IMG/VR virus record: IMGVR_UViG_3300042471_001765
Location: 1 to 55,846 of that record
Origin: a virus
Length of the DNA: 55,846 nt
Reading direction: 5' to 3' (one strand)
Shown here: positions 1-55,846 of the stretch, piece by piece
Layout of the letters: each line of letters starts with the position of its first letter
How positions within the stretch are numbered: the stretch's first letter is position 1
Position numbers and translations under genes: made by a program
Notes under the pieces: model-generated
Databases searched by the model: none
Seen by the model: only the letters and a program-made list of their open reading frames with translations
What the model was told of the DNA's origin: nothing

Positions 1-453
1 GACAATACGTGGTTGCAGACTTTCTACAGTACCTAGCAGCAAATCCAGGAACTCCCTAGGGATATTGTTAGCCTGGCGGAGTTTCATCATGCGGATTTGG
101 TCTTTTTCACCCCACACATGAGAAATACCGATTTTACCAAACTCGGATCCTTCTAACTTGATGATCCGTCCAGCGCGAGTTTGGGGTATGGCTTGTCCGG
201 TGGCAATTACTGAAGCGATCGCCATGTTGCGCTCGATCAGGTACTGCAATACATCAAAATCGTCGGACATTCTCATGGGTCCGTATTCATCAGGAATAAC
301 GTACTGACCCAACACTTTAGGATCGGGTGTTTTTCCCTCACGTTTTAGGCGGGCTTCCTTGTCTGGATCAAGGAGGAATGCAGAGGTATTATCAAGGATA
401 GTGGTAACCTTACCCCTGATCTGGGGAGAATTAAGCAGCAGTGCAATAGACAT
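1..453 (-). CDS. Probable major capsid protein, N-terminal part (cut by window edge)
   Basis: The frame opens with ATG at 453 and stays open to base 1, giving 151 residues that begin MSIALLLNSPQIRGK. The text is that of a soluble, well-mixed globular protein with no signal peptide or membrane segment. It is the last visible gene of the minus-strand head cluster, downstream of protease and scaffold-like genes, which is where the capsid gene sits in phages with a DUF935 portal and Mu F-like protein. The capsid call is therefore mainly positional; I do not recognise a decisive motif. A 22-bp gap separates it from the gene upstream, and the Shine-Dalgarno is weak (GAAG close to the ATG). Another head protein is the main alternative. 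Confidence 0.5.
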   Translation of the reverse strand, partial: MSIALLLNSPQIRGKVTTILDNTSAFLLDPDKEARLKREGKTPDPKVLGQYVIPDEYGPMRMSDDFDVLQYLIERNMAIASVIATGQAIPQTRAGRIIKLEGSEFGKIGISHVWGEKDQIRMMKLRQANNIPREFLDLLLGTVESLQPRIV

Positions 454-475
454 ATCTTCAGATGTTGAGGGTTAA

Positions 476-1399
476 TTAATAAACGGGCATCCAACTAAGA
501 CGGGTGAGGGACTTAGTAATATGTCCATCGATGTAGGGTAGTGCATAGATGTTAATAGTCCCCATGGTCACTACCGATAAATCGGTTGGTCTGTCTTGCA
601 GATCGTTATCTGTCAGGTAATATTCCTCAGTGACAACCCCAAGGGGAATATCGGTAATCGTGCCGACCTTAGTACCGATCGCATGATTGCCATTGTCGGT
701 GGCTGGGGTAATGGTTAAAGCCCCGATAGCTGAAGTCACAGCCACCGCAGCCGTACCAGTAGTAGCCCCGGAGCCTTGAACCACACTGCTAGAAATTACA
801 AACACTTCTCTAGCAAAGCGATGAGTAAAAGTAATCACACCACCAACCACAGAAGCATCAATATCTGCCCAGGAGGAAGTCTGTGATTTTTGGCTGTTGA
901 AAATATTTACAAGAGCGATCGCAGTGTCCGCTGCAACTGTAGTAGTAGCAGTGTGGCTAAAGCTAACACCATCGATAGTCAGGTTGAAAATATTACCAAT
1001 AGCAGGGGAAGCAACGGTAACTGTGGTACTTTGGCGATCGCCTACCAGTGAAATAGCCGTAATCGTACCAAAAGCCGCAGCACTGGCAGAAGCGATCGCG
1101 GTATTTTCTTCATTAGCAGTAGCGCTAGGGGAGCCAATGACTTTAAGAACATCCCCTACCTTGTGCGTCCAAGGGTTATCAACAATGACAGTTGTACTAT
1201 TGCTGGTGTAAGGACTAAGGATTTTAGAGCGAGAAACGGGACGATTATTATTGCCTAAAAAAACACCTGGTAAAATCCTACGGTGTCCCCCAATTTTAGG
1301 GATATCCAGAGGGTTAACATATCGTCCGTAGAGCCTTTCGGTAACGGTATCCCCATAAAGAATGGGGCGTTCCATCTTGTAAGCATATCTAGTCAGCAT
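476..1399 (-). CDS. Phage structural protein, probable head decoration or fibre-like protein
   Basis: 307 residues. The N-terminal ~90 residues are basic and polar; residues ~95-240 are rich in Ala, Thr, Val and Ser and read like repeated beta-strand segments (ITAISLVGD, TVTVASPAIG, LTITPATDNG). That composition is typical of capsid decoration, head-fibre or adhesin proteins. The gene begins 8 bp after the stop of the acidic scaffold-like gene and has a good Shine-Dalgarno (AAGGTGG) in front of the ATG at 1399. It lies directly before the probable capsid gene, which suits a virion surface protein. No catalytic motif was seen. Exact family not recognised. Confidence 0.55.
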   Translation of the reverse strand: MLTRYAYKMERPILYGDTVTERLYGRYVNPLDIPKIGGHRRILPGVFLGNNNRPVSRSKILSPYTSNSTTVIVDNPWTHKVGDVLKVIGSPSATANEENTAIASASAAAFGTITAISLVGDRQSTTVTVASPAIGNIFNLTIDGVSFSHTATTTVAADTAIALVNIFNSQKSQTSSWADIDASVVGGVITFTHRFAREVFVISSSVVQGSGATTGTAAVAVTSAIGALTITPATDNGNHAIGTKVGTITDIPLGVVTEEYYLTDNDLQDRPTDLSVVTMGTINIYALPYIDGHITKSLTRLSWMPVY

Positions 1400-1407
1400 A
1401 AGCCACC

Positions 1408-2412
1408 TTATTGATAGGAGTGTCGAGAACGGTAATCATCTAAAAAGCTTTGGGCTTCTCGGTATTCTGCTTCTGCCAAAGCCATCGGCTCATCAGATTC
1501 TTGAGAGAAAAAAGCAGAATAATTAGAGGGTCCGCATTGCATTTTCCAATTCAAGCAAAACTCCACATTATCCAAATAGTTGTGAGGGTTAATGCCTTGG
1601 TCAAAGCAGAATTGAGAGAATGCAGCTACAGAATCTTGATCCTTGCTGAATTGAGCCGATCTCAGTAAAGAATTACGTTCTGCCGGAGTTAAGATCATCC
1701 TGCCTTGCAGATCGTCCGCAATACCTTCTAATTGTCTCAATCGTGCGCTCACCTCGCGCTCTACTTGGATAGTGCGGATGGTATCAAGCTCATCGGTGAT
1801 ATCTTCAACGTCTTCACGGGAATACTCACTCATGGATTTACGAGCCATACCGCCCATGTCCGCGGTATCGTCCATGTCCTCGATATCGTCCATGTCGTCC
1901 ATTTCGTCCATGTCGTCCATTTCGGACATAGCCGACTCGTAAGCATCCATACCTAAATCACAAAATTCCTCATAAGCTTCAGGATCATCTGCTAAATACT
2001 GATCAGCGATCGCTCTGCAAACATCAGGGGAGGGGGCGGCTCTACCCATTAAGTATGCCTGGATTTCTTCAGGAGGAACACCAGTCATTTCCGAGATATC
2101 TTCGATGCCATCCTCTGGATCTTCATAGCTAGCTTCCAGCACCTCTGCTAAAGCCTCACCAAAGTCAGCACCAGCCGCATTGACATCTTCAAACTCTACA
2201 TCAATTTCCAGATCAAAAATATCTAAAGCCGCTTGAGCGTTGTCTTCAATAGCCTGAACGATGGTTGCGTCAACATCATCGGAATCAGCTTCACCACTAT
2301 CTTCCATTTCCAATGCTTGACGGACTACAGCGATAAATGCAAGATAATTAACATTCAGCGCCTGTATTTCCTCATAGTCGCTCATTTGAGCCAGGGCTTC
2401 TAGCATTTCCAT
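1408..2412 (-). CDS. Very acidic head protein, candidate scaffold
   Basis: 334 residues, extremely rich in Asp and Glu. Around residues 160-190 is a Met-Asp-Asp/Glu run built from a short DNA repeat (about 1866-1925). The C-terminal half is predicted helical (EREVSARLRQLEG, AERNSLLRSA). A segment near residue 105, beginning MTGVPPEEIQAYL, looks like a helix-turn-helix. Its start overlaps the stop of the previous gene in a TAATG junction, implying translational coupling. Acidic, helical proteins between the prohead protease and the capsid gene are often scaffolds or internal chaperones, so that role is inferred from position and composition, not from a recognised domain. Confidence 0.5.
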   Translation of the reverse strand: MEMLEALAQMSDYEEIQALNVNYLAFIAVVRQALEMEDSGEADSDDVDATIVQAIEDNAQAALDIFDLEIDVEFEDVNAAGADFGEALAEVLEASYEDPEDGIEDISEMTGVPPEEIQAYLMGRAAPSPDVCRAIADQYLADDPEAYEEFCDLGMDAYESAMSEMDDMDEMDDMDDIEDMDDTADMGGMARKSMSEYSREDVEDITDELDTIRTIQVEREVSARLRQLEGIADDLQGRMILTPAERNSLLRSAQFSKDQDSVAAFSQFCFDQGINPHNYLDNVEFCLNWKMQCGPSNYSAFFSQESDEPMALAEAEYREAQSFLDDYRSRHSYQ

Positions 2413-2852
2413 TAGTTGTATCTCCGGGAAAAATAAACAGTACGAATTTGGCGGGAGTAGTTTTCTTCTCTTCTACTTCTACCACCTCTACCTAGCAGAT
2501 AAGCACCTGCTGCACCCGCAGCAGCAAGTCCACCTGCTATAGCAGCAGTTTTACCAGGGTTGCGGGCAATTGCTCTTATTCCTTTTTTCACAACAGCAAG
2601 TCCGCCGCGCTTAGTCCGCCGCAAGAAGGTATCGCCAGCTTTGCCAAGTTTTTTTAAGGGATCTCCTTTTCTCAGATTTAGGTCTACATTAGGTTTGGGA
2701 CTAATGGCTGTATTAGGCTTAGGCTTAAGCTTAGGTCTGGGTACTCTCAGTCTGGGTTTATTGGGATTAATGGGACCAACAATATCTCTAAATGGCATTT
2801 TTGCAAACTGCGCCATTTCCACATCTGCCATAGTGAATAAAATACTTGCCAT
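2412..2852 (-). CDS. Basic, proline-rich head-region protein with a hydrophobic Gly/Ala segment
   Basis: 146 residues. Residues ~28-58 are Pro/Lys/Arg rich (PKLKPKPN and similar), residues ~100-125 form a small-residue hydrophobic stretch (AAIAGGLAAAGAAGAY), and the C-terminus is basic. It is joined to both neighbours by one-base TAATG overlaps, so it belongs to the head operon and is probably made in fixed proportion to them. It may be an internal virion protein that touches DNA or membrane, but no family is recognised. Several proteins of this cluster share an arginine/aromatic C-terminal tail (here VYFSRRYN; the Mu F-like protein has SKHMRSLKFSRRKRK), perhaps a shared sorting or processing signal. 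Confidence 0.55.
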   Translation of the reverse strand: MASILFTMADVEMAQFAKMPFRDIVGPINPNKPRLRVPRPKLKPKPNTAISPKPNVDLNLRKGDPLKKLGKAGDTFLRRTKRGGLAVVKKGIRAIARNPGKTAAIAGGLAAAGAAGAYLLGRGGRSRREENYSRQIRTVYFSRRYN

Positions 2853-3742
2853 TATCTACGTCTCCTTTTTTTTAATGGTTGTGCGAATTCAGCGCGATCG
2901 CTGGTGTCGCTTTCGGCATACTCTTGATAGGGTTGGGGTATGTCTTCATAAGCCCCGATGTTGTCAGGCTTGACTTGCGGGGTCTGTTCCACTTCATCCT
3001 CATCAAGATCAAATACTTCCAATAAATCATCATAAAATCCCTGAATAGCATTAAGCTTTAATGCTTTTGGATCAACTCCAATTAATTCATTAGGATCTGT
3101 GGATTCAATGTCGGAAATGACCTGGAATAAAGTATCGATGTTGTCCTTGACCTTGCTCCTTTTTTCACCCATCAAAGCCTTGCGCTCTTTCACCTCAGCA
3201 TAGCTAAGGGCAAAGTAGGCATGGCGAGAAGCAGTAAACAAAGCAGGACCCTTGATGGCAGGGAAAGCCACAGCGGAAACCTCCACCACCCTTTCCTCTT
3301 CTAAATCAATACCGGGGGATAGTAATTTAATCACACCCTTCTTGACTTGATCTACATAATTGTTGATGTAGACCTTGGCAAACATCCCAAATTTACCAAT
3401 TAAATCCTTCATCTTTGGATTTGGTAAATCTCGTTCTTGGATTACCCGACCCTCAGCGCGGGAATGAAGCCAGCCAAGCTTATTAATAGATCCTGTGGGA
3501 CTAACTAAAGCCTTACCATGATCCAGCATTAAAGGTATTTCTATTCCAGAATCAAAAGCAGCATTAGTATTATCTATCTGCGCTTGTATCCTTTCCGCCG
3601 GGAACTCATGGGTACGTCCTTTGTTGTCTTTTTGTGTCCCTTCTACCAAAAGCAGCGCGTTTTTGATCAGGAAATCATTATTGTCCTGACTGCCAAAAGC
3701 CACTAAACCCGCTGGGGAATCACCTAAATAAGTTGCACTCAT
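2852..3742 (-). CDS. Prohead protease / scaffold-like protein (Mu gpI type)
   Basis: 296 residues. The first ~190 residues resemble phage prohead protease-scaffold fusions: an opening LIKNALLLVEGTQ, then IPLMLDHGKALVSPTGSI with a conserved-looking His, and later LLSPGIDLEEERVVEVSAVA followed by FPAIKGPALFTAS, the style in which such proteases continue after the catalytic Ser region. The last ~100 residues are acidic and helical, ending in a KKRRRR tail, suggesting a scaffold-like or DNA-touching end. It would process head proteins inside the prohead. The start at 3742 has a weak Shine-Dalgarno. It begins the leftward head operon after an interrupting plus-strand regulator gene. Family call moderately sure, catalytic residues not proven. 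Confidence 0.65.
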   Translation of the reverse strand: MSATYLGDSPAGLVAFGSQDNNDFLIKNALLLVEGTQKDNKGRTHEFPAERIQAQIDNTNAAFDSGIEIPLMLDHGKALVSPTGSINKLGWLHSRAEGRVIQERDLPNPKMKDLIGKFGMFAKVYINNYVDQVKKGVIKLLSPGIDLEEERVVEVSAVAFPAIKGPALFTASRHAYFALSYAEVKERKALMGEKRSKVKDNIDTLFQVISDIESTDPNELIGVDPKALKLNAIQGFYDDLLEVFDLDEDEVEQTPQVKPDNIGAYEDIPQPYQEYAESDTSDRAEFAQPLKKRRRR

Positions 3743-3816
3743 TTCATAAAGATACTTTTTTTGGCTGAACTTTATTAATATGAGTATGATAAATTTATGA
3801 GCAATTTTCTATAAAT

Positions 3817-3831
3817 GTGATTACTAATCAC
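3817..3831. promoter_or_regulatory. 15-bp palindrome, candidate operator
   Basis: GTGATTA-C-TAATCAC is a perfect inverted repeat with 7-bp arms. It lies between the divergent prohead protease gene (start 3742, minus) and the small HTH gene (start 3856, plus), 25 bp before the latter. This is the expected place for autoregulation by the HTH protein and possibly for control of the head operon. Binding is inferred. Confidence 0.5.
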
Positions 3832-3855
3832 CCTTGAATTAATCAGGCAATAAAT

Positions 3856-4056
3856 ATGGTAAGATTAAAGATTTGCCAAATACTAAAAGAAGCGAGAATC
3901 GATGCAGGATTAACTCAAAGACAAGTGAGTAAATTACTGCATTACGATCGCTCAACCTTAGCCCACAAAGAAAGTGGCAAAATTCCATTTTATGCCTGGG
4001 AATTATTACAATTATGTAAACTGTACCAAATATCCCCAAAAGATTTTAATTTTTAG
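3856..4056 (+). CDS. Small XRE-family helix-turn-helix regulator
   Basis: 66 residues that form almost only a Cro/CI-type helix-turn-helix domain: ILKEARIDAGLTQRQVSKLL followed by the recognition helix region DRSTLAHKESGKIPF. It probably binds a short palindrome; the perfect GTGATTA-C-TAATCAC palindrome just upstream is the obvious candidate. The gene sits on the strand opposite to the head genes, between the Mu F-like gene and the protease gene, and its last 11 bases overlap the 3' end of the Mu F-like gene. Placement in a structural operon suggests a moron-like insertion with its own regulation. No ligand or oligomerisation domain is present. Confidence 0.75.
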   Translation: MVRLKICQILKEARIDAGLTQRQVSKLLHYDRSTLAHKESGKIPFYAWELLQLCKLYQISPKDFNF

Positions 4057-5815
4057 AATTCCTGAAAATTACCCGTTTTCTTTTACGTCGGGAAAACTTA
4101 AGACTCCTCATGTGCTTACTAAAATTTGGTTCCTCACCTGGTAGCCTAGGTAGTCCGGTTAGTGGATCGATATCAAGATCAGGGGGAGTATTAGATGGCT
4201 GAATCGTTGGCTGTGCTTGAGATGTGGGGGATGATTGATTAATAATTGTTAATCGCTGGCGGATATTCTCAATGGTTTTATTCCCTATCCCCTTTCCTTT
4301 CAATCGCTGGCGCATATCTTCAATATTTTTAAATGGTGCTTTCTGCAATTCCTGGAATACTGTATTAGCTTGCGATCGCGTCAGTCCTAAATTACTAGCC
4401 CACAGCTGTACAGGGGACTTAATATCATTTAGCATTGTAATAGGATCAAAGCCTTCAGACAACTGGATGAATCTTTTTAAAGTTTTTCCGCCTATTTGGG
4501 GAATTTTTCTCAGATCATCAATACTATCAATGCGATTAGTCCTTCTGTACCTGAGAATTTCACTAACTTGCCGGACATTGAGTAATCTACCCGGCAGTAA
4601 TGCTTGTATTTCTTCCCTAGTAGCAGTATTCAAGTCCACTCCATTTATTAAAAATCTAGTATCAGTTTCTTCTGTGGACTCCTCTAGGGTTTCTTCTGTA
4701 TTTTCTTCTGTACTTTCTTTTGTACTTTCTTTTGTACTTTCTTTTGTTGGCTCTAGTTGCTGTGTTTTACTTTCTACTGCGTTCTTGATTTCCTGTACGG
4801 CTCTTTCCAAAGTCAAACCAACAACCACATCCTTACCAGTCTCGATCGCTTTAGAACCTGCTTTTTTAGCCGCAGCACCTAAGAGTACAGCAGCCAAAAC
4901 AGCAGCCCCAGCCCAAAGCACCGGGCGGGGGATTAATTCTCTATTCTCAATTTTTCTATCAGGTTCATCAAGCCGTGGATCGTCTTTTAGTACAGGGCTT
5001 AAAACACATCTGCAATTGGGATGCAGTGGTGGAGTGATTTGTGCGATCGCGCGCCAATCATCCAGAGGAATAATCAACCCGTGACGGGATGCGCAGATAG
5101 GACAGCGACGCTCATCAATAATCGTGTAAAAAGTCACGGCTTTAACCAAACCAGATTGGCGGTAGGTTTCCAGCCTACCAGCGTTATAGGCAAAAGTTAA
5201 CTCGGTTCTTGCAATGGTTTCAGCTCGCCTTTTGAATCTGCCAGATTTAGATCCCAGAGTTTCCTCAATGCGATCTATTAGCTCACTCCTAGAAATAGGT
5301 TGCCCGGATCTACCCTGGGGAGTTACCGCCGCCAATAAATCTTGTTGGATGCGGGCATATTCAGAGTTACTAACATCACCAGCCAACTGGTTAATTCTAG
5401 CCCTAATAGCTCTTTCCGCCGGAACATTACGGATAGATTGAATCCGCACACCTGGTTTGTTTCTATCATCCCTTTCATTAAAATAAATTAAATTAAGATC
5501 ATTACTAAAAGTAGCCCGCTTAGGAGCCTGCTTTTTAATCTCTGTATTGCCGTGATTAGCTCCTAAATTCCAGCCAGCGAGCCACACAGCATACAGCGAT
5601 CGCTCTAATTGAATCCTGAGAAATTCCCGCACCTTCTCCGGATCTTGTTTCAACTTTTTTACAGCTTCCAAAGGGATTTTAGATATTACACCAGCCCCCT
5701 TGTTTTCTGCATTTTCCAAAGCCTCTAAAACTTTCTTTTCCCCTAGAATCAGCTTATCATTAGGGAAATACTCACCACCAACCCTGGTAAATTTAGAGAA
5801 TACAGAATCAAACAT
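4046..5815 (-). CDS. Mu F-like minor head protein fused to two helix-hairpin-helix domains
   Basis: 589 residues. Residues ~1-275 are the phage minor head / head morphogenesis domain, with the cysteine-histidine signature CPIC...HPNCRC (C238, C241, H265, C268, C270). Residues ~299-316 are a hydrophobic Ala/Leu segment, followed by a Thr/Glu/Ser-rich repeat around 358-385 (units of ESTK). Residues ~390-523 carry two ComEA-like helix-hairpin-helix units: NGVDLNTATREEIQALLPG with IPQIGGKTLKRF, then LKGKGIGNKTIENIRQRL, which suggest non-specific DNA binding. Mu F proteins sit near the portal in the prohead, so this fusion may hold or guide DNA at the vertex. The ATG is only 2 bp from the divergent portal ATG. 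Confidence 0.85.
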   Translation of the reverse strand: MFDSVFSKFTRVGGEYFPNDKLILGEKKVLEALENAENKGAGVISKIPLEAVKKLKQDPEKVREFLRIQLERSLYAVWLAGWNLGANHGNTEIKKQAPKRATFSNDLNLIYFNERDDRNKPGVRIQSIRNVPAERAIRARINQLAGDVSNSEYARIQQDLLAAVTPQGRSGQPISRSELIDRIEETLGSKSGRFKRRAETIARTELTFAYNAGRLETYRQSGLVKAVTFYTIIDERRCPICASRHGLIIPLDDWRAIAQITPPLHPNCRCVLSPVLKDDPRLDEPDRKIENRELIPRPVLWAGAAVLAAVLLGAAAKKAGSKAIETGKDVVVGLTLERAVQEIKNAVESKTQQLEPTKESTKESTKESTEENTEETLEESTEETDTRFLINGVDLNTATREEIQALLPGRLLNVRQVSEILRYRRTNRIDSIDDLRKIPQIGGKTLKRFIQLSEGFDPITMLNDIKSPVQLWASNLGLTRSQANTVFQELQKAPFKNIEDMRQRLKGKGIGNKTIENIRQRLTIINQSSPTSQAQPTIQPSNTPPDLDIDPLTGLPRLPGEEPNFSKHMRSLKFSRRKRKRVIFRNSKN

Positions 5816-5817
5816 AT

Positions 5818-7182
5818 ATGGCTATTAATAATTTAATTCCACTATATACCACCAAAATCGCACCAGAATTAAACGAGCTTGATACTAACTACGTGCGAGA
5901 ACTCCCAGACACGGGGGAAACTTACGTACTAGAAGATTTAATCAAGATGATTAAAATCTGTGAAGTGAACAACGCCGCGATCAACATCAAAACTATGCGA
6001 GCGGTAAGCGCACTTGGCTCCTACTACAATGATGACGATCAAGCATTTATACCATCGAGGCGCGGCAAACAAACTATCCAAGAATGGGTACGGGGCAACT
6101 TCCAGAGCATGAAAGGAAGCCTAGCGAGTGTAGTCAGGAAAATGATCCGCCAGGCTTACTCTCTGGGTACTTCAGTAGGCGAAATTCAATGGGAATCAAA
6201 AACTAATTCCAATTCATCATACCAAGAATGGAGATTAGCAGCCATTCCCATACTTAATCCACTGCATTACAACTTTGCAGGGATAAAAGGGAGCGTCGAT
6301 CGCATCATTTACAATCCTATATACCACGCTCCCAAAGCCATACCCTACTCTAAGCTACTGCATATATATACACCATCCCTAGAGGAACCGGAAGATCCTA
6401 GGGGTGAACCAGCATCAGCCAGGGCATTACCCTATTACAAAGGTTCCCGCATCTGCTACAAGCAGTGGACGATCGCGGGACAAAGGGAAGCCACCGGACG
6501 CACCGTAGTCAAAGTCCCCAGCGACAAAACCGTAAATATTTATGGCGCAGATGGCAAGCCCATCTTTAAAGATGGAAAGATTCAAGAACAGCCAGCGGCA
6601 GTAGCCACACTAAATGCTTTCCAAAAAGCAGAAAACGGAGCCGTAACCATTACAGATAAAGAAAACGACGTAGTGAATATTCCCGGTAATGCCGGAGAAA
6701 ACTTTTTTAATACTCAATCCACTAATTACGAGAAAAAAATATTTTTAGCCTATGGAGTACCCAGCACAATTTTTGGTGATACTCAATCCTCCATAGGTAG
6801 CGCCGGAATCAATGCCGGGCATAGATTAATCTTGGATACCCAGATAGAAGATTTAGTAAATGACCTACGCGATCAGCTAATTGAAAAGGTGATCCGTCCC
6901 CTGCTGCTAGCAAATTTCGGGAATAGATTTGAGGACAATCTAGGTAGATTTGAATCAGATAAATTCTTGGATCCAACCATGGTATCAATGCGAGTGAGCA
7001 ACTTAACATTGTCCATGGGACAAGGCTTTATAGATGCCAACGATCTGGAAGCCATTAACCGACTAAGGGAAGATTTAGGATTGTCGCCTAAATTAAAAGA
7101 AGAATTTGATCAAGAACAGCTAGCCAAATTGTTGGCGCAGCAAGAATATCAACGTCAACAGCAAGAGATGCAGGAACAATAA
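5818..7182 (+). CDS. Portal protein (DUF935 / Mu gp29-like)
   Basis: 454 residues. Recognisable DUF935 features are the N-terminal LEDLIKMIKICEVNNAAI helix, the central SVGEIQWESK region with a following LNPLHYNF, the LLHIYTP segment, and GENFFNTQSTNYEKKIFLAY followed by GVPSTIFGD. The C-terminus is Gln/Glu-rich and probably coiled. It forms the dodecameric ring through which DNA enters and leaves the head. The gene is alone on the plus strand and starts 2 bp from the ATG of the Mu F-like gene on the other strand, so there is no room for a ribosome binding site outside the neighbouring coding region. A terminator follows the stop. Portal and Mu F genes are normally in the same direction, so an inversion is likely. 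Confidence 0.88.
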   Translation: MAINNLIPLYTTKIAPELNELDTNYVRELPDTGETYVLEDLIKMIKICEVNNAAINIKTMRAVSALGSYYNDDDQAFIPSRRGKQTIQEWVRGNFQSMKGSLASVVRKMIRQAYSLGTSVGEIQWESKTNSNSSYQEWRLAAIPILNPLHYNFAGIKGSVDRIIYNPIYHAPKAIPYSKLLHIYTPSLEEPEDPRGEPASARALPYYKGSRICYKQWTIAGQREATGRTVVKVPSDKTVNIYGADGKPIFKDGKIQEQPAAVATLNAFQKAENGAVTITDKENDVVNIPGNAGENFFNTQSTNYEKKIFLAYGVPSTIFGDTQSSIGSAGINAGHRLILDTQIEDLVNDLRDQLIEKVIRPLLLANFGNRFEDNLGRFESDKFLDPTMVSMRVSNLTLSMGQGFIDANDLEAINRLREDLGLSPKLKEEFDQEQLAKLLAQQEYQRQQQEMQEQ

Positions 7183-7194
7183 CATTACAGCATT

Positions 7195-7226
7195 AAAAAA
7201 CCCTGCTAAGGAGCAAGGTTTTTGTT
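7195..7226. terminator. Bidirectional intrinsic terminator after the portal gene
   Basis: AAAAACC...TGCT pairs with AGCA...GGTTTTT around a 4-base loop, with one internal mismatch, and has A and T runs on the two sides. It ends the portal transcript on the plus strand and could also end the minus-strand gene at 7225-7290. Confidence 0.65.
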
Positions 7227-7290
7227 ATTTATTGCGATATCGCCTGATTAGCTCTTGTACTTTTTCCACTAAAGCTAGTGGAATGTACAT
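7225..7290 (-). CDS. Possible very small protein, or remnant of a longer gene
   Basis: From ATG at 7290 this reads 21 residues, MYIPLALVEKVQELIRRYRN and a final K. The same frame extends upstream without ATG for about 16 more residues (ending GRPATGRGKT), up to a TAG stop, in a style seen in short cyanobacterial DNA-binding-like proteins. It therefore looks like the C-terminal part of a small protein whose start was lost or is non-canonical. It sits after the gene ending at 7335 and before the terminator. No clear ribosome binding site. Confidence 0.35.
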   Translation of the reverse strand: MYIPLALVEKVQELIRRYRNK

Positions 7291-7334
7291 GGTCTTGCCC
7301 CGTCCGGTGGCAGGGCGACCAGTTTTTACAGTTT

Positions 7335-7643
7335 TTATAAAGGGATGCTATCGCCTAAGCGATAGTCTGGTGACGTGGAGTGGATTACTAATGCCACCCC
7401 CAACCGGGGGTTGGCGACTGCGATCGCACCAAATTGATTTTTGTAGTGAGCAATAGCTGCCCCTACAAACGATGTGGGCATACCCGACAATACAGCCAAT
7501 CCGGGACCAGCCGCAATGTCAAAATCTAAACCTGCTAATTCTTGCACTTCATCTACTGAATTCTGAGGGGAAACGGGATCCCCATTCTTGGTGATCGCGA
7601 GCAATGTGTAGCTAGGTTGGGTTGTTGCGGTTACATTAACCAT
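7335..7643 (-). CDS. Conserved-looking hypothetical protein
   Basis: 102 residues, MVNVTATTQPSYTLLAITK at the start, then a small Gly/Ala-rich middle (DIAAGPGLAVLSG) and a beta-like C-terminal part (IAVANPRLGVALVIHS). No membrane segment or catalytic motif is evident and I do not recognise the family. A Shine-Dalgarno GAGGAG lies 12 bases before the ATG, and a good sigma-70 promoter with an overlapping palindrome lies just upstream (7673-7704), so this is an expressed, separately controlled minus-strand gene. It lies between the portal and the endolysin. Confidence 0.6.
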   Translation of the reverse strand: MVNVTATTQPSYTLLAITKNGDPVSPQNSVDEVQELAGLDFDIAAGPGLAVLSGMPTSFVGAAIAHYKNQFGAIAVANPRLGVALVIHSTSPDYRLGDSIPL

Positions 7644-7672
7644 CTAATGCGGCTCCTCTTTGTATCTATGTA

Positions 7673-7704
7673 TTTATCTTAGATAAACTCTAGAAAAATG
7701 TCAA
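7673..7704 (-). promoter_or_regulatory. Promoter with overlapping palindromic operator
   Basis: On the minus strand TTGACA (7704-7699), a 17-bp spacer and TAAGAT (7681-7676) form a sigma-70 promoter that reads toward the gene starting at 7643. The odd palindrome TTTATCT-T-AGATAAA (7673-7687) covers the -10, so a repressor could block it. Confidence 0.65.
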
Positions 7705-7740
7705 GGGGATTTGCAGTATTTTTCTAAGATTAACTAAACT

Positions 7741-8628
7741 TTACACAGAATCACCGATCAGAGCCTTCCAGGTATTGGCTCCGACGATACCATCTGGCGA
7801 TAACTGATGCTCCCTCTGAAACTTTTTAACAGCTGCTTCTGACAACACCCCATAGACACCATCAACATCAGCATCCAAGCGATATTGGATATACCGCACA
7901 GGAGCGCCGCCGGCGTGATGCAGCCTGATCATGGGTTTGGTAAAAATCAAATTAATGGCATTCCAGGTACTAGCATCTGCAACACCCGAAGGCACAAGTG
8001 CCATAATCTTTTGAAAATCACGCAGTTGCCCAAACTTTAACTGCTTCAATGCTTTTTCCAATCGCGTATTGGAGGTATCTGTATTTAATTCCTCATCAGG
8101 GATAAAAGGCTCTGTACTGGTTTTACCAGTCAATCCCCGGACAATAGCGATCGCGGTTGCCTCCGGATCAAATATGTCCATATCCCGTGGTGAATCGATA
8201 AAACAGCACTCAATTAATATGGCTGGCATCCTGGTGTACTTCAAAACGTAAAAAGGCGATCCACTTTTTAATCCACGATTTACAAAGCCCAACTTAACAA
8301 GCTCATTCAAAACAGGCTCCCCAAATTGCCGCCCAGCCTGACTGGAAATAAATACTTCAGTACCGTGAGCTTTGCCATTAAAAGCATTGAAGTGGATAGA
8401 TGCAAACATATCTACTCGGTGAGCATTGGCAGTACGTACCCTTTGAGCCAGGGAATTACCCACAGAACTAGCCTCATTAGGTTTGCACTCCACAACCTCA
8501 TTTCCTAAAGCGCGCAACTTAGCAATAACCCGATTACCCACGTCTGTGGTTAAAGCATCCTCAGACTTAATTCCCACAGCCCCAGAGTCAGGGCTGCAAT
8601 TATGCCCAATGTCAATACCAAATTTCAT
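7741..8628 (-). CDS. Endolysin: N-acetylmuramoyl-L-alanine amidase with peptidoglycan-binding domain
   Basis: 295 residues. Residues 1-168 are an Amidase_3 domain: GIDIGHN gives the first zinc His (H9), SIHFNAF the second (H79), and ILIECCF holds the expected catalytic Glu (E140). Residues ~230-293 are a PG_binding_1 domain (YIQYRLDADVDGVYG, VKKFQREHQLSPDGIVG). The enzyme cuts the amide bond between muramic acid and the stem peptide to release virions. There is no signal peptide, so a holin would be needed; a candidate membrane protein is at 40915. A strong Shine-Dalgarno AGGAGG precedes the ATG. Confidence 0.9.
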   Translation of the reverse strand: MKFGIDIGHNCSPDSGAVGIKSEDALTTDVGNRVIAKLRALGNEVVECKPNEASSVGNSLAQRVRTANAHRVDMFASIHFNAFNGKAHGTEVFISSQAGRQFGEPVLNELVKLGFVNRGLKSGSPFYVLKYTRMPAILIECCFIDSPRDMDIFDPEATAIAIVRGLTGKTSTEPFIPDEELNTDTSNTRLEKALKQLKFGQLRDFQKIMALVPSGVADASTWNAINLIFTKPMIRLHHAGGAPVRYIQYRLDADVDGVYGVLSEAAVKKFQREHQLSPDGIVGANTWKALIGDSV

Positions 8629-8720
8629 ATATGCAACCTCCTACAGGCATCTTAATTATACACTCAACACACAAGAACCGATATACTACCAAGAACAAAA
8701 AAAATATTTTTATTTACCCC

Positions 8721-8749
8721 TTGACAAATAAAAAGTATCAGGATACTAT
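8721..8749 (+). promoter_or_regulatory. Early-type sigma-70 promoter with GTATC-AG-GATAC operator
   Basis: TTGACA (8721-8726), 17-bp spacer, TACTAT (8744-8749). The palindrome GTATCAGGATAC (8735-8746) overlaps the -10. Near-identical promoters precede 10881, 11331, 11938 and, on the minus strand, 25662. It drives the gene at 8780 and those coupled to it. Confidence 0.8.
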
Positions 8750-8779
8750 AAAGGGGTAAGCAACAAAGAGGTAACAGCA

Positions 8780-9427
8780 ATGGTAGTACAAAGTTTTGAA
8801 GTTAGAACCCTCAGAGGACAGATTGCCGCCTGTCTAAGGCTTATAGCCCTTAAAGCGAAAGCCGCTGTGTTGCGGCTTATTGAATTGGAAGAAAATCTCG
8901 AAGCCGCGATCGCGGCACAATTCCAATCGGCACAGGCTCCGGCTCCTAAGCCTGTAGAGCCAACATTTATATACCTTTTCTCCTATAGGAGAAAAGGTAT
9001 CAATGCTTATTTAATCAAAGAACAGGTGGGGGCTTACCCACTTTTCGGTAAGCCCGTGAGTGAAAAGGACAGGCAAGCCGCCTATCGCGGCAAATTGCAC
9101 CAGATACAAATAAGGGTAGACAATCTACCCGATGGAATATACAAAAAAGTTGAAGCCGGAGGCGGGAGCTTCAACAAGGTACAGCGCGAGTACCTAAAGA
9201 TACAGGACGGAGCCGTAGTGGCTCAGTCCTGGGATATGGCAGAGTTGATCGATCTACCCAAAACACTCCCCGAACTTATCGGGACGCCCAAGCAAGTAGC
9301 TTGGGCGGAGAATCTCCGCAGCCGGATCATCAGTCAATCAGCAAAAGATGGTAACTCCATCCCGGAGTACGTCTACAGCCAAACCAGTGCGACCTGGTAC
9401 ATCGACAACCGGGAGGTTGTCAAATGA
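8780..9427 (+). CDS. Hypothetical protein, first gene of an early-type operon
   Basis: 215 residues. N-terminal ~50 residues are helical and Ala/Leu rich (LRLIALKAKAAVLRLIELEE); then a Pro-rich linker; a middle domain around residues 60-125 (FIYLFSYRRKGINAYLIKE); and a C-terminal segment with TPKQVAWAENLRSRI and a later TSATWYIDNR. That last pattern recurs in phage and plasmid proteins of unknown function. The start has a Shine-Dalgarno (AAAGAGG) and follows a strong promoter. Its stop overlaps the next start as ATGA, so three genes are coupled here. Function not assigned. Confidence 0.6.
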   Translation: MVVQSFEVRTLRGQIAACLRLIALKAKAAVLRLIELEENLEAAIAAQFQSAQAPAPKPVEPTFIYLFSYRRKGINAYLIKEQVGAYPLFGKPVSEKDRQAAYRGKLHQIQIRVDNLPDGIYKKVEAGGGSFNKVQREYLKIQDGAVVAQSWDMAELIDLPKTLPELIGTPKQVAWAENLRSRIISQSAKDGNSIPEYVYSQTSATWYIDNREVVK

Positions 9428-9690
9428 AACAAGAAAATGATTCCGCAGAAAAACAACAATGCAGACGTGTAAAACAGGAGAAATGCGAGATCAGCATAAA
9501 CGCTGATCAAAAAGCTTCCCTAGAGGCTCTAGCGAAAAAACTAGGGTATATGTGGGGTCAACGCCCCAATATATCCGGGTTGATGAAAGCGATCGCGGAC
9601 GGAGAGGTGGCGATCGCAAAAAAACAAACAAAAAAGGAAGCCTTGGAAGCCATCAGGGCAATCAAAGAAAATCTTAAGAAGCTGGGATGA
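9424..9690 (+). CDS. Small basic hypothetical protein, possible ribbon-helix-helix type
   Basis: 88 residues, Lys-rich. The middle part CEISINADQKASLEALAKKL resembles a short beta strand followed by helices, as in ribbon-helix-helix DNA binders, and the C-terminus is a helical Lys/Glu tail. It starts inside the ATGA overlap with the gene before and ends in an ATGA overlap with the next gene, so expression is coupled. The DNA-binding idea is only a composition and pattern inference. Confidence 0.55.
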   Translation: MKQENDSAEKQQCRRVKQEKCEISINADQKASLEALAKKLGYMWGQRPNISGLMKAIADGEVAIAKKQTKKEALEAIRAIKENLKKLG

Positions 9691-9908
9691 ACCTAGACTA
9701 CTTCAACATTTTAGATGATAAAGCTAAGGCAACAGTTGCCAAGGACTTATTTCATCACTTGCTCACGCGGGTAAAAGAGCGTGAGTTGTACAAGGGTAAG
9801 TATTCAAGCTTTCAAAACTACGCGCGGGAGCTTGAAGCTACCCCAGTAGAAGACTGGGAAAAAACCGGATTATTGAACATCCTTTGTAGTGCTGGTGCTG
9901 AAAAATGA
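9687..9908 (+). CDS. Small hypothetical protein
   Basis: 73 residues, mixed charge, helical: DDKAKATVAKDLFHHLLTRV and FQNYARELEATPVEDWEK. No recognised domain. It is the third gene of the unit from the promoter at 8721 and is coupled by ATGA overlaps to the gene before it and to the ASCH remnant after it. Confidence 0.5.
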   Translation: MNLDYFNILDDKAKATVAKDLFHHLLTRVKERELYKGKYSSFQNYARELEATPVEDWEKTGLLNILCSAGAEK

Positions 9909-10003
9909 AAAACATACTGCTGTCGATACAGCCAATTCATAGCCAGGCAATACTGGCTGGAAGAAAAACAGCCGAGCTAAGGCTGTATTCCGTCACCTTA
10001 TAG
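9905..10003 (+). pseudogene. Truncated ASCH-domain (PUA-like) gene remnant
   Basis: A 32-residue frame, MKNILLSIQPIHSQAILAGR followed by KTAELRLYSVTL, starts in an ATGA overlap with the preceding gene. The opening closely matches the N-terminus of ASCH-domain proteins (typical pattern: ILLSI+P.yA..Il.G.Kt.ElR). ASCH domains are about 100 residues and act in RNA-related binding or as small ribonucleases, so roughly the last two thirds are missing. It is either a decayed gene or a retained minimal peptide. ThyX begins 27 bp downstream. Confidence 0.5.
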
Positions 10004-10030
10004 TAATACAAATAAATTGGGTAACAGCTT

Positions 10031-10732
10031 ATGACCTGGGTAGATCCGTTAGAAGACGGAAAAAGCAAAATAAAACTAATAGCAGCACTGGGGAGCGACT
10101 TAGACATTGTTAATGATGCTAGGGCAAGCTTTGAGAAAACATCCACACAGCTAAGTGATAAAGATATTAAACTCATTCATTACCTAATCAAGCACCAGCA
10201 CACAAGCCCTTTCCGGGGTACTGTCTTCAAATTTAAAATTAAAGCTCCTTTGTTTGTTTGTCGCCAATGGTGGAAGCACGTCATCGCCAGCAATCATAAT
10301 GATGAGCAACTAGGATGGAATGAGAAAAGCTTTCGATATGTTGAGATTGATGATAGTAGTGAATTTTATATTCCTAAAATTTTTCGTCAACAGTCCAAGA
10401 ATAACAAACAAGCCAGCGAAGGTAAATTACCTGAAGATGCTAATCAGCAAGCAATAGAAATTTATACTCAACAGTGCCAAACTAGCTATCAAGCATACCG
10501 CAATCTTCTAGAGTTAGGAGTGGGACGAGAACAAGCCCGTGGCGTATTAGTTCCCTCTGTGTACACTTCTTGGGTCTGGACTGTTTCCCTGCAAGCTGTT
10601 TTACACTTTATCTCATTGCGTAGTGGTGCTGGCGCGCAAAGTGAAATTGGCGCTTATGCTGAAGCCATCACTTCCCTCATTAAACCCATAGTCCCCATAT
10701 CAATAGAGGCTTGGGAAACTCACTATGGCTGA
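10031..10732 (+). CDS. thyX: Flavin-dependent thymidylate synthase ThyX
   Basis: 233 residues. ThyX makes dTMP from dUMP using FAD, NADPH and methylene-tetrahydrofolate. Signatures are HQHTSPFRG (about 54-62), the substrate/flavin motif region CRQWWKH (77-83) continuing to NEKSFRY (97-103), and a C-terminal ARGVLVPSVYTS followed by FISLRSGAGAQSEI. The core motif normally reads RHRxxSxNExSxRY; here the stretch between the RQW and NE parts differs (WKHVIASNHNDEQLGW), a variant that may be lineage-specific. With Dcd and NrdJ in this window it supplies deoxynucleotides during replication. A terminator-promoter cassette begins at its stop codon. Confidence 0.9.
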   Translation: MTWVDPLEDGKSKIKLIAALGSDLDIVNDARASFEKTSTQLSDKDIKLIHYLIKHQHTSPFRGTVFKFKIKAPLFVCRQWWKHVIASNHNDEQLGWNEKSFRYVEIDDSSEFYIPKIFRQQSKNNKQASEGKLPEDANQQAIEIYTQQCQTSYQAYRNLLELGVGREQARGVLVPSVYTSWVWTVSLQAVLHFISLRSGAGAQSEIGAYAEAITSLIKPIVPISIEAWETHYG

Positions 10733-10874
10733 AAAACCACAGACTCCAACCAGGTGTAACAGCCTGGTTTTTTTGTGCCTACTGATAAATAGGTATAAAA
10801 ATATTTTTAAAATTAAGTGTTGACTTTTCAAAAATATCAGTATACTATATAAGGGTAGAGAAAAAACAAAGAGG
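10732..10874 (+). repeat. Terminator-promoter cassette, copy 1
   Basis: 143 bp. It contains a terminator stem AACCAGG...GCCTGGTT plus T-run (about 10748-10774), an AT-rich link, TTGACT (10820-10825), 17-bp spacer, TACTAT (10843-10848) and a Shine-Dalgarno GAGG at the end. It matches copy 2 at 141 of 143 positions by eye. It ends the thyX transcript and starts the next gene at 10881. Confidence 0.85.
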
Positions 10875-10880
10875 TAAGCA

Positions 10881-11186
10881 ATGAAATTATTAACCGCACT
10901 CGTACCCGTTAAAAAAATAAGCTGTAGTCAGCCCTGCATCTGGAACGAAGACTTCCTAAATACAGCAGCACAGTCTATTTTAGAATCCAAAGGAGTTATC
11001 AACCCTATAGTGGTTCGCCGAATAGATTTACGATCTTACGAGTTAGTGAATGGAGTACTTGAATACTATGCGGCTGTTAGAGCTAGAGAAATAGATCCTG
11101 GCGAAGGAGAGATGATCACTGTATTCATTGTGGAACCAGAGAATGAAGAAGCTTTAACCAAGCAAATAGAAATATTTAGAAGATAA
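10881..11186 (+). CDS. Small ParB N-terminal-like domain protein
   Basis: 101 residues. The segment ILESKGVINPIVVRRIDLRS, followed by YELVNGVLEYYAAVRA, follows the ParB/sulfiredoxin fold pattern: a helix, then .G...P+.V......Y.lv.G....aA. The usual GxRR box is replaced by NGVLEY, so nuclease or CTP-switch activity is doubtful. It is a free-standing domain with no DNA-binding part. It lies alone between two nearly identical terminator-promoter cassettes, so it is a separate transcription unit with its own early-type promoter and a Shine-Dalgarno GAGG. Confidence 0.6.
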   Translation: MKLLTALVPVKKISCSQPCIWNEDFLNTAAQSILESKGVINPIVVRRIDLRSYELVNGVLEYYAAVRAREIDPGEGEMITVFIVEPENEEALTKQIEIFRR

Positions 11187-11327
11187 AAACCACAGACTCC
11201 AACCAGGTGTAACAGCCTGGTTTTTTTGTGCCTACTGATAAATAGGTATAAAAATATTTTTAAAATTAAGTGTTGACATTTCAAAAATATCAGGATACTA
11301 TATAAGGGTAGAGAAAAAACAAAGAGG
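11185..11327 (+). repeat. Terminator-promoter cassette, copy 2
   Basis: 143 bp, same order as copy 1: terminator stem AACCAGG...GCCTGGTT with T-run (about 11201-11227), TTGACA (11273-11278), 17-bp spacer with ATATCAGGATAC overlapping the -10, TACTAT (11296-11301) and GAGG just before the next start. Confidence 0.85.
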
Positions 11328-11330
11328 CAA

Positions 11331-11513
11331 ATGGAGAACACTAAAAAACTGGAAGAACTAGAAAAAAAAATCGACTCTATCGAAATCTTGTTAGAGCGTT
11401 TATTAGGAATGGAATTAGACGATCTGGAAGAACTAGAAAAAAAAATCGACTCTATCGAAAATCGAGTGAATAAATTGGAAAGGCTTGTGTCTGAAATACT
11501 TCTAGAACTATGA
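11331..11513 (+). CDS. Small coiled-coil protein made of a duplicated segment
   Basis: 60 residues, almost entirely Leu/Glu/Lys heptads. LEELEKKIDSIE occurs twice, encoded by a 37-bp direct repeat (11349-11385 and 11424-11460, 75 bp apart), so the gene grew by internal duplication. It should form a coiled-coil oligomer. It is expressed from cassette copy 2 with GAGG four bases before the ATG. Such small coiled coils may bind a host or phage partner, but none is identifiable. Confidence 0.6.
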   Translation: MENTKKLEELEKKIDSIEILLERLLGMELDDLEELEKKIDSIENRVNKLERLVSEILLEL

Positions 11514-11570
11514 TGAATGACACTGCTAATCGAGTATATCTGGGATAAAAACAAACAATTGGAGATTTTG

Positions 11571-11786
11571 ATGAAAGTAATTAGAGTTAAAAAAAATAAC
11601 GCTACCGCGGCACTAGCCGCTATTCCTGGATCAGCTTTTACCCGCTGCCCGGACTACGATTGGCAAAACGGGCTAAGTGACGACCACACCATTCCCGCAG
11701 CGGGAATGGTAGGGCTAAAGTTACCGGACGGGATGTCCGGTAAGCAAGCGCACAAGCTGCTAAAAGAAGCGGGAATTGTGAATTAA
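11571..11786 (+). CDS. Small hypothetical protein
   Basis: 71 residues from ATG 11571, chosen because GGAG lies six bases upstream; an in-frame ATG at 11517 would add 18 residues without a ribosome binding site. The protein opens MKVIRVKKNNATAALAAIPG, has a central Asp/Trp/Cys patch (TRCPDYDWQNGL), and ends in a short helix (GKQAHKLLKEAGIV). No known domain. Second gene of the unit from cassette copy 2, ended by the terminator of copy 3. Confidence 0.5.
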   Translation: MKVIRVKKNNATAALAAIPGSAFTRCPDYDWQNGLSDDHTIPAAGMVGLKLPDGMSGKQAHKLLKEAGIVN

Positions 11787-11793
11787 TCCATCT

Positions 11794-11925
11794 TCCAACC
11801 AGGTGTAACAGCCTGGTTTTTTTTTGTGCCTACTGATAAATAGGTATAAAAATATTTTTAAAATTAAGTGTTGACATTTTAAAAATATCAGGATACTATA
11901 TAAGGGTAGAGAAAAAACAAAGAGG
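11794..11925 (+). repeat. Terminator-promoter cassette, copy 3
   Basis: 132 bp, same elements as copies 1 and 2 but lacking the first bases of the conserved block and with a slightly longer T-run. Terminator about 11796-11825, TTGACA 11871-11876, 17-bp spacer with ATATCAGGATAC, TACTAT 11894-11899, GAGG at the end. Confidence 0.85.
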
Positions 11926-11937
11926 GAACAGGGAACA

Positions 11938-12555
11938 ATGAATTTTTATCACTTAAAACAAATTATTGCTTGCCATAAAGGCAAGAAAGTAGTTGACACA
12001 AGAGGCATTATAACTGAAGTGCGCCCCTTTGCGCATGGCAGTTATGAAGAAGTTGAAGCTTGCTACCAGCAAGGTAGCAGGGTATACACAGACGATCTGG
12101 GAAATGTTTACAAAATAATTCAAAAAGACGGGGATGAACAAATCCTTGTAGGCACTTGGAGGGTGTTTGATAAATCGGAAATCGCTTCAAGAATCGCAGA
12201 GATTCTTGAGGAGAATGTGCAAGAAATTGAAGTAATCAAAAAGGATTACTATGCCCGCACCCAACCCCTATACCCGCATAGGGATAGGAGACGGTTCTGG
12301 AAAGAGTACTTTTACCAAGTGAAAGTGCCGTTTCCATCTTCTCAAAAAAAGATCCTTAAAAACGATCTGGAAGATGAAAACTATCCAGACTGCTTAAACT
12401 ACCTCCACGTGACCATTCACGGGGGGTATAGAATCTTCAAAATTCAGGGTGATGACATCACCCTACTAGAGACCCATGTAAATAAAAGAACGGTCGTAGG
12501 ATACGACCGAAACGGGGAGAAAATCCCCAACCCTGTGATGGGATGGAATTTCTAG
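11938..12555 (+). CDS. Hypothetical protein, single-gene accessory unit
   Basis: 205 residues. N-terminal half has alternating strands (KVVDTRGIITEVRPF, GNVYKIIQKDG); residues ~85-100 are an acidic helix (EILEENVQEIEVIKK); the C-terminal half has a Tyr/Pro-rich region and HVTIHGGYRIFKIQGDD. No family recognised. It has its own promoter (cassette copy 3) and its own terminator (12582-12608), so it is regulated like the other accessory units here. Early expression and host interaction are plausible but unproven. Confidence 0.55.
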   Translation: MNFYHLKQIIACHKGKKVVDTRGIITEVRPFAHGSYEEVEACYQQGSRVYTDDLGNVYKIIQKDGDEQILVGTWRVFDKSEIASRIAEILEENVQEIEVIKKDYYARTQPLYPHRDRRRFWKEYFYQVKVPFPSSQKKILKNDLEDENYPDCLNYLHVTIHGGYRIFKIQGDDITLLETHVNKRTVVGYDRNGEKIPNPVMGWNF

Positions 12556-12560
12556 AATTT

Positions 12561-12944
12561 CTATTCAAAAGACACAAAATCAACCAGGTGTAACAGCCTG
12601 GTTTTTTTGTATCGCTCGATCGCTTCCTCTAGCTCCCAGAAAATAGGAGCGCCAACAGCCGATATGAGCCGATCGCTCCGATACTTTCCGGTGGTGATTT
12701 CTTGCTTAGAGAATCCCAACTGGATAAGTGTTTCGTAGGAACCTAGTAGAGGGATGAATTCCTCAAGCCGAGCAATACTCAAATTACCATCCTTAAATTG
12801 CACCGGGAATATATCGCGGTTGTCAGCTACCTGTGGGGGCTGTTCCGTTGCGATCGCGATGGTAAATGGCGGATCCGGTGGGTGGATAAGGGCATCCCTG
12901 ATGGTGAGTACAGATACCAATCTGCCAGAAAGATAGTTATTCAT
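12561..12944 (-). CDS. Hypothetical protein whose C-terminus is encoded by the terminator repeat
   Basis: 127 residues. The body reads like a conserved protein (FKDGNLSIARLEEFIPLLGS, then LGFSKQEITTGKYRSDRL, then AVGAPIFWELEEAIE). The last ~15 residues (KKTRLLHLVDFVSFE) come from the antisense of the terminator hairpin at 12582-12608, so the original 3' end seems to have been replaced when that repeat arrived. It is convergent with the gene at 11938. No function assigned; the gene opens the minus-strand group 12561-14101 in reverse order. Confidence 0.55.
   Translation of the reverse strand: MNNYLSGRLVSVLTIRDALIHPPDPPFTIAIATEQPPQVADNRDIFPVQFKDGNLSIARLEEFIPLLGSYETLIQLGFSKQEITTGKYRSDRLISAVGAPIFWELEEAIERYKKTRLLHLVDFVSFE
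12582..12608 (+). terminator. Fourth copy of the accessory-unit terminator
   Basis: AACCAGG, a 6-base loop, GCCTGGTT and a T-run, identical to the hairpins of the three cassettes but with no promoter part. It ends the unit at 11938-12555. Confidence 0.85.
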
Positions 12945-12966
12945 GATTCTTGCTGCTTACAAAAAT

Positions 12967-12984
12967 GCCCCCAATCAAGGGGGC
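12967..12984 (-). terminator. Intrinsic terminator of the minus-strand gene 12992-13249
   Basis: GCCCCC-AATCAA-GGGGGC hairpin, followed on the minus strand by ATTTTT. It lies 8 bp beyond the stop of the gene and before the next minus-strand start at 12944. Confidence 0.75.
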
Positions 12985-12991
12985 TGATTGA

Positions 12992-13249
12992 CTAATATTT
13001 TATTTCCTCCTCATCAGCTACTAGCTTCAAAAGCTGATGAGGATAGGGGTTGATCTTTGTTCCGTCATCCATGGACACTTCCATGGATATGATCATTTTC
13101 CACCCATCGCAATCTTCATAAGTTAGGCGGGTGATTGTCCCGGTTTTTCCTTGTATACCAAGGGTGTTTCCAATGACGCGATCGCCCTTAGAAAGGGGAG
13201 AGCAATCAAATAGCCTTTCGGTGTGGCACTTAATGGTTTTTAATGGCAT
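12992..13249 (-). CDS. Small hypothetical protein, beta-rich
   Basis: 85 residues. The middle GDRVIGNTLGIQGKTGTITR resembles a KOW/SH3-like strand-turn-strand pattern, and the remainder is polar. No catalytic residues seen. It has its own terminator and lies in a group of short minus-strand genes. The upstream sequence (about 13258-13280) carries TTAGTAGG...TCCTAA, similar to a motif upstream of 14207, perhaps a shared operator. Confidence 0.5.
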   Translation of the reverse strand: MPLKTIKCHTERLFDCSPLSKGDRVIGNTLGIQGKTGTITRLTYEDCDGWKMIISMEVSMDDGTKINPYPHQLLKLVADEEEIKY

Positions 13250-13290
13250 TTTTCTTTATTTAGTAGGGTTTTAGTCCTAATCATACATAC

Positions 13291-13785
13291 TCATGCGATC
13301 GCTAGGAAAGTATCTAAAGTCTTTGTCGGAACTGGTTTGTGAGTGCTGAATTCTAGATTATGTTTCTTTGCCCATCTTCTCAAAGTTTTGATTGACGGAC
13401 ATCTACCCACTTGGCGAGATAGCCAATGGGGGACATCAGCACCTAGAATACCATCTGCATAGATAGCGTCGCCTAATGCCTTGTCCAGGCTCTGTTTTAA
13501 AACCGGTGATGAGTTCAGTCTTTTAATGATCTGCGGTAAAGTGATCCCTGCACTTCGTCCCACGGGCTGCTTAGTAGTGGAGTTCAAGCTTTGCTCATAC
13601 CTCATGTAAGCAAGCATCATCAACCATTGGCAATGAGTTTTACTAATGGTATTAGTGCGTGATTTCCTTTTATCTGGTATCCTGCATATATGCTTGTACT
13701 TTGCCCATGTCCGGGCAGCGATCGGCTTGCCATAAATATGTACGCAAGCTGCCCGGATCCAGTTTTCTGGGTATCCTGTTTCCAT
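13291..13785 (-). CDS. Hypothetical basic protein, possible DNA binder
   Basis: 164 residues, basic. It has two helix-turn-helix-like stretches: near the N-terminus (GKPIAARTWAKYKHI) and near the C-terminus (LSRQVGRCPSIKTLRRWAKK), the latter like a small MerR/Hin-type recognition unit. A good Shine-Dalgarno AAGGAGG precedes the ATG, and just before that the mRNA can form an ATTCCCTC/GAGGGAAT hairpin (about 13792-13811). Probably a regulator or accessory DNA-binding protein; the family is not recognised. Confidence 0.5.
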   Translation of the reverse strand: METGYPENWIRAACVHIYGKPIAARTWAKYKHICRIPDKRKSRTNTISKTHCQWLMMLAYMRYEQSLNSTTKQPVGRSAGITLPQIIKRLNSSPVLKQSLDKALGDAIYADGILGADVPHWLSRQVGRCPSIKTLRRWAKKHNLEFSTHKPVPTKTLDTFLAIA

Positions 13786-13825
13786 GTTTCCTCCTTATTC
13801 CCTCTTTTGAGGGAATTTTTTTTTA

Positions 13826-14101
13826 TTACTCTTCTTGGGGTTCAGGGATACCTAAATCCCTGCGCATTTTTCTATTTACCAACCTTTTATTACTAGCCTC
13901 ACAGTACAGGGAGAATCCCTGCTGCCATAGCAATCGATGAAACTCAGATGGATTAATACCATCTTGCAGAGCCATTATCTCTGCTTGCTCTAATAGTGGA
14001 GTAGGCAGGTACAGTTCTATCTTTTGCATCTTGTCTTTTTTCCTAGTTCTGGGTGACACGATCTCATTTTCCATATATTGATCCTTATGCTTGCACATCA
14101 T
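13826..14101 (-). CDS. Small ribbon-helix-helix-like protein
   Basis: 91 residues from the furthest ATG; internal ATGs at about 14074 and 14029 are alternatives. The core MQKIELYLPTPLLEQAEIMA, continuing DGINPSEFHRLLWQQG, fits a beta strand plus two helices as in CopG/Arc ribbon-helix-helix proteins. Such proteins bind operators as dimers. It is divergent from the plus-strand operon that begins at 14207, and the ~105 bp between them may hold the operator. Confidence 0.5.
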   Translation of the reverse strand: MMCKHKDQYMENEIVSPRTRKKDKMQKIELYLPTPLLEQAEIMALQDGINPSEFHRLLWQQGFSLYCEASNKRLVNRKMRRDLGIPEPQEE

Positions 14102-14206
14102 GATTGAAATTATAGAAGAAAAAATGTAAAAAAGTATGACTAGAACATGACTAAAAATAAAATATATGTGCTATTGTTGTTTTTAGTAGGATTAGAACCC
14201 GACTAA

Positions 14207-14371
14207 ATGTATTCAATCACGATAGCGGTAAGACACGAGGAGCCAGATGGCTCCTACACCGAGTGGGTGCTGAACACACCCCAAGCCCAGGAAGCTCTCA
14301 CCCAGAGAGCAAAAAGACAAATTGAGCGGCTTATTACTAAGGATAATAAGGACACAAAAAATGAACATTGA
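14207..14371 (+). CDS. Small hypothetical protein, first gene of the long plus-strand operon
   Basis: 54 residues, MYSITIAVRHEEPDGSYTEW at the start and a basic helical C-terminus (ALTQRAKRQIERLITK). It begins after a region holding TTTAGT...ACTAAA inverted arms that may be an operator. The 3' end overlaps the next gene (start 14361) in another frame, so both are probably translated from one mRNA. No function known. Confidence 0.5.
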   Translation: MYSITIAVRHEEPDGSYTEWVLNTPQAQEALTQRAKRQIERLITKDNKDTKNEH

Positions 14372-14870
14372 TGAGTACGTTAAGAGGTTTATGACCTCTG
14401 AAGTCCCCTTGGACTACGTTTGGGAACAAACCCAGAAAATATCCTCAGAAATGGGGATTGATTTACAAAACTTGGATGAGCCAACCGCTCGCTTCATTGC
14501 AGAAGAGATTGATAAAGTAGCCTCTGCAAGTTTGGCGGCAAGACCTGAAGCCGCTATTGAGAAGAAAAAGACCAAAAAAGAAAAAACTACTAATGCCAAT
14601 AATGGCAGCAGTGTAGAGAAGCTAAAACCGGCGATAGCCAACTTAAAAACCGCTGTAGAGGAAGAATCTACAGCTATGTTGGCTGTTTTCAATACCAAAG
14701 CCCAGCAGGTAGAAAACGCTGTGGCTGGAAAGATATTAGATCGCTGCAAAGCGATAAACCCAAATATCATAGCCCTCGTATCGGAAGAGATGGAGAGGTA
14801 CACACGCGACAGCGCCAGCTTTCGCGAGCAAATCTTTGATGAGACTTTCGCAGGTCTCCTCGGTGATTAA
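14361..14870 (+). CDS. Hypothetical soluble helical protein
   Basis: 169 residues. The start at ATG 14361 is preferred over upstream TTG codons because AAGGA lies about eight bases before it. N-terminal ~60 residues are acidic and helical; residues ~65-85 are a Lys-rich linker (EKKKTKKEK); the rest is helical (LKPAIANLKTAVEEES, AQQVENAVAGKILDR). It opens a run of small proteins leading to an FtsK/HerA-like ATPase, so it may be a soluble part of that membrane assembly. Not recognised by family. Confidence 0.5.
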   Translation: MNIDEYVKRFMTSEVPLDYVWEQTQKISSEMGIDLQNLDEPTARFIAEEIDKVASASLAARPEAAIEKKKTKKEKTTNANNGSSVEKLKPAIANLKTAVEEESTAMLAVFNTKAQQVENAVAGKILDRCKAINPNIIALVSEEMERYTRDSASFREQIFDETFAGLLGD

Positions 14871-15015
14871 GGGTAACAATGTTTACTTTTGGCTGTGCTT
14901 GATTCAAGCACTGTTAATCGCAGTAAGTATATATGCAGCAAACACAAACAACATTCAAAGAACAGCCCCCATCCCAGCAGATCGCGTTTACCCTGCGGTC
15001 TACAGGGGAGACTAA
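14863..15015 (+). CDS. Possible small membrane peptide overlapping two neighbours
   Basis: A 50-residue frame starting at GTG 14863, inside the end of the previous gene, reads one clear transmembrane helix (VYFWLCLIQALLIAVSIY) followed by a polar tail (RTAPIPADRVYPAVY). Its last 83 bases overlap the start of the gene at 14933 in another frame. The clean hydrophobic segment and the position in an operon of membrane peptides support it; the non-ATG start and overlap weaken it. Confidence 0.35.
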   Translation: MIKGNNVYFWLCLIQALLIAVSIYAANTNNIQRTAPIPADRVYPAVYRGD

Positions 15016-15286
15016 ATACGAAGGGGTGAAGGACCAGGAAATTGTGGAGCAATTGCTTCACAACGCGGACTACAACCGTGACCAATACAGAAAGTCACAA
15101 TTGGAACTAAACAAAAAAATCCAAGATGAGGTGGCTTTGACCAACGCCATGACCATTGGATTTTTAGGGATATCTTTCATTACGTGCATTGTTTGCGCGT
15201 ATCTCACAGTCAACAAACCAACAATTACAGGGAACACAGTCCATGTCAATAGAACAATTATTCGGGGGAATTGTCCCCAGCCCTAG
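14933..15286 (+). CDS. Small single-pass membrane protein
   Basis: 117 residues. The first ~70 are polar and Gln/Glu-rich (QEIVEQLLHNADYNRDQYRK), followed by one transmembrane helix at about residues 72-93 (AMTIGFLGISFITCIVCAYL) and a short polar tail. The topology is probably a cytoplasmic N-terminal domain with a C-terminal anchor. It overlaps the next gene (start 15243). Part of the membrane cluster around the ATPase at 16540; no known family. Confidence 0.5.
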   Translation: MQQTQTTFKEQPPSQQIAFTLRSTGETKYEGVKDQEIVEQLLHNADYNRDQYRKSQLELNKKIQDEVALTNAMTIGFLGISFITCIVCAYLTVNKPTITGNTVHVNRTIIRGNCPQP

Positions 15287-15680
15287 GGGTAAACTAGCCG
15301 GTCTTGGCAGTGACCCCACTAAAATTGGGGATATGGGGCAATCATTGACACGAATTAAAACCAAGATGGTACTACCCAGTGACATCTCACCCGCTTGCTT
15401 GCTAAAGCAGTCCGAAGAATTGGGTACAGTGGAAGGCGAGGTAGAACTTGCCAAACAGATTGCAGACACCCAGGGCAAACAAGTGGATAAGCTTGTGGAG
15501 TTGCACAGAATCAATACGCAATACACCCAAAAAATGATGGGCCTAGATCAAACCTTAAGGCAGATGGAAGCAAACCACGGGCGGCAAGTTGCCAAATATC
15601 AATTAAAAGCTGCGGAAACACAAGCCAACTTTGATGGATACACTCAAGCGTATCAAATGGGGGCTGAGTTATTCGGATGA
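15243..15680 (+). CDS. Coiled-coil protein of the membrane cluster
   Basis: 145 residues from ATG 15243 (AGGGA about ten bases upstream). An N-terminal polar part (SIEQLFGGIVPSPRG) is followed by long helices with heptads (LAKQIADTQGKQVDKLVELH, MMGLDQTLRQMEANHGRQVA). No membrane segment. It may bridge the small membrane proteins on either side. Function unknown. Confidence 0.5.
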   Translation: MSIEQLFGGIVPSPRGKLAGLGSDPTKIGDMGQSLTRIKTKMVLPSDISPACLLKQSEELGTVEGEVELAKQIADTQGKQVDKLVELHRINTQYTQKMMGLDQTLRQMEANHGRQVAKYQLKAAETQANFDGYTQAYQMGAELFG

Positions 15681-15687
15681 AAAACTT

Positions 15688-15969
15688 ATGAAAAACTTAT
15701 TTTACGCAGGTTGCTGTTTTTGTGGGTACGCACTTTTTCAATTATTAGGCTTCGTAGCGGCAGCCTTTCCCGGTTCCCGCACCGGGGCTATTTCCTTAAT
15801 CATCCTCCTACTGCTATTGATCGCAGCAGTAGGACTAACCAACTGGGTAGGACTGTATTACAAACAGCACCGGATTAACAGAACCCAGACCCTGGTAGGT
15901 TTTGCTCCTGCGTTGATATTTGGAGCGATCGCATTATTTGCAGTATTGGTGGGGGTGATGATTGCATGA
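15688..15969 (+). CDS. Small three-pass membrane protein
   Basis: 93 residues from ATG 15688. Hydrophobic segments at about 6-26 (GCCFCGYALFQLLGFVAAAF), 32-52 (ISLIILLLLLIAAVGLTNWV) and 72-92 (APALIFGAIALFAVLVGVMI), joined by short basic loops. Its stop overlaps the next ATG as ATGA. A polytopic inner-membrane subunit next to an ATPase fits a transport or exclusion machine, but this is inference. Confidence 0.55.
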   Translation: MKNLFYAGCCFCGYALFQLLGFVAAAFPGSRTGAISLIILLLLLIAAVGLTNWVGLYYKQHRINRTQTLVGFAPALIFGAIALFAVLVGVMIA

Positions 15970-16448
15970 TTTTCAAGAGAGGGTCGGAAGCTGATAGTTC
16001 TTTATCGGCGATCATGATGAAAGTAGGCTGGGTGGTTATTGCCTACAACGGATTTACACTATTTCCCTACTTCTATGATCTGATGATAAAAGCTGCATTC
16101 TGGCAGCGCGTATTCAGCTGTAGCGTGGCAGTGGCTTTAATTCTTGGCATAGAAGCAGCCACCATGACAGTACTTTTTGATCCGAAGGTGCTGGTGAAAA
16201 TCCTGGAAAAACCAAAACAGGATAAGGAAACCAAAGCCTTCAGCGACGTAGTGCATATGTTGGGTATATGTGGTTTCCTTTTGATCGCATCGTATACTTT
16301 TTGGTTTGACTACCAGGTAAATCTCAAACAGCTTGGTAATCCCACCATCATGTTTCTAAAAGTTTTGTCCGCAGTATTTGTCATCGGTGCGGAGCTAGCT
16401 TTTGGGTGTGCCAATGTATTTCAAATTAGCGCAAAGGAAAACTCATGA
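15966..16448 (+). CDS. Polytopic membrane protein
   Basis: 160 residues. Likely transmembrane helices at about 20-38 (VGWVVIAYNGFTLFPYF), 48-70 (VFSCSVAVALILGIEAATMT), 95-113 (VVHMLGICGFLLIASYTFWF) and 127-148 (IMFLKVLSAVFVIGAELAFG), with a Lys-rich cytoplasmic loop at 78-90. Coupled by ATGA overlaps on both sides. Likely a partner of the ATPase at 16540. Family not recognised. Confidence 0.55.
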   Translation: MIFKRGSEADSSLSAIMMKVGWVVIAYNGFTLFPYFYDLMIKAAFWQRVFSCSVAVALILGIEAATMTVLFDPKVLVKILEKPKQDKETKAFSDVVHMLGICGFLLIASYTFWFDYQVNLKQLGNPTIMFLKVLSAVFVIGAELAFGCANVFQISAKENS

Positions 16449-16543
16449 TAATACCAGACTTATTCGGCATCTTGACCATTATCGCGATCGCGGTAATTCT
16501 TGGATTGATTTTGTGGCTAAATATTAGGGGGATGGAGCCATGA
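16445..16543 (+). CDS. Single-helix membrane micropeptide
   Basis: 32 residues, one transmembrane helix (LFGILTIIAIAVILGLILWL) and a short charged end. It starts four bases before the previous gene ends and its stop overlaps the ATPase start as ATGA, so it is locked into the operon. Micropeptides of this form often stabilise membrane complexes. Confidence 0.5.
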   Translation: MIIPDLFGILTIIAIAVILGLILWLNIRGMEP

Positions 16544-18078
16544 CAAACCCGGCGGCTAATCCCTTCGCTAGGGATAAAGATTTATTTGCACCATTATTGA
16601 TTCGAGAGAGGATACTAATGGGATTGTTCGCTACCACCGCAGTTGTGGGATGCTTTGCTCCGGTGATGTGGAATTCCCAGAAAAATGAAGTAAAGCTATT
16701 GCAGCAAATTTACGGATTATTTGCTGGTACGTGCTTTACAGCCGCTGCTTACCATCGCAAGCAAAAGGAACAGACTTACCAGGCAATCTCAGAAGCCAAC
16801 TACAAGATAGTGAATGAGCATCTAAAGGGAGTATTTGCCTACGAGGCATCACGCCAGCAAATAGAAAGCAAGCGAGAATTAGCAGAATATGTAAATTCTC
16901 TCCCATCTTACGAGCGGGAAAGATGGATGAATCAGTATGGATTACATGGATTGGTAGAGCTTCCCCAATTCCAGGAAGCAGAAATTTTACCTCAACCGCA
17001 ATTATCAGGGATGGAAATCCCTGATCCTGAGATTGCAGCAATAAATGAAGATGCAGTACAGAGCATCATCAACCCAGATGCAATGCAAGTGTTGCAGCAA
17101 TACGCAGCACAGTATCCCCAATACATCAGATTAGATGATCGCTGGATTGATGATCTATGTGGTGCTGCATCCAACCCAGATATGAAGAGCCGATACAACC
17201 ATCATTTCATGTTGGTTGGTGGTACTCAATCGGGTAAATCCACACTAGCAGGGGTGATTGTAAATAAAATCGCATCTCGCTCACAATCACCCGCCATAGT
17301 CTTGGGCAGTGACCCCAAGGATCAAGTTACCCAGTGGCTGTGTAAATTCAGCCGAAAGTTTGATGGAATGAAGGCTTTGGATTCCTGGATCTCCTTTGCC
17401 ACCGAGGTCATCCAACAACGCAAAGATCAAATAGGAGGGAATAACGGTACTGAGGGTATAGCAGAAATATTTTTTTTACAGGATGAAGTAGATACTTGCT
17501 ACGGTGGTGGTAACGGATTCCCCGGCATGGTGGAAAAAACCACGGCTAAAAATCTACAAGCACTATGGAATTACATCGCCAAGTTTACGGCGGGCTTGAA
17601 GTGTCACGGTATTTTTATGGGGCAATCACCATTGAGCGAGGCGACTGGATTTAGCCGACCAAATCTAAAAAACATCTGTTTCATGGCTTTGGGACAATTA
17701 AGCTCCTACATCCTTAGTAAACCCACAGATTTTCTCAATGTCAAATCTGAAATTATCGATTTACTCAAAGAAGTATGCAGCTTACTAGATGATGCAAGAG
17801 TACGCTATGCCCTGGTAGTGCCTACAAGAGGTAATCCCTACGTGGCTTTAATCCCCACTTTTGATATTGAGGGATTAGAGCAAAAAAGCACTACAAGAAA
17901 TCAAACCGACACAGTTGACGCTGTGAACTGGTATGAGGAATTACAAACCTGGTTTAATTCGCTAGGGAGGAAACCATCCGATCAGGAACTACAAGAACAA
18001 TGGGAAAAGATAACAGGAAAAACACTAAACGCGAAAGGTATTGCGCTATTGCAAGAGAAGCTGGCAGGCAAGACATGA
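16540..18078 (+). CDS. Membrane-anchored FtsK/HerA-like ATPase
   Basis: 512 residues. Two hydrophobic segments at about 26-45 and 55-70 anchor the N-terminus. The ATPase core has Walker A GGTQSGKST (227-235) and a Walker B-like EIFFLQDEVD (309-318), with a later GIFMGQSPLSEATG segment that resembles sensor regions of FtsK/TraD-type pumps. Such hexamers move DNA or protein through a membrane pore. The linker between the anchor and the core is long and Gln-rich. It follows five small membrane or coiled-coil proteins and is followed by an HNH-like protein. It could serve plasmid segregation, DNA transfer or superinfection exclusion; I cannot tell which. Confidence 0.7.
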   Translation: MTNPAANPFARDKDLFAPLLIRERILMGLFATTAVVGCFAPVMWNSQKNEVKLLQQIYGLFAGTCFTAAAYHRKQKEQTYQAISEANYKIVNEHLKGVFAYEASRQQIESKRELAEYVNSLPSYERERWMNQYGLHGLVELPQFQEAEILPQPQLSGMEIPDPEIAAINEDAVQSIINPDAMQVLQQYAAQYPQYIRLDDRWIDDLCGAASNPDMKSRYNHHFMLVGGTQSGKSTLAGVIVNKIASRSQSPAIVLGSDPKDQVTQWLCKFSRKFDGMKALDSWISFATEVIQQRKDQIGGNNGTEGIAEIFFLQDEVDTCYGGGNGFPGMVEKTTAKNLQALWNYIAKFTAGLKCHGIFMGQSPLSEATGFSRPNLKNICFMALGQLSSYILSKPTDFLNVKSEIIDLLKEVCSLLDDARVRYALVVPTRGNPYVALIPTFDIEGLEQKSTTRNQTDTVDAVNWYEELQTWFNSLGRKPSDQELQEQWEKITGKTLNAKGIALLQEKLAGKT

Positions 18079-18398
18079 ATTACAGCAGGCGTTACGGTAA
18101 TCCTAAAAAATACCGGAAACAATGCGCGATCGCACACACCAATACTCACGGGCTGTGTTGCGTTTGCATGAATAATCCATCGCAAGAGTTGCACCATGGA
18201 TTTTACGGTAAAGATATTATCGGCATTTCTGTATTTCCTGTATGCACTCGCTGTCATCAGATGGTATGTCACAGCAAAGAAAACTGGATTAGAGATAAAA
18301 CAAATCCAGTGTGGAGAAATAGAAATACATCTAGTTTTTTAGCTAGATTGCAAATAGGCTACAAACTACTTTATGGAGGGATTCATCATGAAAAATGA
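18075..18398 (+). CDS. HNH-like zinc protein
   Basis: 107 residues from ATG 18075, which overlaps the ATPase stop as ATGA; an upstream in-frame ATG at 18000 is less likely. Two Cys pairs (CCVCMNNP and VCTRCHQMVCH) flank LHHGFYGKD, the arrangement of small HNH endonucleases or zinc-ribbon DNA binders. The central HH pair would supply the metal-activating His. It may nick DNA for the machine encoded upstream or act as a homing-type nuclease. Activity is inferred. Confidence 0.5.
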   Translation: MNYSRRYGNPKKYRKQCAIAHTNTHGLCCVCMNNPSQELHHGFYGKDIIGISVFPVCTRCHQMVCHSKENWIRDKTNPVWRNRNTSSFLARLQIGYKLLYGGIHHEK

Positions 18399-18522
18399 AC
18401 AGCTATTCAATGTTTACCAAAAATGCTTAATAGAAGATGGATACACGCCATCAGTGGCAGCTAAAATGGCAGAAATTTTAGAAAGAAAAACTAACCCAAA
18501 GGAGAAAAAAAATGAAAAGTAA
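18388..18522 (+). CDS. Small helical hypothetical protein
   Basis: 44 residues with MKNEQLFNVYQKCLIEDGYT at the start, then SVAAKMAEILERK and a Lys-rich end. It overlaps the HNH-like gene by 11 bases and the next gene by 11, so it is in the same operon. The pattern (short helix, turn, helix) is like a minimal HTH, but no family is recognised. Confidence 0.45.
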   Translation: MKNEQLFNVYQKCLIEDGYTPSVAAKMAEILERKTNPKEKKNEK

Positions 18523-18754
18523 AATTATGTTTTGTGCGTTTTCTGCGATCGCATTCAGTTTGACTTGTGCATATGGAGTAGCTCAAATCAATCTAGCTAT
18601 TCACAAGCACGAATGCGCACAGCACCACTGGGCAATACAGCAAGCCTGTAATACCTGGATAACACCGGGGGCATTGTGGAGGGGTGCTAAAGCCGGAGCC
18701 TCCACAGGCGCGATCACTGGGGCTGTAATTAGTTTGGCGGTAATTAAATTCTAA
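18512..18754 (+). CDS. Small membrane or exported protein
   Basis: 80 residues. An N-terminal hydrophobic helix (IMFCAFSAIAFSLTCAYGVA) could be a signal anchor; the middle holds His and Cys residues (HKHECAQHHW); and the C-terminus is a second Gly/Ala-rich hydrophobic segment (AGASTGAITGAVISLAVI), as in glycine-zipper membrane proteins. GGAGAAAAAA precedes the ATG. It lies between the ATPase module and the cas genes. Confidence 0.5.
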   Translation: MKSKIMFCAFSAIAFSLTCAYGVAQINLAIHKHECAQHHWAIQQACNTWITPGALWRGAKAGASTGAITGAVISLAVIKF

Positions 18755-18763
18755 AGAGGGGTA

Positions 18764-18865
18764 ATGGCTTACTACACAGTAATTATTGATGGGAAAAAAT
18801 TTAGAGTCTACGCCAGCGATCCGGCTGATGCTTACATCAAAGCGATCGCACAAAGTAGAAAGTAA
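18764..18865 (+). CDS. Micro-ORF immediately upstream of cas5
   Basis: 33 residues, MAYYTVIIDGKKFRVYASDP at the start then an alpha-helical end (DAYIKAIAQ), like a beta-hairpin plus helix. It has a strong Shine-Dalgarno AAAGAGGGG and ends 12 bp before cas5. It may simply couple translation to cas5, or it may be a regulator of the Cas complex. Nothing in the sequence decides. Confidence 0.5.
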   Translation: MAYYTVIIDGKKFRVYASDPADAYIKAIAQSRK

Positions 18866-18877
18866 AAAGGAGAAACA

Positions 18878-19465
18878 ATGCAAGTATTAATTTGGGGAGA
18901 TTACGCCTGCTTCACGCGTCCGGAATTGAAAGCAGAGCCATTTTCGTACAATTACCCCACCTTTAGCGCGATCACAGGGGTGCTAGAGAATATCTACTGG
19001 AAGCCTGAAATGAAATACAAAATTAATTTTATTTTAGTTTGCAATCCAATTAAGAGGGCAAAATTTAAAATTAATGGCATCCAGGATAAGGCAAAAATAT
19101 CCAACATTGGCGGGATTCTAGCCGATGATTATAGTGTGCGCACACAAAGGAATTTAAATGTTTTGAAAAATGTGCGATATGTAGTAGATTTTGAGATTGA
19201 TCCACAGCGAACCGTGGACATCAAAAAACACAATTCCATCATCTACCGAAGGATTGAAAAAGGACAATATTATCACCATCCATGCCTGGGGTTTAAGAAA
19301 TTCCCTGCTTATTTTTCATTTCCAGTTGGTGATGAAAAAGGGCATCCATCCTTACTAGATGAGGAATATGTGGCTTTAAAGTACCTAAATTTTACAGGAA
19401 GCAAGGTCAAGCCTGAGTTTGGAATTTATCAAATTACGAAGGGTAAAATATGCTGCTTGAATTAG
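18878..19465 (+). CDS. cas5: Cas5 (type I-C, Cas5d/Cas5c crRNA endonuclease)
   Basis: 195 residues, slightly short for the family (about 220-240). The opening WGDYACFTRPELKAE and then TGVLENIYWKPE matches the Cas5d N-terminus, including the Tyr (Y40) that corresponds to the catalytic Tyr. DIKKHN (about 114-119) supplies the Lys-His pair known as catalytic in Cas5d, and RRIEKGQYYHHPCLGFKKFP is the conserved glycine-rich/final region. In type I-C this protein replaces Cas6: it cuts the repeat RNA and then holds the 5' handle of the crRNA in Cascade. The Shine-Dalgarno is AAGGAG. Overlaps cas8c by 16 bp. Confidence 0.9.
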   Translation: MQVLIWGDYACFTRPELKAEPFSYNYPTFSAITGVLENIYWKPEMKYKINFILVCNPIKRAKFKINGIQDKAKISNIGGILADDYSVRTQRNLNVLKNVRYVVDFEIDPQRTVDIKKHNSIIYRRIEKGQYYHHPCLGFKKFPAYFSFPVGDEKGHPSLLDEEYVALKYLNFTGSKVKPEFGIYQITKGKICCLN

Positions 19466-21003
19466 CCGAATTAGGCAAAAAATTAGAAGCACAAGGGTTA
19501 TTGGCTCCTTTTGGCTATGGCTTTATATCCATAGCATGGGAGTTGATGCTAAATGAAGACTCTGTAGATATAATTCCAGTGGCTACAGATTCAAAGCTAA
19601 AAACAAAAAAAATGTGTATTCCCGACATTGCTAGGAATAACACAAATCCCATCGCTCCCTGCGATAGTGCCGAATATGTACTAGGCTTAGGCGATCGCGG
19701 TGAATCGAGACACCAAAAATACTTGAATCTTCTCAAAGAATTGTACGGAGACCTGGAACTAGGACGCAAATTACATCAAGTCTTGACAGAAAAAAAATAC
19801 ACTGTTCCCACAAAAATGAATAGTGGCGATCGCTTGGTTATCAGCTTCGATGGTGTGTTCTTACATGAATTACCAGAATTTAAATCTCGGTGGATTTTAT
19901 ACGTAAATTCACAGCAAGAAACAATTACTGGAACTTGTAGCTTATCGGGTAAGGAATGCCAGGCTTTTGAAAAAACCATCCCAAAAAAGATCAAAGGCGT
20001 GCGGGGAAGCTTATCTTCTGGTGCTGCTTTAATCAGCTTCGATAAAGACTTCTCTCAAAGCTATGGATGGAAAAATAATGAAAATGCCTTAATAGATAAA
20101 GACATAATCTTACTAGCGTACCGATCGCTAGAATGGATTTTGAATGAAAAAACAACCCACTGGCATTGTGGGAACGATGATCTGACTTTCATTTTTTGGG
20201 GTGACGCTAGCGAGGGAATCCATGATGATATTTGGAATAGCGACATCACTAAAATCGACGGTGCTTTTACATCACTGGATGGTAATGGTTATCGTCGGAA
20301 ATATCCTCTATCTAATAGCTTTGTTTTTTGCACTCTCAAGGGCAACAGCGGGAGGATTTCGTTAGAAGATGTTGGAAAGATTAGCGCCGAAAACATTAGA
20401 AGCAACATAGAAAGATTTTTCCAGGATCAATTAATCAATGAATCCTGGAAACCTTACCCCATATGGCGACTAGTTTCTACAATGTACAAAAATCCAAAAA
20501 AAGAGTACACGAAAGATATTAAAAAATCACTTGCTGAATTAATGCTTTTTGGTACTCCATTACCTCGAAAAGTGGTAACATTATTATTAGCTAGAATATA
20601 CGCCGATCGCGACATAAAAAGCAGAGCCAATATTTTAGCCTTGTATGCAAAAACAACATTACTTCAAAATAAGAAGATGAAAAGTAAACAAGCAGAAGCT
20701 TTAGGACGCATAGCTTTTTGCCTGCATCAAGCACAATCCATCCAGAGAGGGAGTAGCAATACAAACATTATCAAATGTTTAAAAGCCTTAGCCCATTATC
20801 CTTGTAAACATTTTCATAGACTTTTAATCTCTTTTCAAAGAGATTATTTCCTTGTCACCCTATCCACTCGTATAGGTGAGCTATCGAGGGGATTAGAAAT
20901 ACCGGAAACACTTACAAAAGAAGAGCAGACCGTATTCATGCTCGGATTCATACAGGAACAAGATGAATACTGGTCCGCTAAAAACAAAGAGGTAACTCAA
21001 TGA
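19450..21003 (+). CDS. cas8c: Cas8c (Csd1), large subunit of type I-C Cascade
   Basis: 517 residues (family usually about 570-600). It follows the Csd1 plan: an N-terminal helix LLELAELGKKLEAQG, then GFISIAWELMLNEDSV, a SAEYVLGL element, a central STASG-like part (FIFWGDASEG near residues 245-260), and a C-terminal helical domain AEALGRIAFCLHQAQ ... EEQTVFMLGFIQEQ typical of the Csd1 end. The protein recognises the PAM and begins DNA unwinding. The C-terminal helical region is also the expected source of the Cas11c small subunit through an internal start. cas7 begins inside its stop codon. Confidence 0.85.
   Translation: MLLELAELGKKLEAQGLLAPFGYGFISIAWELMLNEDSVDIIPVATDSKLKTKKMCIPDIARNNTNPIAPCDSAEYVLGLGDRGESRHQKYLNLLKELYGDLELGRKLHQVLTEKKYTVPTKMNSGDRLVISFDGVFLHELPEFKSRWILYVNSQQETITGTCSLSGKECQAFEKTIPKKIKGVRGSLSSGAALISFDKDFSQSYGWKNNENALIDKDIILLAYRSLEWILNEKTTHWHCGNDDLTFIFWGDASEGIHDDIWNSDITKIDGAFTSLDGNGYRRKYPLSNSFVFCTLKGNSGRISLEDVGKISAENIRSNIERFFQDQLINESWKPYPIWRLVSTMYKNPKKEYTKDIKKSLAELMLFGTPLPRKVVTLLLARIYADRDIKSRANILALYAKTTLLQNKKMKSKQAEALGRIAFCLHQAQSIQRGSSNTNIIKCLKALAHYPCKHFHRLLISFQRDYFLVTLSTRIGELSRGLEIPETLTKEEQTVFMLGFIQEQDEYWSAKNKEVTQ
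20677..21003 (+). CDS. Possible internal Cas11c small subunit
   Basis: In other type I-C systems the small subunit Cas11c is translated from an internal start near the 3' end of cas8c. Here an in-frame ATG at 20677 lies directly before the AEALGRIAFCLHQAQ segment that begins the Cas11-like helical domain, giving 108 residues. The codons just before it, AAT-AAG-AAG, offer only a weak, very close ribosome site. No better in-frame ATG was seen nearby. Inference from family knowledge plus position. Confidence 0.4.
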   Translation: MKSKQAEALGRIAFCLHQAQSIQRGSSNTNIIKCLKALAHYPCKHFHRLLISFQRDYFLVTLSTRIGELSRGLEIPETLTKEEQTVFMLGFIQEQDEYWSAKNKEVTQ

Positions 21004-21806
21004 TAACGCAATCCACAACGCGCCATGACGCGATGGCATTCATAGAAGTAATCGACGGGAACCCCAACGGTGACCCGGATAACAATAATGAGCCACGCAG
21101 TGATATATCGACTGGACAAGGGTTGATATCTGATGTGTCCCTCAAAAGGCAAATCAGGAATACCCGCACCCTGAGCGGGTATGATGACATCTTCATCAAA
21201 CAAGGGGCTGCACTAAACGCACTGATGGAAGAGTGCTGGGGTAAATCTAAATTCAATTTAAACACCGACAGGGAAAATATCACCAACATTTTAATTGAAA
21301 AATACTGGGATATAAGAATGTTTGGGCAAGTCCTCAGTACAGGAAAAACACCAGGCTACCCTGTCCGGGGGTGCTTACAGATATCTTTCGGACGCTCCCT
21401 AGATCCGATTGAAATAGCCGAACACACCATTACCCGGTGTGCTAGCGCCAAACAGGAAGAAGAAAAAGAAAATAAAACCATGGGGAATAAAATGACAGTC
21501 CCGTATGGACTTTACACCTTTCGCATTGCTTTTTGCCCAAACAATAAAGCTAGTGATGAAGATTTAGAGTTTTTCTGGCAAGCTCTAAAATCTTGCTGGG
21601 AACTGAATAGATCAGCTAGCAGGGGGTTTATGGCGACAAGGCAAATAGTAATTTTCTCCCATGAAAGCCGTTTAGGATCAGCCCCGACACATGATTTGTT
21701 TGATACTGTATCTGTAGCCAAACAAGTTGAATTCCCCAGAAAATGGGAAGATTACAAAATTACTTACAAGGATATTCCAGAGGGGATATCCAGAACCATT
21801 TTGTAA
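21000..21806 (+). CDS. cas7: Cas7 (Csd2), backbone of type I-C Cascade
   Basis: 268 residues. IEVIDGNPNGDPDNNNEPR is the strongly conserved Csd2 opening, followed by GLISDVSLKRQIRNT; then a GQVLSTGKTPGYPVRGCLQI region and TVPYGLYTFRIAF near residues 165-180. Six or seven copies coat the crRNA in the complex. ATGA overlap with cas8c gives translational coupling. A hairpin with a UUCG loop and T-run follows the stop, so the cas5-cas8c-cas7 message can end here before cas3. The protein is shorter than typical (about 280-290) but all main elements are present. Confidence 0.92.
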   Translation: MITQSTTRHDAMAFIEVIDGNPNGDPDNNNEPRSDISTGQGLISDVSLKRQIRNTRTLSGYDDIFIKQGAALNALMEECWGKSKFNLNTDRENITNILIEKYWDIRMFGQVLSTGKTPGYPVRGCLQISFGRSLDPIEIAEHTITRCASAKQEEEKENKTMGNKMTVPYGLYTFRIAFCPNNKASDEDLEFFWQALKSCWELNRSASRGFMATRQIVIFSHESRLGSAPTHDLFDTVSVAKQVEFPRKWEDYKITYKDIPEGISRTIL

Positions 21807-21812
21807 TTCCTT

Positions 21813-21831
21813 AAGCCCTTCGGGGCTTTTT
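21813..21831 (+). terminator. UUCG-loop terminator between cas7 and cas3
   Basis: AAGCCC-TTCG-GGGCTT followed by a short T-run, 7 bp after the cas7 stop and only 5 bp before the cas3 start. It would lower cas3 expression relative to Cascade, and there is no Shine-Dalgarno between the hairpin and the cas3 ATG. Confidence 0.7.
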
Positions 21832-21836
21832 AATAA

Positions 21837-23822
21837 ATGCAAAAACAATTTTATGCTCGCATCTCAGATTCCCGCGGGCAACTTCTAAAAAATCACCTCT
21901 TGGAAGTTGCCAACCTAATGAATGAAAGATCCAAAGAAAAATTCAGGATTTACGCTTATTACATAGGCTTATGGCACGACTTAGGCAAATACAGAGAAGA
22001 ATGGCAGAATTACTTGATTAATGCGATCGCGGGCAAGAACCAAGAGCGTATTCATCACGCAGGGTATGGTGCTTGTGTATGTGAGCATCCTGTAATTAAT
22101 GGAATTATCGCGGGTCACCATAGTTCTATCAAGCCGCCGGAGCAAATAGGTGAAAATAGTATGGCTTTCGCTAAATACGAGAAAGAATATCAAGAATGTA
22201 TTGCCAACGCCACCCAAGAGATACCCCACTTTATCCAAGAAATTCCCAGAATCAAGCAAGCGCCAAACAATCGAGATGTAATGGCGAGGATGCTTTACTC
22301 ATTACTGATTGATAGCGATCGCTTAAATGCCCACTGCTTCTCAACATCCACCGATTGGAATGAGATTATTGATAATTCCGGCAGGGTGGTAATCAATATT
22401 AATATTCCCAGACACAATGAAAATACCTCAATCAATTCACTAAGAAATAAGTTTAGAACCACAGCCCTAAAAGCAGCCAAGAACAAACCAGGGTTGTACA
22501 AGCTCACCGGAGCCACAGGAATAGGCAAAACATATACAGCTTTTGAGTTTGCAGCATTGCACAACAACTTTAACAAAATGAATGGAGTTGTTTATGTTGC
22601 TCCTTTTAATAGCATATTAGACCAGACATCATCAGCAATTCACAAAATAGTTGAAAACGAAATACTAGATCACTATGGCAGCTTTGACAATTCAGACTCA
22701 CCAGCCATGCGCATTTCCTGTTCTCGGTGGGACAAACCAGTTATCTTGACTAGCATGGTACAACTGCTATCTAGTATGTTCAGCGATCGCGCGACGAAAG
22801 TCAGGAAATTACAAGGCTTAATCGATAGAGTAATCATCATTGATGAACCCCAATCTTTACCAATAAAATGCATTACTCCCATCCTAAATATGTTGTCTGC
22901 ATTAGTGGAAGATTGGGGATGTTCGGTAATATTCATGTCCGCCACGCAACCAGTATTTAATAATATTGGCACTTGGAATTTTCAAGATATCATCTCAAAA
23001 GATTTTCATCGCGATCACTCCTTAAAGCGAGCTAATTATAAATACTATCCAGAGCCAATGAAGTGGAAAGAATTACAAAATAAAGTTTGTTTGGAGTCAA
23101 TGGCATTAATTATTTTCAGTACCACTCAAAATGCCAGAGATTTCTATCATCAATTAAAAGTAGCCACCGACAAACCAGTACTGCATTTAAGCAGTAAGAT
23201 GTACATCCTGCATCGCAAGCAAGTATTAAGCCAAGTCCGTCGGTTGTTGGCAGAAGACAAAGATTTTTACTTAATCTCTACCCAAGTAGTAGAAGCTGGA
23301 ATTGATCTTGATTTTCCCTGTGTATTCAGGCAAATAGCCCCTATTCCTTCAATCATTCAAGCCCAAGGACGACTTAACAGAGAAGGTAAAAGAGACCCCA
23401 AAAATTCATGGCTACACATTTTTAATCTTGCAGAAGGAAACATACTGCCAGAAGATATCAAAGGCGCGGCAATTTCTCACACCCTATTAACACAAAACAA
23501 AGATTTAAATGACCTCAATGACATCTATTATCGTCGCTACTTGACAACCACCACCGACACCGGAGAAGAAATCGAAGCCCTCAGATACCAACAAAAATAT
23601 GATCAAGTAGCCGAAAAATTCAACATCATAGAAAATCAAAACACAGTCCTGGTTTTAGCTGAAGATTTTTTGAAAGACTATCAATATAAATCCCTCACAC
23701 CATCAGATTGGCAGATACTGCGATCATATACAGTCAACACCAGATCAAATAATTATATTGAATGGATAAATGGTATTTTGTGCTGGAATGGTGGGTATGA
23801 TGAGTGTGGAATTATGATATAA
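21837..23822 (+). CDS. cas3: Cas3 helicase-nuclease (HD plus DExD/H)
   Basis: 661 residues, shorter than the usual 730-900. HD nuclease: H20 in LLKNHLLEVA, H47-D48 in GLWHDLGKYREEW, H73-H74 in RIHHAGYGA, H94-H95 in IIAGHHSSI and D161 in LLIDSDRLN. Helicase: Walker A TGATGIGKT (224-232), VYVAPFNS, DEPQ box (336-339), MSAT (367-370), STQVVEAGIDLDFP and the arginine-finger motif QAQGRLNREGK. After Cascade binds a target, Cas3 nicks and unwinds it. All catalytic residues seem intact, so the interference arm should work. The stop codon lies inside the -10 of the array promoter. cas1, cas2 and cas4 are absent. Confidence 0.92.
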   Translation: MQKQFYARISDSRGQLLKNHLLEVANLMNERSKEKFRIYAYYIGLWHDLGKYREEWQNYLINAIAGKNQERIHHAGYGACVCEHPVINGIIAGHHSSIKPPEQIGENSMAFAKYEKEYQECIANATQEIPHFIQEIPRIKQAPNNRDVMARMLYSLLIDSDRLNAHCFSTSTDWNEIIDNSGRVVININIPRHNENTSINSLRNKFRTTALKAAKNKPGLYKLTGATGIGKTYTAFEFAALHNNFNKMNGVVYVAPFNSILDQTSSAIHKIVENEILDHYGSFDNSDSPAMRISCSRWDKPVILTSMVQLLSSMFSDRATKVRKLQGLIDRVIIIDEPQSLPIKCITPILNMLSALVEDWGCSVIFMSATQPVFNNIGTWNFQDIISKDFHRDHSLKRANYKYYPEPMKWKELQNKVCLESMALIIFSTTQNARDFYHQLKVATDKPVLHLSSKMYILHRKQVLSQVRRLLAEDKDFYLISTQVVEAGIDLDFPCVFRQIAPIPSIIQAQGRLNREGKRDPKNSWLHIFNLAEGNILPEDIKGAAISHTLLTQNKDLNDLNDIYYRRYLTTTTDTGEEIEALRYQQKYDQVAEKFNIIENQNTVLVLAEDFLKDYQYKSLTPSDWQILRSYTVNTRSNNYIEWINGILCWNGGYDECGIMI

Positions 23823-23823
23823 T
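23815..23823 (+). promoter_or_regulatory. Extended -10 promoter of the CRISPR array
   Basis: TGATATAAT (TGn plus a perfect TATAAT) overlaps the cas3 stop codon and lies 7 bp upstream of repeat 1; no good -35 is seen, as is common for extended -10 promoters. The following G-run continues directly into the repeat. The same TGATATAATGGGGG string precedes the solitary repeat on the minus strand at 35981-35994. Confidence 0.7.
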
Positions 23824-23830
23824 GGGGGGA

Positions 23831-24005
23831 GTAACAATCCCTCGCAAGGGGGGTTGAGGATTGTAATTAGGAAGCGCTAGATTGTCAGGGCTTAACGGTA
23901 ACAATCCCTCGCAAGGGGGGTTGAGGATTTTAACATCGAAATACACCCAAAAAAGCGCGCGAGCCGGGAGTAACAATCCCTCGCAAGGGGGGTTGAGGAT
24001 TGTAA
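23831..24005 (+). CRISPR. Three-repeat CRISPR array (type I-C)
   Basis: Repeats of 36 bp start at 23831, 23898 and 23970; each begins GTAACAATCCCTCGCAAGGG and ends GATT(G/T)TAA. Copies 1 and 3 agree; copy 2 differs at one base (T for G near the 3' end). The two spacers are 31 bp (23867-23897) and 36 bp (23934-23969). Repeat RNA can fold by CCC-TCGCAA-GGG or by the longer ACAATCC/GGATTGT pairing. The 3' end (GGATTGTAA) resembles the usual I-C handle (GGATTGAAA). Beyond repeat 3 is a short echo, GAGGATTGCAAC (about 24006-24018), maybe a decayed further repeat. No acquisition genes adjoin, so the array is probably frozen or fed by host Cas1-Cas2-Cas4. Confidence 0.93.
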
Positions 24006-24053
24006 CGAGGATTGCAACAATGTAACAACCACGGAGCCATATCAGACAGTAAT

Positions 24054-24086
24054 AAAAACACCCGGTGCGGCAACACCGGGTTTTTA
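24054..24086 (+). terminator. Terminator of the CRISPR array transcript
   Basis: CCCGGTG-CGGCAA-CACCGGG with an A-run before and TTTTT after, about 50 bp past the last repeat. It defines a short pre-crRNA of roughly 260 nt from the promoter at 23815. Confidence 0.85.
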
Positions 24087-24311
24087 TTTAAAAAAAATCC
24101 CGTCCCTGGCAAATCATGCAAAATACCATAATCCCTATCTTCCCCACACACAATCAAGGCTTATTCCTGCATCTATAAAAGCTTTTTTATTAAATCGTGC
24201 CTACTGGTGAGGCATAGAGGCGCGATCGCGGGCAACAACCATTAACTGATAAGCAATTGACTAGGGACATGACATCTGCATTATTATTAAAAAAGTAATT
24301 GCCATAATCCT
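24087..24311. other. Non-coding stretch after the CRISPR array
   Basis: About 225 bp without a credible gene. It holds one HIP1-like palindrome (about 24221-24230) and a promoter-like TTGACT (about 24258) with ATTATTATT some 18 bp later, pointing to the gene at 24312. An antisense frame across the array is a shadow. Confidence 0.5.
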
Positions 24312-24545
24312 ATGAAAAAATTTAAAGTTATAATCCTGGGAAAATTAAGAAAATTTGGCGCGAAAGGCGCAGTCATTAAGCCCGGAACAAAAAAAGGTGA
24401 TAGCTACTGCGCGCGATCGCTCAAAATCAGAAAATGTAAAAATCCCCCATGTGCCAATGACTTATCACGGGCTGCATGGGGGTGTGTAGGCAAGAAGTCC
24501 TACAAAAGCCGGGTAAGGTTTCCCAAAAAAACAATCCGGCTTTAG
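24312..24545 (+). CDS. Small Cys/Lys-rich conserved-looking protein
   Basis: 77 residues, strongly basic, with Cys residues in SYCARSLKIRKCKNPPCAND and LSRAAWGCVGKKS. I recall similar short proteins in cyanobacterial genomes and phages, but not a function. The Cys spacing might bind a metal, and the basic surface suggests nucleic-acid contact. Its stop overlaps the end of the convergent gene at 24542 by a few bases. The promoter-like region upstream suggests independent expression. Confidence 0.5.
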   Translation: MKKFKVIILGKLRKFGAKGAVIKPGTKKGDSYCARSLKIRKCKNPPCANDLSRAAWGCVGKKSYKSRVRFPKKTIRL

Positions 24546-24985
24546 TTAATGTCGTTAAAAAATACAACTTCCACGTCGATGTGATCGTAGTCTTCAGTGA
24601 CTACGCTTTTTAAATGGGAATTAAACTTAATTCCCTTAATATTTTTATACTCCTTAACCTTAACATCGCCATAGAATTTGGCAACTCCTATATCCGGAGT
24701 AGCGAAAAGGACTGAATACTCACTATCCGGTCTTGATGACCGAACACCTCGGTACAGCAGGGGAAATATTTCCCCATGATTGGCTACAGCCCATCTCAAC
24801 GCTGCGATCGCTAGCAGCGTTGAGGGTTTGGGATTTTGATGGTAATTGCCTTGCATGGAAGCAAGGCGAATCTGGCGGTGGGCGTAATACAGATTAAGGA
24901 AATCAACATCTGGCGGAACTTCATCCAAATCGGTGATCATGAGATCACCATCCTTAAACCAGAAATACGAAAATTCATGAAACAT
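24542..24985 (-). CDS. Hypothetical protein with ADP-ribosyltransferase-like pattern
   Basis: 147 residues. The stretch FPLLYRGVRSSRPDSEYSVL, followed by FATPDIGVAKFYGDVKVKEY, follows the general order of small ADP-ribosyltransferases or RES-like folds: a strand with Y-R-G, then a strand with S.fAT.d..vA..y. A catalytic Glu near the end (EDYDHIDVEVVF) is possible. If true it would modify host proteins or nucleic acid, as phage transferases do. Similarity is weak and by eye. It overlaps the 3' end of ssb by 11 bases on the same strand. Confidence 0.4.
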   Translation of the reverse strand: MFHEFSYFWFKDGDLMITDLDEVPPDVDFLNLYYAHRQIRLASMQGNYHQNPKPSTLLAIAALRWAVANHGEIFPLLYRGVRSSRPDSEYSVLFATPDIGVAKFYGDVKVKEYKNIKGIKFNSHLKSVVTEDYDHIDVEVVFFNDIN

Positions 24986-25508
24986 TTTTTACCCCCTTTG
25001 ATAATAATTCCAATTCTGAGACCAAACAGCACAAGTCCACTCGGTCTCTTCCTGTCAAGAATTTTAGCGATCCTTTGATCGCTACTAATGAATCCTTGCG
25101 GACAAAATTACTGAATTCAGCAACCTTGCCCCACATTTCCAGTGGGAGCCACTCGGTGGTAGCTCCCGGTCTTTCCAATTCCAAAAAGGAAGTGGCTTTA
25201 CACTTTCCTGATTGGAAATACCGAATTACTGGATCCTTAAGGACAGCGCCTACAAGAATCCAAGTATTAATTTTGCCTTCGCATACTTGCAGATGAGAGC
25301 TACTCATTTGCAACTTGGGGACTTGGATATAATTCAAGCCCCCGGATACCACCACTTCTTGCCCCTCTCGAACAGAGGGGATGAATGCCGGGCTTCCCCA
25401 GCATTCAATCTCTTGTCCTCCTACTTGAATGTAGGAGAATAAAACATTATCGTTCCTCAATATTTGTGGGCGGGTGACTACCCCGCCAATCGTTATACTA
25501 TTGATCAT
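24975..25508 (-). CDS. ssb: Single-stranded DNA-binding protein with two OB folds
   Basis: 177 residues. The first OB-like unit is residues 1-78 (INSITIGGVVTRPQILRNDN, REGQEVVVSGGLNYI). The second is residues ~84-170, with the classical SSB order ILVGAVLKDPVIRYFQSGK, SFLELERPG, TEWLPLEMWGKVAEFSNFVR and DSLVAIKGSLKF. The usual acidic C-terminal tail for partner binding is absent. It coats ssDNA during replication or recombination and is next to the ERF annealing gene. The start overlaps the stop of the 54-residue gene before it. Confidence 0.8.
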   Translation of the reverse strand: MINSITIGGVVTRPQILRNDNVLFSYIQVGGQEIECWGSPAFIPSVREGQEVVVSGGLNYIQVPKLQMSSSHLQVCEGKINTWILVGAVLKDPVIRYFQSGKCKATSFLELERPGATTEWLPLEMWGKVAEFSNFVRKDSLVAIKGSLKFLTGRDRVDLCCLVSELELLSKGVKNVS

Positions 25509-25662
25509 TAAGAAAATTACGCGCGATCACGATCGCGTCTTTTAGCTCGATAAATTCTCCGTAGGACTTAATCACCGCGCGAGTAGCTAAAACAATCGGT
25601 GATTCTGCTGTTTTGTTTTCACTACTGTATTTTTTATACAGCTTTTTTGCTTCTGGCGTCAT
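25498..25662 (-). CDS. Small hypothetical protein upstream of ssb
   Basis: 54 residues, MTPEAKKLYKKYSSENKTAE at the start, then a helix-rich rest (YGEFIELKDAIVIARNFL). A Shine-Dalgarno AAAGAGG precedes the ATG, and an early-type promoter (25694-25723) is just upstream. The stop lies inside the ssb start region (11-base overlap), so it leads the ssb unit. No function known. Confidence 0.6.
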   Translation of the reverse strand: MTPEAKKLYKKYSSENKTAESPIVLATRAVIKSYGEFIELKDAIVIARNFLNDQ

Positions 25663-25693
25663 TGTTTTTGCCTCTTTGCTTACCTACCCTTAT

Positions 25694-25723
25694 ATAGTAT
25701 CCTGATACTTTCCAAGTTGTCAA
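25694..25723 (-). promoter_or_regulatory. Early-type promoter of the ssb unit with GTATC-AG-GATAC operator
   Basis: Minus strand TTGACA (25723-25718), 18-bp spacer, TACTAT (25699-25694), and the palindrome GTATCAGGATAC (25708-25697), as at 8721. A further AATATCAGGATAA half-like copy lies at 25750-25762 on the plus strand without a clear -10. Confidence 0.8.
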
Positions 25724-25769
25724 GGGGTTTCCAAAACTTTTTTTTTGAAAAATATCAGGATAAATAAAA

Positions 25770-26423
25770 TCAAATGTACAAAGCCTTCTGCCATCTCTTA
25801 ATGGCAGTCAAGCTTACATCTTTGACATTGGCTGCATATGCAGCCATGACCTGATCGCGATCAAGCCCCTGGGACTCAGCCCACTCAATCGCCATATCGC
25901 CAACGAGTTTGCTGTATACCCTTACCAGATCAGAGCTAGTCAAACCCTGATCTGACAACCAATCCAGCACCCATGTGCGATCGAATCCGAGAAATTCCCG
26001 GATTTCTTGAATGAGAGCGCCGATTTCGTTGATGGTCTTGCCATTGCCATTACCGCCATTGCCACTGCCGACACCATTACCGTCGGTATCCTCATCTGCG
26101 GTAATGCACAGAATAGAACAAATGCTGTATCGCCTTCCGTACGTGATGGCAGCACCCATTTTCTGAGCATCCAGCCCAGAAGGAAGAAGATAAGACGAAT
26201 AAATTGACTGCCCACTCTCGTGGTAGAGAGTGGTGATAAGCTTACCCTCGTCGAGGGTTTGCACGACTGCCAAGCCGTGCCGACACAGGCACGGCACTAC
26301 AGAGTCCAAAATGCTATCAAGGGAAGCGTACCTAACCCCCTTGAACGCGGGATTGAGTTTATCTTTAGGGATCTTTGGGAACTCCGATCGCGCCCTGATT
26401 AGGGCTTTTATGAGTTCATTCAT
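25770..26423 (-). CDS. erf: ERF-family single-strand annealing protein
   Basis: 217 residues. The core matches ERF proteins: LNPAFKGVRYASLDSILDSV, CRHGLAVVQTLDEGKLITTL, HESGQSIYSSYLLP, then QKMGAAITYGRRYSICSILC and ITADEDTDGN. After a Gly/Asn linker comes a helical C-terminal part. ERF proteins anneal complementary strands and help circularise phage genomes; this fits a circularly permuted or plasmid-like genome and the SSB gene downstream. It overlaps the end of the DUF5131 gene by 8 bases. Confidence 0.88.
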   Translation of the reverse strand: MNELIKALIRARSEFPKIPKDKLNPAFKGVRYASLDSILDSVVPCLCRHGLAVVQTLDEGKLITTLYHESGQSIYSSYLLPSGLDAQKMGAAITYGRRYSICSILCITADEDTDGNGVGSGNGGNGNGKTINEIGALIQEIREFLGFDRTWVLDWLSDQGLTSSDLVRVYSKLVGDMAIEWAESQGLDRDQVMAAYAANVKDVSLTAIKRWQKALYI

Positions 26424-27117
26424 TTTCTGGGAACTCCTTATAGAATTGGCCTAATAATTTAGAACCGCCGGCTTTAGAGGTTCTGCCTCCAACTTGCTTA
26501 AAGAAAAATGCCACGCCAGCTTTTTGACATTGATCGCGAATATCCTCAGCCCATTCCATTTTCATTGGGCGATGCTTAAGCCCAGATTCTCCACCCACTA
26601 TCACCCAGTGGATATCTTTTAAGTCAAGATTCAATGAACCTAAAAGTGGTTCACAGGAAAGAAACCGCACCGATGCAGGTACTTGACGTAGTAAGTCAAT
26701 CCGATGGACGTAGTTCTGGTTTTCCACCGACACACCCATCCAAATATTTTTATGAAATACTAAGCTAGGAGCTAACTCAACTAGTCGTTCAGGTCTTTTT
26801 GTCAATATTTGATATGTGTGCCGGGGTGTGGCTTCAGCCACCGCAAAGACATCTTGAATGAACTCAATATGTACTTTTTCATGGAACAGGTCGCTCATTG
26901 AATTGACAAATATTTTGCTAGGCTTTCGCCACTTCAATGGTTCTGCGAGCCTTTCTGGATGTAATGTTAAATCAAACCCATTCTTAAAATTATCAGGAAA
27001 ACGCCGAGTTACTTCCTCAGCGTAACAGTGAGCGCATCCCGGACTTATTTTGTTGCACCCAGTTACTGGGTTCCATGTCTTATCAGTCCACTCAATTCCT
27101 GTGCTGGTACTAGACAT
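26416..27117 (-). CDS. Phage Gp37/Gp68 family protein (DUF5131), radical-SAM-like
   Basis: 233 residues. IEWTDKTWNPVTGCNKISPG, followed by CAHCYAE, is the family signature; C21, C28 and C31 resemble a radical-SAM iron-sulfur motif with altered spacing. Later segments KIFVNSMSDLFHE, YQILTKRPERL, WMGVSVENQNY, RFLSCEPLLG and WVIVGGESG complete the typical order. The family is common in phages and prophages; the reaction is not known to me. Here it is placed directly before erf and ssb, so it is expressed with recombination genes. Confidence 0.88.
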   Translation of the reverse strand: MSSTSTGIEWTDKTWNPVTGCNKISPGCAHCYAEEVTRRFPDNFKNGFDLTLHPERLAEPLKWRKPSKIFVNSMSDLFHEKVHIEFIQDVFAVAEATPRHTYQILTKRPERLVELAPSLVFHKNIWMGVSVENQNYVHRIDLLRQVPASVRFLSCEPLLGSLNLDLKDIHWVIVGGESGLKHRPMKMEWAEDIRDQCQKAGVAFFFKQVGGRTSKAGGSKLLGQFYKEFPENE

Positions 27118-27177
27118 TACTCCTACTCCTATAAAAATGCGATCGCACCATTCACGACGTGCGATCGCGTGAACTAT

Positions 27178-27372
27178 TTATCTATCTTTTGGCGGACGAC
27201 CGCCATCTAATGGCGGTTTAGGGTCTTCAAGACAAAGACATTGGAATTCGAGACAAACGAGATGATAGCTTTTAGCAAAGCTATCAAATTTCATACACCA
27301 CCCTTTAATCTGTTCCAAGGAACGGGGTTGGAACAGATTACATGAGTCACAAGTTGCTGCTGCTGATATCAT
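27178..27372 (-). CDS. Small Cys-containing hypothetical protein
   Basis: 64 residues. A CDSC pair near the N-terminus and CLEFQCLC in the second half could bind a metal; the C-terminus is PPLDGGRPPKDR. No good Shine-Dalgarno before ATG 27372, but a sigma-70 promoter at 27444-27472 points to it. It is separated from the DUF5131 gene by HIP1-like palindromes. Function unknown. Confidence 0.45.
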   Translation of the reverse strand: MISAAATCDSCNLFQPRSLEQIKGWCMKFDSFAKSYHLVCLEFQCLCLEDPKPPLDGGRPPKDR

Positions 27373-27440
27373 AAGATTAGATTAGGTCATCAAGGCGATC
27401 GCGTAGACAAGTAATGAACGCGATCGCTTTTTTGCACTCT

Positions 27441-27544
27441 TATACTGTACACTGACAGTTAGCAGTTGTCAAGGGGTGTTAGTAAAAAATTTAGTAAAAA
27501 AATATTTTATTTTTTTTAGATACTGTACACTGGTGGTTAGCAGT
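27441..27544. promoter_or_regulatory. Divergent control region with two 26-bp operator boxes
   Basis: Box A (27441-27466) and box B (27519-27544) share TACTGTACACTG and GTTAGCAGT, differing at about four positions. Box A lies inside the minus-strand promoter TTGACA (27472-27467), 17-bp spacer, TACAGT (27449-27444). Box B precedes the XRE gene at 27559. The XRE protein is the obvious ligand for both. Confidence 0.6.
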
Positions 27545-27558
27545 GTTATGGTAAGCAT

Positions 27559-27795
27559 ATGATAATCAGGCAAGTCAGGGAAGTGATCGCGCCAGAGCTT
27601 CCCGGAATTCTAAAAGAGGCGAGGCGTAAAAAAGGGATGAGTTTTTTAGCCCTGGCGCGTACCACTGGGATATCCCGTGGAAGCCTTCAAAAGTTTGAAT
27701 CTGGTAAAGCGATCGCGATCGCTTTACCAACCTTGGAGAAAATCTCTAAGGCACTAGATATTAAAATCGATTGGAGAAACTATGAAACTTTTTGA
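27559..27795 (+). CDS. XRE-family helix-turn-helix regulator
   Basis: 78 residues: ILKEARRKKGMSFLALARTT, continuing GISRGSLQKFESGKAIAI, is a clear HTH_3 domain, with a final helix PTLEKISKALDIKIDW. It probably represses its own gene and the divergent unit through the 26-bp boxes upstream. The last 14 bases overlap the next gene. No peptidase or ligand domain is fused, so it acts as a small Cro-like repressor or as the antitoxin half of a pair with the next gene. Confidence 0.75.
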   Translation: MIIRQVREVIAPELPGILKEARRKKGMSFLALARTTGISRGSLQKFESGKAIAIALPTLEKISKALDIKIDWRNYETF

Positions 27796-28129
27796 TTTAC
27801 TAATGAGAGGCTTTCCCTACGACAACAATGTGGCAGTCTTTGCCACAACCGACAAGAAAGGAAAATTTTATCCTGAGTCAGAATCGTGTTTAAGCCAGAC
27901 AGATATGGAAAACGGGGGACTTCCGGGATCTTATGAGCAATTCGAGCGATGTGATGTAATCACCGACTTCATCGATAATTACATCGGTGAAGAAGACATC
28001 GTTGACTTCCTCCGAGAGGATACAAAATTGGATGCGATCAGAGAACTGATAGCCCAAATAAATGCGGAAAAGCCGATCCGGATATGCCCGGATCTGCCAG
28101 AGGTGGTTAGAAGGATGATCACGCTTTAA
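27782..28129 (+). CDS. Hypothetical acidic protein, partner of the XRE gene
   Basis: 115 residues, acidic. FDLLMRGFPYDNNVAVFATT and then CLSQTDMENGGLPGSYEQF in the N-terminal half, and an Asp/Glu/Ile helix region (DVITDFIDNYIGEEDIVDFL) after. The gene overlaps the XRE gene by 14 bases and is followed by a strong terminator, so the two are one unit. It could be the effector or toxin partner of the HTH protein, but no toxin motif is visible. Confidence 0.5.
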   Translation: MKLFDLLMRGFPYDNNVAVFATTDKKGKFYPESESCLSQTDMENGGLPGSYEQFERCDVITDFIDNYIGEEDIVDFLREDTKLDAIRELIAQINAEKPIRICPDLPEVVRRMITL

Positions 28130-28144
28130 GCTTCCATCAGTCTT

Positions 28145-28181
28145 AAATAGCTCCTGTAAAAATTTACAGGAGCTATTTTTT
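28145..28181 (+). terminator. Strong intrinsic terminator
   Basis: AAATAGCTCCTGTAAA pairs perfectly with TTTACAGGAGCTATTT around two bases and is followed by more T. It ends the XRE unit. Confidence 0.88.
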
Positions 28182-28182
28182 A

Positions 28183-28436
28183 TGGCGGATCAACCAACTG
28201 AAGCCGATTCTGGAAAATTAACACAATAGCTTTTTACTATATAGAAGAGAGATCCTCACTCTTTAATTAATTTATTTAAATAAGAAAGAAATAAATTCAA
28301 TTCAAGAAAAAGATATTGTGACAAAAACCAAAAAACGGCATCAGTGCTGAACTGGATGTGATATAGTAAAAAGTAAGCGCCCTGTGAAAACAGAGCGCTT
28401 ACGAACTTACACAAAATGATCTGAACAGTTTATATC
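28183..28436 (+). promoter_or_regulatory. AT-rich leader with extended -10 promoter and 5'-end hairpin
   Basis: No gene in these 254 bp. TGATATAGT (28359-28367) is an extended -10 like those of the CRISPR array and solitary repeat. Right after it, GTAAGCGC-C-CTGT-GAAA-ACAG-A-GCGCTTAC (28373-28402) forms a hairpin with a GNRA loop, which would lie at the very 5' end of the mRNA for 28437 and could protect it. Confidence 0.6.
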
Positions 28437-29207
28437 ATGACTATCATAACACAGATCCTCACAACTGAACAAATTAAAGAGACGGAACAAGAGGCGATCG
28501 CATTTGCCGCCACCCGCACGGATCGCCAGATTCTAACAATGATGGCAACTCTAAATGCCTATGCCTGGAGGGCTGCCATAGATTACGGTGCTATCAAAGC
28601 CGATGAATCGGGTCACACGACCATCCAGTATGAGAATTGGAAAAAATTGTTAAATGCCTCGGCGCGCGGGGGAATTAAGATAATGGTGGCTGTAAAGTAC
28701 TTGGCTACCTACATAAAAAGATTTTGGCGGGGAGCTTTCCACACCAGACCGACAATGATGACTTACCGTGAATACCTCGTAGCCTTTGGATTGTTTACGT
28801 ACGATCGCGATCGCCCCCAACATACAGTATTGCCGCCGGAGTTGGAGGGTGTGGATTTTTGTAAGATGCTCATTATATATAGGGTTTTAGATCGCATCCT
28901 ACGGGAGCGGGTAGCTAGAAAAAATAACTATAGTGAGGATGCAGCATTTGATTTTCTTCCCAAGCATGGGGGAATGTCGATGATTATCATGTACGATGCT
29001 TTATTTGCTGGAAGTAGTGATTTTCAAGGGAATTATCAAGAAGAAAAGAATATAGCGATCGCCTTTGCGGAGACCGCGCCCCTGCCACCCATTCAGTGGA
29101 GTTACCCTAAGTTCACGACTTTATGTCGCAGAGCTTGGCAGAAGCTTTTACAAAGAAGTGGATACTTCAATAGATGGGAGCAGCAGCTAGAATTATGCAC
29201 CACGTAA
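28437..29207 (+). CDS. Hypothetical protein before the PAPS-reductase-like gene
   Basis: 256 residues, helical and basic. The N-terminus ILTTEQIKETEQEAIAFAAT is helical; the middle contains NWKKLLNASARGGIKIMVAV, then FWRGAFHTRPTMMTYREYLV; the end is RRAWQKLLQRSGYFNRWEQQ. No catalytic motif or membrane helix recognised. It overlaps the next gene, so the two are likely made together. No Shine-Dalgarno is evident, so the 5' hairpin leader may matter for expression. Confidence 0.5.
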   Translation: MTIITQILTTEQIKETEQEAIAFAATRTDRQILTMMATLNAYAWRAAIDYGAIKADESGHTTIQYENWKKLLNASARGGIKIMVAVKYLATYIKRFWRGAFHTRPTMMTYREYLVAFGLFTYDRDRPQHTVLPPELEGVDFCKMLIIYRVLDRILRERVARKNNYSEDAAFDFLPKHGGMSMIIMYDALFAGSSDFQGNYQEEKNIAIAFAETAPLPPIQWSYPKFTTLCRRAWQKLLQRSGYFNRWEQQLELCTT

Positions 29208-30073
29208 ACGAAATATTGAATGAATCAGTAACAAAATATGGCATATCCGCTATTTATGCCTTATTTTCCGGTGGGCATGATTCATTGACGAATACTCACC
29301 TAACAGCCAAGCACCCTTTATTTGCCGGGGTGCTGCATATTGATACAGGTATTGGCATTCCTCAAACTCAAGATTTTGTACGTGCTACCTGCGATCGCTA
29401 TGGCTGGGAGCTACAAATTTATAAGGCTACAGAATATATCAATGGCAAGGGGCAACTACAGCCACAAATATATAGGGATATGGTGCTGGAATATGGATTT
29501 CCTGGTCCTTCGCTTCACCAAAAAATGTACGATCGCCTTAAAGCCTTGCCACTAGCGCATTTTATTAGAGATTGGCGCAAGATAAATGGTAAAAAAATCA
29601 TAGGTTTATCCACTGGGGCAAGAAAAGAAGAGAGCCGCCGACGGGCTGCATTTATGAATAAAAATCTTAATAATTATCGCAAAGATGGGAGAAAAATCTG
29701 GATAAATCCTATTGCGGATTGGCTTGATGATGATTGCGATCGCTACATCAAAGAAAATAATCTGCCAAGGAATCCGGTAAAAGATAATCTTTGTATGAGT
29801 GGTGAGTGCCTGTGTGGAGCCTATGCACAGCCACGGGAATTGCAGCAAATAGAATTTTTCTATCCAGAGGTAGGGGCTAGGATTCGGGCATTAGAGGAAG
29901 AAGTAAAAACTAAATTCCCGTGGGGATGGGATGAGAAGCCCCCGGTATGGTGGGCTGAAAAAATCAAAGCTGAAAGATTAGAAGAGTATGGGCAAATAAA
30001 TTTATTTAATCCCTTGTGTACATCTTGTAATTTACGGTATTTGCTCACAAAAGATGATTTAATGTATAAATGA
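29195..30073 (+). CDS. PAPS reductase / PP-loop ATP pyrophosphatase family protein
   Basis: 292 residues from ATG 29195; an in-frame ATG at 29174 is an alternative. The PP-loop SGGHDS (25-30) lies in AIYALFSGGHDSLTNTHL, followed by VLHIDTGIGIPQTQDFV and a GPSLHQKMYDRLKALPL region. C-terminal Cys groups (LCMSGECLCGAYAQP and CTSCN) could hold an iron-sulfur cluster, as in DndC-like and related phage proteins. Such enzymes activate a substrate with ATP for sulfur or other transfer, possibly to modify DNA or RNA. The IGLSTGARKEESRRR element is characteristic. No dnd partners are nearby, so the substrate is open. Confidence 0.75.
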   Translation: MHHVNEILNESVTKYGISAIYALFSGGHDSLTNTHLTAKHPLFAGVLHIDTGIGIPQTQDFVRATCDRYGWELQIYKATEYINGKGQLQPQIYRDMVLEYGFPGPSLHQKMYDRLKALPLAHFIRDWRKINGKKIIGLSTGARKEESRRRAAFMNKNLNNYRKDGRKIWINPIADWLDDDCDRYIKENNLPRNPVKDNLCMSGECLCGAYAQPRELQQIEFFYPEVGARIRALEEEVKTKFPWGWDEKPPVWWAEKIKAERLEEYGQINLFNPLCTSCNLRYLLTKDDLMYK

Positions 30074-30094
30074 TGATTTTTAAAAAAAATTAGT

Positions 30095-30721
30095 ATGCCA
30101 GAGATAGCCAGCTTAAAGGCTGCCATACAATCTTGTTGCTTAAGTTTCGTTGATGATGAGCTTTTGATAAATTGCTCATCCCTAGAAGCTTGGAAATTGC
30201 TGCTAAGGGGACAGCGGGTACTCCCTACCCTGATCATGCAACAATTTGAGCAAGTCACTGGACTTCGTAGGATAATAATATGTAAAGGAGAAGCAAGCGT
30301 GATCCTAACAGTGCCTCTCACGCTTCTACCAAACATGAACGAAACCAGTACTTTAGTACTGCCTAAAAAGCAATTATCACAATCTGATGTGATAATTGAG
30401 TGCCTAAAGTGTGAATCTGCATGCGGAATAGTCCGCATGAGCGATCACAAGGGGCTATTTTCAAATACTAGTATTTTTCTAGCTTCCAATGCCCACCCCA
30501 ACGATTGGCTGGGCAGGAAGATGTCAGATTTTTGGATTGAATCGGAACTTGATGCCTACATCAAGCGCCTATCCAAGGATAGTGAATTAACCAACTATTC
30601 ATACGTGGCGAGGCTTTTCAGTGGAGAAAATGCTCGTTTAACAGTGAATGCCCGGTTGGTGATTTTTAATGGTGAAATAGCTCGCATGGTGGAAACCGTG
30701 TCTCGCGAGCTACTAGTTTAA
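30095..30721 (+). CDS. PAS-like protein
   Basis: 208 residues. The C-terminal ~110 residues read as a PAS-type domain: HPNDWLGRKMSDFWIESELD, then AYIKRLSKDSELTNYSYVAR, ENARLTVNARLVIFNGE and ARMVETVS, the order known from cyanobacterial PAS proteins. The N-terminal part includes SLEAWKLLLRGQRVLPTLIM and a strand-rich stretch. PAS domains sense small molecules, redox or light; here no kinase or output domain is attached. It ends 4 bp inside the convergent repressor gene. Possibly a sensor that adjusts lysogeny or a decoy for a host regulator. Confidence 0.55.
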   Translation: MPEIASLKAAIQSCCLSFVDDELLINCSSLEAWKLLLRGQRVLPTLIMQQFEQVTGLRRIIICKGEASVILTVPLTLLPNMNETSTLVLPKKQLSQSDVIIECLKCESACGIVRMSDHKGLFSNTSIFLASNAHPNDWLGRKMSDFWIESELDAYIKRLSKDSELTNYSYVARLFSGENARLTVNARLVIFNGEIARMVETVSRELLV

Positions 30722-31293
30722 TTTAAGTAAGGAAAGATTAAATTTAAATATTCCTGGTTTTCCTGCCCTTCGTGAGTAGGAATTTCTTTATGGCAGAATT
30801 TAGCCAAGCTTTCAGCAGTGCCGAATCTGCGTCCAGTTTCTGGGTTCACCAGCACGGACGATAAAAACCATAAGTCCTGCTCCATTTCGTCAGTTTGGTT
30901 TCCTGCCAGGATAATCAGCAGGTCTTGATAATTAATGCCGGATTTAATTACCAAGTCGTCGGCAGACATTTTGAGTAAATTGATTTTAATCAGATGGATG
31001 AGGGTATTCATCCTGATGTTTTTCAATAAATTCTCCGAGGCGATATCAATAAAATCGTAGATATCCAGTCCCCGCACTATGTCAGAAGCCGCGATCGCGG
31101 CCAAGGTGTTAAATTCCGGTGTCCCTTCATTCTTTTCAATCCGGTTGATTGTGCGGTAGCTGATCTTAAATCCTGTGGAAGCCGCGATCGCCGCTGCGGC
31201 TTGTCTGAGGGTGAGTCCCCTCGCTTCCCTCCCGGCTTGGATGACTTTACCCAGTTTCGCTAATCCCCTCTCTGTCCAGTACTTATTAATCAT
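30718..31293 (-). CDS. CI-like repressor with XRE helix-turn-helix
   Basis: 191 residues. Residues ~10-65 are an HTH_3 domain (KLGKVIQAGREARGLTLRQA, then STGFKISYRTINRIEKNEGT). The rest is helical (LIHLIKINLLKMSADDLVIK; NQTDEMEQDLWFLSSVLVNP), unlike the LexA-type peptidase of lambda CI. It is divergent from the ParB operon, with GTTCA...TGAAC operators in between, so it probably controls that operon and the lysogenic or plasmid state. Confidence 0.7.
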   Translation of the reverse strand: MINKYWTERGLAKLGKVIQAGREARGLTLRQAAAAIAASTGFKISYRTINRIEKNEGTPEFNTLAAIAASDIVRGLDIYDFIDIASENLLKNIRMNTLIHLIKINLLKMSADDLVIKSGINYQDLLIILAGNQTDEMEQDLWFLSSVLVNPETGRRFGTAESLAKFCHKEIPTHEGQENQEYLNLIFPYLN

Positions 31294-31381
31294 TCTTGCC
31301 TATTATCGATATTTTCTCTATTGTGCCTCATTGTTGGATATACAAACAGTATACGCAACAAAAAAAATATTTTTCTAAATT

Positions 31382-31426
31382 GTTCACAATGATGAACCTG
31401 TATGTTATAGTATGTTCAGTGTGAAT
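31382..31426 (+). promoter_or_regulatory. ParB operon promoter with two flanking operators
   Basis: TTCACA (31383-31388), 17-bp spacer, TATAGT (31406-31411). The inverted repeat GTTCA-CAATGA-TGAAC (31382-31397) overlaps the -35; a second GTTCA-GTG-TGAAT-like site (31414-31426) lies just after the -10. The divergent repressor at 30718 or ParB itself would bind these. Confidence 0.65.
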
Positions 31427-31437
31427 CACAAAGAACA

Positions 31438-31620
31438 ATGGACAAGCTAAACATCAGAAAACAACCGACTACTAGGATTCATCCCGGCGATCGCGCCAGG
31501 CTGAACGAATTAGCTTTAGTACTGGGGATTACCCAGTACGAGGCTCTAAGATTATGCCTCCGAGTGGGTTTTGCTTCCTTGGAAACAAACCCCCAAGGGT
31601 TGATGGGGGTTGAAATATGA
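31438..31620 (+). CDS. Small ribbon-helix-helix-like protein
   Basis: 60 residues: RKQPTTRIHPGDRARLNELA, continuing LVLGITQYEALRLCLRVGF, fits a ribbon-helix-helix DNA binder (strand, helix, turn, helix). It begins the unit that goes on with parB, joined by an ATGA overlap. Small RHH proteins often regulate plasmid partition operons or act as centromere binders. Confidence 0.55.
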   Translation: MDKLNIRKQPTTRIHPGDRARLNELALVLGITQYEALRLCLRVGFASLETNPQGLMGVEI

Positions 31621-32552
31621 CTACTGAAGAAAGAGGCTCTGGAAGGATTGAGGTGATAGATATCACCCAACTTCTACCCCACTCCTTAAATGCTTCTATC
31701 TACGGGGCAGAGGAGGATGTCTCAGATTTAGTAGAAGCAATTACAGAAAGCGGGCATATAGATCCGCTCTCTGTAATTCAAGTTGGTGATAAAGGTGATA
31801 AATACCAAGTCCTGCGGGGACACCGCAGGCTACGAGCAGCCAAGCAGATGCAACTGGCAAAGCTGCCATGTACAGTCTTAGTAAACTTGACAGAAGAAGA
31901 AAAATTGGTCATTTTACTCACTGGAAATGTCCAGAGAGAAAAGACTATTGAAGTCAAAGTCCGCGAGGCTTGGCTTTGGGAAGAAATCTACAAAACCCAA
32001 GCCAAAGCCCGCATGGGCAAAAAAGGATCGGGGCAGGGTGCTGCCCGCGACCTCATAGCCAAGCAAGTGGGGCTTGGTTCTGGTGTGACTTATGAGCGCG
32101 CCAGCGCTGCGGTCAAAGCCATGGAAGGAAACCACCCCATGGCAGATCAGATAAAAGAGATTGTTACCAGCCCTACTGGTAAAGTCTCTAAAGCTTACAA
32201 ATTAATCCAGGAAGATAAGGAAGAAAAAACTTTCACCTCTGTAGCAGCAGAGGTGAAGGACAAACAGAAGAAACTTGGACTGGGTACAAGTGATCAGGTT
32301 TTTCCTGATATTGAGCGCAACCAAGGAGATCCGAGAGAAATGGATACCCCCGTTGCCTGCTTACCGATTAAAAAGCCGGCGCAGCCAATGCCGGAAAAAT
32401 ACAAGGATATTCTTGTAAAGCTTAGAGACATTCAAGAGGAAGCGCGCGCGATCGCGAACTTCCTGGAAACCCGTGCTGAGTTCACAGACGATGCAGCACG
32501 GTTTGTAGATATGAGGGTTTCCGCAATGAAGACAAGGATATCTGCATTATGA
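31617..32552 (+). CDS. parB: ParB-family protein
   Basis: 311 residues. The N-terminal ~110 residues hold the ParB fold: IEVIDITQLLPHSLNASIYG, ESGHIDPLSVIQVGDKG and the box YQVLRGHRRLRAAKQMQLAK with GHRR at 68-71. The central part VREAWLWEEIYKTQAKARMG resembles the HTH region of KorB/ParB-like proteins; the C-terminus is helical. ParB normally binds parS and works with ParA, but no parA is seen in the window. It may act in partition with a host ParA or as a replication or transcription factor. Strong context: RHH gene before, replication protein after. Confidence 0.8.
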   Translation: MTTEERGSGRIEVIDITQLLPHSLNASIYGAEEDVSDLVEAITESGHIDPLSVIQVGDKGDKYQVLRGHRRLRAAKQMQLAKLPCTVLVNLTEEEKLVILLTGNVQREKTIEVKVREAWLWEEIYKTQAKARMGKKGSGQGAARDLIAKQVGLGSGVTYERASAAVKAMEGNHPMADQIKEIVTSPTGKVSKAYKLIQEDKEEKTFTSVAAEVKDKQKKLGLGTSDQVFPDIERNQGDPREMDTPVACLPIKKPAQPMPEKYKDILVKLRDIQEEARAIANFLETRAEFTDDAARFVDMRVSAMKTRISAL

Positions 32553-32680
32553 AAAAGAATTTTAAGCCCCAATCACCACCGGGGCTGGTGGTGGCGCAGC
32601 AACCAAAACCGAACCTAATCGGTATGGATGGGTTCCCATGGCTCAAGCCAAGATACACCTGGGCAGATGCACCAGGGTGA
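32549..32680 (+). CDS. Small proline-rich hypothetical protein
   Basis: 43 residues, MKKNFKPQSPPGLVVAQQPK at the start and FPWLKPRYTWADAPG at the end. It starts in an ATGA overlap with parB and stops just before the replication gene region, so it is coupled to both. No function suggested by the text. Confidence 0.4.
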   Translation: MKKNFKPQSPPGLVVAQQPKPNLIGMDGFPWLKPRYTWADAPG

Positions 32681-32710
32681 GTGAAACTTGCCTATAGCGA
32701 TGAGGTAACA

Positions 32711-33559
32711 ATGAAAACAATAACAATGGTAGTCCCCAGCTACCTTGACGACTGGGGACTCAACCCCTATGAATTTCGTGTTTATTGCCGCATAGCCCGG
32801 CAGGCTGGTAAGTCGGGATGCCTTGAATCTATAGCATCTATGGCGCAGGCGTGCCTAATGGATGCCAAATCGGTGCGTAAAGCCATAAAAAGGTTGCTGG
32901 CAGATAAGCTAATCCGGGCGATCGCAGCACCGGGTAATCCTACCAGATATGAGCTTAATCCCATGGATGAATGGGAAGCTGCAAAGCGGGAACCCCTGCC
33001 AGATATGGTAGACCCCCCCTGCCAGATCCGGCATACCCCCCCTACCACATTAGGTAGCCCTACCCCTACCAGATCCGGCATACCCCCCCTACCAGATATG
33101 GTAGACCCCCCCTGCCAGATCCGGCATACCCCCCCTACCAGATCCGGCATACCCCCCCTGCCAGAAATCCCATCTAACAAGGATTTCTCAATGCCATCAG
33201 GATTTTCCCCACTTTCTGGAAAAAATCCAAGAACAGGAAAAGAGTATTTTCCTTGGCAAGGAATTCAGAATGGGCGCATTGCCAACAATCCTGAATTTTT
33301 GGAATTTGTAGCGCGATCGCTTACCTCCAAATACGACCATTACAAAAATCTACAACTCCGAGAGCTTCCCATTGAAATTAAAAATTATGTAAATCGCGCA
33401 CAGCATGATTTACAGCGTGAGGAGACTATGTGGGAGTACTGGAATATTTTTACATCAAATCAAAAGGAATTCTTGCCTCAAACCATGAGTGTAAATGAGG
33501 TAAAAACAATCTCCGCTTTGGAGAAAATGACACAAAACCTAGTAAACAAAGGATACTGA
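32711..33559 (+). CDS. Replication initiator-like protein with origin iterons inside its gene
   Basis: 282 residues from ATG 32711, chosen for GAGG five bases upstream; GTG 32681 is possible. The N-terminal ~80 residues are a winged-helix domain (WGLNPYEFRVYCRIARQAGK, MAQACLMDAKSVRKAIKRLL, DKLIRAI), as in phage replication proteins of the O/DnaD-like class. Residues ~95-152 are a Pro-rich low-complexity stretch encoded by 23-bp DNA repeats (see that entry). The C-terminus is helical (IEIKNYVNRAQHDLQREETM). By analogy with lambda O it probably binds repeats inside its own gene and loads helicase with the next protein. Confidence 0.65.
   Translation: MKTITMVVPSYLDDWGLNPYEFRVYCRIARQAGKSGCLESIASMAQACLMDAKSVRKAIKRLLADKLIRAIAAPGNPTRYELNPMDEWEAAKREPLPDMVDPPCQIRHTPPTTLGSPTPTRSGIPPLPDMVDPPCQIRHTPPTRSGIPPLPEIPSNKDFSMPSGFSPLSGKNPRTGKEYFPWQGIQNGRIANNPEFLEFVARSLTSKYDHYKNLQLRELPIEIKNYVNRAQHDLQREETMWEYWNIFTSNQKEFLPQTMSVNEVKTISALEKMTQNLVNKGY
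32996..33168 (+). repeat. 23-bp iterons, candidate replication origin
   Basis: Seven tandem units of 23 bp (one of 24) starting near 32997, 33020, 33043, 33067, 33090, 33113 and 33136, plus a partial eighth. The core is T(A/G)CCAGAT, then CCGGCATACC or ATGGTAGACC, and a C-run. Since 23 is not a multiple of three, successive units are read in all three frames (LPDMVDPP, CQIRHTPP, TRSGIPP), so selection acts on DNA. This is the picture of iterons inside a replication gene. Confidence 0.85.
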
Positions 33560-33560
33560 C

Positions 33561-33947
33561 ATGACCCCTAGGGAATTTACAGAGGCAATGAGCTTGTTGG
33601 CGGTAGTTCACGGAGCAGAACAACCCCCATTTATTAATGCGGACATTGCGGAAGTTTGGTATGAGTACTTTAAACCCCGATGCACGGGGCAGACGTTCAA
33701 ACGAGTCATTAAAAATTACTTAGCACATTGCCCGTGGATGCCCAAGTCTCCTAGCGATGTATGGAAGCTGTGGAGTGAGGAGCAGCGACCACCGGGGGAG
33801 AACTTTTTAGGGTATTCCCTGCCATCAAAGGAAGCCCGGCTAAAAGCAGAGCTAGATGATATGAGTTTGGAGCAGATGGAAGCCAACCGCCAGCGATTGG
33901 CACAGATGACACGCAAGCTTGTACAAAAAAAGAGCATGAAAATATGA
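33561..33947 (+). CDS. Possible helicase loader
   Basis: 128 residues. MTPREFTEAMSLLAVVHGAE and then FINADIAEVWYEYFKPRCTG, followed by TFKRVIKNYLAHCPWMPKSP, fit the N-terminal pattern of phage helicase loaders or replisome organisers (helix, V-W-Y-..-L helix, P-x-x-x-D-[IV]). It follows the replication initiator by 1 bp, as lambda P follows O. The C-terminal half is helical (LSLEQMEANRQRLAQMTRK type). No ATPase motif is present, so it would be a small non-AAA loader. Inference. Confidence 0.5.
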   Translation: MTPREFTEAMSLLAVVHGAEQPPFINADIAEVWYEYFKPRCTGQTFKRVIKNYLAHCPWMPKSPSDVWKLWSEEQRPPGENFLGYSLPSKEARLKAELDDMSLEQMEANRQRLAQMTRKLVQKKSMKI

Positions 33948-34159
33948 CGCTGCAAGATTACATCCTACTTTCTTTAGATATAGATTTCTTGATTTATTCC
34001 CTAGAAAAATCTTCAGATCCTATATCTACAATCAAGCTGAATTTTGCAAAGCAGCACGGCTACCATGTGCGGGATAAAATCCAAAAAATTGAAAAGCAAG
34101 TAAATCATTTGAATGCTTGCTACAAACTTTCAACAATTAAAGGAGAAAACAGTGTTTGA
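33944..34159 (+). CDS. Small hypothetical protein of the replication operon
   Basis: 71 residues. ILLSLDIDFLIYSLEKSSDP in the first half and a charged helix (RDKIQKIEKQVNHLNACYK) in the second. It is coupled by ATGA overlap to the possible loader and overlaps the methylase start by 8 bases. No domain recognised. Confidence 0.5.
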   Translation: MTLQDYILLSLDIDFLIYSLEKSSDPISTIKLNFAKQHGYHVRDKIQKIEKQVNHLNACYKLSTIKGENSV

Positions 34160-34760
34160 CACCGACAATTACGAAACACCCAACCACATCGCCAAAGCAA
34201 TGGCTAGTTTGATACTCCATAGCGATAAGAAAATTTTAGAACCATGTGCTGGAACTGGTCAAATTGCCCAGTTCTTGCCAGATTATGCTCACTGTAACGA
34301 AATCTTGTTTCACAGGTATGAGCATTTATCCTGTGTCGTCAAGAATGCCAGCAATAAAGATTTTTTATTAGATGAGTTTGAAAGCTACGACTTAATCATC
34401 ACCAACCCTCCTTTTTCCCTGTGCCTGGAATTTATAGAAAAAGGGATTTATTTATTAAATAGGGATAATCCAAATGCCAGGTTAATTTTTCTCATGCCCC
34501 TAGACTGGAATTGTGCTAAAAGCAGAGCCAAAATATGGGCTTCTTTTGATGCACACATCCATCATGTGTATCGCATATCGCAGCGTGTAGATTACCTAAT
34601 GAATGGTAAGCCATGCAGCCGCACCCAAAAAGTGAAGAATGGGGAGCCGGTGTTTAGTGCTGCTGGATCGCCAGTAATGATGTCCGGCAGGCAATGCTAT
34701 GATGCTGTATTTGATATTCGTCCCGGCAAGCACTCACCCGCTACCACTTACTTATTATGA
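34152..34760 (+). CDS. Adenine-specific DNA methyltransferase (N6)
   Basis: 202 residues from GTG 34152, chosen because AGGAG lies six bases upstream; a longer frame exists but lacks a good site. SAM-binding motif ILEPCAGTGQIAQF (about 28-41) and catalytic NPPF in LIITNPPFSL (81-90) define an N6-adenine methylase. LIFLMPLDWN supports the fold. No restriction gene adjoins, so it probably protects phage DNA or resets expression. Coupled to the C5 methylase by ATGA. Confidence 0.85.
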   Translation: MFDTDNYETPNHIAKAMASLILHSDKKILEPCAGTGQIAQFLPDYAHCNEILFHRYEHLSCVVKNASNKDFLLDEFESYDLIITNPPFSLCLEFIEKGIYLLNRDNPNARLIFLMPLDWNCAKSRAKIWASFDAHIHHVYRISQRVDYLMNGKPCSRTQKVKNGEPVFSAAGSPVMMSGRQCYDAVFDIRPGKHSPATTYLL

Positions 34761-35659
34761 AAATCGGATCAATTTGTAGTGGCATGGGAATGGCTTTACA
34801 TGGCTTAGGAGATCGCGTCTGGGGCATTGAGTATGATCCTGCCATAGCCGACATTTACCAAGCCAATCATGGCTTAGGTATTATTTGCAGTCCAGTAGAA
34901 AAAATAAGCCCGGATACCTTGGAAGATGTGGACTGCATAGTAGCCACGCCTTCATGTATCCGAGCCTCTAAAGCCAATTATAGCAATAGCCCAAAAACCA
35001 GGGAAACTAGCGATGATCTTAGTGTAGCATGGGCGATCGCTAACATTATCAGCAGAAAGCTCCCTAAGTTTTTCATCTTGGAAAACGTCCCAGGATACAA
35101 AACTTTTGAGAGCTACAACACGATCATCAAAACATTATACGCCAATCAGTATTATGTTCGTACTCAAAAACTAAATCTAAAAAATTTCGGCATAGCTCAA
35201 AGTCGCGATCGCATCTATGTAATGGCTGTCCGCAATGGTTTTTTTATGGATATCGTACCACCGAATAAAAATATGGGATGGTATGAAGCGATCGCGGATA
35301 TAGTGGATACACTGCCAGATACAAAGCTGACTTCTTGGCAGCATCCCGTGGGTGATTGTTTATTTCGTAGGTGTGGGGCTAATAAATCCAACAATAGATT
35401 GTATGCCCCCCACGAACCAGTTTTCACCATCAGAGCCTATGGCAGAAAAGCAGGGGGACATTGGCATCAAGCCGATATCTCTATTGGTGGCAATTTCAAA
35501 GCACTAACACCCCAAGCTGAATTACGATTTTTTGGGGATAAAAAAACAGCCGACAAGATTAAATTGCCAACCTCCAAAGCCTTGGCTAGCGAGGTAGTAG
35601 GTAATGGCGCTAGTTGGGAGATCATGCAAATCTTACTAAATCACATGGTGAAAAAATGA
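34757..35659 (+). CDS. DNA (cytosine-5-) methyltransferase
   Basis: 300 residues. Motif I IGSICSGMGMALHGLG; motif IV is VATPSCIRAS with the catalytic Cys (C67) in a P-S-C rather than P-P-C setting; motif VI FFILENVPG (E109); motif VIII QSRDRIYVMAV; and motif X ALASEVVGNGASWEI at the end. It should methylate cytosine in a fixed site; with HIP1 so common the target could be CGATCG, but that is speculation. Last gene but one of the replication operon, overlapping the N6 methylase by four bases. Confidence 0.88.
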   Translation: MKIGSICSGMGMALHGLGDRVWGIEYDPAIADIYQANHGLGIICSPVEKISPDTLEDVDCIVATPSCIRASKANYSNSPKTRETSDDLSVAWAIANIISRKLPKFFILENVPGYKTFESYNTIIKTLYANQYYVRTQKLNLKNFGIAQSRDRIYVMAVRNGFFMDIVPPNKNMGWYEAIADIVDTLPDTKLTSWQHPVGDCLFRRCGANKSNNRLYAPHEPVFTIRAYGRKAGGHWHQADISIGGNFKALTPQAELRFFGDKKTADKIKLPTSKALASEVVGNGASWEIMQILLNHMVKK

Positions 35660-35865
35660 AAAACATTGATCATCCATCTCATTACAATAGCGGCGAAATT
35701 GAGTGCATTGATGCGATCGCTTCGGCACTCACACCAGAAGAATTAGCTGGGTTCATTAAGGGCAATGTTGTCAAGTACCTATGGCGCTCCAATTCCAAAG
35801 GTAAACTAGAGGATTTAGAAAAAGCTGAATGGTACTTAAAATGGTATTTGCAAAAAAAACGATGA
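35656..35865 (+). CDS. DUF3310 phage protein
   Basis: 69 residues from ATG 35656: IDHPSHYNSGEIECIDAIAS, then GNVVKYLWRSNSKGKLEDLE and KAEWYLKWYL. This is the complete DUF3310 pattern (HP.HY..G.ECID.......G..KY..R...K...D..KA..Y). Found widely in phages, function not established; sometimes fused to nucleotide kinases. Ends the operon; a terminator hairpin lies 10-45 bp on. Confidence 0.85.
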   Translation: MKNIDHPSHYNSGEIECIDAIASALTPEELAGFIKGNVVKYLWRSNSKGKLEDLEKAEWYLKWYLQKKR

Positions 35866-35874
35866 CTGACTAAC

Positions 35875-35910
35875 TAAAAAAAACCCTGTAATCGCTCGCT
35901 GATTACAGGG
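35875..35910. terminator. Terminator shared by the solitary-repeat RNA (minus) and the DUF3310 operon
   Basis: CCCTGTAATC, 7-base loop, GATTACAGGG: a perfect 10-bp stem at 35884-35893/35901-35910. On the minus strand it is followed by nine T (35883-35875), so it is a very good terminator for the RNA started at about 35981. Confidence 0.9.
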
Positions 35911-35981
35911 CAGGCATTAAACACAAAAGAAAAAGACAAATCTAACATATTTACAATCCCCCCCTTGCGAGGGATTGTTAC
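35875..35981 (-). ncRNA. Solitary CRISPR-repeat RNA (candidate RNA anti-CRISPR or regulatory crRNA-like RNA)
   Basis: A minus-strand unit of about 107 nt: one repeat-like element (35981-35951), a 40-nt AT-rich linker (35950-35911) and a perfect terminator hairpin. The element equals the 36-bp array repeat except for deletion of TTGAG, leaving 31 bp; the deletion makes a cleaner hairpin, ACAATCCC pairing with GGGATTGT. The start site predicted from the promoter is at the first repeat base. It contains no open frame. It could bind Cas5/Cas7 and block or redirect the complex, or repress a target through its linker. Not known to be expressed. Confidence 0.7.
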
Positions 35982-35985
35982 CCCC

Positions 35986-36013
35986 ATTATATCACAGCTT
36001 CACACCGTGGCAA
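35986..36013 (-). promoter_or_regulatory. Promoter of the solitary-repeat RNA
   Basis: Minus strand TTGCCA (36013-36008, 5 of 6 to consensus), 16-bp spacer, TATAAT (35991-35986) with TGn in front (extended -10). The -35 lies in the last codons of dcd. From TGATATAAT into the G-run the sequence equals that before the CRISPR array. Confidence 0.8.
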
Positions 36014-36581
36014 CAGTGATCGCTTGGGGCTGATTTTGATATTTGCCAGAGCGATCGGCGTAAGTGGTTTGGCATGGTTCTCCTTCTAAAAATAGAAGCT
36101 GTATCACCCCTTCATTAGCATAGATGCGACAATCAGCACTGGAAGCGTTGCTAAATTCCAGGGTTAAAAATCCTTCCCATGAGGCTTCCGCTGGGGTGAT
36201 GTTTGCAATTATCCCACACCGTGCCATGGTTGATTTGCCAGTACAAATAACTGTGATATTGGCAGGTACGCACAACCTTTCTAAAGAGACACCCAAAGCG
36301 TAGGAGTTAGCAGGGATAATAAAAAACGATCCATCTTCATCTGTCCGCAGGGTGGCAGGTTCTAGGTTGTCAGGGTTAAACCGTTTAGGGTTAACAATCG
36401 TCCCTGGAATATGCCTAAAAATGCGAAAGTCTGTAGGAGCCAACCTTAAATCATAGCCATAGCTAGACAAGCCATAACTAATAACTCGCCTATCTTCAAC
36501 CATCCGCACCATAGAACCTTCAAAGGGCGCGATCATCCCTTGTTTGGCTTGTTCAATAATCCATTTATCGTTTTTCAGCAT
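36000..36581 (-). CDS. dcd: dCTP deaminase
   Basis: 193 residues. Characteristic segments: ISYGLSSYGYDLRLAPTDFR, IIPANSYALGVSLERLCVPA, TGKSTMARCGIIANITPAEA with the conserved catalytic region, and WEGFLTLEFSNASSADCRIY. The Gly-Glu pair of the core is represented by NEGVIQLLFLEG. It turns dCTP into dUTP, which feeds ThyX after dUTPase action, and also lowers dCTP. With thyX and nrdJ it forms the phage's nucleotide set. The 3' end holds the -35 of the solitary repeat promoter. One-base overlap with the gene before it. Confidence 0.9.
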   Translation of the reverse strand: MLKNDKWIIEQAKQGMIAPFEGSMVRMVEDRRVISYGLSSYGYDLRLAPTDFRIFRHIPGTIVNPKRFNPDNLEPATLRTDEDGSFFIIPANSYALGVSLERLCVPANITVICTGKSTMARCGIIANITPAEASWEGFLTLEFSNASSADCRIYANEGVIQLLFLEGEPCQTTYADRSGKYQNQPQAITVATV

Positions 36582-36973
36582 TAGTAAGTTAGTAAAAACG
36601 TTTCTAATTCTTTTAAAAAAGTTTTCAGCAAGTCAGGAGGTACTGGATACTTCTTGTCATCTGGAATCTTCCTATCCCATTCCCGCCAGTCAATTTCTAA
36701 TTCTGTTGCCACCTTGCCATCAAGACTTACGTCACCCGGAGCTAAAACCCGGAATGACAAGCCATAATCTCTAATGGTGTCAGCTACCCTCTCAGGTAGA
36801 TTAGTTAGGAGTGACTCCACAAACATGGAATTATTACGGTAAACTGCCCAAGCGATCAGAGTTTTAATCCATCCCTCGTCTGATAGATCATCTAAAATCG
36901 TCCTACCTCGATACATTGCTCTTTGGAGAGCAATGACCGCTTTGATTTTCTCGTTTACAATTTCCACCTGCAT
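36581..36973 (-). CDS. Hypothetical protein coupled to dcd
   Basis: 130 residues, helical first half (IKAVIALQRAMYRGRTILDD; WIKTLIAWAVYRNNSMFVES) and an acidic Pro-rich second half (ELEIDWREWDRKIPDDKK). No recognised motif. Its stop touches the dcd start, so the two are co-translated. Confidence 0.5.
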   Translation of the reverse strand: MQVEIVNEKIKAVIALQRAMYRGRTILDDLSDEGWIKTLIAWAVYRNNSMFVESLLTNLPERVADTIRDYGLSFRVLAPGDVSLDGKVATELEIDWREWDRKIPDDKKYPVPPDLLKTFLKELETFLLTY

Positions 36974-37007
36974 AATAAAGCAGCAACAATTATTATTCTA
37001 CCAATTA

Positions 37008-37244
37008 TCACTGCTTTATAGCATCCTGCAAGTTTTTCCAAAATTCTGGTGATGTCCCCAAAACTTGAGAAAGTTCCATGGCTACGTCGGTGGTAATTTG
37101 CTTATTTCCACAAATAATTTCATCAATGTTTTGCCGATCGCACCCCATAAAATCGGCTAGGTCTTTCCGTGTCCATCCCCGCGCTTCTAGTTCTCGATTT
37201 AAAATTCTCCCTAGACTTGGTGATCTTGCAGGTTTTTGGTTCAT
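37008..37244 (-). CDS. HigA/VapI-like XRE protein
   Basis: 78 residues from ATG 37244; a longer TTG start at 37292 would add 16 residues. LGRILNRELEARGWTRKDLA, then DFMGCDRQNIDEIICGNKQI followed by ALELSQVLGTSPEFWKNLQ-type text (here AMELSQVLGTSPEFWKNLQD), is the HigA antitoxin family pattern. HigA proteins neutralise HigB mRNA-cutting toxins and repress their operon. No HigB gene adjoins, so it may be a solitary antitoxin that blocks a host toxin or a plain regulator. Confidence 0.8.
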   Translation of the reverse strand: MNQKPARSPSLGRILNRELEARGWTRKDLADFMGCDRQNIDEIICGNKQITTDVAMELSQVLGTSPEFWKNLQDAIKQ

Positions 37245-37349
37245 GTGTTTAACATTGCTAGGCTTTGACTTTGCTTGTACCTCCACTTCCAATGCGATCG
37301 CTTGACCCTCATGTACACACCTTTGTACCAGATATCTGGGATAAAACCA

Positions 37350-38174
37350 CTAACCTTGATTTCCATACAACAATTCTAATTGCTCCGTAGGGTTGTCTTT
37401 ATGCCAAGCGTCCACGCGATCGCAGATCATTTGATAATATTCTGGATGCTGTTCAATGCAGATATAATTCCTATTTGTTTCCAGACACGCGATCGCGGTT
37501 GTGCCACTGCCAGCAAATGGGTCAAGTACAATCATGTTTTCATTAGTTGTAAATTCTATCAGTGGCTTGAATAAACTAATGGGTTTCTGTGATGGATGCT
37601 CGGTTTTTTCTTTGTGTTTCATCGTTGTTTTATTGGGTGCTTCAATAACATTTGTCTGGTATCGCCATCCCTCATTATTTTGTATATATCCTTGCTTAGT
37701 CCACGCACTTGTATTTGCTCTAGATAAACTATCTTTACCATCTCGCAAATATCCAGTATTGTTTTGTTTTTTAATATAAGGTTTACCAGGAACCATCAAC
37801 TTATTAAAAACTAAATTACTTATTTTGTGTTTTGGGTGAGCAAAAACGCCATAAAGCTCTGATTTACTCATAGGCTTTTTGGCAGTAGCAGTTCTCATTG
37901 TTCCTTGTGGCTTGAGCCACACACCAGTCCATCTGGTATTAAATACCGTGGACATCTTGGCTAACAACTCGAATGATCCGAATGAGATTAAAAAGCCATC
38001 GGGTTTACATACTCTCAAGCACAGTTGCAGCCAAGCATCAACATCAAAGCCAACCTTGTCAAAGAATAAATCGGTAGTCATGTAAGGCGGGTCTGTTAGG
38101 ATTAGATCCGCGAAATTATCTGGCAGTGTGGGTAGGATATCAAAACAATTACCGTGCAAAATTTGAGATTTCAT
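37350..38174 (-). CDS. DNA methyltransferase (N4-cytosine or N6-adenine, beta group)
   Basis: 274 residues from ATG 38174; an upstream start at 38225 lacks support. The catalytic DPPY (28-31) in ADLILTDPPYMTTDL comes before the SAM motif DPFAGSGTTAIACL (about 229-242), the beta order. TEHPSQKPISLFKPLIEFTT is the usual segment before the SAM motif. It is the third methylase in the window; no restriction partner. It is divergent from 38210. Confidence 0.88.
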   Translation of the reverse strand: MKSQILHGNCFDILPTLPDNFADLILTDPPYMTTDLFFDKVGFDVDAWLQLCLRVCKPDGFLISFGSFELLAKMSTVFNTRWTGVWLKPQGTMRTATAKKPMSKSELYGVFAHPKHKISNLVFNKLMVPGKPYIKKQNNTGYLRDGKDSLSRANTSAWTKQGYIQNNEGWRYQTNVIEAPNKTTMKHKEKTEHPSQKPISLFKPLIEFTTNENMIVLDPFAGSGTTAIACLETNRNYICIEQHPEYYQMICDRVDAWHKDNPTEQLELLYGNQG

Positions 38175-38209
38175 AATATATTCAGTTAGTAGCCCATGGA
38201 GTAACTTAA

Positions 38210-38497
38210 ATGTACGGTAAACCAATACTAGATTTTATTGAGAAGAACTGGAATAATTCAACCAAATTAAGTCACTTAATAGATAGAACTATTCTCACAG
38301 AAGATGGTGTTTTTAGCCATCATTTTAAGAAGAAACTTGAGCCATTTAGTCCCGCTGAATGGGTAGAAATTGAAGTAATTAACTCCAAAATTACCCGGAT
38401 TAGAACTTTTGCTGGACTGTGGAGTAATTACGGCTACCAGGGAACACAAATATTTGATATTAAAGTTAATTCCCTGGTTGACCCCTTAACTGACTAA
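38210..38497 (+). CDS. Small hypothetical protein
   Basis: 95 residues: helical start (ILDFIEKNWNNSTKLSHLID), middle HHFKKKLEPFSPAEWVEIEV, strand-rich end (ITRIRTFAGLWSNYGYQG). No family recognised. It runs toward the NrdJ gene and its stop overlaps the nrdJ stop by four bases. Confidence 0.5.
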   Translation: MYGKPILDFIEKNWNNSTKLSHLIDRTILTEDGVFSHHFKKKLEPFSPAEWVEIEVINSKITRIRTFAGLWSNYGYQGTQIFDIKVNSLVDPLTD

Positions 38498-40728
38498 GGC
38501 AACAAGCACTTGTCAGAGTCGCAGCCAATGGGTCCGGCTTCTGTTGCATCACCAAAATCGTGACGACGTAACAGAGCCTGGAAGTCATTACTAATACGTC
38601 TGTTCTCTACCTCTTGAATTAATGCAAGATAGGTATTTTTATTAATCGGCTCAAAAGGCATTCTAGGGAAGGATTGTAAATCATCAAATCTCGCTAAGAT
38701 AGCAGCCGAGATATACCCCTCATCTTCCTTGATAGCTTCATAAATCCGCTTACCTAGGGTTTCCACCTCGTGCGATCGCACCTCTATAGTTGCAGAGGTA
38801 TTGTGGGTTGTGTACCACTTTTGCACCTGCATATAAAAGTCAAATTGAGCCAATGCAGAAAACTTAGAAATATCGATGTTATCAGCCCCCGGCAGGTCAG
38901 CCCAAGATACAGCCACGGGAATTTCCACTAACCACTCAGACACCCTTGGATCATGGGGGTCATTGAGTAGCACACCGTTATCGTCTTTATCTGATTGAGA
39001 AGGAATAACGTTGTAGCCATAGTCGATGCAGGCTAAAGCCACCGGGTCATTTTTTCTAAAGGTAATGCGACGAATAAATCTTTGAGCCTTTGGAGGATGC
39101 CAGCCTGGACTAGCACCGGTTAAAAGTGATTTTGTGCCACTAGGTTGTACAGTAGTGCATCGGTTGGGGCGCTTGAGGTTATGGCGATCGCAATAATCCC
39201 AAACAACCGTATGCACTAGCTCCTTCCATCTTCCTAAATAAGCCGATTCTTTTAGTTTAAAATCTTGTCCCTCTGGTGTATCTGGTCTCCCATCTTGCCA
39301 CCAATTAAGCCACCCCACACCGAAAGCATTAACAAAAAAGTCAAACAATCCAGTAAAGGATACCCCCACAATAGGATCCACTTGCCTGCTAAATTGATAT
39401 CGTGGCTCGGTAAACTTATGATGTAGCAGGGTAGCAGCAGAAATAGCAGCAGCTTTAAAAGCTTGTGCTTGCTCTTGATGATCCAGGGGATGGATATTAT
39501 TTAAATGAATTTCTGCCAAGTTGCAGTGGAAGTCACTACCGATAATTTCACCACAGGGATTTAATCCATAGCGCGCCAGTCTATGCTCTTTTTCGTGCTT
39601 TTTAAATCCTTCAAACTTAGGATCAAGCTGATCATCTTGATAATTGCGGATAAAGCGAGCCTTGTCTTCTGGTGTTACCAGAATATCCGCATTAGCACGA
39701 GCGATCGCCTCACCAGCCCACTGGATAGCTCCCTCACCCGTGTAATACTGAGATTCCACCGACTGTATACACTCTTCCAGGGTAGGTTTTTTGTGAAAAA
39801 TCCTGGTATGGTTAGCCATACGCAGTACATCTCGCTCCGGGTCAATACGCCAATTGCCATGATCATCTTGCTGCCACAAATCTTTTTTAGCGATCGCGGC
39901 TTCATCATCAGTGCTAATAAATTGTCTCATACCAGCACTACGCCTAATATTCCCAGCCACCACAGCGATCGCGGCATGATCAATAAGCAAGCAGCACTCC
40001 ACAGAAGTAAGCTTCCTGCCAATAGCACCATTAAGGATTTTGGCGATATTGATATACATATCCATCAGCTTTACCGGGTTAGCTACCCCGCCAAAGCCCT
40101 TTAATGGCTCCCCACTTGATCGAATATTCCCCAAGTCAATGGTTACTTTGCATTCCCCCGGTAAATCAGGGCTTGAAGACATCTGCAATAAACTAGTGTA
40201 TGAGTCTACCCAACCTTGTCTGCTATCCCCCACAGTAATCACAATCTCTGCTTCAGTCTTCGTTATCCGTGCTTTGAGGGTCGTTCTTTCTTGCCTGCGA
40301 TCGCTCGGTACTTCTCCTACTCTTGTTCCTAATACAACCTCTATGCGGTTGCGAATGACGGGCAATTTCACCGTATGCCGAGGCTCGATCACCGCACCGG
40401 TTCCCGAACCCATCATGGCTAAATTCATGATCAACCCAAAAGCCATCCAGTTGGATAGGGTGGTAGAAGTGCAATTGTAAGCCCCTGAATAATTGTTAGG
40501 ATCCTTAATCCATTGTGTTCCTCCTACCCATAGCCATCTACCACTAGGTAGAGCTTTAAAATCTCGCTGCATCCTACTAATTAGTTTCACTTCGTCTGGC
40601 GCGAGATTTCCTAATTTAGCCATATCTTCAATAGTGCGATCGCACACGTCCATCCATGACTCACGTCCATTAGGCGTTTGACGGCTATAAGTCCTGAAAA
40701 ATACTGGATTAGCTGTTGTTGTTAGCAT
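38494..40728 (-). CDS. nrdJ: Adenosylcobalamin-dependent (class II) ribonucleotide reductase
   Basis: 744 residues, the size and text of monomeric ribonucleoside-triphosphate reductase. Seen: YNCTSTTLSNWMAF (first active-site Cys), MMGSGTGAVIEPR, NIRRSAGMRQFISTDDEAA, the conserved GLNPCGEIIGSDFHCNLAEI with catalytic Cys and Glu, RCTTVQPSGTKSLLTGASPG and a C-terminal CDSDKC pair for re-reduction by thioredoxin. It makes dNTPs from NTPs using coenzyme B12, without oxygen, as in cyanobacteria and their phages. No interruption by an intein is seen. Confidence 0.93.
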   Translation of the reverse strand: MLTTTANPVFFRTYSRQTPNGRESWMDVCDRTIEDMAKLGNLAPDEVKLISRMQRDFKALPSGRWLWVGGTQWIKDPNNYSGAYNCTSTTLSNWMAFGLIMNLAMMGSGTGAVIEPRHTVKLPVIRNRIEVVLGTRVGEVPSDRRQERTTLKARITKTEAEIVITVGDSRQGWVDSYTSLLQMSSSPDLPGECKVTIDLGNIRSSGEPLKGFGGVANPVKLMDMYINIAKILNGAIGRKLTSVECCLLIDHAAIAVVAGNIRRSAGMRQFISTDDEAAIAKKDLWQQDDHGNWRIDPERDVLRMANHTRIFHKKPTLEECIQSVESQYYTGEGAIQWAGEAIARANADILVTPEDKARFIRNYQDDQLDPKFEGFKKHEKEHRLARYGLNPCGEIIGSDFHCNLAEIHLNNIHPLDHQEQAQAFKAAAISAATLLHHKFTEPRYQFSRQVDPIVGVSFTGLFDFFVNAFGVGWLNWWQDGRPDTPEGQDFKLKESAYLGRWKELVHTVVWDYCDRHNLKRPNRCTTVQPSGTKSLLTGASPGWHPPKAQRFIRRITFRKNDPVALACIDYGYNVIPSQSDKDDNGVLLNDPHDPRVSEWLVEIPVAVSWADLPGADNIDISKFSALAQFDFYMQVQKWYTTHNTSATIEVRSHEVETLGKRIYEAIKEDEGYISAAILARFDDLQSFPRMPFEPINKNTYLALIQEVENRRISNDFQALLRRHDFGDATEAGPIGCDSDKCLLP

Positions 40729-40729
40729 T

Positions 40730-40828
40730 TTAATTAATTGCTGGTATTGGTTGCGGGCTTGGGATTGGCGGTTTAGGAGTTCTTGGCTTCAAAGGAATTA
40801 CCTCGCCATAGGTATAAAAAACAAACAT
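40730..40828 (-). CDS. Possible small proline-rich peptide upstream of nrdJ
   Basis: 32 residues: MFVFYTYGEVIPLKPRTPKP then PIPSPQPIPAIN. It ends one base before the nrdJ start codon, which suggests translational coupling, but no Shine-Dalgarno is clear. Proline richness might slow ribosomes and tune nrdJ. Could be chance. Confidence 0.4.
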   Translation of the reverse strand: MFVFYTYGEVIPLKPRTPKPPIPSPQPIPAIN

Positions 40829-40914
40829 TGTTTTGCAGGATAAACTGTAAATATTTTACAATATTCTTAGGCTGTGGTGTTTTTTTTGATAACCACATTC
40901 TAAGGAGGCTTTTT

Positions 40915-41175
40915 ATGAAGAAGGATAGCTATTTAGGCAAGGGATACAGCATATTTTTTGCCTGTATAGTTTTAATATTAATCTTCTCATCTTCCTTTCG
41001 TGTAGAAATTAATTTGTTTGAAGAGAAAGCTAAGATCAAAATTCAATTAGTGGAAGTAAACCAGAGCGTGGTCACCGTTGGGCTTATGGTTGTTTCGTGC
41101 TTACTTGGTTTACCCTCTGATGAAATAGCTCACAAAATTGCTACTCTCTTAGGATACAAAAAAGAAGAAGATTAA
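40915..41175 (+). CDS. Small membrane protein, candidate holin
   Basis: 86 residues from ATG 40915, chosen for AAGGAGG upstream. Two hydrophobic segments: YSIFFACIVLILIFSSSF (about 12-29) and VVTVGLMVVSCLLGL (about 52-66), with a charged loop between (EEKAKIKIQLVEVN) and a charged C-terminus (GYKKEED). This is the outline of small holins, and the phage endolysin needs one, but the gene is far from the endolysin. Alternatively an unrelated membrane peptide. Confidence 0.5.
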   Translation: MKKDSYLGKGYSIFFACIVLILIFSSSFRVEINLFEEKAKIKIQLVEVNQSVVTVGLMVVSCLLGLPSDEIAHKIATLLGYKKEED

Positions 41176-41543
41176 TGATATACTCAAAATGTAGATGTTG
41201 CCCTCACTCACACTTACACCATGCGTTAGAGATCACCCGCCGTCGGGTGTTTTTTTTTATTGATAAAACACTTGTCATAATTAAATTCATGTGTTATCTT
41301 AAATATGAGAGTCAGACCCAGACACAGAACTAATCTATATACTAATTGTTATTGCTACGCTGATCAAACCAGCCCTTGCAATCACCACCCGCCTCCGGGT
41401 GGTTTTTTGTTGCTGTAAATTCATCCTTGTAAATTTTTACAAGAGCTATCCAATATTGTCATATTGATCTAAGATATCTAAGATAGAATAAGTTGAGGCA
41501 CTGATCCACGCGTTCCACCCGCCTCCGGGTGGCTTCCTGTTTC
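41176..41543 (+). promoter_or_regulatory. Non-coding leader with three related hairpins
   Basis: No gene in these 368 bp. Hairpins: CACCCG/CGGGTG with T-run (41234-41258), CCACCCG-CCTC-CGGGTGG with T-run (41385-41408), and the same core without a T-run (41515-41532) just 11 bp before the tail gene ATG. The first two are intrinsic terminators; the last could mask the start or act as a processing site. Confidence 0.6.
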
Positions 41544-44282
41544 ATGATTAACCTAGAATCAATATATTTACAAGAAAAAGAAAATACTTATACTGCTCAT
41601 GCAGCAGAAATTCATCTAGACAATAATTACTATGCCACCCTCTCAGAAAATCAACTTCCAGCCACCACCACAGCCCTGGTAGTGGAACAACCTTCTTCCC
41701 CAATTACCATTCCTGATGATTGGGCAATGGTCACCACCGTCTTGGTGAACGGACGGCTTTACACCCTAGCGGAAAATCCAGAAGCTCCGGTAAACGGTGA
41801 ATTTGTTTACAATCCATTCACCCGAACCGTGGAAATATCCAGCGATCGCCCAGTCCGCTCCGTAATTGTTTACGGCTCCCAGCAAACCATCGACTTTTAC
41901 CCACCATTGCTACCACCACCATATCCGGCTATATTCTACCTCCTACCTTTAACAGGTACGGTACAAATCGATCGCAAATTTGAAGAGCAACCATCAGCAC
42001 AATTTCAATTTGAATCACGACTACCTAAGAGCTTTTTACAAAAAACATTCACACCTGGTAAGGAAATTGATTTATTCGGAATAGGCTTTAGAATTAATAA
42101 TTGTCAAATTACCGAGGAACCCAGATCAATTCACCCGGATCGGCTTTGCAGGGTAAGCGTATCTTTAGGTTCTAAATGGGAAAATTATTTATCTGAATTA
42201 TGTTTTTTACGAAGCAACGGTAAAAATCAACTGCCACTAGATCAACCGTTTTTAGATCCTGATTGTATCAACGAAATAGCACAGGAAACAGACAAGAACA
42301 AAACCACAAGCGTAAGCAGATTACTAGGTAAAATCAACATACCTTACAAAGGCGTAAGGCTAAAAGAAGTAGAAATTCCTTCAGATACTCCCATAGATGC
42401 AGTAGTTAATCCAGTGCAACTACTACAAGAGCGATTAAGGATCGCTCAAGCCTTTATCCGGTGGAGTAATTCCAGTGGAGTAGAAACCGTAAATTATAAA
42501 ACTTCTGGCAATTGGGTATACACAGAGAACCAAATACGGAGCGCCGTGTCTACCAGCTACGACGCGATCGCTAAAGCCAATAAAAATACACTTAGCTTTA
42601 CCAACATTAACCAGCCACCGCCAAACCCCAACACCTTTCCTAGTACCATAACAACCCCCAATCTGCAAGTATCAGCAAGTGACAATATAGCCTTAAATTT
42701 CGAGTACCCCAATACAGAGCTAACAGGTAAGTTTGCAGAGCCAAAAGAGAAAGAACCAGAGAAAGAAAAGAACCAAGACACCAAACCAAGATACGTAAAA
42801 AAAGACCTCAAAAGAGAGACACGCATAGATGGGGATGAGAGAGCCGATAGACCGTTAGAAGGCGTTACCTCCATTAGCACCATGAGCCTATGCTTTGATA
42901 TTGGTGGGCAAACTAAAACACGCTCCATAATCACTGAAGAAGGCGGAGCCACAATAGAAACTGTAGATGAAACTTGGGGTTTCGCCTTCAGGGGAGTAGA
43001 TATTTACGATGAAGAAAGAGAAAAGTACATGACCGGAAATGTCTATGGCTACTGGAAACGACTTAGATACATTAAGACCACATACAACTATGACCCTAAC
43101 TTTGGTTACCTCCTGTCAACCAACATCACCGGGTACAACACCGTAAGATACAAGCAAGAATCAGCACAGAACCCCGAAACCATTGACCTAGAACCTGATG
43201 ACCCTGACTATTCCCTGTATGATTTTTTCAGGATACCCATTACTGGCGGATCCCAGAGGCTCCTAAGATTAATGCCAGAATACACAAGCGCCAGTGACGA
43301 CGACTTCTCCGAGAAATATAAAGTCTGCAACCGTGACGGTACAAGCTCCATCGAAACAGCCCTAAACCCTAATTACGCACCCCCTTATTATGTGGAGTAC
43401 GAAAAAACAGAAACCGTTGGCTACCGTCGCCGACGTAATCCAGAAAATGACGATCGCGATCCCAACGAAGGCGATAAGCTCCTACCAGACTTAATCGTAG
43501 GGGAAGAATCTAACTATGAAGTTTTTACCCAGGTTACCCCAGCGGAATATGATTTTTACTTAGAGCTAGACAATGAAACTAGAACCATTGTGAGCAAAAG
43601 AGGCGAGCTAATCTCACCGCAAAAATTTGTGAAATTCACCAAAAAATTCAACGCTCAGGGACAAGCGATCGCCACCGCCGTAGAAGAAACATCCACAGAA
43701 GAAGGGACAGGAGAATTACCCCTAGCCCAGCGTCGCCCGGCTTTATATACCAAAGAAGAGCGAGACACGCCGGAGACCAAAAAAGACCCCGAACCCCAAC
43801 AGCAACTATATAAATACCTAATCCAATCCTCCGGACACACAGCCCACGATCCCATCAATGGTAGCGAGAGCTTCCCCCTTGCAACCACATTCAACGAAGC
43901 GTTCTTGGCTGCAAAGTGCAAACTAGCCATAGAGAATTGGCGTAATGGCTTTCGTGAATCCCTAGAAATTGATGGCAACTTGCAAATCAAAGAAGGCGAT
44001 CGCTTCAACTATTACTGTAATGGAGAATACCGCAGTCGGGTTGTGCTTAGTGCATCCACCACATTAAACATATTGGGTACGGTAGGGAGCGATCGCCGGA
44101 TCACAGCCACAACATCACTGACATTAGGTAATTATGTTTTCCCAAACTTAAATTTTAGTAAAATCAAACTACCCAAAAAACCAAAACCCAAGGAAGTTAA
44201 TTTTTTCCGATTCAACACCATAAATGATACTTTGGGACAAGTGAACTGGACAAGCATCCAAAGCCGACGTAATCCAAGATAA
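41544..44282 (+). CDS. Large phage tail / baseplate-hub-like protein
   Basis: 912 residues from ATG 41544. Beta-rich throughout. The region ~115-215 (PAIFYLLPLTGTVQIDRKFE, FTPGKEIDLFGIGFRI) is like the hub domains of tail proteins; a Lys/Glu linker lies near 395-425; the C-terminal ~150 residues include LEIDGNLQIKEGDRFNYYC, continuing LNILGTVGSDRRITATTSLT, reading like the end of tail spike or hub proteins. It is on the plus strand while the other tail genes are on the minus strand. No Shine-Dalgarno; a hairpin sits 11 bp before the ATG. Function by context. Confidence 0.6.
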   Translation: MINLESIYLQEKENTYTAHAAEIHLDNNYYATLSENQLPATTTALVVEQPSSPITIPDDWAMVTTVLVNGRLYTLAENPEAPVNGEFVYNPFTRTVEISSDRPVRSVIVYGSQQTIDFYPPLLPPPYPAIFYLLPLTGTVQIDRKFEEQPSAQFQFESRLPKSFLQKTFTPGKEIDLFGIGFRINNCQITEEPRSIHPDRLCRVSVSLGSKWENYLSELCFLRSNGKNQLPLDQPFLDPDCINEIAQETDKNKTTSVSRLLGKINIPYKGVRLKEVEIPSDTPIDAVVNPVQLLQERLRIAQAFIRWSNSSGVETVNYKTSGNWVYTENQIRSAVSTSYDAIAKANKNTLSFTNINQPPPNPNTFPSTITTPNLQVSASDNIALNFEYPNTELTGKFAEPKEKEPEKEKNQDTKPRYVKKDLKRETRIDGDERADRPLEGVTSISTMSLCFDIGGQTKTRSIITEEGGATIETVDETWGFAFRGVDIYDEEREKYMTGNVYGYWKRLRYIKTTYNYDPNFGYLLSTNITGYNTVRYKQESAQNPETIDLEPDDPDYSLYDFFRIPITGGSQRLLRLMPEYTSASDDDFSEKYKVCNRDGTSSIETALNPNYAPPYYVEYEKTETVGYRRRRNPENDDRDPNEGDKLLPDLIVGEESNYEVFTQVTPAEYDFYLELDNETRTIVSKRGELISPQKFVKFTKKFNAQGQAIATAVEETSTEEGTGELPLAQRRPALYTKEERDTPETKKDPEPQQQLYKYLIQSSGHTAHDPINGSESFPLATTFNEAFLAAKCKLAIENWRNGFRESLEIDGNLQIKEGDRFNYYCNGEYRSRVVLSASTTLNILGTVGSDRRITATTSLTLGNYVFPNLNFSKIKLPKKPKPKEVNFFRFNTINDTLGQVNWTSIQSRRNPR

Positions 44283-44286
44283 CAAC

Positions 44287-44451
44287 ATGAACACCATAGA
44301 AGAAACCGCGAAACTCCTACACGACCTCCTACCACAGATTAAAAAACTAGAATCATCCATTGAAATCAAACTGCGTGGACAAGTGGTAAAACTTCCCATC
44401 CAACCCCAGCGATCACGTATCCAATCCAGGAATTACAAACAGTACCGATAA
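44287..44451 (+). CDS. Small hypothetical protein after the tail hub gene
   Basis: 54 residues: MNTIEETAKLLHDLLPQIKK, ESSIEIKLRGQVVKLPIQ and a basic end (RSRIQSRNYKQYR). It begins 4 bp after the tail gene stop and converges with the next gene at 44452, with no space between their stops. May be a small tail assembly factor. Confidence 0.5.
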   Translation: MNTIEETAKLLHDLLPQIKKLESSIEIKLRGQVVKLPIQPQRSRIQSRNYKQYR

Positions 44452-46023
44452 TCAAAGATAAATACTAATAGCCTCAATTTCTATGCTTTCCGGGTCAATG
44501 GTTTGTCCCTCCTCTAACCCAACATCTTGGGGATTTACCGCATTATCTACCCCCAAAGCATCGATTTTTAAATTAATAAATTTCGGCTCCCCTTTTTGGC
44601 ACTCATTCTCTACCACATTTAAAAGCCTTTTCTCCACACTAGCTTTAACTGGTTCAGTTTTAAGAATCTCTTTTAATCGTCGCCCGTCGATAAATTGTTC
44701 TAAATTGCAAATATAAAGCGTTTTGCCTTTAATATTAGCTCCGAGGTTGCTGATATAGTCATTAACGCATGGGTTGTCGCTAGAAACATAGCGATCGTAG
44801 GCAATGTAATCTGTTTGCCAGTTATTTCTAGTTGGAAGATTTGGTTTATTTAATAATTCTTCTTTTAATTTTCCGCTTGGCAACATCTCAAAACTTTTTA
44901 TCTTACACCAAGGTTGAAGAGGCAAATTAACCTCCATATTTACGGTTTCTTTCCCCGCTGGTATTCTCAACAAAACGCGAGACTCCTGTGCTGCCAGAAA
45001 AAAGCGGTAAAAATCATCTGTTCTTAGTGATATTATTTTTTTAGTTTGATCATTTACTTTTAAATAATAATGCTTCATTACTGTTTGTATTGGTCTATCG
45101 ACAGGCACACCTTCTATACTTAAACTGAATTCAGTAAACAAGGAACCTGTTAGCTTGCATTGAAAGTTGATTATTAAATAAATAAAATATACTTCATCCC
45201 TGGGTTCAAATTCTAGCGTAGTATTTAAAGAGTTTCCTTGGTATCTGGGGCTGTCTGATGCAAGTACGTTTACAGCTACAATCCATTCACCATCGCTAGA
45301 ATTTACACTGCCATTAATTGTTAATTCCGTTCTTTCGTAAATAGCCAAGCCATAAGTTCTTGCTTGAAATTCATCCGTTGGAAAAGTCTCAACAGTTATT
45401 GAATTACTAAAATACGGTGGAATCTCGCTATCAATTGGCACACCGTTAACAGATACTTTTTTAACGTCAACGGCGGAAAAGATGGGACTATTAGCGATCG
45501 CTTCTTCACGAGAAGACCACCCCGGAAGTTGAGAACCGTGATCGTAGTTGTACTTCCATCCCTCGTATTCTTCTTCTTTTACTTCATAGCCGGAAGTCCT
45601 AATAAAGTAATAAGGCCTCCCCGCGCACAATTTTCGATATATAGATGTATCTGGAATATAGAACCATCTATCGCTACAAATACAGGGACGTTCTTCTTCC
45701 ACAACCTCAGTGACACTGTACAGTATTGCCACTATTGGCTCTTTTTTGGCTTCACTCTGTACAGTCCTTCTGTAGCTGATTTGCCGGCTATTATTTACCT
45801 CACTCCTTACGTCACCGCCGGTAATATACCATTGTCCATCGTCAGCCAGGAAGCTCGTACATTCCCCCGGTGCTAAATCCTTAATGCAAGTACCTTGGAT
45901 GCTTCCCTTTGATGTCTTGATCCAGATTTTTTCTCCAGCCCTACCCCCAGAAGTAGTACCACTGCGGATCTGGTTAAGTACGGTGTCTCCTAGTAGGTTT
46001 TGTATCTCTTGATCGCCAATCAT
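44452..46023 (-). CDS. Tail-region structural protein
   Basis: 523 residues. The N-terminal ~70 residues, GDQEIQNLLGDTVLNQIRSG and further IKTSKGSIQGTCIKDLAPGE, are unusual among tail genes. The middle is beta-rich with repeated strands (TYGLAIYERTELTINGSVNS). The end is EEGQTIDPESIEIEAISIYL. Last gene of the minus-strand tail unit, coupled by a four-base overlap to the LamG gene before it. Exact role unknown; likely tail fibre or baseplate component. Confidence 0.5.
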   Translation of the reverse strand: MIGDQEIQNLLGDTVLNQIRSGTTSGGRAGEKIWIKTSKGSIQGTCIKDLAPGECTSFLADDGQWYITGGDVRSEVNNSRQISYRRTVQSEAKKEPIVAILYSVTEVVEEERPCICSDRWFYIPDTSIYRKLCAGRPYYFIRTSGYEVKEEEYEGWKYNYDHGSQLPGWSSREEAIANSPIFSAVDVKKVSVNGVPIDSEIPPYFSNSITVETFPTDEFQARTYGLAIYERTELTINGSVNSSDGEWIVAVNVLASDSPRYQGNSLNTTLEFEPRDEVYFIYLIINFQCKLTGSLFTEFSLSIEGVPVDRPIQTVMKHYYLKVNDQTKKIISLRTDDFYRFFLAAQESRVLLRIPAGKETVNMEVNLPLQPWCKIKSFEMLPSGKLKEELLNKPNLPTRNNWQTDYIAYDRYVSSDNPCVNDYISNLGANIKGKTLYICNLEQFIDGRRLKEILKTEPVKASVEKRLLNVVENECQKGEPKFINLKIDALGVDNAVNPQDVGLEEGQTIDPESIEIEAISIYL

Positions 46024-46703
46024 AAGTATGTATCAGTTTCAGGATTAAAATTAGCCGTGTATCTCGCCACCCCTTTAGTCACTCGCACCCTTTCCATGTA
46101 CCCAGCAAAAGGATCATGGTAGATATTACCACTTCTTCCAAGAATGAAATTCAAGCCATCGTAATTATCCGCAACATTGGCAGAAGTCAAGGGGATACCA
46201 TTTAGAAAAATAGTAATTACTCCATTCAGCCTGGACATTGCTACATGATTCCATTGATTATTAATAATCGGTCCACCTGAAGCCTGTACCCCAAAATTAT
46301 AGTAAACAACAGAAGATTCTAAAATATACAATCCTTTTTCAGTCCAGTCTCCTGAAATAATTACCGCCTGTAAGTTGCTACCGCCAGTCCGGAATAGCCA
46401 TAATTCCGCGGTAAAATCACCAGTCCCTAGCGCTAAATCCAGACTATTTGCAGTACTTAACCTGGATGAATTAAATAAAATACTGCTAGTCCCCAATCTT
46501 GATTGATCGCCAGAAATAATAGCTGGATTCAATCCATTATTATTAATAACTTTTGGGGTCTGAGAGCTATCAATAATACTTGCACTACCAATAACCCCCT
46601 CTCCCTTCAAAAACAAAACCACATTATCGGCATAAGGATCATTGCCACCACCGCCACCACCGGGCTGAATGAAATTAACACCTACAGGAAAAAACATAAC
46701 CAT
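46020..46703 (-). CDS. LamG/concanavalin-like adhesin of the tail
   Basis: 227 residues from ATG 46703, chosen because GGAGGTG lies just before it; a longer frame to 46748 overlaps the fibre gene. After a Gly-rich run (QPGGGGGG) come the strands of a LamG-type jelly roll: VVLFLKGEGV, SILFNSSRLSTANSLDLALG, FTAELWLFRTGG, NNQWNHVAMSRLNGVITIFL and YMERVRVTKGVARYT. Such domains bind glycans and often sit at fibre tips. It directly follows the collagen-like fibre. Confidence 0.75.
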   Translation of the reverse strand: MVMFFPVGVNFIQPGGGGGGNDPYADNVVLFLKGEGVIGSASIIDSSQTPKVINNNGLNPAIISGDQSRLGTSSILFNSSRLSTANSLDLALGTGDFTAELWLFRTGGSNLQAVIISGDWTEKGLYILESSVVYYNFGVQASGGPIINNQWNHVAMSRLNGVITIFLNGIPLTSANVADNYDGLNFILGRSGNIYHDPFAGYMERVRVTKGVARYTANFNPETDTYL

Positions 46704-46704
46704 G

Positions 46705-49700
46705 CTACACCTCCACCGCGATCGGAAATAAGGTAATAGCTGATGCACTTCTAGCTACACCTGTAAGAATATTTCTTTTCCCTGGATTGACATTAATACT
46801 TGAATTATCGCCAGCTAGTCGTTTAAAAATGGAATTTAAATTAACAGCATACCCCGTCGCATCTTGAATCAGATAAATAATATATGTAGCACCTGGTTGG
46901 ATATTACTAATAGTTAAATCTGTAACCACACCTGTAATAGTATGACTAAAGATATTCCCAGAGCCACCATTTAGTACCACATTACCACTGCCAGAGCTAG
47001 TAATAATACTACCGGATTGAGCCGCGGTAAATTGTTGAGCCGCGGTAGTAAAAGCAACCTTGTTAATCGCGCCATTGCTACCCAGCCTAGCGTGTAGTTC
47101 ATTGTTTTTATTGTATATTTTGATTTCACTATCAGTACTTGGATCTACCCCGGTGGGAATTACACCTAATTCAGGAGCAGCGCTCACGCTCCCCGCAGCC
47201 CCTGTTGCCCCTTCTACACCACCACTGGAAACACGACTATTACTAATTATCGAGCTACCAGCGATCGCATTACCAGTGGCTCCTGTATTTTCAATAGTAA
47301 CGGAATCACTAGCGACACCAGTCACCTTGTAGTACCCACCGCCACTGACAAAAATAGTTTGTCCCACGGAGATCCAGTCTGAGTTGCCGACAAACAATAC
47401 CCCACTACTCCCGATGGCAGGCTGGATAAAATTATTAGTGGTGTTTGTAAACGCACCTTGTCCTACAGCCCCCGTTGCACCTGTAGCACCAGTTGCACCC
47501 GTCGCGCCAGTTGCGCCTTGGATACCCCCGCTAGAAATACTCCGTCCGGTTGCAGCGATCGCACCTGGTAAAGCATTTCCCGTATAGCCTAAATTTTTAA
47601 TCTCAACAGATGTACTACTGGGCTTGGATACAACAGAATAATACCCACCATCCTGGACATAAACGATCATCCCAGTAGCCATCCAATCGCTATTACCCAC
47701 CGAAGCCGTGACATTAGCATTAACCGCAGGCTGGGTAAACCCACTAGTAGTTGCGGTATATCCAGCACTACCTGGTAATCCAGCAATCCCACCGGGACTT
47801 ACCCCCTTACCTGCGGCTATTAATTCATAATAATTACCATTACCAGGATGTCCATCATTTTGAAGAATCAAGGATGATGAATTAGGTTTACTCGCAACTA
47901 CAAAACTTCCAGCATCTTGAATATAAACGAATTGTCCAACAACGGCCCAATCTGAATTACCGACAGCCACCGAGACCGTAGTCCCAATAGCAGGAATTAC
48001 AAAAGAGCCTGTAGTTATAGTGAATGCGTTAATTCCATCCGTACCATCCGTACCATCCGTACCATCCGTACCATTTGTACCGTTTACGCCATTTGCACCA
48101 TCAGCACCCCTAGGTATACTGAAAGTCAAGTACACCTGGTTACTCGATCCAGACTGTGCTACCGTAGCTTGAGACCCCGGTGCTAGAGTCAGTACATCAG
48201 GGTTTACAGCCACACTCGCTGGCTGAAAATCCCCATCCCATTCTCTGATACAGTCCGCAGCGACATGAGATATGGATGTAATTTGATTCCCGTTGTACTG
48301 GAAAGAATAGGCGATCCTAAAATTAGTTGTCGGGAAGTTACCAGCGATCGCGGTAGGTGTAGGGATAGTTGCAGCAAATAGAGAAAAATCAGCACTAGCC
48401 ACAGGTAGACTAGCCACAGTACCAGACTCCCAGTCGATAATCTCAAACACTTGAGTAGTATTACCGGGAACCACCGAGAATCCAGAGAATTTCTTAATTT
48501 CTAAAGTATCTTGCCTCTGGATATAAAAATTAATCCCAAAAGCATTAAAAACAGCCTTATCACTTCCAGCCAAAACATCAGGATAGTCATCCCTTACAGC
48601 CACCGGGAAAGTAATAGAAATTGAAAAACCACCACCACTTAAGTAACTACTAAAGCTCCCAGCCACACTCTCCCCAGCCACCGTTCCGACGATTGCCCGG
48701 ATAGCTTCAGCCTCGGTTGGTTGATAGCTTGGCAACGCAGTAAACACCGCAGCATTACCATTAATAATTACCTTTTGTCCTGCCAAATTAGCAGACAAAT
48801 TCCCATAGGTACGCCGTGGCTTAATAGGAAAATCATAAGATGCAACGATAGCCGCACCCCGTAGCACATCATAAGTCAATCCCGTATTAGGTACTACCCT
48901 GTACTTATCCCCCAAATCGTAAATAATCCCTCTTTTAGATAAGTCCCCATCAATAGATAACAGCTTTCCCAGGGGGTTGTAGTCACCCGATCGCGTCCGA
49001 GTCACCGGGATTACACCAATTACCGCCTTGGGTGTCACTTCATTATTAAGCTCTGCAACGCTAAAAAATGGCTTGACTGCTAGAGCGATCGCTTCCCCCG
49101 GTTGCAGATCATCAATGGTTATAAATGGTGTTTCTAGCCTTGGCGACCAGGGAATAAAAGCCCCTAGATTAGGAAAATTTCTACCCTCCACATCGGTAGT
49201 ACGGTAAGTTCCATCACCCCTGACAAAACCATCAAACCGCACCAAAAACAAACTACTCAGCAAGTCAGGCGATCGCTTGTTGTTATATTCCAGTTCAACA
49301 CCAAATTCAGTACCCGCGGGTAAAACCACAGTCTGATCATTGTAGATAAAATACCGAGCTTCCCATGTGGGTTCATACTTACCTAGGGTAGTTCCTGGAT
49401 ATGGTGGTGTAGGTATTACAGTAGTTCCCGTGGGATTTACTTCACTTAGCGGGCGATCGCTACCCACCGCATCACTATCTGGATTCCCCACATAGGTAGA
49501 AGCACCCCCCACCTGTACCCATTGACCAAAATCAACGCCAATCACAAAATCACTCACAGGCAACTCTGAATCAGCCCGATACTCCAACCACCGGGATTGA
49601 TTAGTCACCCACCGTACCTGTCCATCTATGCGATCGCTCCCAGTAGGTAAGCTCGCGATGGTAGCCACTGAGGGAGCCAAGGCAATATGAGCATTCCGTG

Positions 49701-50067
49701 ATAATTCAATGGTCGCTGGTAAATCCACCTTAGTGGTTTGCTTGTCGTAACCCAAGCCGTACTTGTAGCCGTGATACCTAGCGATTTGCACATGAGTACT
49801 AGGATCCGCAGTAGTTCCAGCGCTAACAACAAAATAGTGGACATCCCAAGCTGGTTTGCTAACACTTGCAGGGATGGTAATAATAATTTTTTGATTAGCA
49901 GCATAACTAACTACACTGGATACCGCCGGAGCATTAAACCCCACCCGATTTTGTAATTGAAATGATAAATATAAATTCCCCCCGGTGGTTAGCTCGCCGC
50001 CGGACACCACAGCAACCTGAAAAGCTGGGCAATTAGTACCTACCCCTGCATACCTAGCGATCGCCAT
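46705..50067 (-). CDS. Tail fibre with collagen-like repeats
   Basis: 1120 residues. The first ~600 residues are beta-rich and start as fibre attachment domains do. Collagen-like Gly-X-Y runs follow, a GTDGTDGTDGTDG stretch (DNA 9-bp repeats at about 48037-48080) and a GATGATGATGATGATGAVG run (about 47480-47515). Between and after them is a repeated ~65-residue unit with FTQPAVNANVTASVGNSDWM / FIQPAIGSSGVLFVGNSDWI type text. The C-terminal ~110 residues are a head domain (FKRLAGDNSSINVNPGKRNI). It should form trimers and bind host surface. The gene end holds the ribosome site of the LamG gene. Confidence 0.85.
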   Translation of the reverse strand: MAIARYAGVGTNCPAFQVAVVSGGELTTGGNLYLSFQLQNRVGFNAPAVSSVVSYAANQKIIITIPASVSKPAWDVHYFVVSAGTTADPSTHVQIARYHGYKYGLGYDKQTTKVDLPATIELSRNAHIALAPSVATIASLPTGSDRIDGQVRWVTNQSRWLEYRADSELPVSDFVIGVDFGQWVQVGGASTYVGNPDSDAVGSDRPLSEVNPTGTTVIPTPPYPGTTLGKYEPTWEARYFIYNDQTVVLPAGTEFGVELEYNNKRSPDLLSSLFLVRFDGFVRGDGTYRTTDVEGRNFPNLGAFIPWSPRLETPFITIDDLQPGEAIALAVKPFFSVAELNNEVTPKAVIGVIPVTRTRSGDYNPLGKLLSIDGDLSKRGIIYDLGDKYRVVPNTGLTYDVLRGAAIVASYDFPIKPRRTYGNLSANLAGQKVIINGNAAVFTALPSYQPTEAEAIRAIVGTVAGESVAGSFSSYLSGGGFSISITFPVAVRDDYPDVLAGSDKAVFNAFGINFYIQRQDTLEIKKFSGFSVVPGNTTQVFEIIDWESGTVASLPVASADFSLFAATIPTPTAIAGNFPTTNFRIAYSFQYNGNQITSISHVAADCIREWDGDFQPASVAVNPDVLTLAPGSQATVAQSGSSNQVYLTFSIPRGADGANGVNGTNGTDGTDGTDGTDGINAFTITTGSFVIPAIGTTVSVAVGNSDWAVVGQFVYIQDAGSFVVASKPNSSSLILQNDGHPGNGNYYELIAAGKGVSPGGIAGLPGSAGYTATTSGFTQPAVNANVTASVGNSDWMATGMIVYVQDGGYYSVVSKPSSTSVEIKNLGYTGNALPGAIAATGRSISSGGIQGATGATGATGATGATGAVGQGAFTNTTNNFIQPAIGSSGVLFVGNSDWISVGQTIFVSGGGYYKVTGVASDSVTIENTGATGNAIAGSSIISNSRVSSGGVEGATGAAGSVSAAPELGVIPTGVDPSTDSEIKIYNKNNELHARLGSNGAINKVAFTTAAQQFTAAQSGSIITSSGSGNVVLNGGSGNIFSHTITGVVTDLTISNIQPGATYIIYLIQDATGYAVNLNSIFKRLAGDNSSINVNPGKRNILTGVARSASAITLFPIAVEV

Positions 50068-50104
50068 GGCTTACCTCCATTCATATAAATTCCCTAATCA
50101 TATA

Positions 50105-51925
50105 CTAAGGTGCGGGAGCATTTTTGTATGGGTGATCAGAAGGTAGCCTGCCAGCAATTCCCCACTTATGGGTTAAATCGCTTTCCATTAATTGTCTTTC
50201 TTGGTCTGATAGATTGCGATTAAAAAATACAATTTCTCGGATAGAGCCTACAAATTCAAATCCAGAATTAACTCCCCCAATTTGAACATTACCTAGCGAC
50301 CAAGAGAAAGCACCGGAACTGACAGAAGTAATAAATTCGCCATCCCTGTAATACCTCATGCTTATTCCCGTATGGCTAACGTAAATCATAGAAAGAGTCG
50401 AGACTGGAACATTAAGGGCAATACTGTTGCCCCCATGTCTAACCCATGATCCTAAACTTAAATTTCCTATTCTGCCACCAGAACCAGGGGCAGCATCAAA
50501 TAAACCCATTAAATAAGTATGATCAAAAACAAAGAACACATCTAATATATCGCCAGGGTCTGCCATGTCCGGGAACCGCAATCTATTATTAGTGAATACT
50601 ACCTTTTTGTCTACTGCATTGTATACTGGTTCTCTTCCTGAAGTTATAGCCACAGCATGATAGTTGTTACCACTTACATCATTCCATTGAGTAATTAAGT
50701 TCCCAGATAACTGGAAAGTATTTGTATTGGCAGCGTCCAGGTGTAAAAATGCGCTGTACCTTAAAGCTTTAACAATGGATGCAGTCGCTGTACTTGTACC
50801 GATAGTAGAATTAACAGGATTCATCAACCTAACAAGCAACTGTCTGTAACTATTTGCCTTAGTTGCGATCACCAAATTATAGGGATTAGCCGAAAAATCA
50901 ATACTTCCAGATGGGTATACATCCCCCACAAAATCCGAGGATATAGCAGGGTCGCTTCCAGCGCCTTCTACCGCATAGTTGATGGAAGAAATACCATAGG
51001 GTGTGTGACGCTTCACTTCAAAAGTAATGCGCTGCTCTCTAGCATTTCCTACATCAACAATTTGATAGGAAATATATTTAATGATTATGTAGTTATCAGT
51101 AGGAGGCATATCTTTATAAGGATGTGTAGAATTTAAGATACTTCCATTGAATCCCCATTTATATGCTAATCGTGCCTCCAATAATTGTCTTTGCTCTGTT
51201 GAGGGGATGGAACGAAGTATTATTAACTCGTATAACAAAAAAGAATTATGTTCAGTTTCTGAGATCCCGTTAGCGTCCCTAGCTCCTATCAAAAATCTAA
51301 TATTATTAGATCCGCCGGAAGTTGAGTAAGCTCTTAAGGATGATATAATACCGTTCCTGTGAATAAAATGCCCATTCCCATCATCAATAATCTGTCCGCA
51401 TATCATAGGACTTTCTGCTTCCGCAGAAGCATAAGACAAAGATTGTGCGCTACCAGTACCAATCTCATCTCTGTACCCAGTAATAGAAGTACTGCTAGTG
51501 GCAACTACTCTATACCTACCACTATTTGAGGTATTACTATGTTTGCCAAAAATAGCCCCGCTGTATATACTCGTATTTATACGACTAATAACAGCAATAG
51601 AGTATAAATCTTGCCCATTTAAATCTAATAAATTGGAATCTCCACAACTCAAAAAATGCAATACCGAAGCATCAAAATAGACATAATTCGTCGATTGGTA
51701 ATAATAAGGTTGGCGAGCAGGATTAGTCTGTACTGCATGAATATTATTCCCGCTCAAATCTTTAATTTGAGATACACCTTTAGGATTTGAAGTACCATTG
51801 AGAGTCAAATTGTTAACTGAAGCATCAAGCCATAAAGTAGGACTTAGATCCCTTATATAAAAATCAATTTTCACTTTCTTGATTTTTCTAAGCAACCGCC
51901 CGCGACCATTGCTATTCAATAACAT
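50105..51925 (-). CDS. Tail adhesin with two LamG-like domains
   Basis: 606 residues, with two copies of a similar module. Unit one: LSPTLWLDASVNNLTLNGTS, IKDLSGNNIHAVQ, RQLLEARLAYKWGFNG and HPYKDMPP. Unit two (from about residue 390): AFLHLDAANTNTFQLSGNL, WNDVSGNNYHAV, RQLMESDLTHKWGIAG and HPYKNAPAP. This is the concanavalin-like pattern that ends in a DLxHKWG..LP..HPYK motif, common in tail fibres. Probably a receptor-binding or accessory fibre. It overlaps the start of the gene at 52374-51925 by one base. Confidence 0.7.
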   Translation of the reverse strand: MLLNSNGRGRLLRKIKKVKIDFYIRDLSPTLWLDASVNNLTLNGTSNPKGVSQIKDLSGNNIHAVQTNPARQPYYYQSTNYVYFDASVLHFLSCGDSNLLDLNGQDLYSIAVISRINTSIYSGAIFGKHSNTSNSGRYRVVATSSTSITGYRDEIGTGSAQSLSYASAEAESPMICGQIIDDGNGHFIHRNGIISSLRAYSTSGGSNNIRFLIGARDANGISETEHNSFLLYELIILRSIPSTEQRQLLEARLAYKWGFNGSILNSTHPYKDMPPTDNYIIIKYISYQIVDVGNAREQRITFEVKRHTPYGISSINYAVEGAGSDPAISSDFVGDVYPSGSIDFSANPYNLVIATKANSYRQLLVRLMNPVNSTIGTSTATASIVKALRYSAFLHLDAANTNTFQLSGNLITQWNDVSGNNYHAVAITSGREPVYNAVDKKVVFTNNRLRFPDMADPGDILDVFFVFDHTYLMGLFDAAPGSGGRIGNLSLGSWVRHGGNSIALNVPVSTLSMIYVSHTGISMRYYRDGEFITSVSSGAFSWSLGNVQIGGVNSGFEFVGSIREIVFFNRNLSDQERQLMESDLTHKWGIAGRLPSDHPYKNAPAP

Positions 51926-52374
51926 TAATTCAAAACTCCTTGTACCTCAAAACTTGATACTGGATAAATCCCCAACTGCTGCGATCTAGATTCACCCTTA
52001 ATATATTGCTGATATCCAGGATCATCTTCTGTTGCTTCCAAAAGTACTTGAATCTTACTGGCAGATTCAGCGCTAATCAATCCCTGAACAATCATCAAAT
52101 AAGCCATTAAATTATCCTTGCTCCTCAGATCAACGCTAAGTCTGATGTCAGAGACTAGATTAGGGATTTTATATAATTCCAGTGCTTCCCCAGGAGTTAA
52201 AGCACCAAACAGATCCAGCATTTCAGGGCATTTCCACACCTTACCTTGTGGTAGAGGATTCAAAATCAGAGGCTGATAATTCAATTGATTTGCGATCGCT
52301 TGGTAATCTTGTGAATCAACTAAATCCGCATACTGCTCATTTTGTAGTTCGGTTTTTAAAATCTCATTTTTCAT
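51925..52374 (-). CDS. Small tail-region protein
   Basis: 149 residues, helical and acidic: LQNEQYADLVDSQDYQAIAN, PEMLDLFGALTPGEALELYK, LIVQGLISAES-type text (MIVQGLISAESASKIQVLLE). It contains no membrane helix. It lies between the repeat protein and the LamG adhesin and overlaps or abuts both, so it is a co-expressed tail component, maybe an assembly factor. Confidence 0.5.
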   Translation of the reverse strand: MKNEILKTELQNEQYADLVDSQDYQAIANQLNYQPLILNPLPQGKVWKCPEMLDLFGALTPGEALELYKIPNLVSDIRLSVDLRSKDNLMAYLMIVQGLISAESASKIQVLLEATEDDPGYQQYIKGESRSQQLGIYPVSSFEVQGVLN

Positions 52375-52376
52375 AA

Positions 52377-53204
52377 TTAAACAGCCTCCACTCGATATCT
52401 ACCAGATACAAAAAACTCAACAGCATTAGATAAATTAACAATAAAAGCAGTATTAACTGGCAACTCTAACTCCTTCCAGTAATCAAAGCTTTGAATAACC
52501 CCATCACCTTCATCGGGACATTTAAGGCGATCAATAATAGTAGCTCCCTTCTTAATTAGCACCACGGTACTGGTAGTGCTATTATTTTGTATTTTGTATT
52601 CTGAAATCACCAATCGGAAACCAGCGCCCGGACTAGCGATCACTGTATTATCCCCAGAAGTAGAAAACAACGTAGTAGGGAAATCCAAATAATTCCTAGT
52701 AGTGATGCCGCCGGAAGTTTTCAAGCTCCCATTAACAATCAGCCCATCGATAGTATTATCCAACTCGATCAGCTTAGTAGAAATTGACCCTAGAGTAGTT
52801 TGAGTAGCCAAACCATCCAACTTTGTAGAGATAGTCCCCAAAGTGTCTAGCTTTGTAGATGCACTGGTTAAAGTAGTTTCTCTGGCAACCACACCACCTA
52901 GATTATTTACAGATATCGTAATATTATCTAACTTCGTGGATGCACTGGTTAAAGTGGCTTGAGTAGCCAACCCATCCAACTTTGTGGAGATCGTATTTAA
53001 AGTATCCAGTTTCGTGGATGCACCAACTAAGGTGTTTTCTTTAGCCAACAAAGAAACATCGATCGCTACCTCAATTCCCCCAACAATTAATTCTCCCGTC
53101 TCTTCAATAGCGATCGCCTTTACATCCCCCGCCGCCGTCACACCACCAATTAAAGTAGTCGATATAGTCCCTGTTTTGTCGTTGCCATTTTCAAAAGTAG
53201 TCAT
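52377..53204 (-). CDS. Tail protein with TKLD-type helical repeats
   Basis: 275 residues. The central ~100 residues repeat S-T-K-L-D-x-L units (for example LTSASTKLDTLGTISTKLDG), giving a trimeric coiled coil or fibre shaft. The C-terminal ~100 residues are beta-rich (FSTSGDNTVIASPGAGFRLV), as in a virion surface knob. Start overlaps the stop of the previous gene. Likely an attachment or distal tail protein. Confidence 0.6.
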   Translation of the reverse strand: MTTFENGNDKTGTISTTLIGGVTAAGDVKAIAIEETGELIVGGIEVAIDVSLLAKENTLVGASTKLDTLNTISTKLDGLATQATLTSASTKLDNITISVNNLGGVVARETTLTSASTKLDTLGTISTKLDGLATQTTLGSISTKLIELDNTIDGLIVNGSLKTSGGITTRNYLDFPTTLFSTSGDNTVIASPGAGFRLVISEYKIQNNSTTSTVVLIKKGATIIDRLKCPDEGDGVIQSFDYWKELELPVNTAFIVNLSNAVEFFVSGRYRVEAV

Positions 53205-53767
53205 TACTTTAATCTCAACTTAGATTCAGTAAACCCAATATTCCAATTATCTTTAAAATAATCCTGATTATAGCTCAATCCGGGTAATCCATCCACTGTC
53301 ATCTGCCCAAACCGAACGGTAGCCCGTTTATTTTGATAAGTTATGTATTCGTTGGGTTCTACCCCGCAAAAATCAATTACTTTTACAGGGAAAAATTGAT
53401 TGTATTTGGATGATTCAGAGATGAGAATCAACCGATAAATCACATCAAAAATCACCCGCTCTTTTTGAAGAATCGTCGCCTTAAAACCACGTTGTACAGT
53501 ACTAGCAGCGTATCCCATACCATTAAAAGTAGGCTTCAATCCCTCATTCCCAAGGTTATTACTCTCTAAGGCATAATCTGGAAATAATCTCAGGTATACA
53601 TAGTCTTCCCCGTCGGTGTGGTACAGAGTCGGATCAAACAGGTAAAACCAAGTGGAGGGTATGGCTAAAGCTTCAATTACAGCAATGGGTGTGAGGATCA
53701 TAATTGGTTGCCTCGCCCATTCCCCTAAACACTTTTGCGCATTGACAATCAAATCCCTAGTACTCAT
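53204..53767 (-). CDS. Tail protein
   Basis: 187 residues. LIVNAQKCLGEWARQPIMIL at the start, YVYLRLFPDYALESNNLGNE in the middle, and IDFCGVEPNEYITYQNKRAT near the end. No domain recognised; the length and position directly after the tape measure fit a distal tail or baseplate protein. It has 27 bp between it and the tape measure. Confidence 0.5.
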   Translation of the reverse strand: MSTRDLIVNAQKCLGEWARQPIMILTPIAVIEALAIPSTWFYLFDPTLYHTDGEDYVYLRLFPDYALESNNLGNEGLKPTFNGMGYAASTVQRGFKATILQKERVIFDVIYRLILISESSKYNQFFPVKVIDFCGVEPNEYITYQNKRATVRFGQMTVDGLPGLSYNQDYFKDNWNIGFTESKLRLK

Positions 53768-53794
53768 AGCTCATGTAAATATTTTCATGGGTGA

Positions 53795-55846
53795 TTATTT
53801 TTGCTGTACCTTCAATAGTATATCTTTCAACTCACTTCTGATTTGATTAACCACAGTGTTTCCAGCCGACTTATCAGCGCTGTTGAAATTATTAGTAATA
53901 TTGGCTGTAACCTCCACTTGATTGGGGCTTCCTAACCTGTCCACCAATTCATCTAATTTCTGAATAGCACCTACAATCGTCTGTTGCCCCTGCTTAGTTA
54001 AATCCTGGGGTGAGGTTTTGTTAGGCATTTGATAGCCAAATTCTGCAAATCTAGAAAGCTGGTTTTTTCTGAATTGCTCAAAATCTGGGAATTGCAATTG
54101 AACAGGCGAGGGAGTTCTTACCCCTAGCCTACCAAGCACGCCCCTAGCAAGTTCCTCTTGATATGGTGTTAGGGCATAACCCCTTTGTTGATCCGCAAAA
54201 GCCTTCAAAGCATCCCGTCCTTGTCTACCTAGGGAGCTTTGGAGTAACTCATCCCTGGTACGCCGCATAATCGACCTTTTACCCGTAGCAGTTGCAAACT
54301 CAACTCGTGCTTGACTTCTTTGGAAGTCTGCGTTTTGCTTAAACTGTTGCTTTTCTATTTCTGCCAACACTCTTTGGTTAGCAACTTGCCTGTTAAGTAA
54401 AGCCCCTGCATATTGTGTCGCGATCGCTTCCTCTACTTTTGCCTGTACATTTAGTTGCGCAGCTTGTACTTGCTGTGGTGTTGCCTTGGGGTCAAGTTGC
54501 ACTGATGCTAAATCAGCTTGTGCCTGAGCGATCGCAGCTTTACTATTAGCTACAGCCACCCGGTTTCTAATTTTTTCCTGTTCCAGTTGGGAGGCTTGTT
54601 GAGCAAGATTAATGTTTAAAACTTTTTCTTCAAAACTCAACTGTCTTTCCAGCGACCTCATTTTAATAGCCGCAATTGATATCGCTATCTTCTTCTTCTG
54701 TCCCTCGGAATTAGTTAGTTGCGATGCCAGTTGCAACTCCCCAGTAATCACATCAACCCGCCCCTTAACTAAATTCTGGGTTGATTGTAAAACACTTTTT
54801 TGATATTCATAGGCTTTACCGACACCTTCAGCTTGCTGAATTTGAATCTGTCCAGCCAAATTAATCTGTTCAGCGCCTGATTTAATAATCTCTACTTGTT
54901 TATTGATCGCTCCCTGTAATTCACGTCTGCGAGCCATGATCAACTCACTAGCAGCCTCTCTTTTTGCTATTTCCTGTTTTACTTCCAACTCGCGCCGGGA
55001 ATTAGCAAGAATCTGGGCTTGTTGAGTTAGGTTTTTACTCAGTTGCTCGCCTTGCTTGTTAAGTAAATCAGCTTGCTGTTTAGCCGCTTCTATTTGTAAT
55101 TCAATAGCCTTAATTTCTTCTGGTGTTTTTTTATCTCGCTCAGACCTAATTAGCTCTGCTTCTAATTCTGAAATTTGTCCCTGATTTTGAATCTTCTGAA
55201 TTTGTAGCTGTATAGCCTCTCTTTCAAAACTTAATTTATTTAGTTTCTCTTGATTAACTAAAGATTCCCTCTCTTGCCGCTGGGTAATAACTAAATTATT
55301 AAATTTATTCTCCACTATTTGAGCTTCTATCTGGGCTTGCTTCTCTACATCACTGGTAAATTTAAGCTGCAACTGTAGCTCTGATTCCCTAACCTGCAAA
55401 GAGGTAGCACGCAACTGACTTAAAGAATCTACTAGCTGTTGGCTTCTTTCAAAGCTCTTAACTTGAAATTCCGATTCACTAGCCTGACCTTGCAGCGACA
55501 ATACACGCTCTTGGTTGGTATTAGCTAATATTCTTTTTTGCTTCTCATCTTCTATTTGAAGTTCACGCTCAGTAATCGCTGCTTCTTGTTGCCTGATCTG
55601 TAACCCCGCCAACCTGGTTTTAGCATACAAATCACTGTCAGTATTACCAGACTTCCTAAACTCCTGAACTAAATCATTTAACCTATTTTTTGCAGCCTTA
55701 ATCTCTAATTGCGCTAGTTGCTTTTGCGCTTCTTGCTCCGTAATCAAGCGATCAGCCCTAGCGGCTTTAACTTGTTCCATCTCAATATTCAGAGCCTCTT
55801 GCCTGCGTTGCGTCTGCCTTTCAAAAATACGGTTAGATTCAGCTGC
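53795..55846 (-). CDS. Tail tape measure protein, C-terminal part (cut by window edge)
   Basis: The frame is open to the right edge: codons beyond the ATG at 55780 continue without a stop (RIFERQTQRR and so on), so the gene is partial, at least 683 residues. Almost the whole visible part is heptad-rich, Gln/Glu/Ala/Leu coiled coil, e.g. LAQLEIKAAKNRLNDLVQEF and LQIEAAKQQADLLNKQGEQL. Near residue 530 of the visible frame are GKRSIMRRTRDELLQ and a short globular part; the end returns to helix (VNQIRSELKDILLKVQQK). It sets tail length and helps DNA pass out. Confidence 0.75.
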   Translation of the reverse strand, partial: AAESNRIFERQTQRRQEALNIEMEQVKAARADRLITEQEAQKQLAQLEIKAAKNRLNDLVQEFRKSGNTDSDLYAKTRLAGLQIRQQEAAITERELQIEDEKQKRILANTNQERVLSLQGQASESEFQVKSFERSQQLVDSLSQLRATSLQVRESELQLQLKFTSDVEKQAQIEAQIVENKFNNLVITQRQERESLVNQEKLNKLSFEREAIQLQIQKIQNQGQISELEAELIRSERDKKTPEEIKAIELQIEAAKQQADLLNKQGEQLSKNLTQQAQILANSRRELEVKQEIAKREAASELIMARRRELQGAINKQVEIIKSGAEQINLAGQIQIQQAEGVGKAYEYQKSVLQSTQNLVKGRVDVITGELQLASQLTNSEGQKKKIAISIAAIKMRSLERQLSFEEKVLNINLAQQASQLEQEKIRNRVAVANSKAAIAQAQADLASVQLDPKATPQQVQAAQLNVQAKVEEAIATQYAGALLNRQVANQRVLAEIEKQQFKQNADFQRSQARVEFATATGKRSIMRRTRDELLQSSLGRQGRDALKAFADQQRGYALTPYQEELARGVLGRLGVRTPSPVQLQFPDFEQFRKNQLSRFAEFGYQMPNKTSPQDLTKQGQQTIVGAIQKLDELVDRLGSPNQVEVTANITNNFNSADKSAGNTVVNQIRSELKDILLKVQQK

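Follow-up and report, generated by a model that had tools for sequence, protein, structure and literature searches.

In lambdoid phages the origin iterons, together with an AT-rich tract, sit in the middle of the initiator gene O (PMC7466680). Lambda O is a protein of 299 aa with an N-terminal DNA-binding domain, and its gene carries four iterons (start codons 117-139) with start-to-start steps of 20, 24 and 23 bp, which are read in phases 0, 2, 2 and 1, i.e. in all three codon phases; unstable DNA lies directly after the iterons and gene P comes next. Several RepA_N origins likewise sit within repA. RepA_N initiators, such as that of a staphylococcal plasmid and RepA of PLE, bind semi-palindromic direct repeats through an N-terminal winged helix and have a divergent C-terminal domain, while the PLE origin is non-coding (PMC7145576); in this family the DNA-binding domain covaries with the origin (PMC8263062). 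A third group comprises initiators of cyanobacterial and Deinococcus plasmids, annotated as hypothetical or helix-turn-helix proteins, e.g. that of Nostoc sp. UHCC 0302 (WP_341531496.1), in which a winged helix-turn-helix (wHTH) domain homologous to that of the protein described here (48% identity) is combined with a repeat array in the same place.

The locus described here is part of IMG/VR virus record IMGVR_UViG_3300042471_001765, all 55,846 bases of which were analysed (the window). No terminal direct repeat was found in the record. The HIP1 octamer GCGATCGC is present in 78 copies against 0.4 expected, and the host is therefore a cyanobacterium. Searches of viral contigs, genome contigs and deposited phages with the single Rep protein gave no match, and those with the neighbour genes of rep gave few; by sequence comparison, no deposited phage is closely related to this cyanophage. 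Its rep gene and the gene that follows (Table 1) form a well-supported candidate for a module of the lambda O/P type with the origin within the initiator gene, and the iteron array inside rep is very likely the initiator-binding part of the phage replication origin. The layout is close to that of lambda, and Rep is of similar size to lambda O (282 aa) and likewise has an N-terminal DNA-binding domain. Unlike lambda, the virus has a cyanobacterial host, a ParB-like gene upstream, and an initiator without significant sequence match to lambda O (E 0.13 for the wHTH).

Table 1. Features of the candidate replication module in the window
Feature	Position	Strand	Basis or remark
ParB-like protein gene	31617-32552		upstream of rep; ParB_N
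rep, O-like replication initiator gene, 282 aa	32711-33559	+	ATG at 32711, GAGG upstream
Winged-helix DNA-binding domain, aa 10-90	32738-32980	+	AlphaFold2, Foldseek
Isolated half-site ATCCTACCAGATATG in wHTH coding part	32937-32951	+	repeat search; 3 mismatches to core
Iteron array, 7 full units and a partial eighth	32993-33165	+	core CCTRCCANATNNGGYA; dyad CTACC-N6-GGTAG / TGCC-N6-GGCA
Iteron 1, 23 bp, phase 2	32993-33015	+	
Iteron 2, 23 bp, phase 1	33016-33038	+	GGCAT avoids TAG
Iteron 3, 24 bp, phase 0	33039-33062	+	extra base; seven units = 54 codons
Iteron 4, 23 bp, phase 0	33063-33085	+	
Iteron 5, 23 bp, phase 2	33086-33108	+	
Iteron 6, 23 bp, phase 1	33109-33131	+	GGCAT avoids TAG
Iteron 7, 23 bp, phase 0	33132-33154	+	
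Partial iteron 8, left half CCCCTGCCAGA only	33155-33171	+	3 mismatches
Putative unwinding element, degenerate AAGGNATTCCC-like repeats	33165-33240	+	sequence, stability comparison
C-terminal helical region of Rep	33281-33559	+	low-confidence helices aa 194-279; FPW..G motif in common with L027
Candidate lambda P-like helicase loader gene, 128 aa	33561-33947	+	starts 1 bp after rep stop codon

Elsewhere, at 18878-24011, the record contains type I-C cas5c, cas8c, cas7 and cas3 genes, followed by a CRISPR-like array of three repeats (23831, 23898 and 23970) and two spacers (30 and 35 bp) for which no long match was found within the window. A PAPS-reductase-like gene (29174-30073) shows 29-38% identity to actinobacterial, rhizobial and archaeal virus genes. 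The region 10732-12610 carries a 146-bp repeat in three copies, two of them 98% alike; a terminator-like hairpin, CAACCAGGTGTAACAGCCTGGTTTTTTT, occurs four times (10747, 11200, 11796 and 12581), and a second ParB_N match corresponds to a 102-aa open frame (10938-11084). Cumulative GC skew, put forward in the first-pass annotation as a check on the origin, is uninformative: near 32-33 kb the curve has a local maximum instead of the minimum expected of an origin, in step with a switch in gene strand.

The array had been placed in an O-like initiator gene, and the properties of Rep agree with this. Besides its wHTH domain, the protein matches PHROG families 8102, 391, 270 and 6643, all named replication initiation, with E-values from 2.5e-6 to 4e-4 (2.9e-5 for PHROG 391, 'replication initiation O-like'). 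HTH_36, recognised at aa 16-62 with 25.3 bits against a cut-off of 25, is the only Pfam match; up to E 10 there was none to PF04492 and none to RepA_N (PF06970), the latter separating Rep from the RepA_N initiators, which it resembles in its N-terminal wHTH. AlphaFold2, given the window Rep together with six relatives from phages, models the wHTH at pLDDT ~74-95. In Foldseek this domain is best matched by wHTH proteins of the MarR/ArsR type (probability 1.00, E ~4e-3); when its profile was compared with PDB sequences, the only matches were generic wHTH ones, at E 0.03 or worse. The iteron-encoded linker (aa 95-192) has pLDDT under 50 and is predicted to be disordered, while the helical region beyond it is presumed to be a partner-contact domain. 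The iterons can sit in rep because they encode only this disordered linker between the Rep domains.

TRF and a repeat search delimit an array of 7.5 copies with start-to-start steps of 23, 23, 24, 23, 23 and 23 bp. Seven 23-bp units had been annotated at 32996-33168; the seven-unit array is real, but it starts 3 bp earlier, at 32993, and one of its units has 24 bp. The best TRF score in the rep gene is 260, against a maximum of 67 in 200 dinucleotide-preserving shuffles. All seven units fit the 16-bp core exactly, and the window holds no further core with up to one mismatch, barring array sites on the opposite strand. The isolated half-site in the wHTH coding part is possibly due to chance. 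The units are dyads, e.g. CTACC-AGATAT-GGTAG or TGCC-AGATCC-GGCA, and lie within the initiator coding sequence between its DNA-binding and C-terminal parts; their spacing of 23-24 bp falls within the 20-24 bp, roughly that of helical turns, of lambda-type origins, and they are conserved as DNA. Their sequence differs from that of lambda (ATCCCTCAAAACGAGGGA against CCCCTACCAGATATGGTAGACCC in the comparison of lambda O and the window), as does their number, four in lambda against seven and a part. The seven copies are very probably the DNA-binding sites of Rep itself.

Proteins with a wHTH domain are often repressors, and the closest folds of Rep are MarR/ArsR regulators, so that the array might instead be an operator for Rep or another regulator controlling the operon, with replication starting elsewhere. 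However, the array lies within the gene, ~280 bp in, and not at a promoter, and it contains every copy, with none upstream; a next gene that encodes DnaB or a loader-like protein points to initiation, and lambda O is a direct precedent. An operator in place of an origin is therefore very improbable, although autoregulation may come on top of origin function.

The seven units are read in codon phases 2, 1, 0, 0, 2, 1 and 0 and encode the peptides PLPDMVDP, PCQIRHTP, PTTLGSPT, PTRSGIPP, PLPDMVDP, PCQIRHTP and PTRSGIPP, respectively, confirming the first-pass annotation in that the same DNA gives three peptides in turn. It had also described all three frames as open: the frame as read is open, but the other two forward frames across the array are interrupted by 3 stops and 1 stop, each of them a TAG supplied by a GGTAG unit. 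Reading in three frames is not unusual, as the lambda iterons are read likewise, and the same DNA is tolerated in three frames because the encoded linker is predicted to be disordered. Six units of 23 bp and one of 24 bp sum to 162 bp, and the downstream frame is kept because the extra base in the 24-bp unit makes this 54 codons. In phase 1, GGTAG would give a TAG stop; both phase-1 units have GGCAT instead. This is consistent with coding constraint over DNA constraint, the seven units being related and thus no statistical proof. It may even be, although we consider this somewhat doubtful, that the reading frame locks iteron number, so that 23-bp units could be gained or lost only three at a time or together with an indel that compensates, here the single 24-bp unit, and units in the stop-prone phase would have to swap GGTAG for GGCAT, often paired with TACC to TGCC on the opposite dyad arm. 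If this is true, gene structure would limit origin strength and copy-number evolution, in contrast to relatives whose 24- or 18-bp units can expand freely.

The core turns up again in phages and in cyanobacterial plasmids, and the initiators concerned are only distantly alike, with no more than 48% identity in the DNA-binding domain. In every case the core lies in the gene of a winged-helix initiator, immediately behind the wHTH: in the phage loci L021, L022, L026/L027, L030 and L031 and in a Nostoc plasmid (L007). L021 and L022 came from a viral search with a wHTH alignment. A DNA-only pattern, CCCTRCCANATNNGGYAN{1,10}CCTRCCANATNNGGYA, run over 2.9 million viral contigs, retrieved 5 stretches, and a looser pattern 6; L021 and L022 are expected among these, both having helped to build the pattern. 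In the pattern-independent loci, i.e. the near-identical L026 and L027, L030 and L031, the array always lies directly after the domain in a wHTH gene. A degenerate core was needed for these matches, as the exact two-unit pattern of the window gave none. When the L021 array was compared by blastn with 72,556 plasmids, the sole match was the L007 record, in its rep gene and on the strand opposite to the gene. Across seven records (~0.7 Mb), every core match with up to one mismatch falls inside the arrays.

In these relatives the core is read in phase 0 or 2, giving TKSG and LPN/LPD peptides, or is inverted, and the encoded peptides differ; three phases are used only in the window. The array of the Nostoc plasmid is inverted relative to the gene, and therefore the DNA, not the peptide, is conserved. 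The first-pass annotation had asserted conservation at the DNA level from the window, and the persistence of the core in other phases and in inverted orientation among distant initiator genes upholds it. The L007 array occupies 4349-4470 of its plasmid (Nostoc sp. UHCC 0302), and its neighbours, encoding AlkB, DnaB, an ASCH protein and a cytosine methyltransferase, look phage-like. In L031 (601-1413, minus strand), a GC-rich phage contig, the core is found in a classic HTH_36 initiator (46 bits), which suggests that this iteron type reaches outside cyanobacteria. No published description of this iteron or of the plasmid/phage group was found in a literature search of incomplete coverage.

These comparisons also bear on whether the array is a coding minisatellite, that is, slippage repeats kept as a proline-rich linker with no role as DNA. 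A minisatellite would agree with the predicted disorder of the encoded region and with the mostly in-frame repeats of L021 and L022 (24 and 18 bp). Against it stand the use of three phases in the window and of two in L007 (with an inverted unit), L026/L027 and L030, and the persistence of the DNA core across initiators with different linker peptides; neither peptide selection nor recent slippage accounts for a single DNA core being common to phages and plasmids that are distant from each other. We regard a minisatellite as hardly credible.

The ParB_N gene adjoining rep, together with the fact that centromeres are often iterated, raises the question of whether the array is a parS-like partition site for the ParB-like protein. 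In all five other virus records with the iteron, however, ParB_N is absent, although several of them may be fragments, and a wHTH gene surrounds the iteron in all five, so that the iteron is tied to rep and not to parB. Partition is thus very improbable as the role of the array, and binding of the initiator is preferred.

A tblastn search of plasmids with Rep identified 15 records, nearly all cyanobacterial or from Deinococcus, which have only the N-terminal wHTH in common with it (best 48%). The next gene in these is usually dnaB, against a candidate loader gene in the window. In most of the plasmid homologues TRF detected arrays immediately behind the wHTH, with a period of 22-25 and a unit sequence that varies by subgroup; L007 has the window core, but most other plasmids carry a different repeat. 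Distant initiators (L003, L008/L010/L019, L011/L012/L018 and L013/L014) likewise have different repeats of 21-25 bp in the same place. Repeat type tracks how the initiators are related: five classes of repeat, mapped onto a tree of the wHTH, need 5 changes, against a mean of 11.1 after shuffling, and no shuffle out of 200 needed so few. Resolution of this tree is weak, clustering of this kind is inflated by near-copies, and the window-type core is found at two separate points on the tree. The distribution agrees with each initiator recognising a repeat of its own. The L003 phage, which has a cytosine methyltransferase in common with the window (60% identity), carries at 1329-1421 a 21-bp repeat of another sequence, which lies within the replication gene of that phage, with DnaB next.

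In the window record the 50 bp after the array are only mildly unstable, with 76% of gene windows being more stable. The same 50 bp in nine relatives are less stable than 57-99% of gene windows, and those of lambda than 99%; the putative unwinding element is thus weak in the window and clearer in relatives, and its region is less AT-rich than in lambda. The AAGGNATTCCC-like repeats of 14-15 bp are found in many loci, always in one frame and encoding P-x-K peptides, and DNA and protein constraint are inseparable here because only one frame is used. Lysine codons in these repeats are AAG:AAA 12:4 against 96:139 (p 0.009), which is suggestive only. DnaA boxes were considered and rejected: two TTTTCCACA-like sites with one mismatch lie within 60 bp of the array, against 43 in the window.

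A loader-like or helicase gene lies directly downstream of the initiator gene, as in lambda-type origins, with DnaB in relatives. The next gene of the window had been described as helicase-loader-like, and comparison with lambda P bears this out. Its product has no Pfam, NCBIfam or PHROG match, and searches of the PDB gave nothing convincing. A profile of family A4, comprising the product and its positional counterparts, matched lambda P in hhalign with E 9.4e-5 and a probability of 59%. The predicted fold aligned with lambda P in 9oa1, the DnaB-lambda P complex, in VIA-align with Z 7.0 and rmsd 2.6 over 74 residues (next best 4.5), a Z of 7 being modest for a helical protein and the model having low to moderate confidence (pLDDT 67). 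Both alignments cover nearly the same part of lambda P, ~residues 40-115; Foldseek itself gave E 2.0. The case that the gene encodes a lambda P-like helicase loader is good, though not conclusive, and of moderate strength for the window. A loader of the SPP1 G39P type (PF11417) was rejected, there being no Inhibitor_G39P match up to E 10 in the window, L021, L023 and L027 records.

In the mechanism that these features suggest, the N-terminal winged helix of Rep would bind the seven dyad iterons cooperatively and wrap them, upon which the less stable DNA just downstream of the array would open. The C-terminal part of Rep and the product of the next gene may then recruit DnaB helicase, which would be that of the host because no DnaB gene was found in the 55,846-base record. 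The DNA sequence of the iterons would be kept and the linker peptide would be free to vary, provided that the frame stays open.

The module would add a new group to those with the lambda O/P layout, and overturns nothing. One iteron type is common to cyanophages, a Nostoc plasmid and a GC-rich phage contig, and it offers a clean case of DNA-level selection within coding sequence. A candidate origin and its initiator are thereby mapped for a cyanophage without close deposited relatives, which enables the design of minimal replicons for cyanobacterial shuttle vectors.

Follow-up and report, generated by a model that had tools for sequence, protein, structure and literature searches.

A solitary type I-C CRISPR repeat unit in a phage genome that carries its own type I-C system: a candidate RNA decoy

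The solitary repeat unit and the genome around it

The sequence analyzed in this study (hereafter the window) is the whole 55,846-nt stretch of the IMG/VR record IMGVR_UViG_3300042471_001765, and all positions refer to it. A putative small-RNA unit composed of a promoter, a solitary CRISPR repeat, a linker and a terminator is located on the minus strand (36013-35876). It lies in the intergenic region between a dCTP deaminase gene directly upstream (36000-36581, minus strand; PHROG 1663, 1.3e-50), whose 3' end is overlapped by the unit promoter, and a convergent DUF3310 gene (35614-35865, plus strand; Pfam PF11753, 4.8e-20). The repeat copy, GTAACAATCCCTCGCAAGGGGGGGATTGTAAA (35981-35950, minus strand), differs from the repeat of the CRISPR array in the same genome, GTAACAATCCCTCGCAAGGGGGGTTGAGGATTGTAAC, by the loss of TTGAG and by its final base, an A. 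Its 23-nt core GTAACAATCCCTCGCAAGGGGGG (35959-35981, minus strand) matches the array repeat exactly, and no chance match to this core is expected even if three mismatches are allowed (0 in 100 shuffles). The nearest other repeat copies are about 12 kb away, and none was found within 100 bp. These results confirm a preceding sequence-only reading of the window, which had reported a lone repeat copy minus TTGAG at a distance of 12 kb from the array and on the other strand.

The promoter of the unit (36013-35986, minus strand) consists of TTGCCA (36013-36008), a 16-nt spacing and TATAAT (35991-35986), with a TG before the -10 box. It is sigma-70-like and agreed in a consensus scan with 11 of the 12 consensus positions in addition to the TG, as expected from the earlier claim of a near-consensus extended -10 promoter at the repeat. 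Two promoter-like sites were detected in a region of 501 nt, compared to 0.7 in shuffled sequences. Transcription is predicted to start at about position 35980 (± 2). The repeat is followed by a U-rich linker (35911-35949, minus strand), which measures 39 nt from the end of the repeat and 42 nt from the end of the hairpin, and by an intrinsic terminator (35876-35910, minus strand) with a perfect 10-bp stem, a 7-nt loop and a run of T. The terminator stem (35910-35884) has a marginal 11th pair in addition to its 10 bp. Thus, the anatomy of a small-RNA gene with a linker and a perfect 10-bp terminator stem was recovered as proposed, but the linker (39 instead of 40 nt from the repeat end), the T run (eight instead of nine T, 35883-35876) and the predicted transcript (about 104-106 instead of about 107 nt) are slightly shorter than had been stated. 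A search against Rfam returned no family for the unit.

The window comes from a cyanobacterial phage and also contains head, endolysin and ParB-like genes. A protein encoded at 46705-50067 is 56% identical to Nodularia phage proteins, and the dCTP deaminase and the ribonucleotide reductase have their closest counterparts in Cylindrospermopsis phages. Relatives identified by the tail protein were few and, one weak match apart, about 56-61% identical. In the collections searched, no close relative of the phage, the unit or the repeat was found, and neither exact nor relaxed repeat patterns matched any of the viral contigs. The unit was absent from 80 loci with related dCTP deaminases, and from the surroundings of the dCTP deaminase gene in five annotated cyanophages. 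Furthermore, the phage repeat occurred in no array of 386 sampled cyanobacteria, the solitary-unit pattern in none of 293 genomes of one cyanobacterial order, and the linker had no convincing match in phage genomes and 3.8 Mb of fetched loci.

Several other repeated elements were observed. Five promoter-like blocks share a TATCAGGATACTATATAAGGG-like sequence (8698-8767, 10797-10866, 11250-11319 and 11848-11917 on the plus strand, 25684-25711 on the minus strand), some of them with the palindrome GTATCAGGATAC, and look like one type of operator or promoter that is used several times. Four nearly identical terminators, CAACCAGGTGTAACAGCCTGGTTTTTTT, are located at 10747-10776, 11200-11229, 11796-11825 and 12581-12610, and a tandem array with a unit of ~23 nt like CCCCTGCCAGATCCGGCATACCC (32993-33181) lies inside the ORF at 32681-33559. 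The Cylindrospermopsis phage Cr-LKS4 possesses a CRISPR-like array with the repeat GTAGGGAAAGGGTCGGGAAGTTAGGTCGATGGGAACA at about 7200-7480, downstream of its dCTP deaminase gene.

The type I-C system of the phage and its relationship to the unit

A type I-C block, cas5c-cas8c-cas7c-cas3, occupies positions 18878-23822 on the plus strand. It comprises cas5c, which codes for the pre-crRNA processing nuclease of this subtype (18878-19465; PADLOC Cas5c, 3e-37), cas8c (19450-21003; PADLOC Cas8c, 1e-39; NCBIfam Csd1, 2.6e-36, which is under the cutoff of that model), cas7c (21000-21806; NCBIfam cas_Csd2, 1.1e-68, over cutoff), and cas3 with HD and helicase parts (21837-23822; PADLOC Cas3c, 3.9e-144). 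All four genes are full-length ORFs, and a cognate system for the solitary repeat is therefore present in the same genome. In an alignment to solved Cas5c structures, the phage Cas5c retains the KH motif and (I)YWKP, which, by analogy with Cas5d, we take to include catalytic residues. No cas1, cas2 or cas4 was seen among the ORFs scanned, which were a part of those in the window.

The cas genes are followed by a type I-C CRISPR array (23831-24006, plus strand) of three repeats (23831-23867, 23898-23934 and 23970-24006) and two spacers of 30 nt (23868-23897) and 35 nt (23935-23969). Its repeat follows the same design as the chromosomal type I-C repeats found in Anabaena, Aphanizomenon and Sphaerospermopsis (GTGACAATTACTATTTAAGGTAATTGAGGATTGAAAC is one example), although the interior of the hairpin differs. 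The spacers had no convincing match in phage genomes and 3.8 Mb of fetched loci. Spacer 1 resembles a segment of the phage's own dCTP deaminase gene (36353-36382; 21 of 30 positions match) and, with 20 matching positions, homologous deaminase genes of other phages. The similarity to the phage's own gene is probably due to chance, and it is conceivable that the spacer is aimed at the deaminase of a relative.

Directly before the first array repeat, an extended -10 element, TGATATAAT (23815-23823, plus strand), overlaps the stop codon of cas3 and is homologous to the unit promoter. The latter includes a good -35 box at a spacing of 16 nt, whereas the same consensus scan did not report an array promoter on the plus strand. 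Over the 25 nt that precede the solitary repeat and the array, 21 positions (84%) are identical, and TGATATAATGGG occurs at only two places in the window, upstream of the unit repeat and upstream of the array. In both of them the -10 box lies almost directly at the repeat, in contrast to chromosomal cyanobacterial arrays, in which a TATTAT box and the first repeat are kept apart by a conserved leader of ~55 nt. Since the homology reaches past the repeat into the upstream sequence, we infer that the unit and the 5' end of the array have a common origin, with copying in either direction being compatible with the sequences.

Predicted effect of the TTGAG deletion on the RNA fold

In type I-C systems, cleavage of the repeat RNA by Cas5c at the base of the stem produces a 5' handle of 11 nt. 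According to RNA folding, the array repeat of the phage has the typical layout of this subtype and forms a 9-bp hairpin (CAAUCCCUC/GGGGGGUUG) with a free 11-nt 3' end, AGGAUUGUAAC. The stem-loop is predicted to be preserved in the solitary copy, but as TTGAG is missing, the unchanged 5' arm of the stem pairs with the former handle sequence. The resulting 10-bp hairpin (ACAAUCCCUC/GGGGGAUUGU; 35953-35978, minus strand) takes in sequence of the 5' handle and is more stable than that of the array repeat (-16.4 compared to -13.9 kcal/mol; z = -5.5); if the last 11 nt are forced to be free, only -5.1 kcal/mol are left. The mean unpaired probability of the 11-nt handle was 0.27 in the solitary copy and 0.98 in the phage's own array repeat. 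Across 34 type I-C array repeats, handle accessibility ranged from 0.69 to 1.00, and the solitary copy falls below all of them. Neither this refolding nor the upstream sequence shared with the array had been noted in the sequence-only reading. A hairpin of at least this stability arose from 5 of 280 distinct deletions of 1-12 nt, and from one of 25 deletions of five nt. The spacing of hairpins is also similar, with 42 nt between the repeat and terminator hairpins of the unit and 45 and 50 nt between those of the array. Because a hairpin, 42 nt and a second hairpin approximate the array spacing, the predicted RNA resembles a crRNA module in outline but lacks a handle.

A candidate repeat-mimic decoy and its alternatives

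As the handle is predicted to be buried in the hairpin, the RNA should be a poor guide. This prediction disfavors a regulatory crRNA and favors a Racr-like decoy that mimics the repeat recognized by Cas5c. Consistent with the proposal of an RNA anti-CRISPR in the sequence-only reading, such an interpretation is supported by the sequence, the predicted structure and the comparison with validated Racrs (PMC10651486). Like these, the unit is a solitary intergenic repeat in a phage, which has its own promoter and a retained stem-loop and is expected to lack a usable 5' handle, and type I-C is among the subtypes inhibited by Racrs (PMC10651486), one of which, RacrIC1, was validated by Camara-Wilpert et al. 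2023 (PMC10651486). A Racr is expected to have a promoter at most 250 bp upstream of the repeat, and TTGCCA-16-TATAAT with TG lies within this distance. In RacrIF1, the stem-loop is essential and changes of the handle are tolerated (PMC10651486), and when the RNA offers no usable handle, Cas5f and Cas8f do not join the complex (PMC10651486).

The unit also differs from Racrs in several respects. Its phage harbors a cognate I-C system and an array with a homologous 5' end, its handle is predicted to be lost by folding into the stem, and no acr gene was recognized next to it, whereas RacrIC1 is located downstream of acrIC5. Racrs are usually described from elements without cas genes, a descriptive feature that is outside the published search criteria; here, cas5c-cas8c-cas7c-cas3 are 12 kb away. 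A Racr is expected to match the CRISPR subtype of its host; the repeat of the unit matches the phage's own I-C and was absent from the 386 cyanobacteria sampled. On structural grounds, we regard the unit as a Racr-like candidate, in a context beyond the usual description of Racrs. The viral CRISPR mini-arrays (PMC11656645) are likewise small repeat-bearing transcription units of viruses, but require at least two repeats enclosing a spacer, and the unit has a single repeat and encloses none.

Our preferred interpretation is that the unit is a small-RNA gene whose product mimics the repeat and acts as a decoy in the assembly of type I-C Cascade, to which we assign a probability of slightly below one half (about 0.48). 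The ~105-nt RNA would be bound by Cas5c through the 5' arm and the loop that it has in common with the array repeat; it would display the hairpin recognized by Cas5c and yield no guide with a normal handle. The geometry of RacrIF1, in which a long 5' segment is coated by Cas7f, is ruled out if the transcript begins at the hairpin as predicted. A Cas7 filament could then form only on the 3' product, and any inhibition would be due to the hairpin alone or to this product. The repeat is shared with the phage's own array and was found in no array of a sampled host, so that the phage's own type I-C system would be the first target to expect, and the RNA could serve there as a rheostat or off-switch. 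Judging from the sequences compared, this system with its Cas5c is the only demonstrable cognate of the unit, and the RNA might also act on a host I-C system whose repeat is similar. A more specific scenario, which we consider doubtful, is a self-directed RNA anti-CRISPR, for which the start of the array was duplicated, five bases were deleted and the handle was locked in the hairpin, resulting in a dedicated off-switch. In addition to the geometry, several points count against the decoy. The change of the hairpin is the automatic outcome of one short deletion, a large part of the handle sequence is retained (GGATTGTAA) and could be opened by protein binding, and blocking its own CRISPR system brings the phage nothing obvious. 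Moreover, the collections searched yielded no close relative in which the unit is conserved, and the 386 cyanobacteria no host array with this repeat.

A serious rival to the decoy, albeit an unlikely one in our estimate, is a non-functional leftover, that is, a decaying duplicate of the array 5' end between the stop codon of the dCTP deaminase gene and its terminator. The common origin with the array and the 5-nt deletion would fit such a remnant, no relatives that show conservation of the unit were found, and the terminator could be that of the deaminase operon. However, 23 nt of the repeat are unchanged, the deletion makes the hairpin stronger and not weaker, and the promoter of the unit, with 11 of 12 positions and a -35 box, is better than that of the array, which the scan did not report. 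It is also rather improbable that the unit, perhaps together with the mini-array, is an anti-host Racr that disarms a type I-C system of the host whose repeat is the same or similar. Repeats of the same design accompany chromosomal type I-C systems of Anabaena, Aphanizomenon, Calothrix and Sphaerospermopsis, the solitary hairpin shares its stem base CAAT/ATTG with chromosomal Nostocales repeats, and 83% of the solitary repeats in host-assigned prophages match the subtype of the host (PMC10651486). Nevertheless, the interior of the phage hairpin, CCCTCGCAAGGGGG, was in no array of the 386 sampled cyanobacteria, and the homology of the unit to the phage's own array includes the particular upstream sequence of the latter.

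Two further explanations would give the linker a targeting function. An ordinary antisense small RNA, in which the 5' hairpin is only a stabilizer and the U-rich linker pairs with phage mRNAs, appears very unlikely. The linker has a 12-nt complement at 14311-14322 (plus strand), and its duplex ahead of the ORF at 14322 (-28.6 kcal/mol) was equaled by one of 60 shuffled linkers, which is borderline; yet many targets were tried, a 12-nt match is unremarkable in AT-rich sequence, and an antisense function would not account for the sequence identity to the CRISPR repeat. CreR and similar CRISPR-derived cas repressors depend on a functional handle and on a seed match flanked by a PAM. The unit resembles CreR in that one repeat is followed by a short non-array sequence under the control of its own promoter, and Cas-dependent transcriptional repression through repeat-like sequences has precedents (cited in PMC10651486). 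A matured RNA whose linker guides Cascade to a promoter is nonetheless highly improbable here, as the handle is predicted to be buried in the stem and even the best seed matches next to a PAM do not exceed 9 nt in the window, are scattered and in no case lie upstream of cas5c. When the linker was considered as a guide, its seeds were compared with the whole window in four registers and no PAM-flanked match of note was obtained, neither elsewhere in the phage genome nor in the cas promoter region, where the sequence-only reading had suggested to search. The regulatory crRNA that it had offered as a second option is thus supported by neither the predicted fold nor the seed comparison.

Among loci around type I-C cas7 from cellular and viral genomes with a recognized array, solitary repeats outside arrays were rare. 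The coexistence of a CRISPR system and a solitary unit in one phage, which had been called striking, is indeed restricted to one other type among the genomes examined, but is not unique. Two cyanophage-like contigs, IMGVR_UViG_3300042503_002860 (G001) and IMGVR_UViG_3300042503_001836 (G002), carry type I-C and, outside two large arrays, three full 37-nt solitary repeats with intact handles (50405-50369, 49792-49756 and 297-261 in G001, and the same in G002). They share with our phage the combination of a viral contig, a type I-C system and repeats outside arrays. In contrast to the unit, their repeats are full, have a handle and could be matured, and both the repeat sequence and the context are different. 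The G001 repeat at 50405-50369 is preceded by a promoter-like TGTTAAAAT box and followed by a terminator, which would be compatible with either a single-guide RNA gene or a Racr that retains its handle. Another phage-like contig, IMGVR_UViG_3300034094_000170, has type I-C cas genes, a 7-repeat array, a Cas12f/TnpB-like gene and, right after cas7, a degenerate two-copy repeat of other sequence.

Racrs have so far been described as weapons against the host, whereas the repeat mimic described here shares a genome with the matching CRISPR system. If the decoy works as proposed, phages would regulate borrowed CRISPR systems with handle-less repeat RNAs, and the unit would provide a small, naturally occurring inhibitor of type I-C Cascade. 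It would also suggest a structural rule for decoys, according to which the hairpin is kept and the handle is buried, and which separates Racrs from CreR-like guides. A self-directed RNA anti-CRISPR, if true, would represent a natural means to time or dose a phage-borne CRISPR system.
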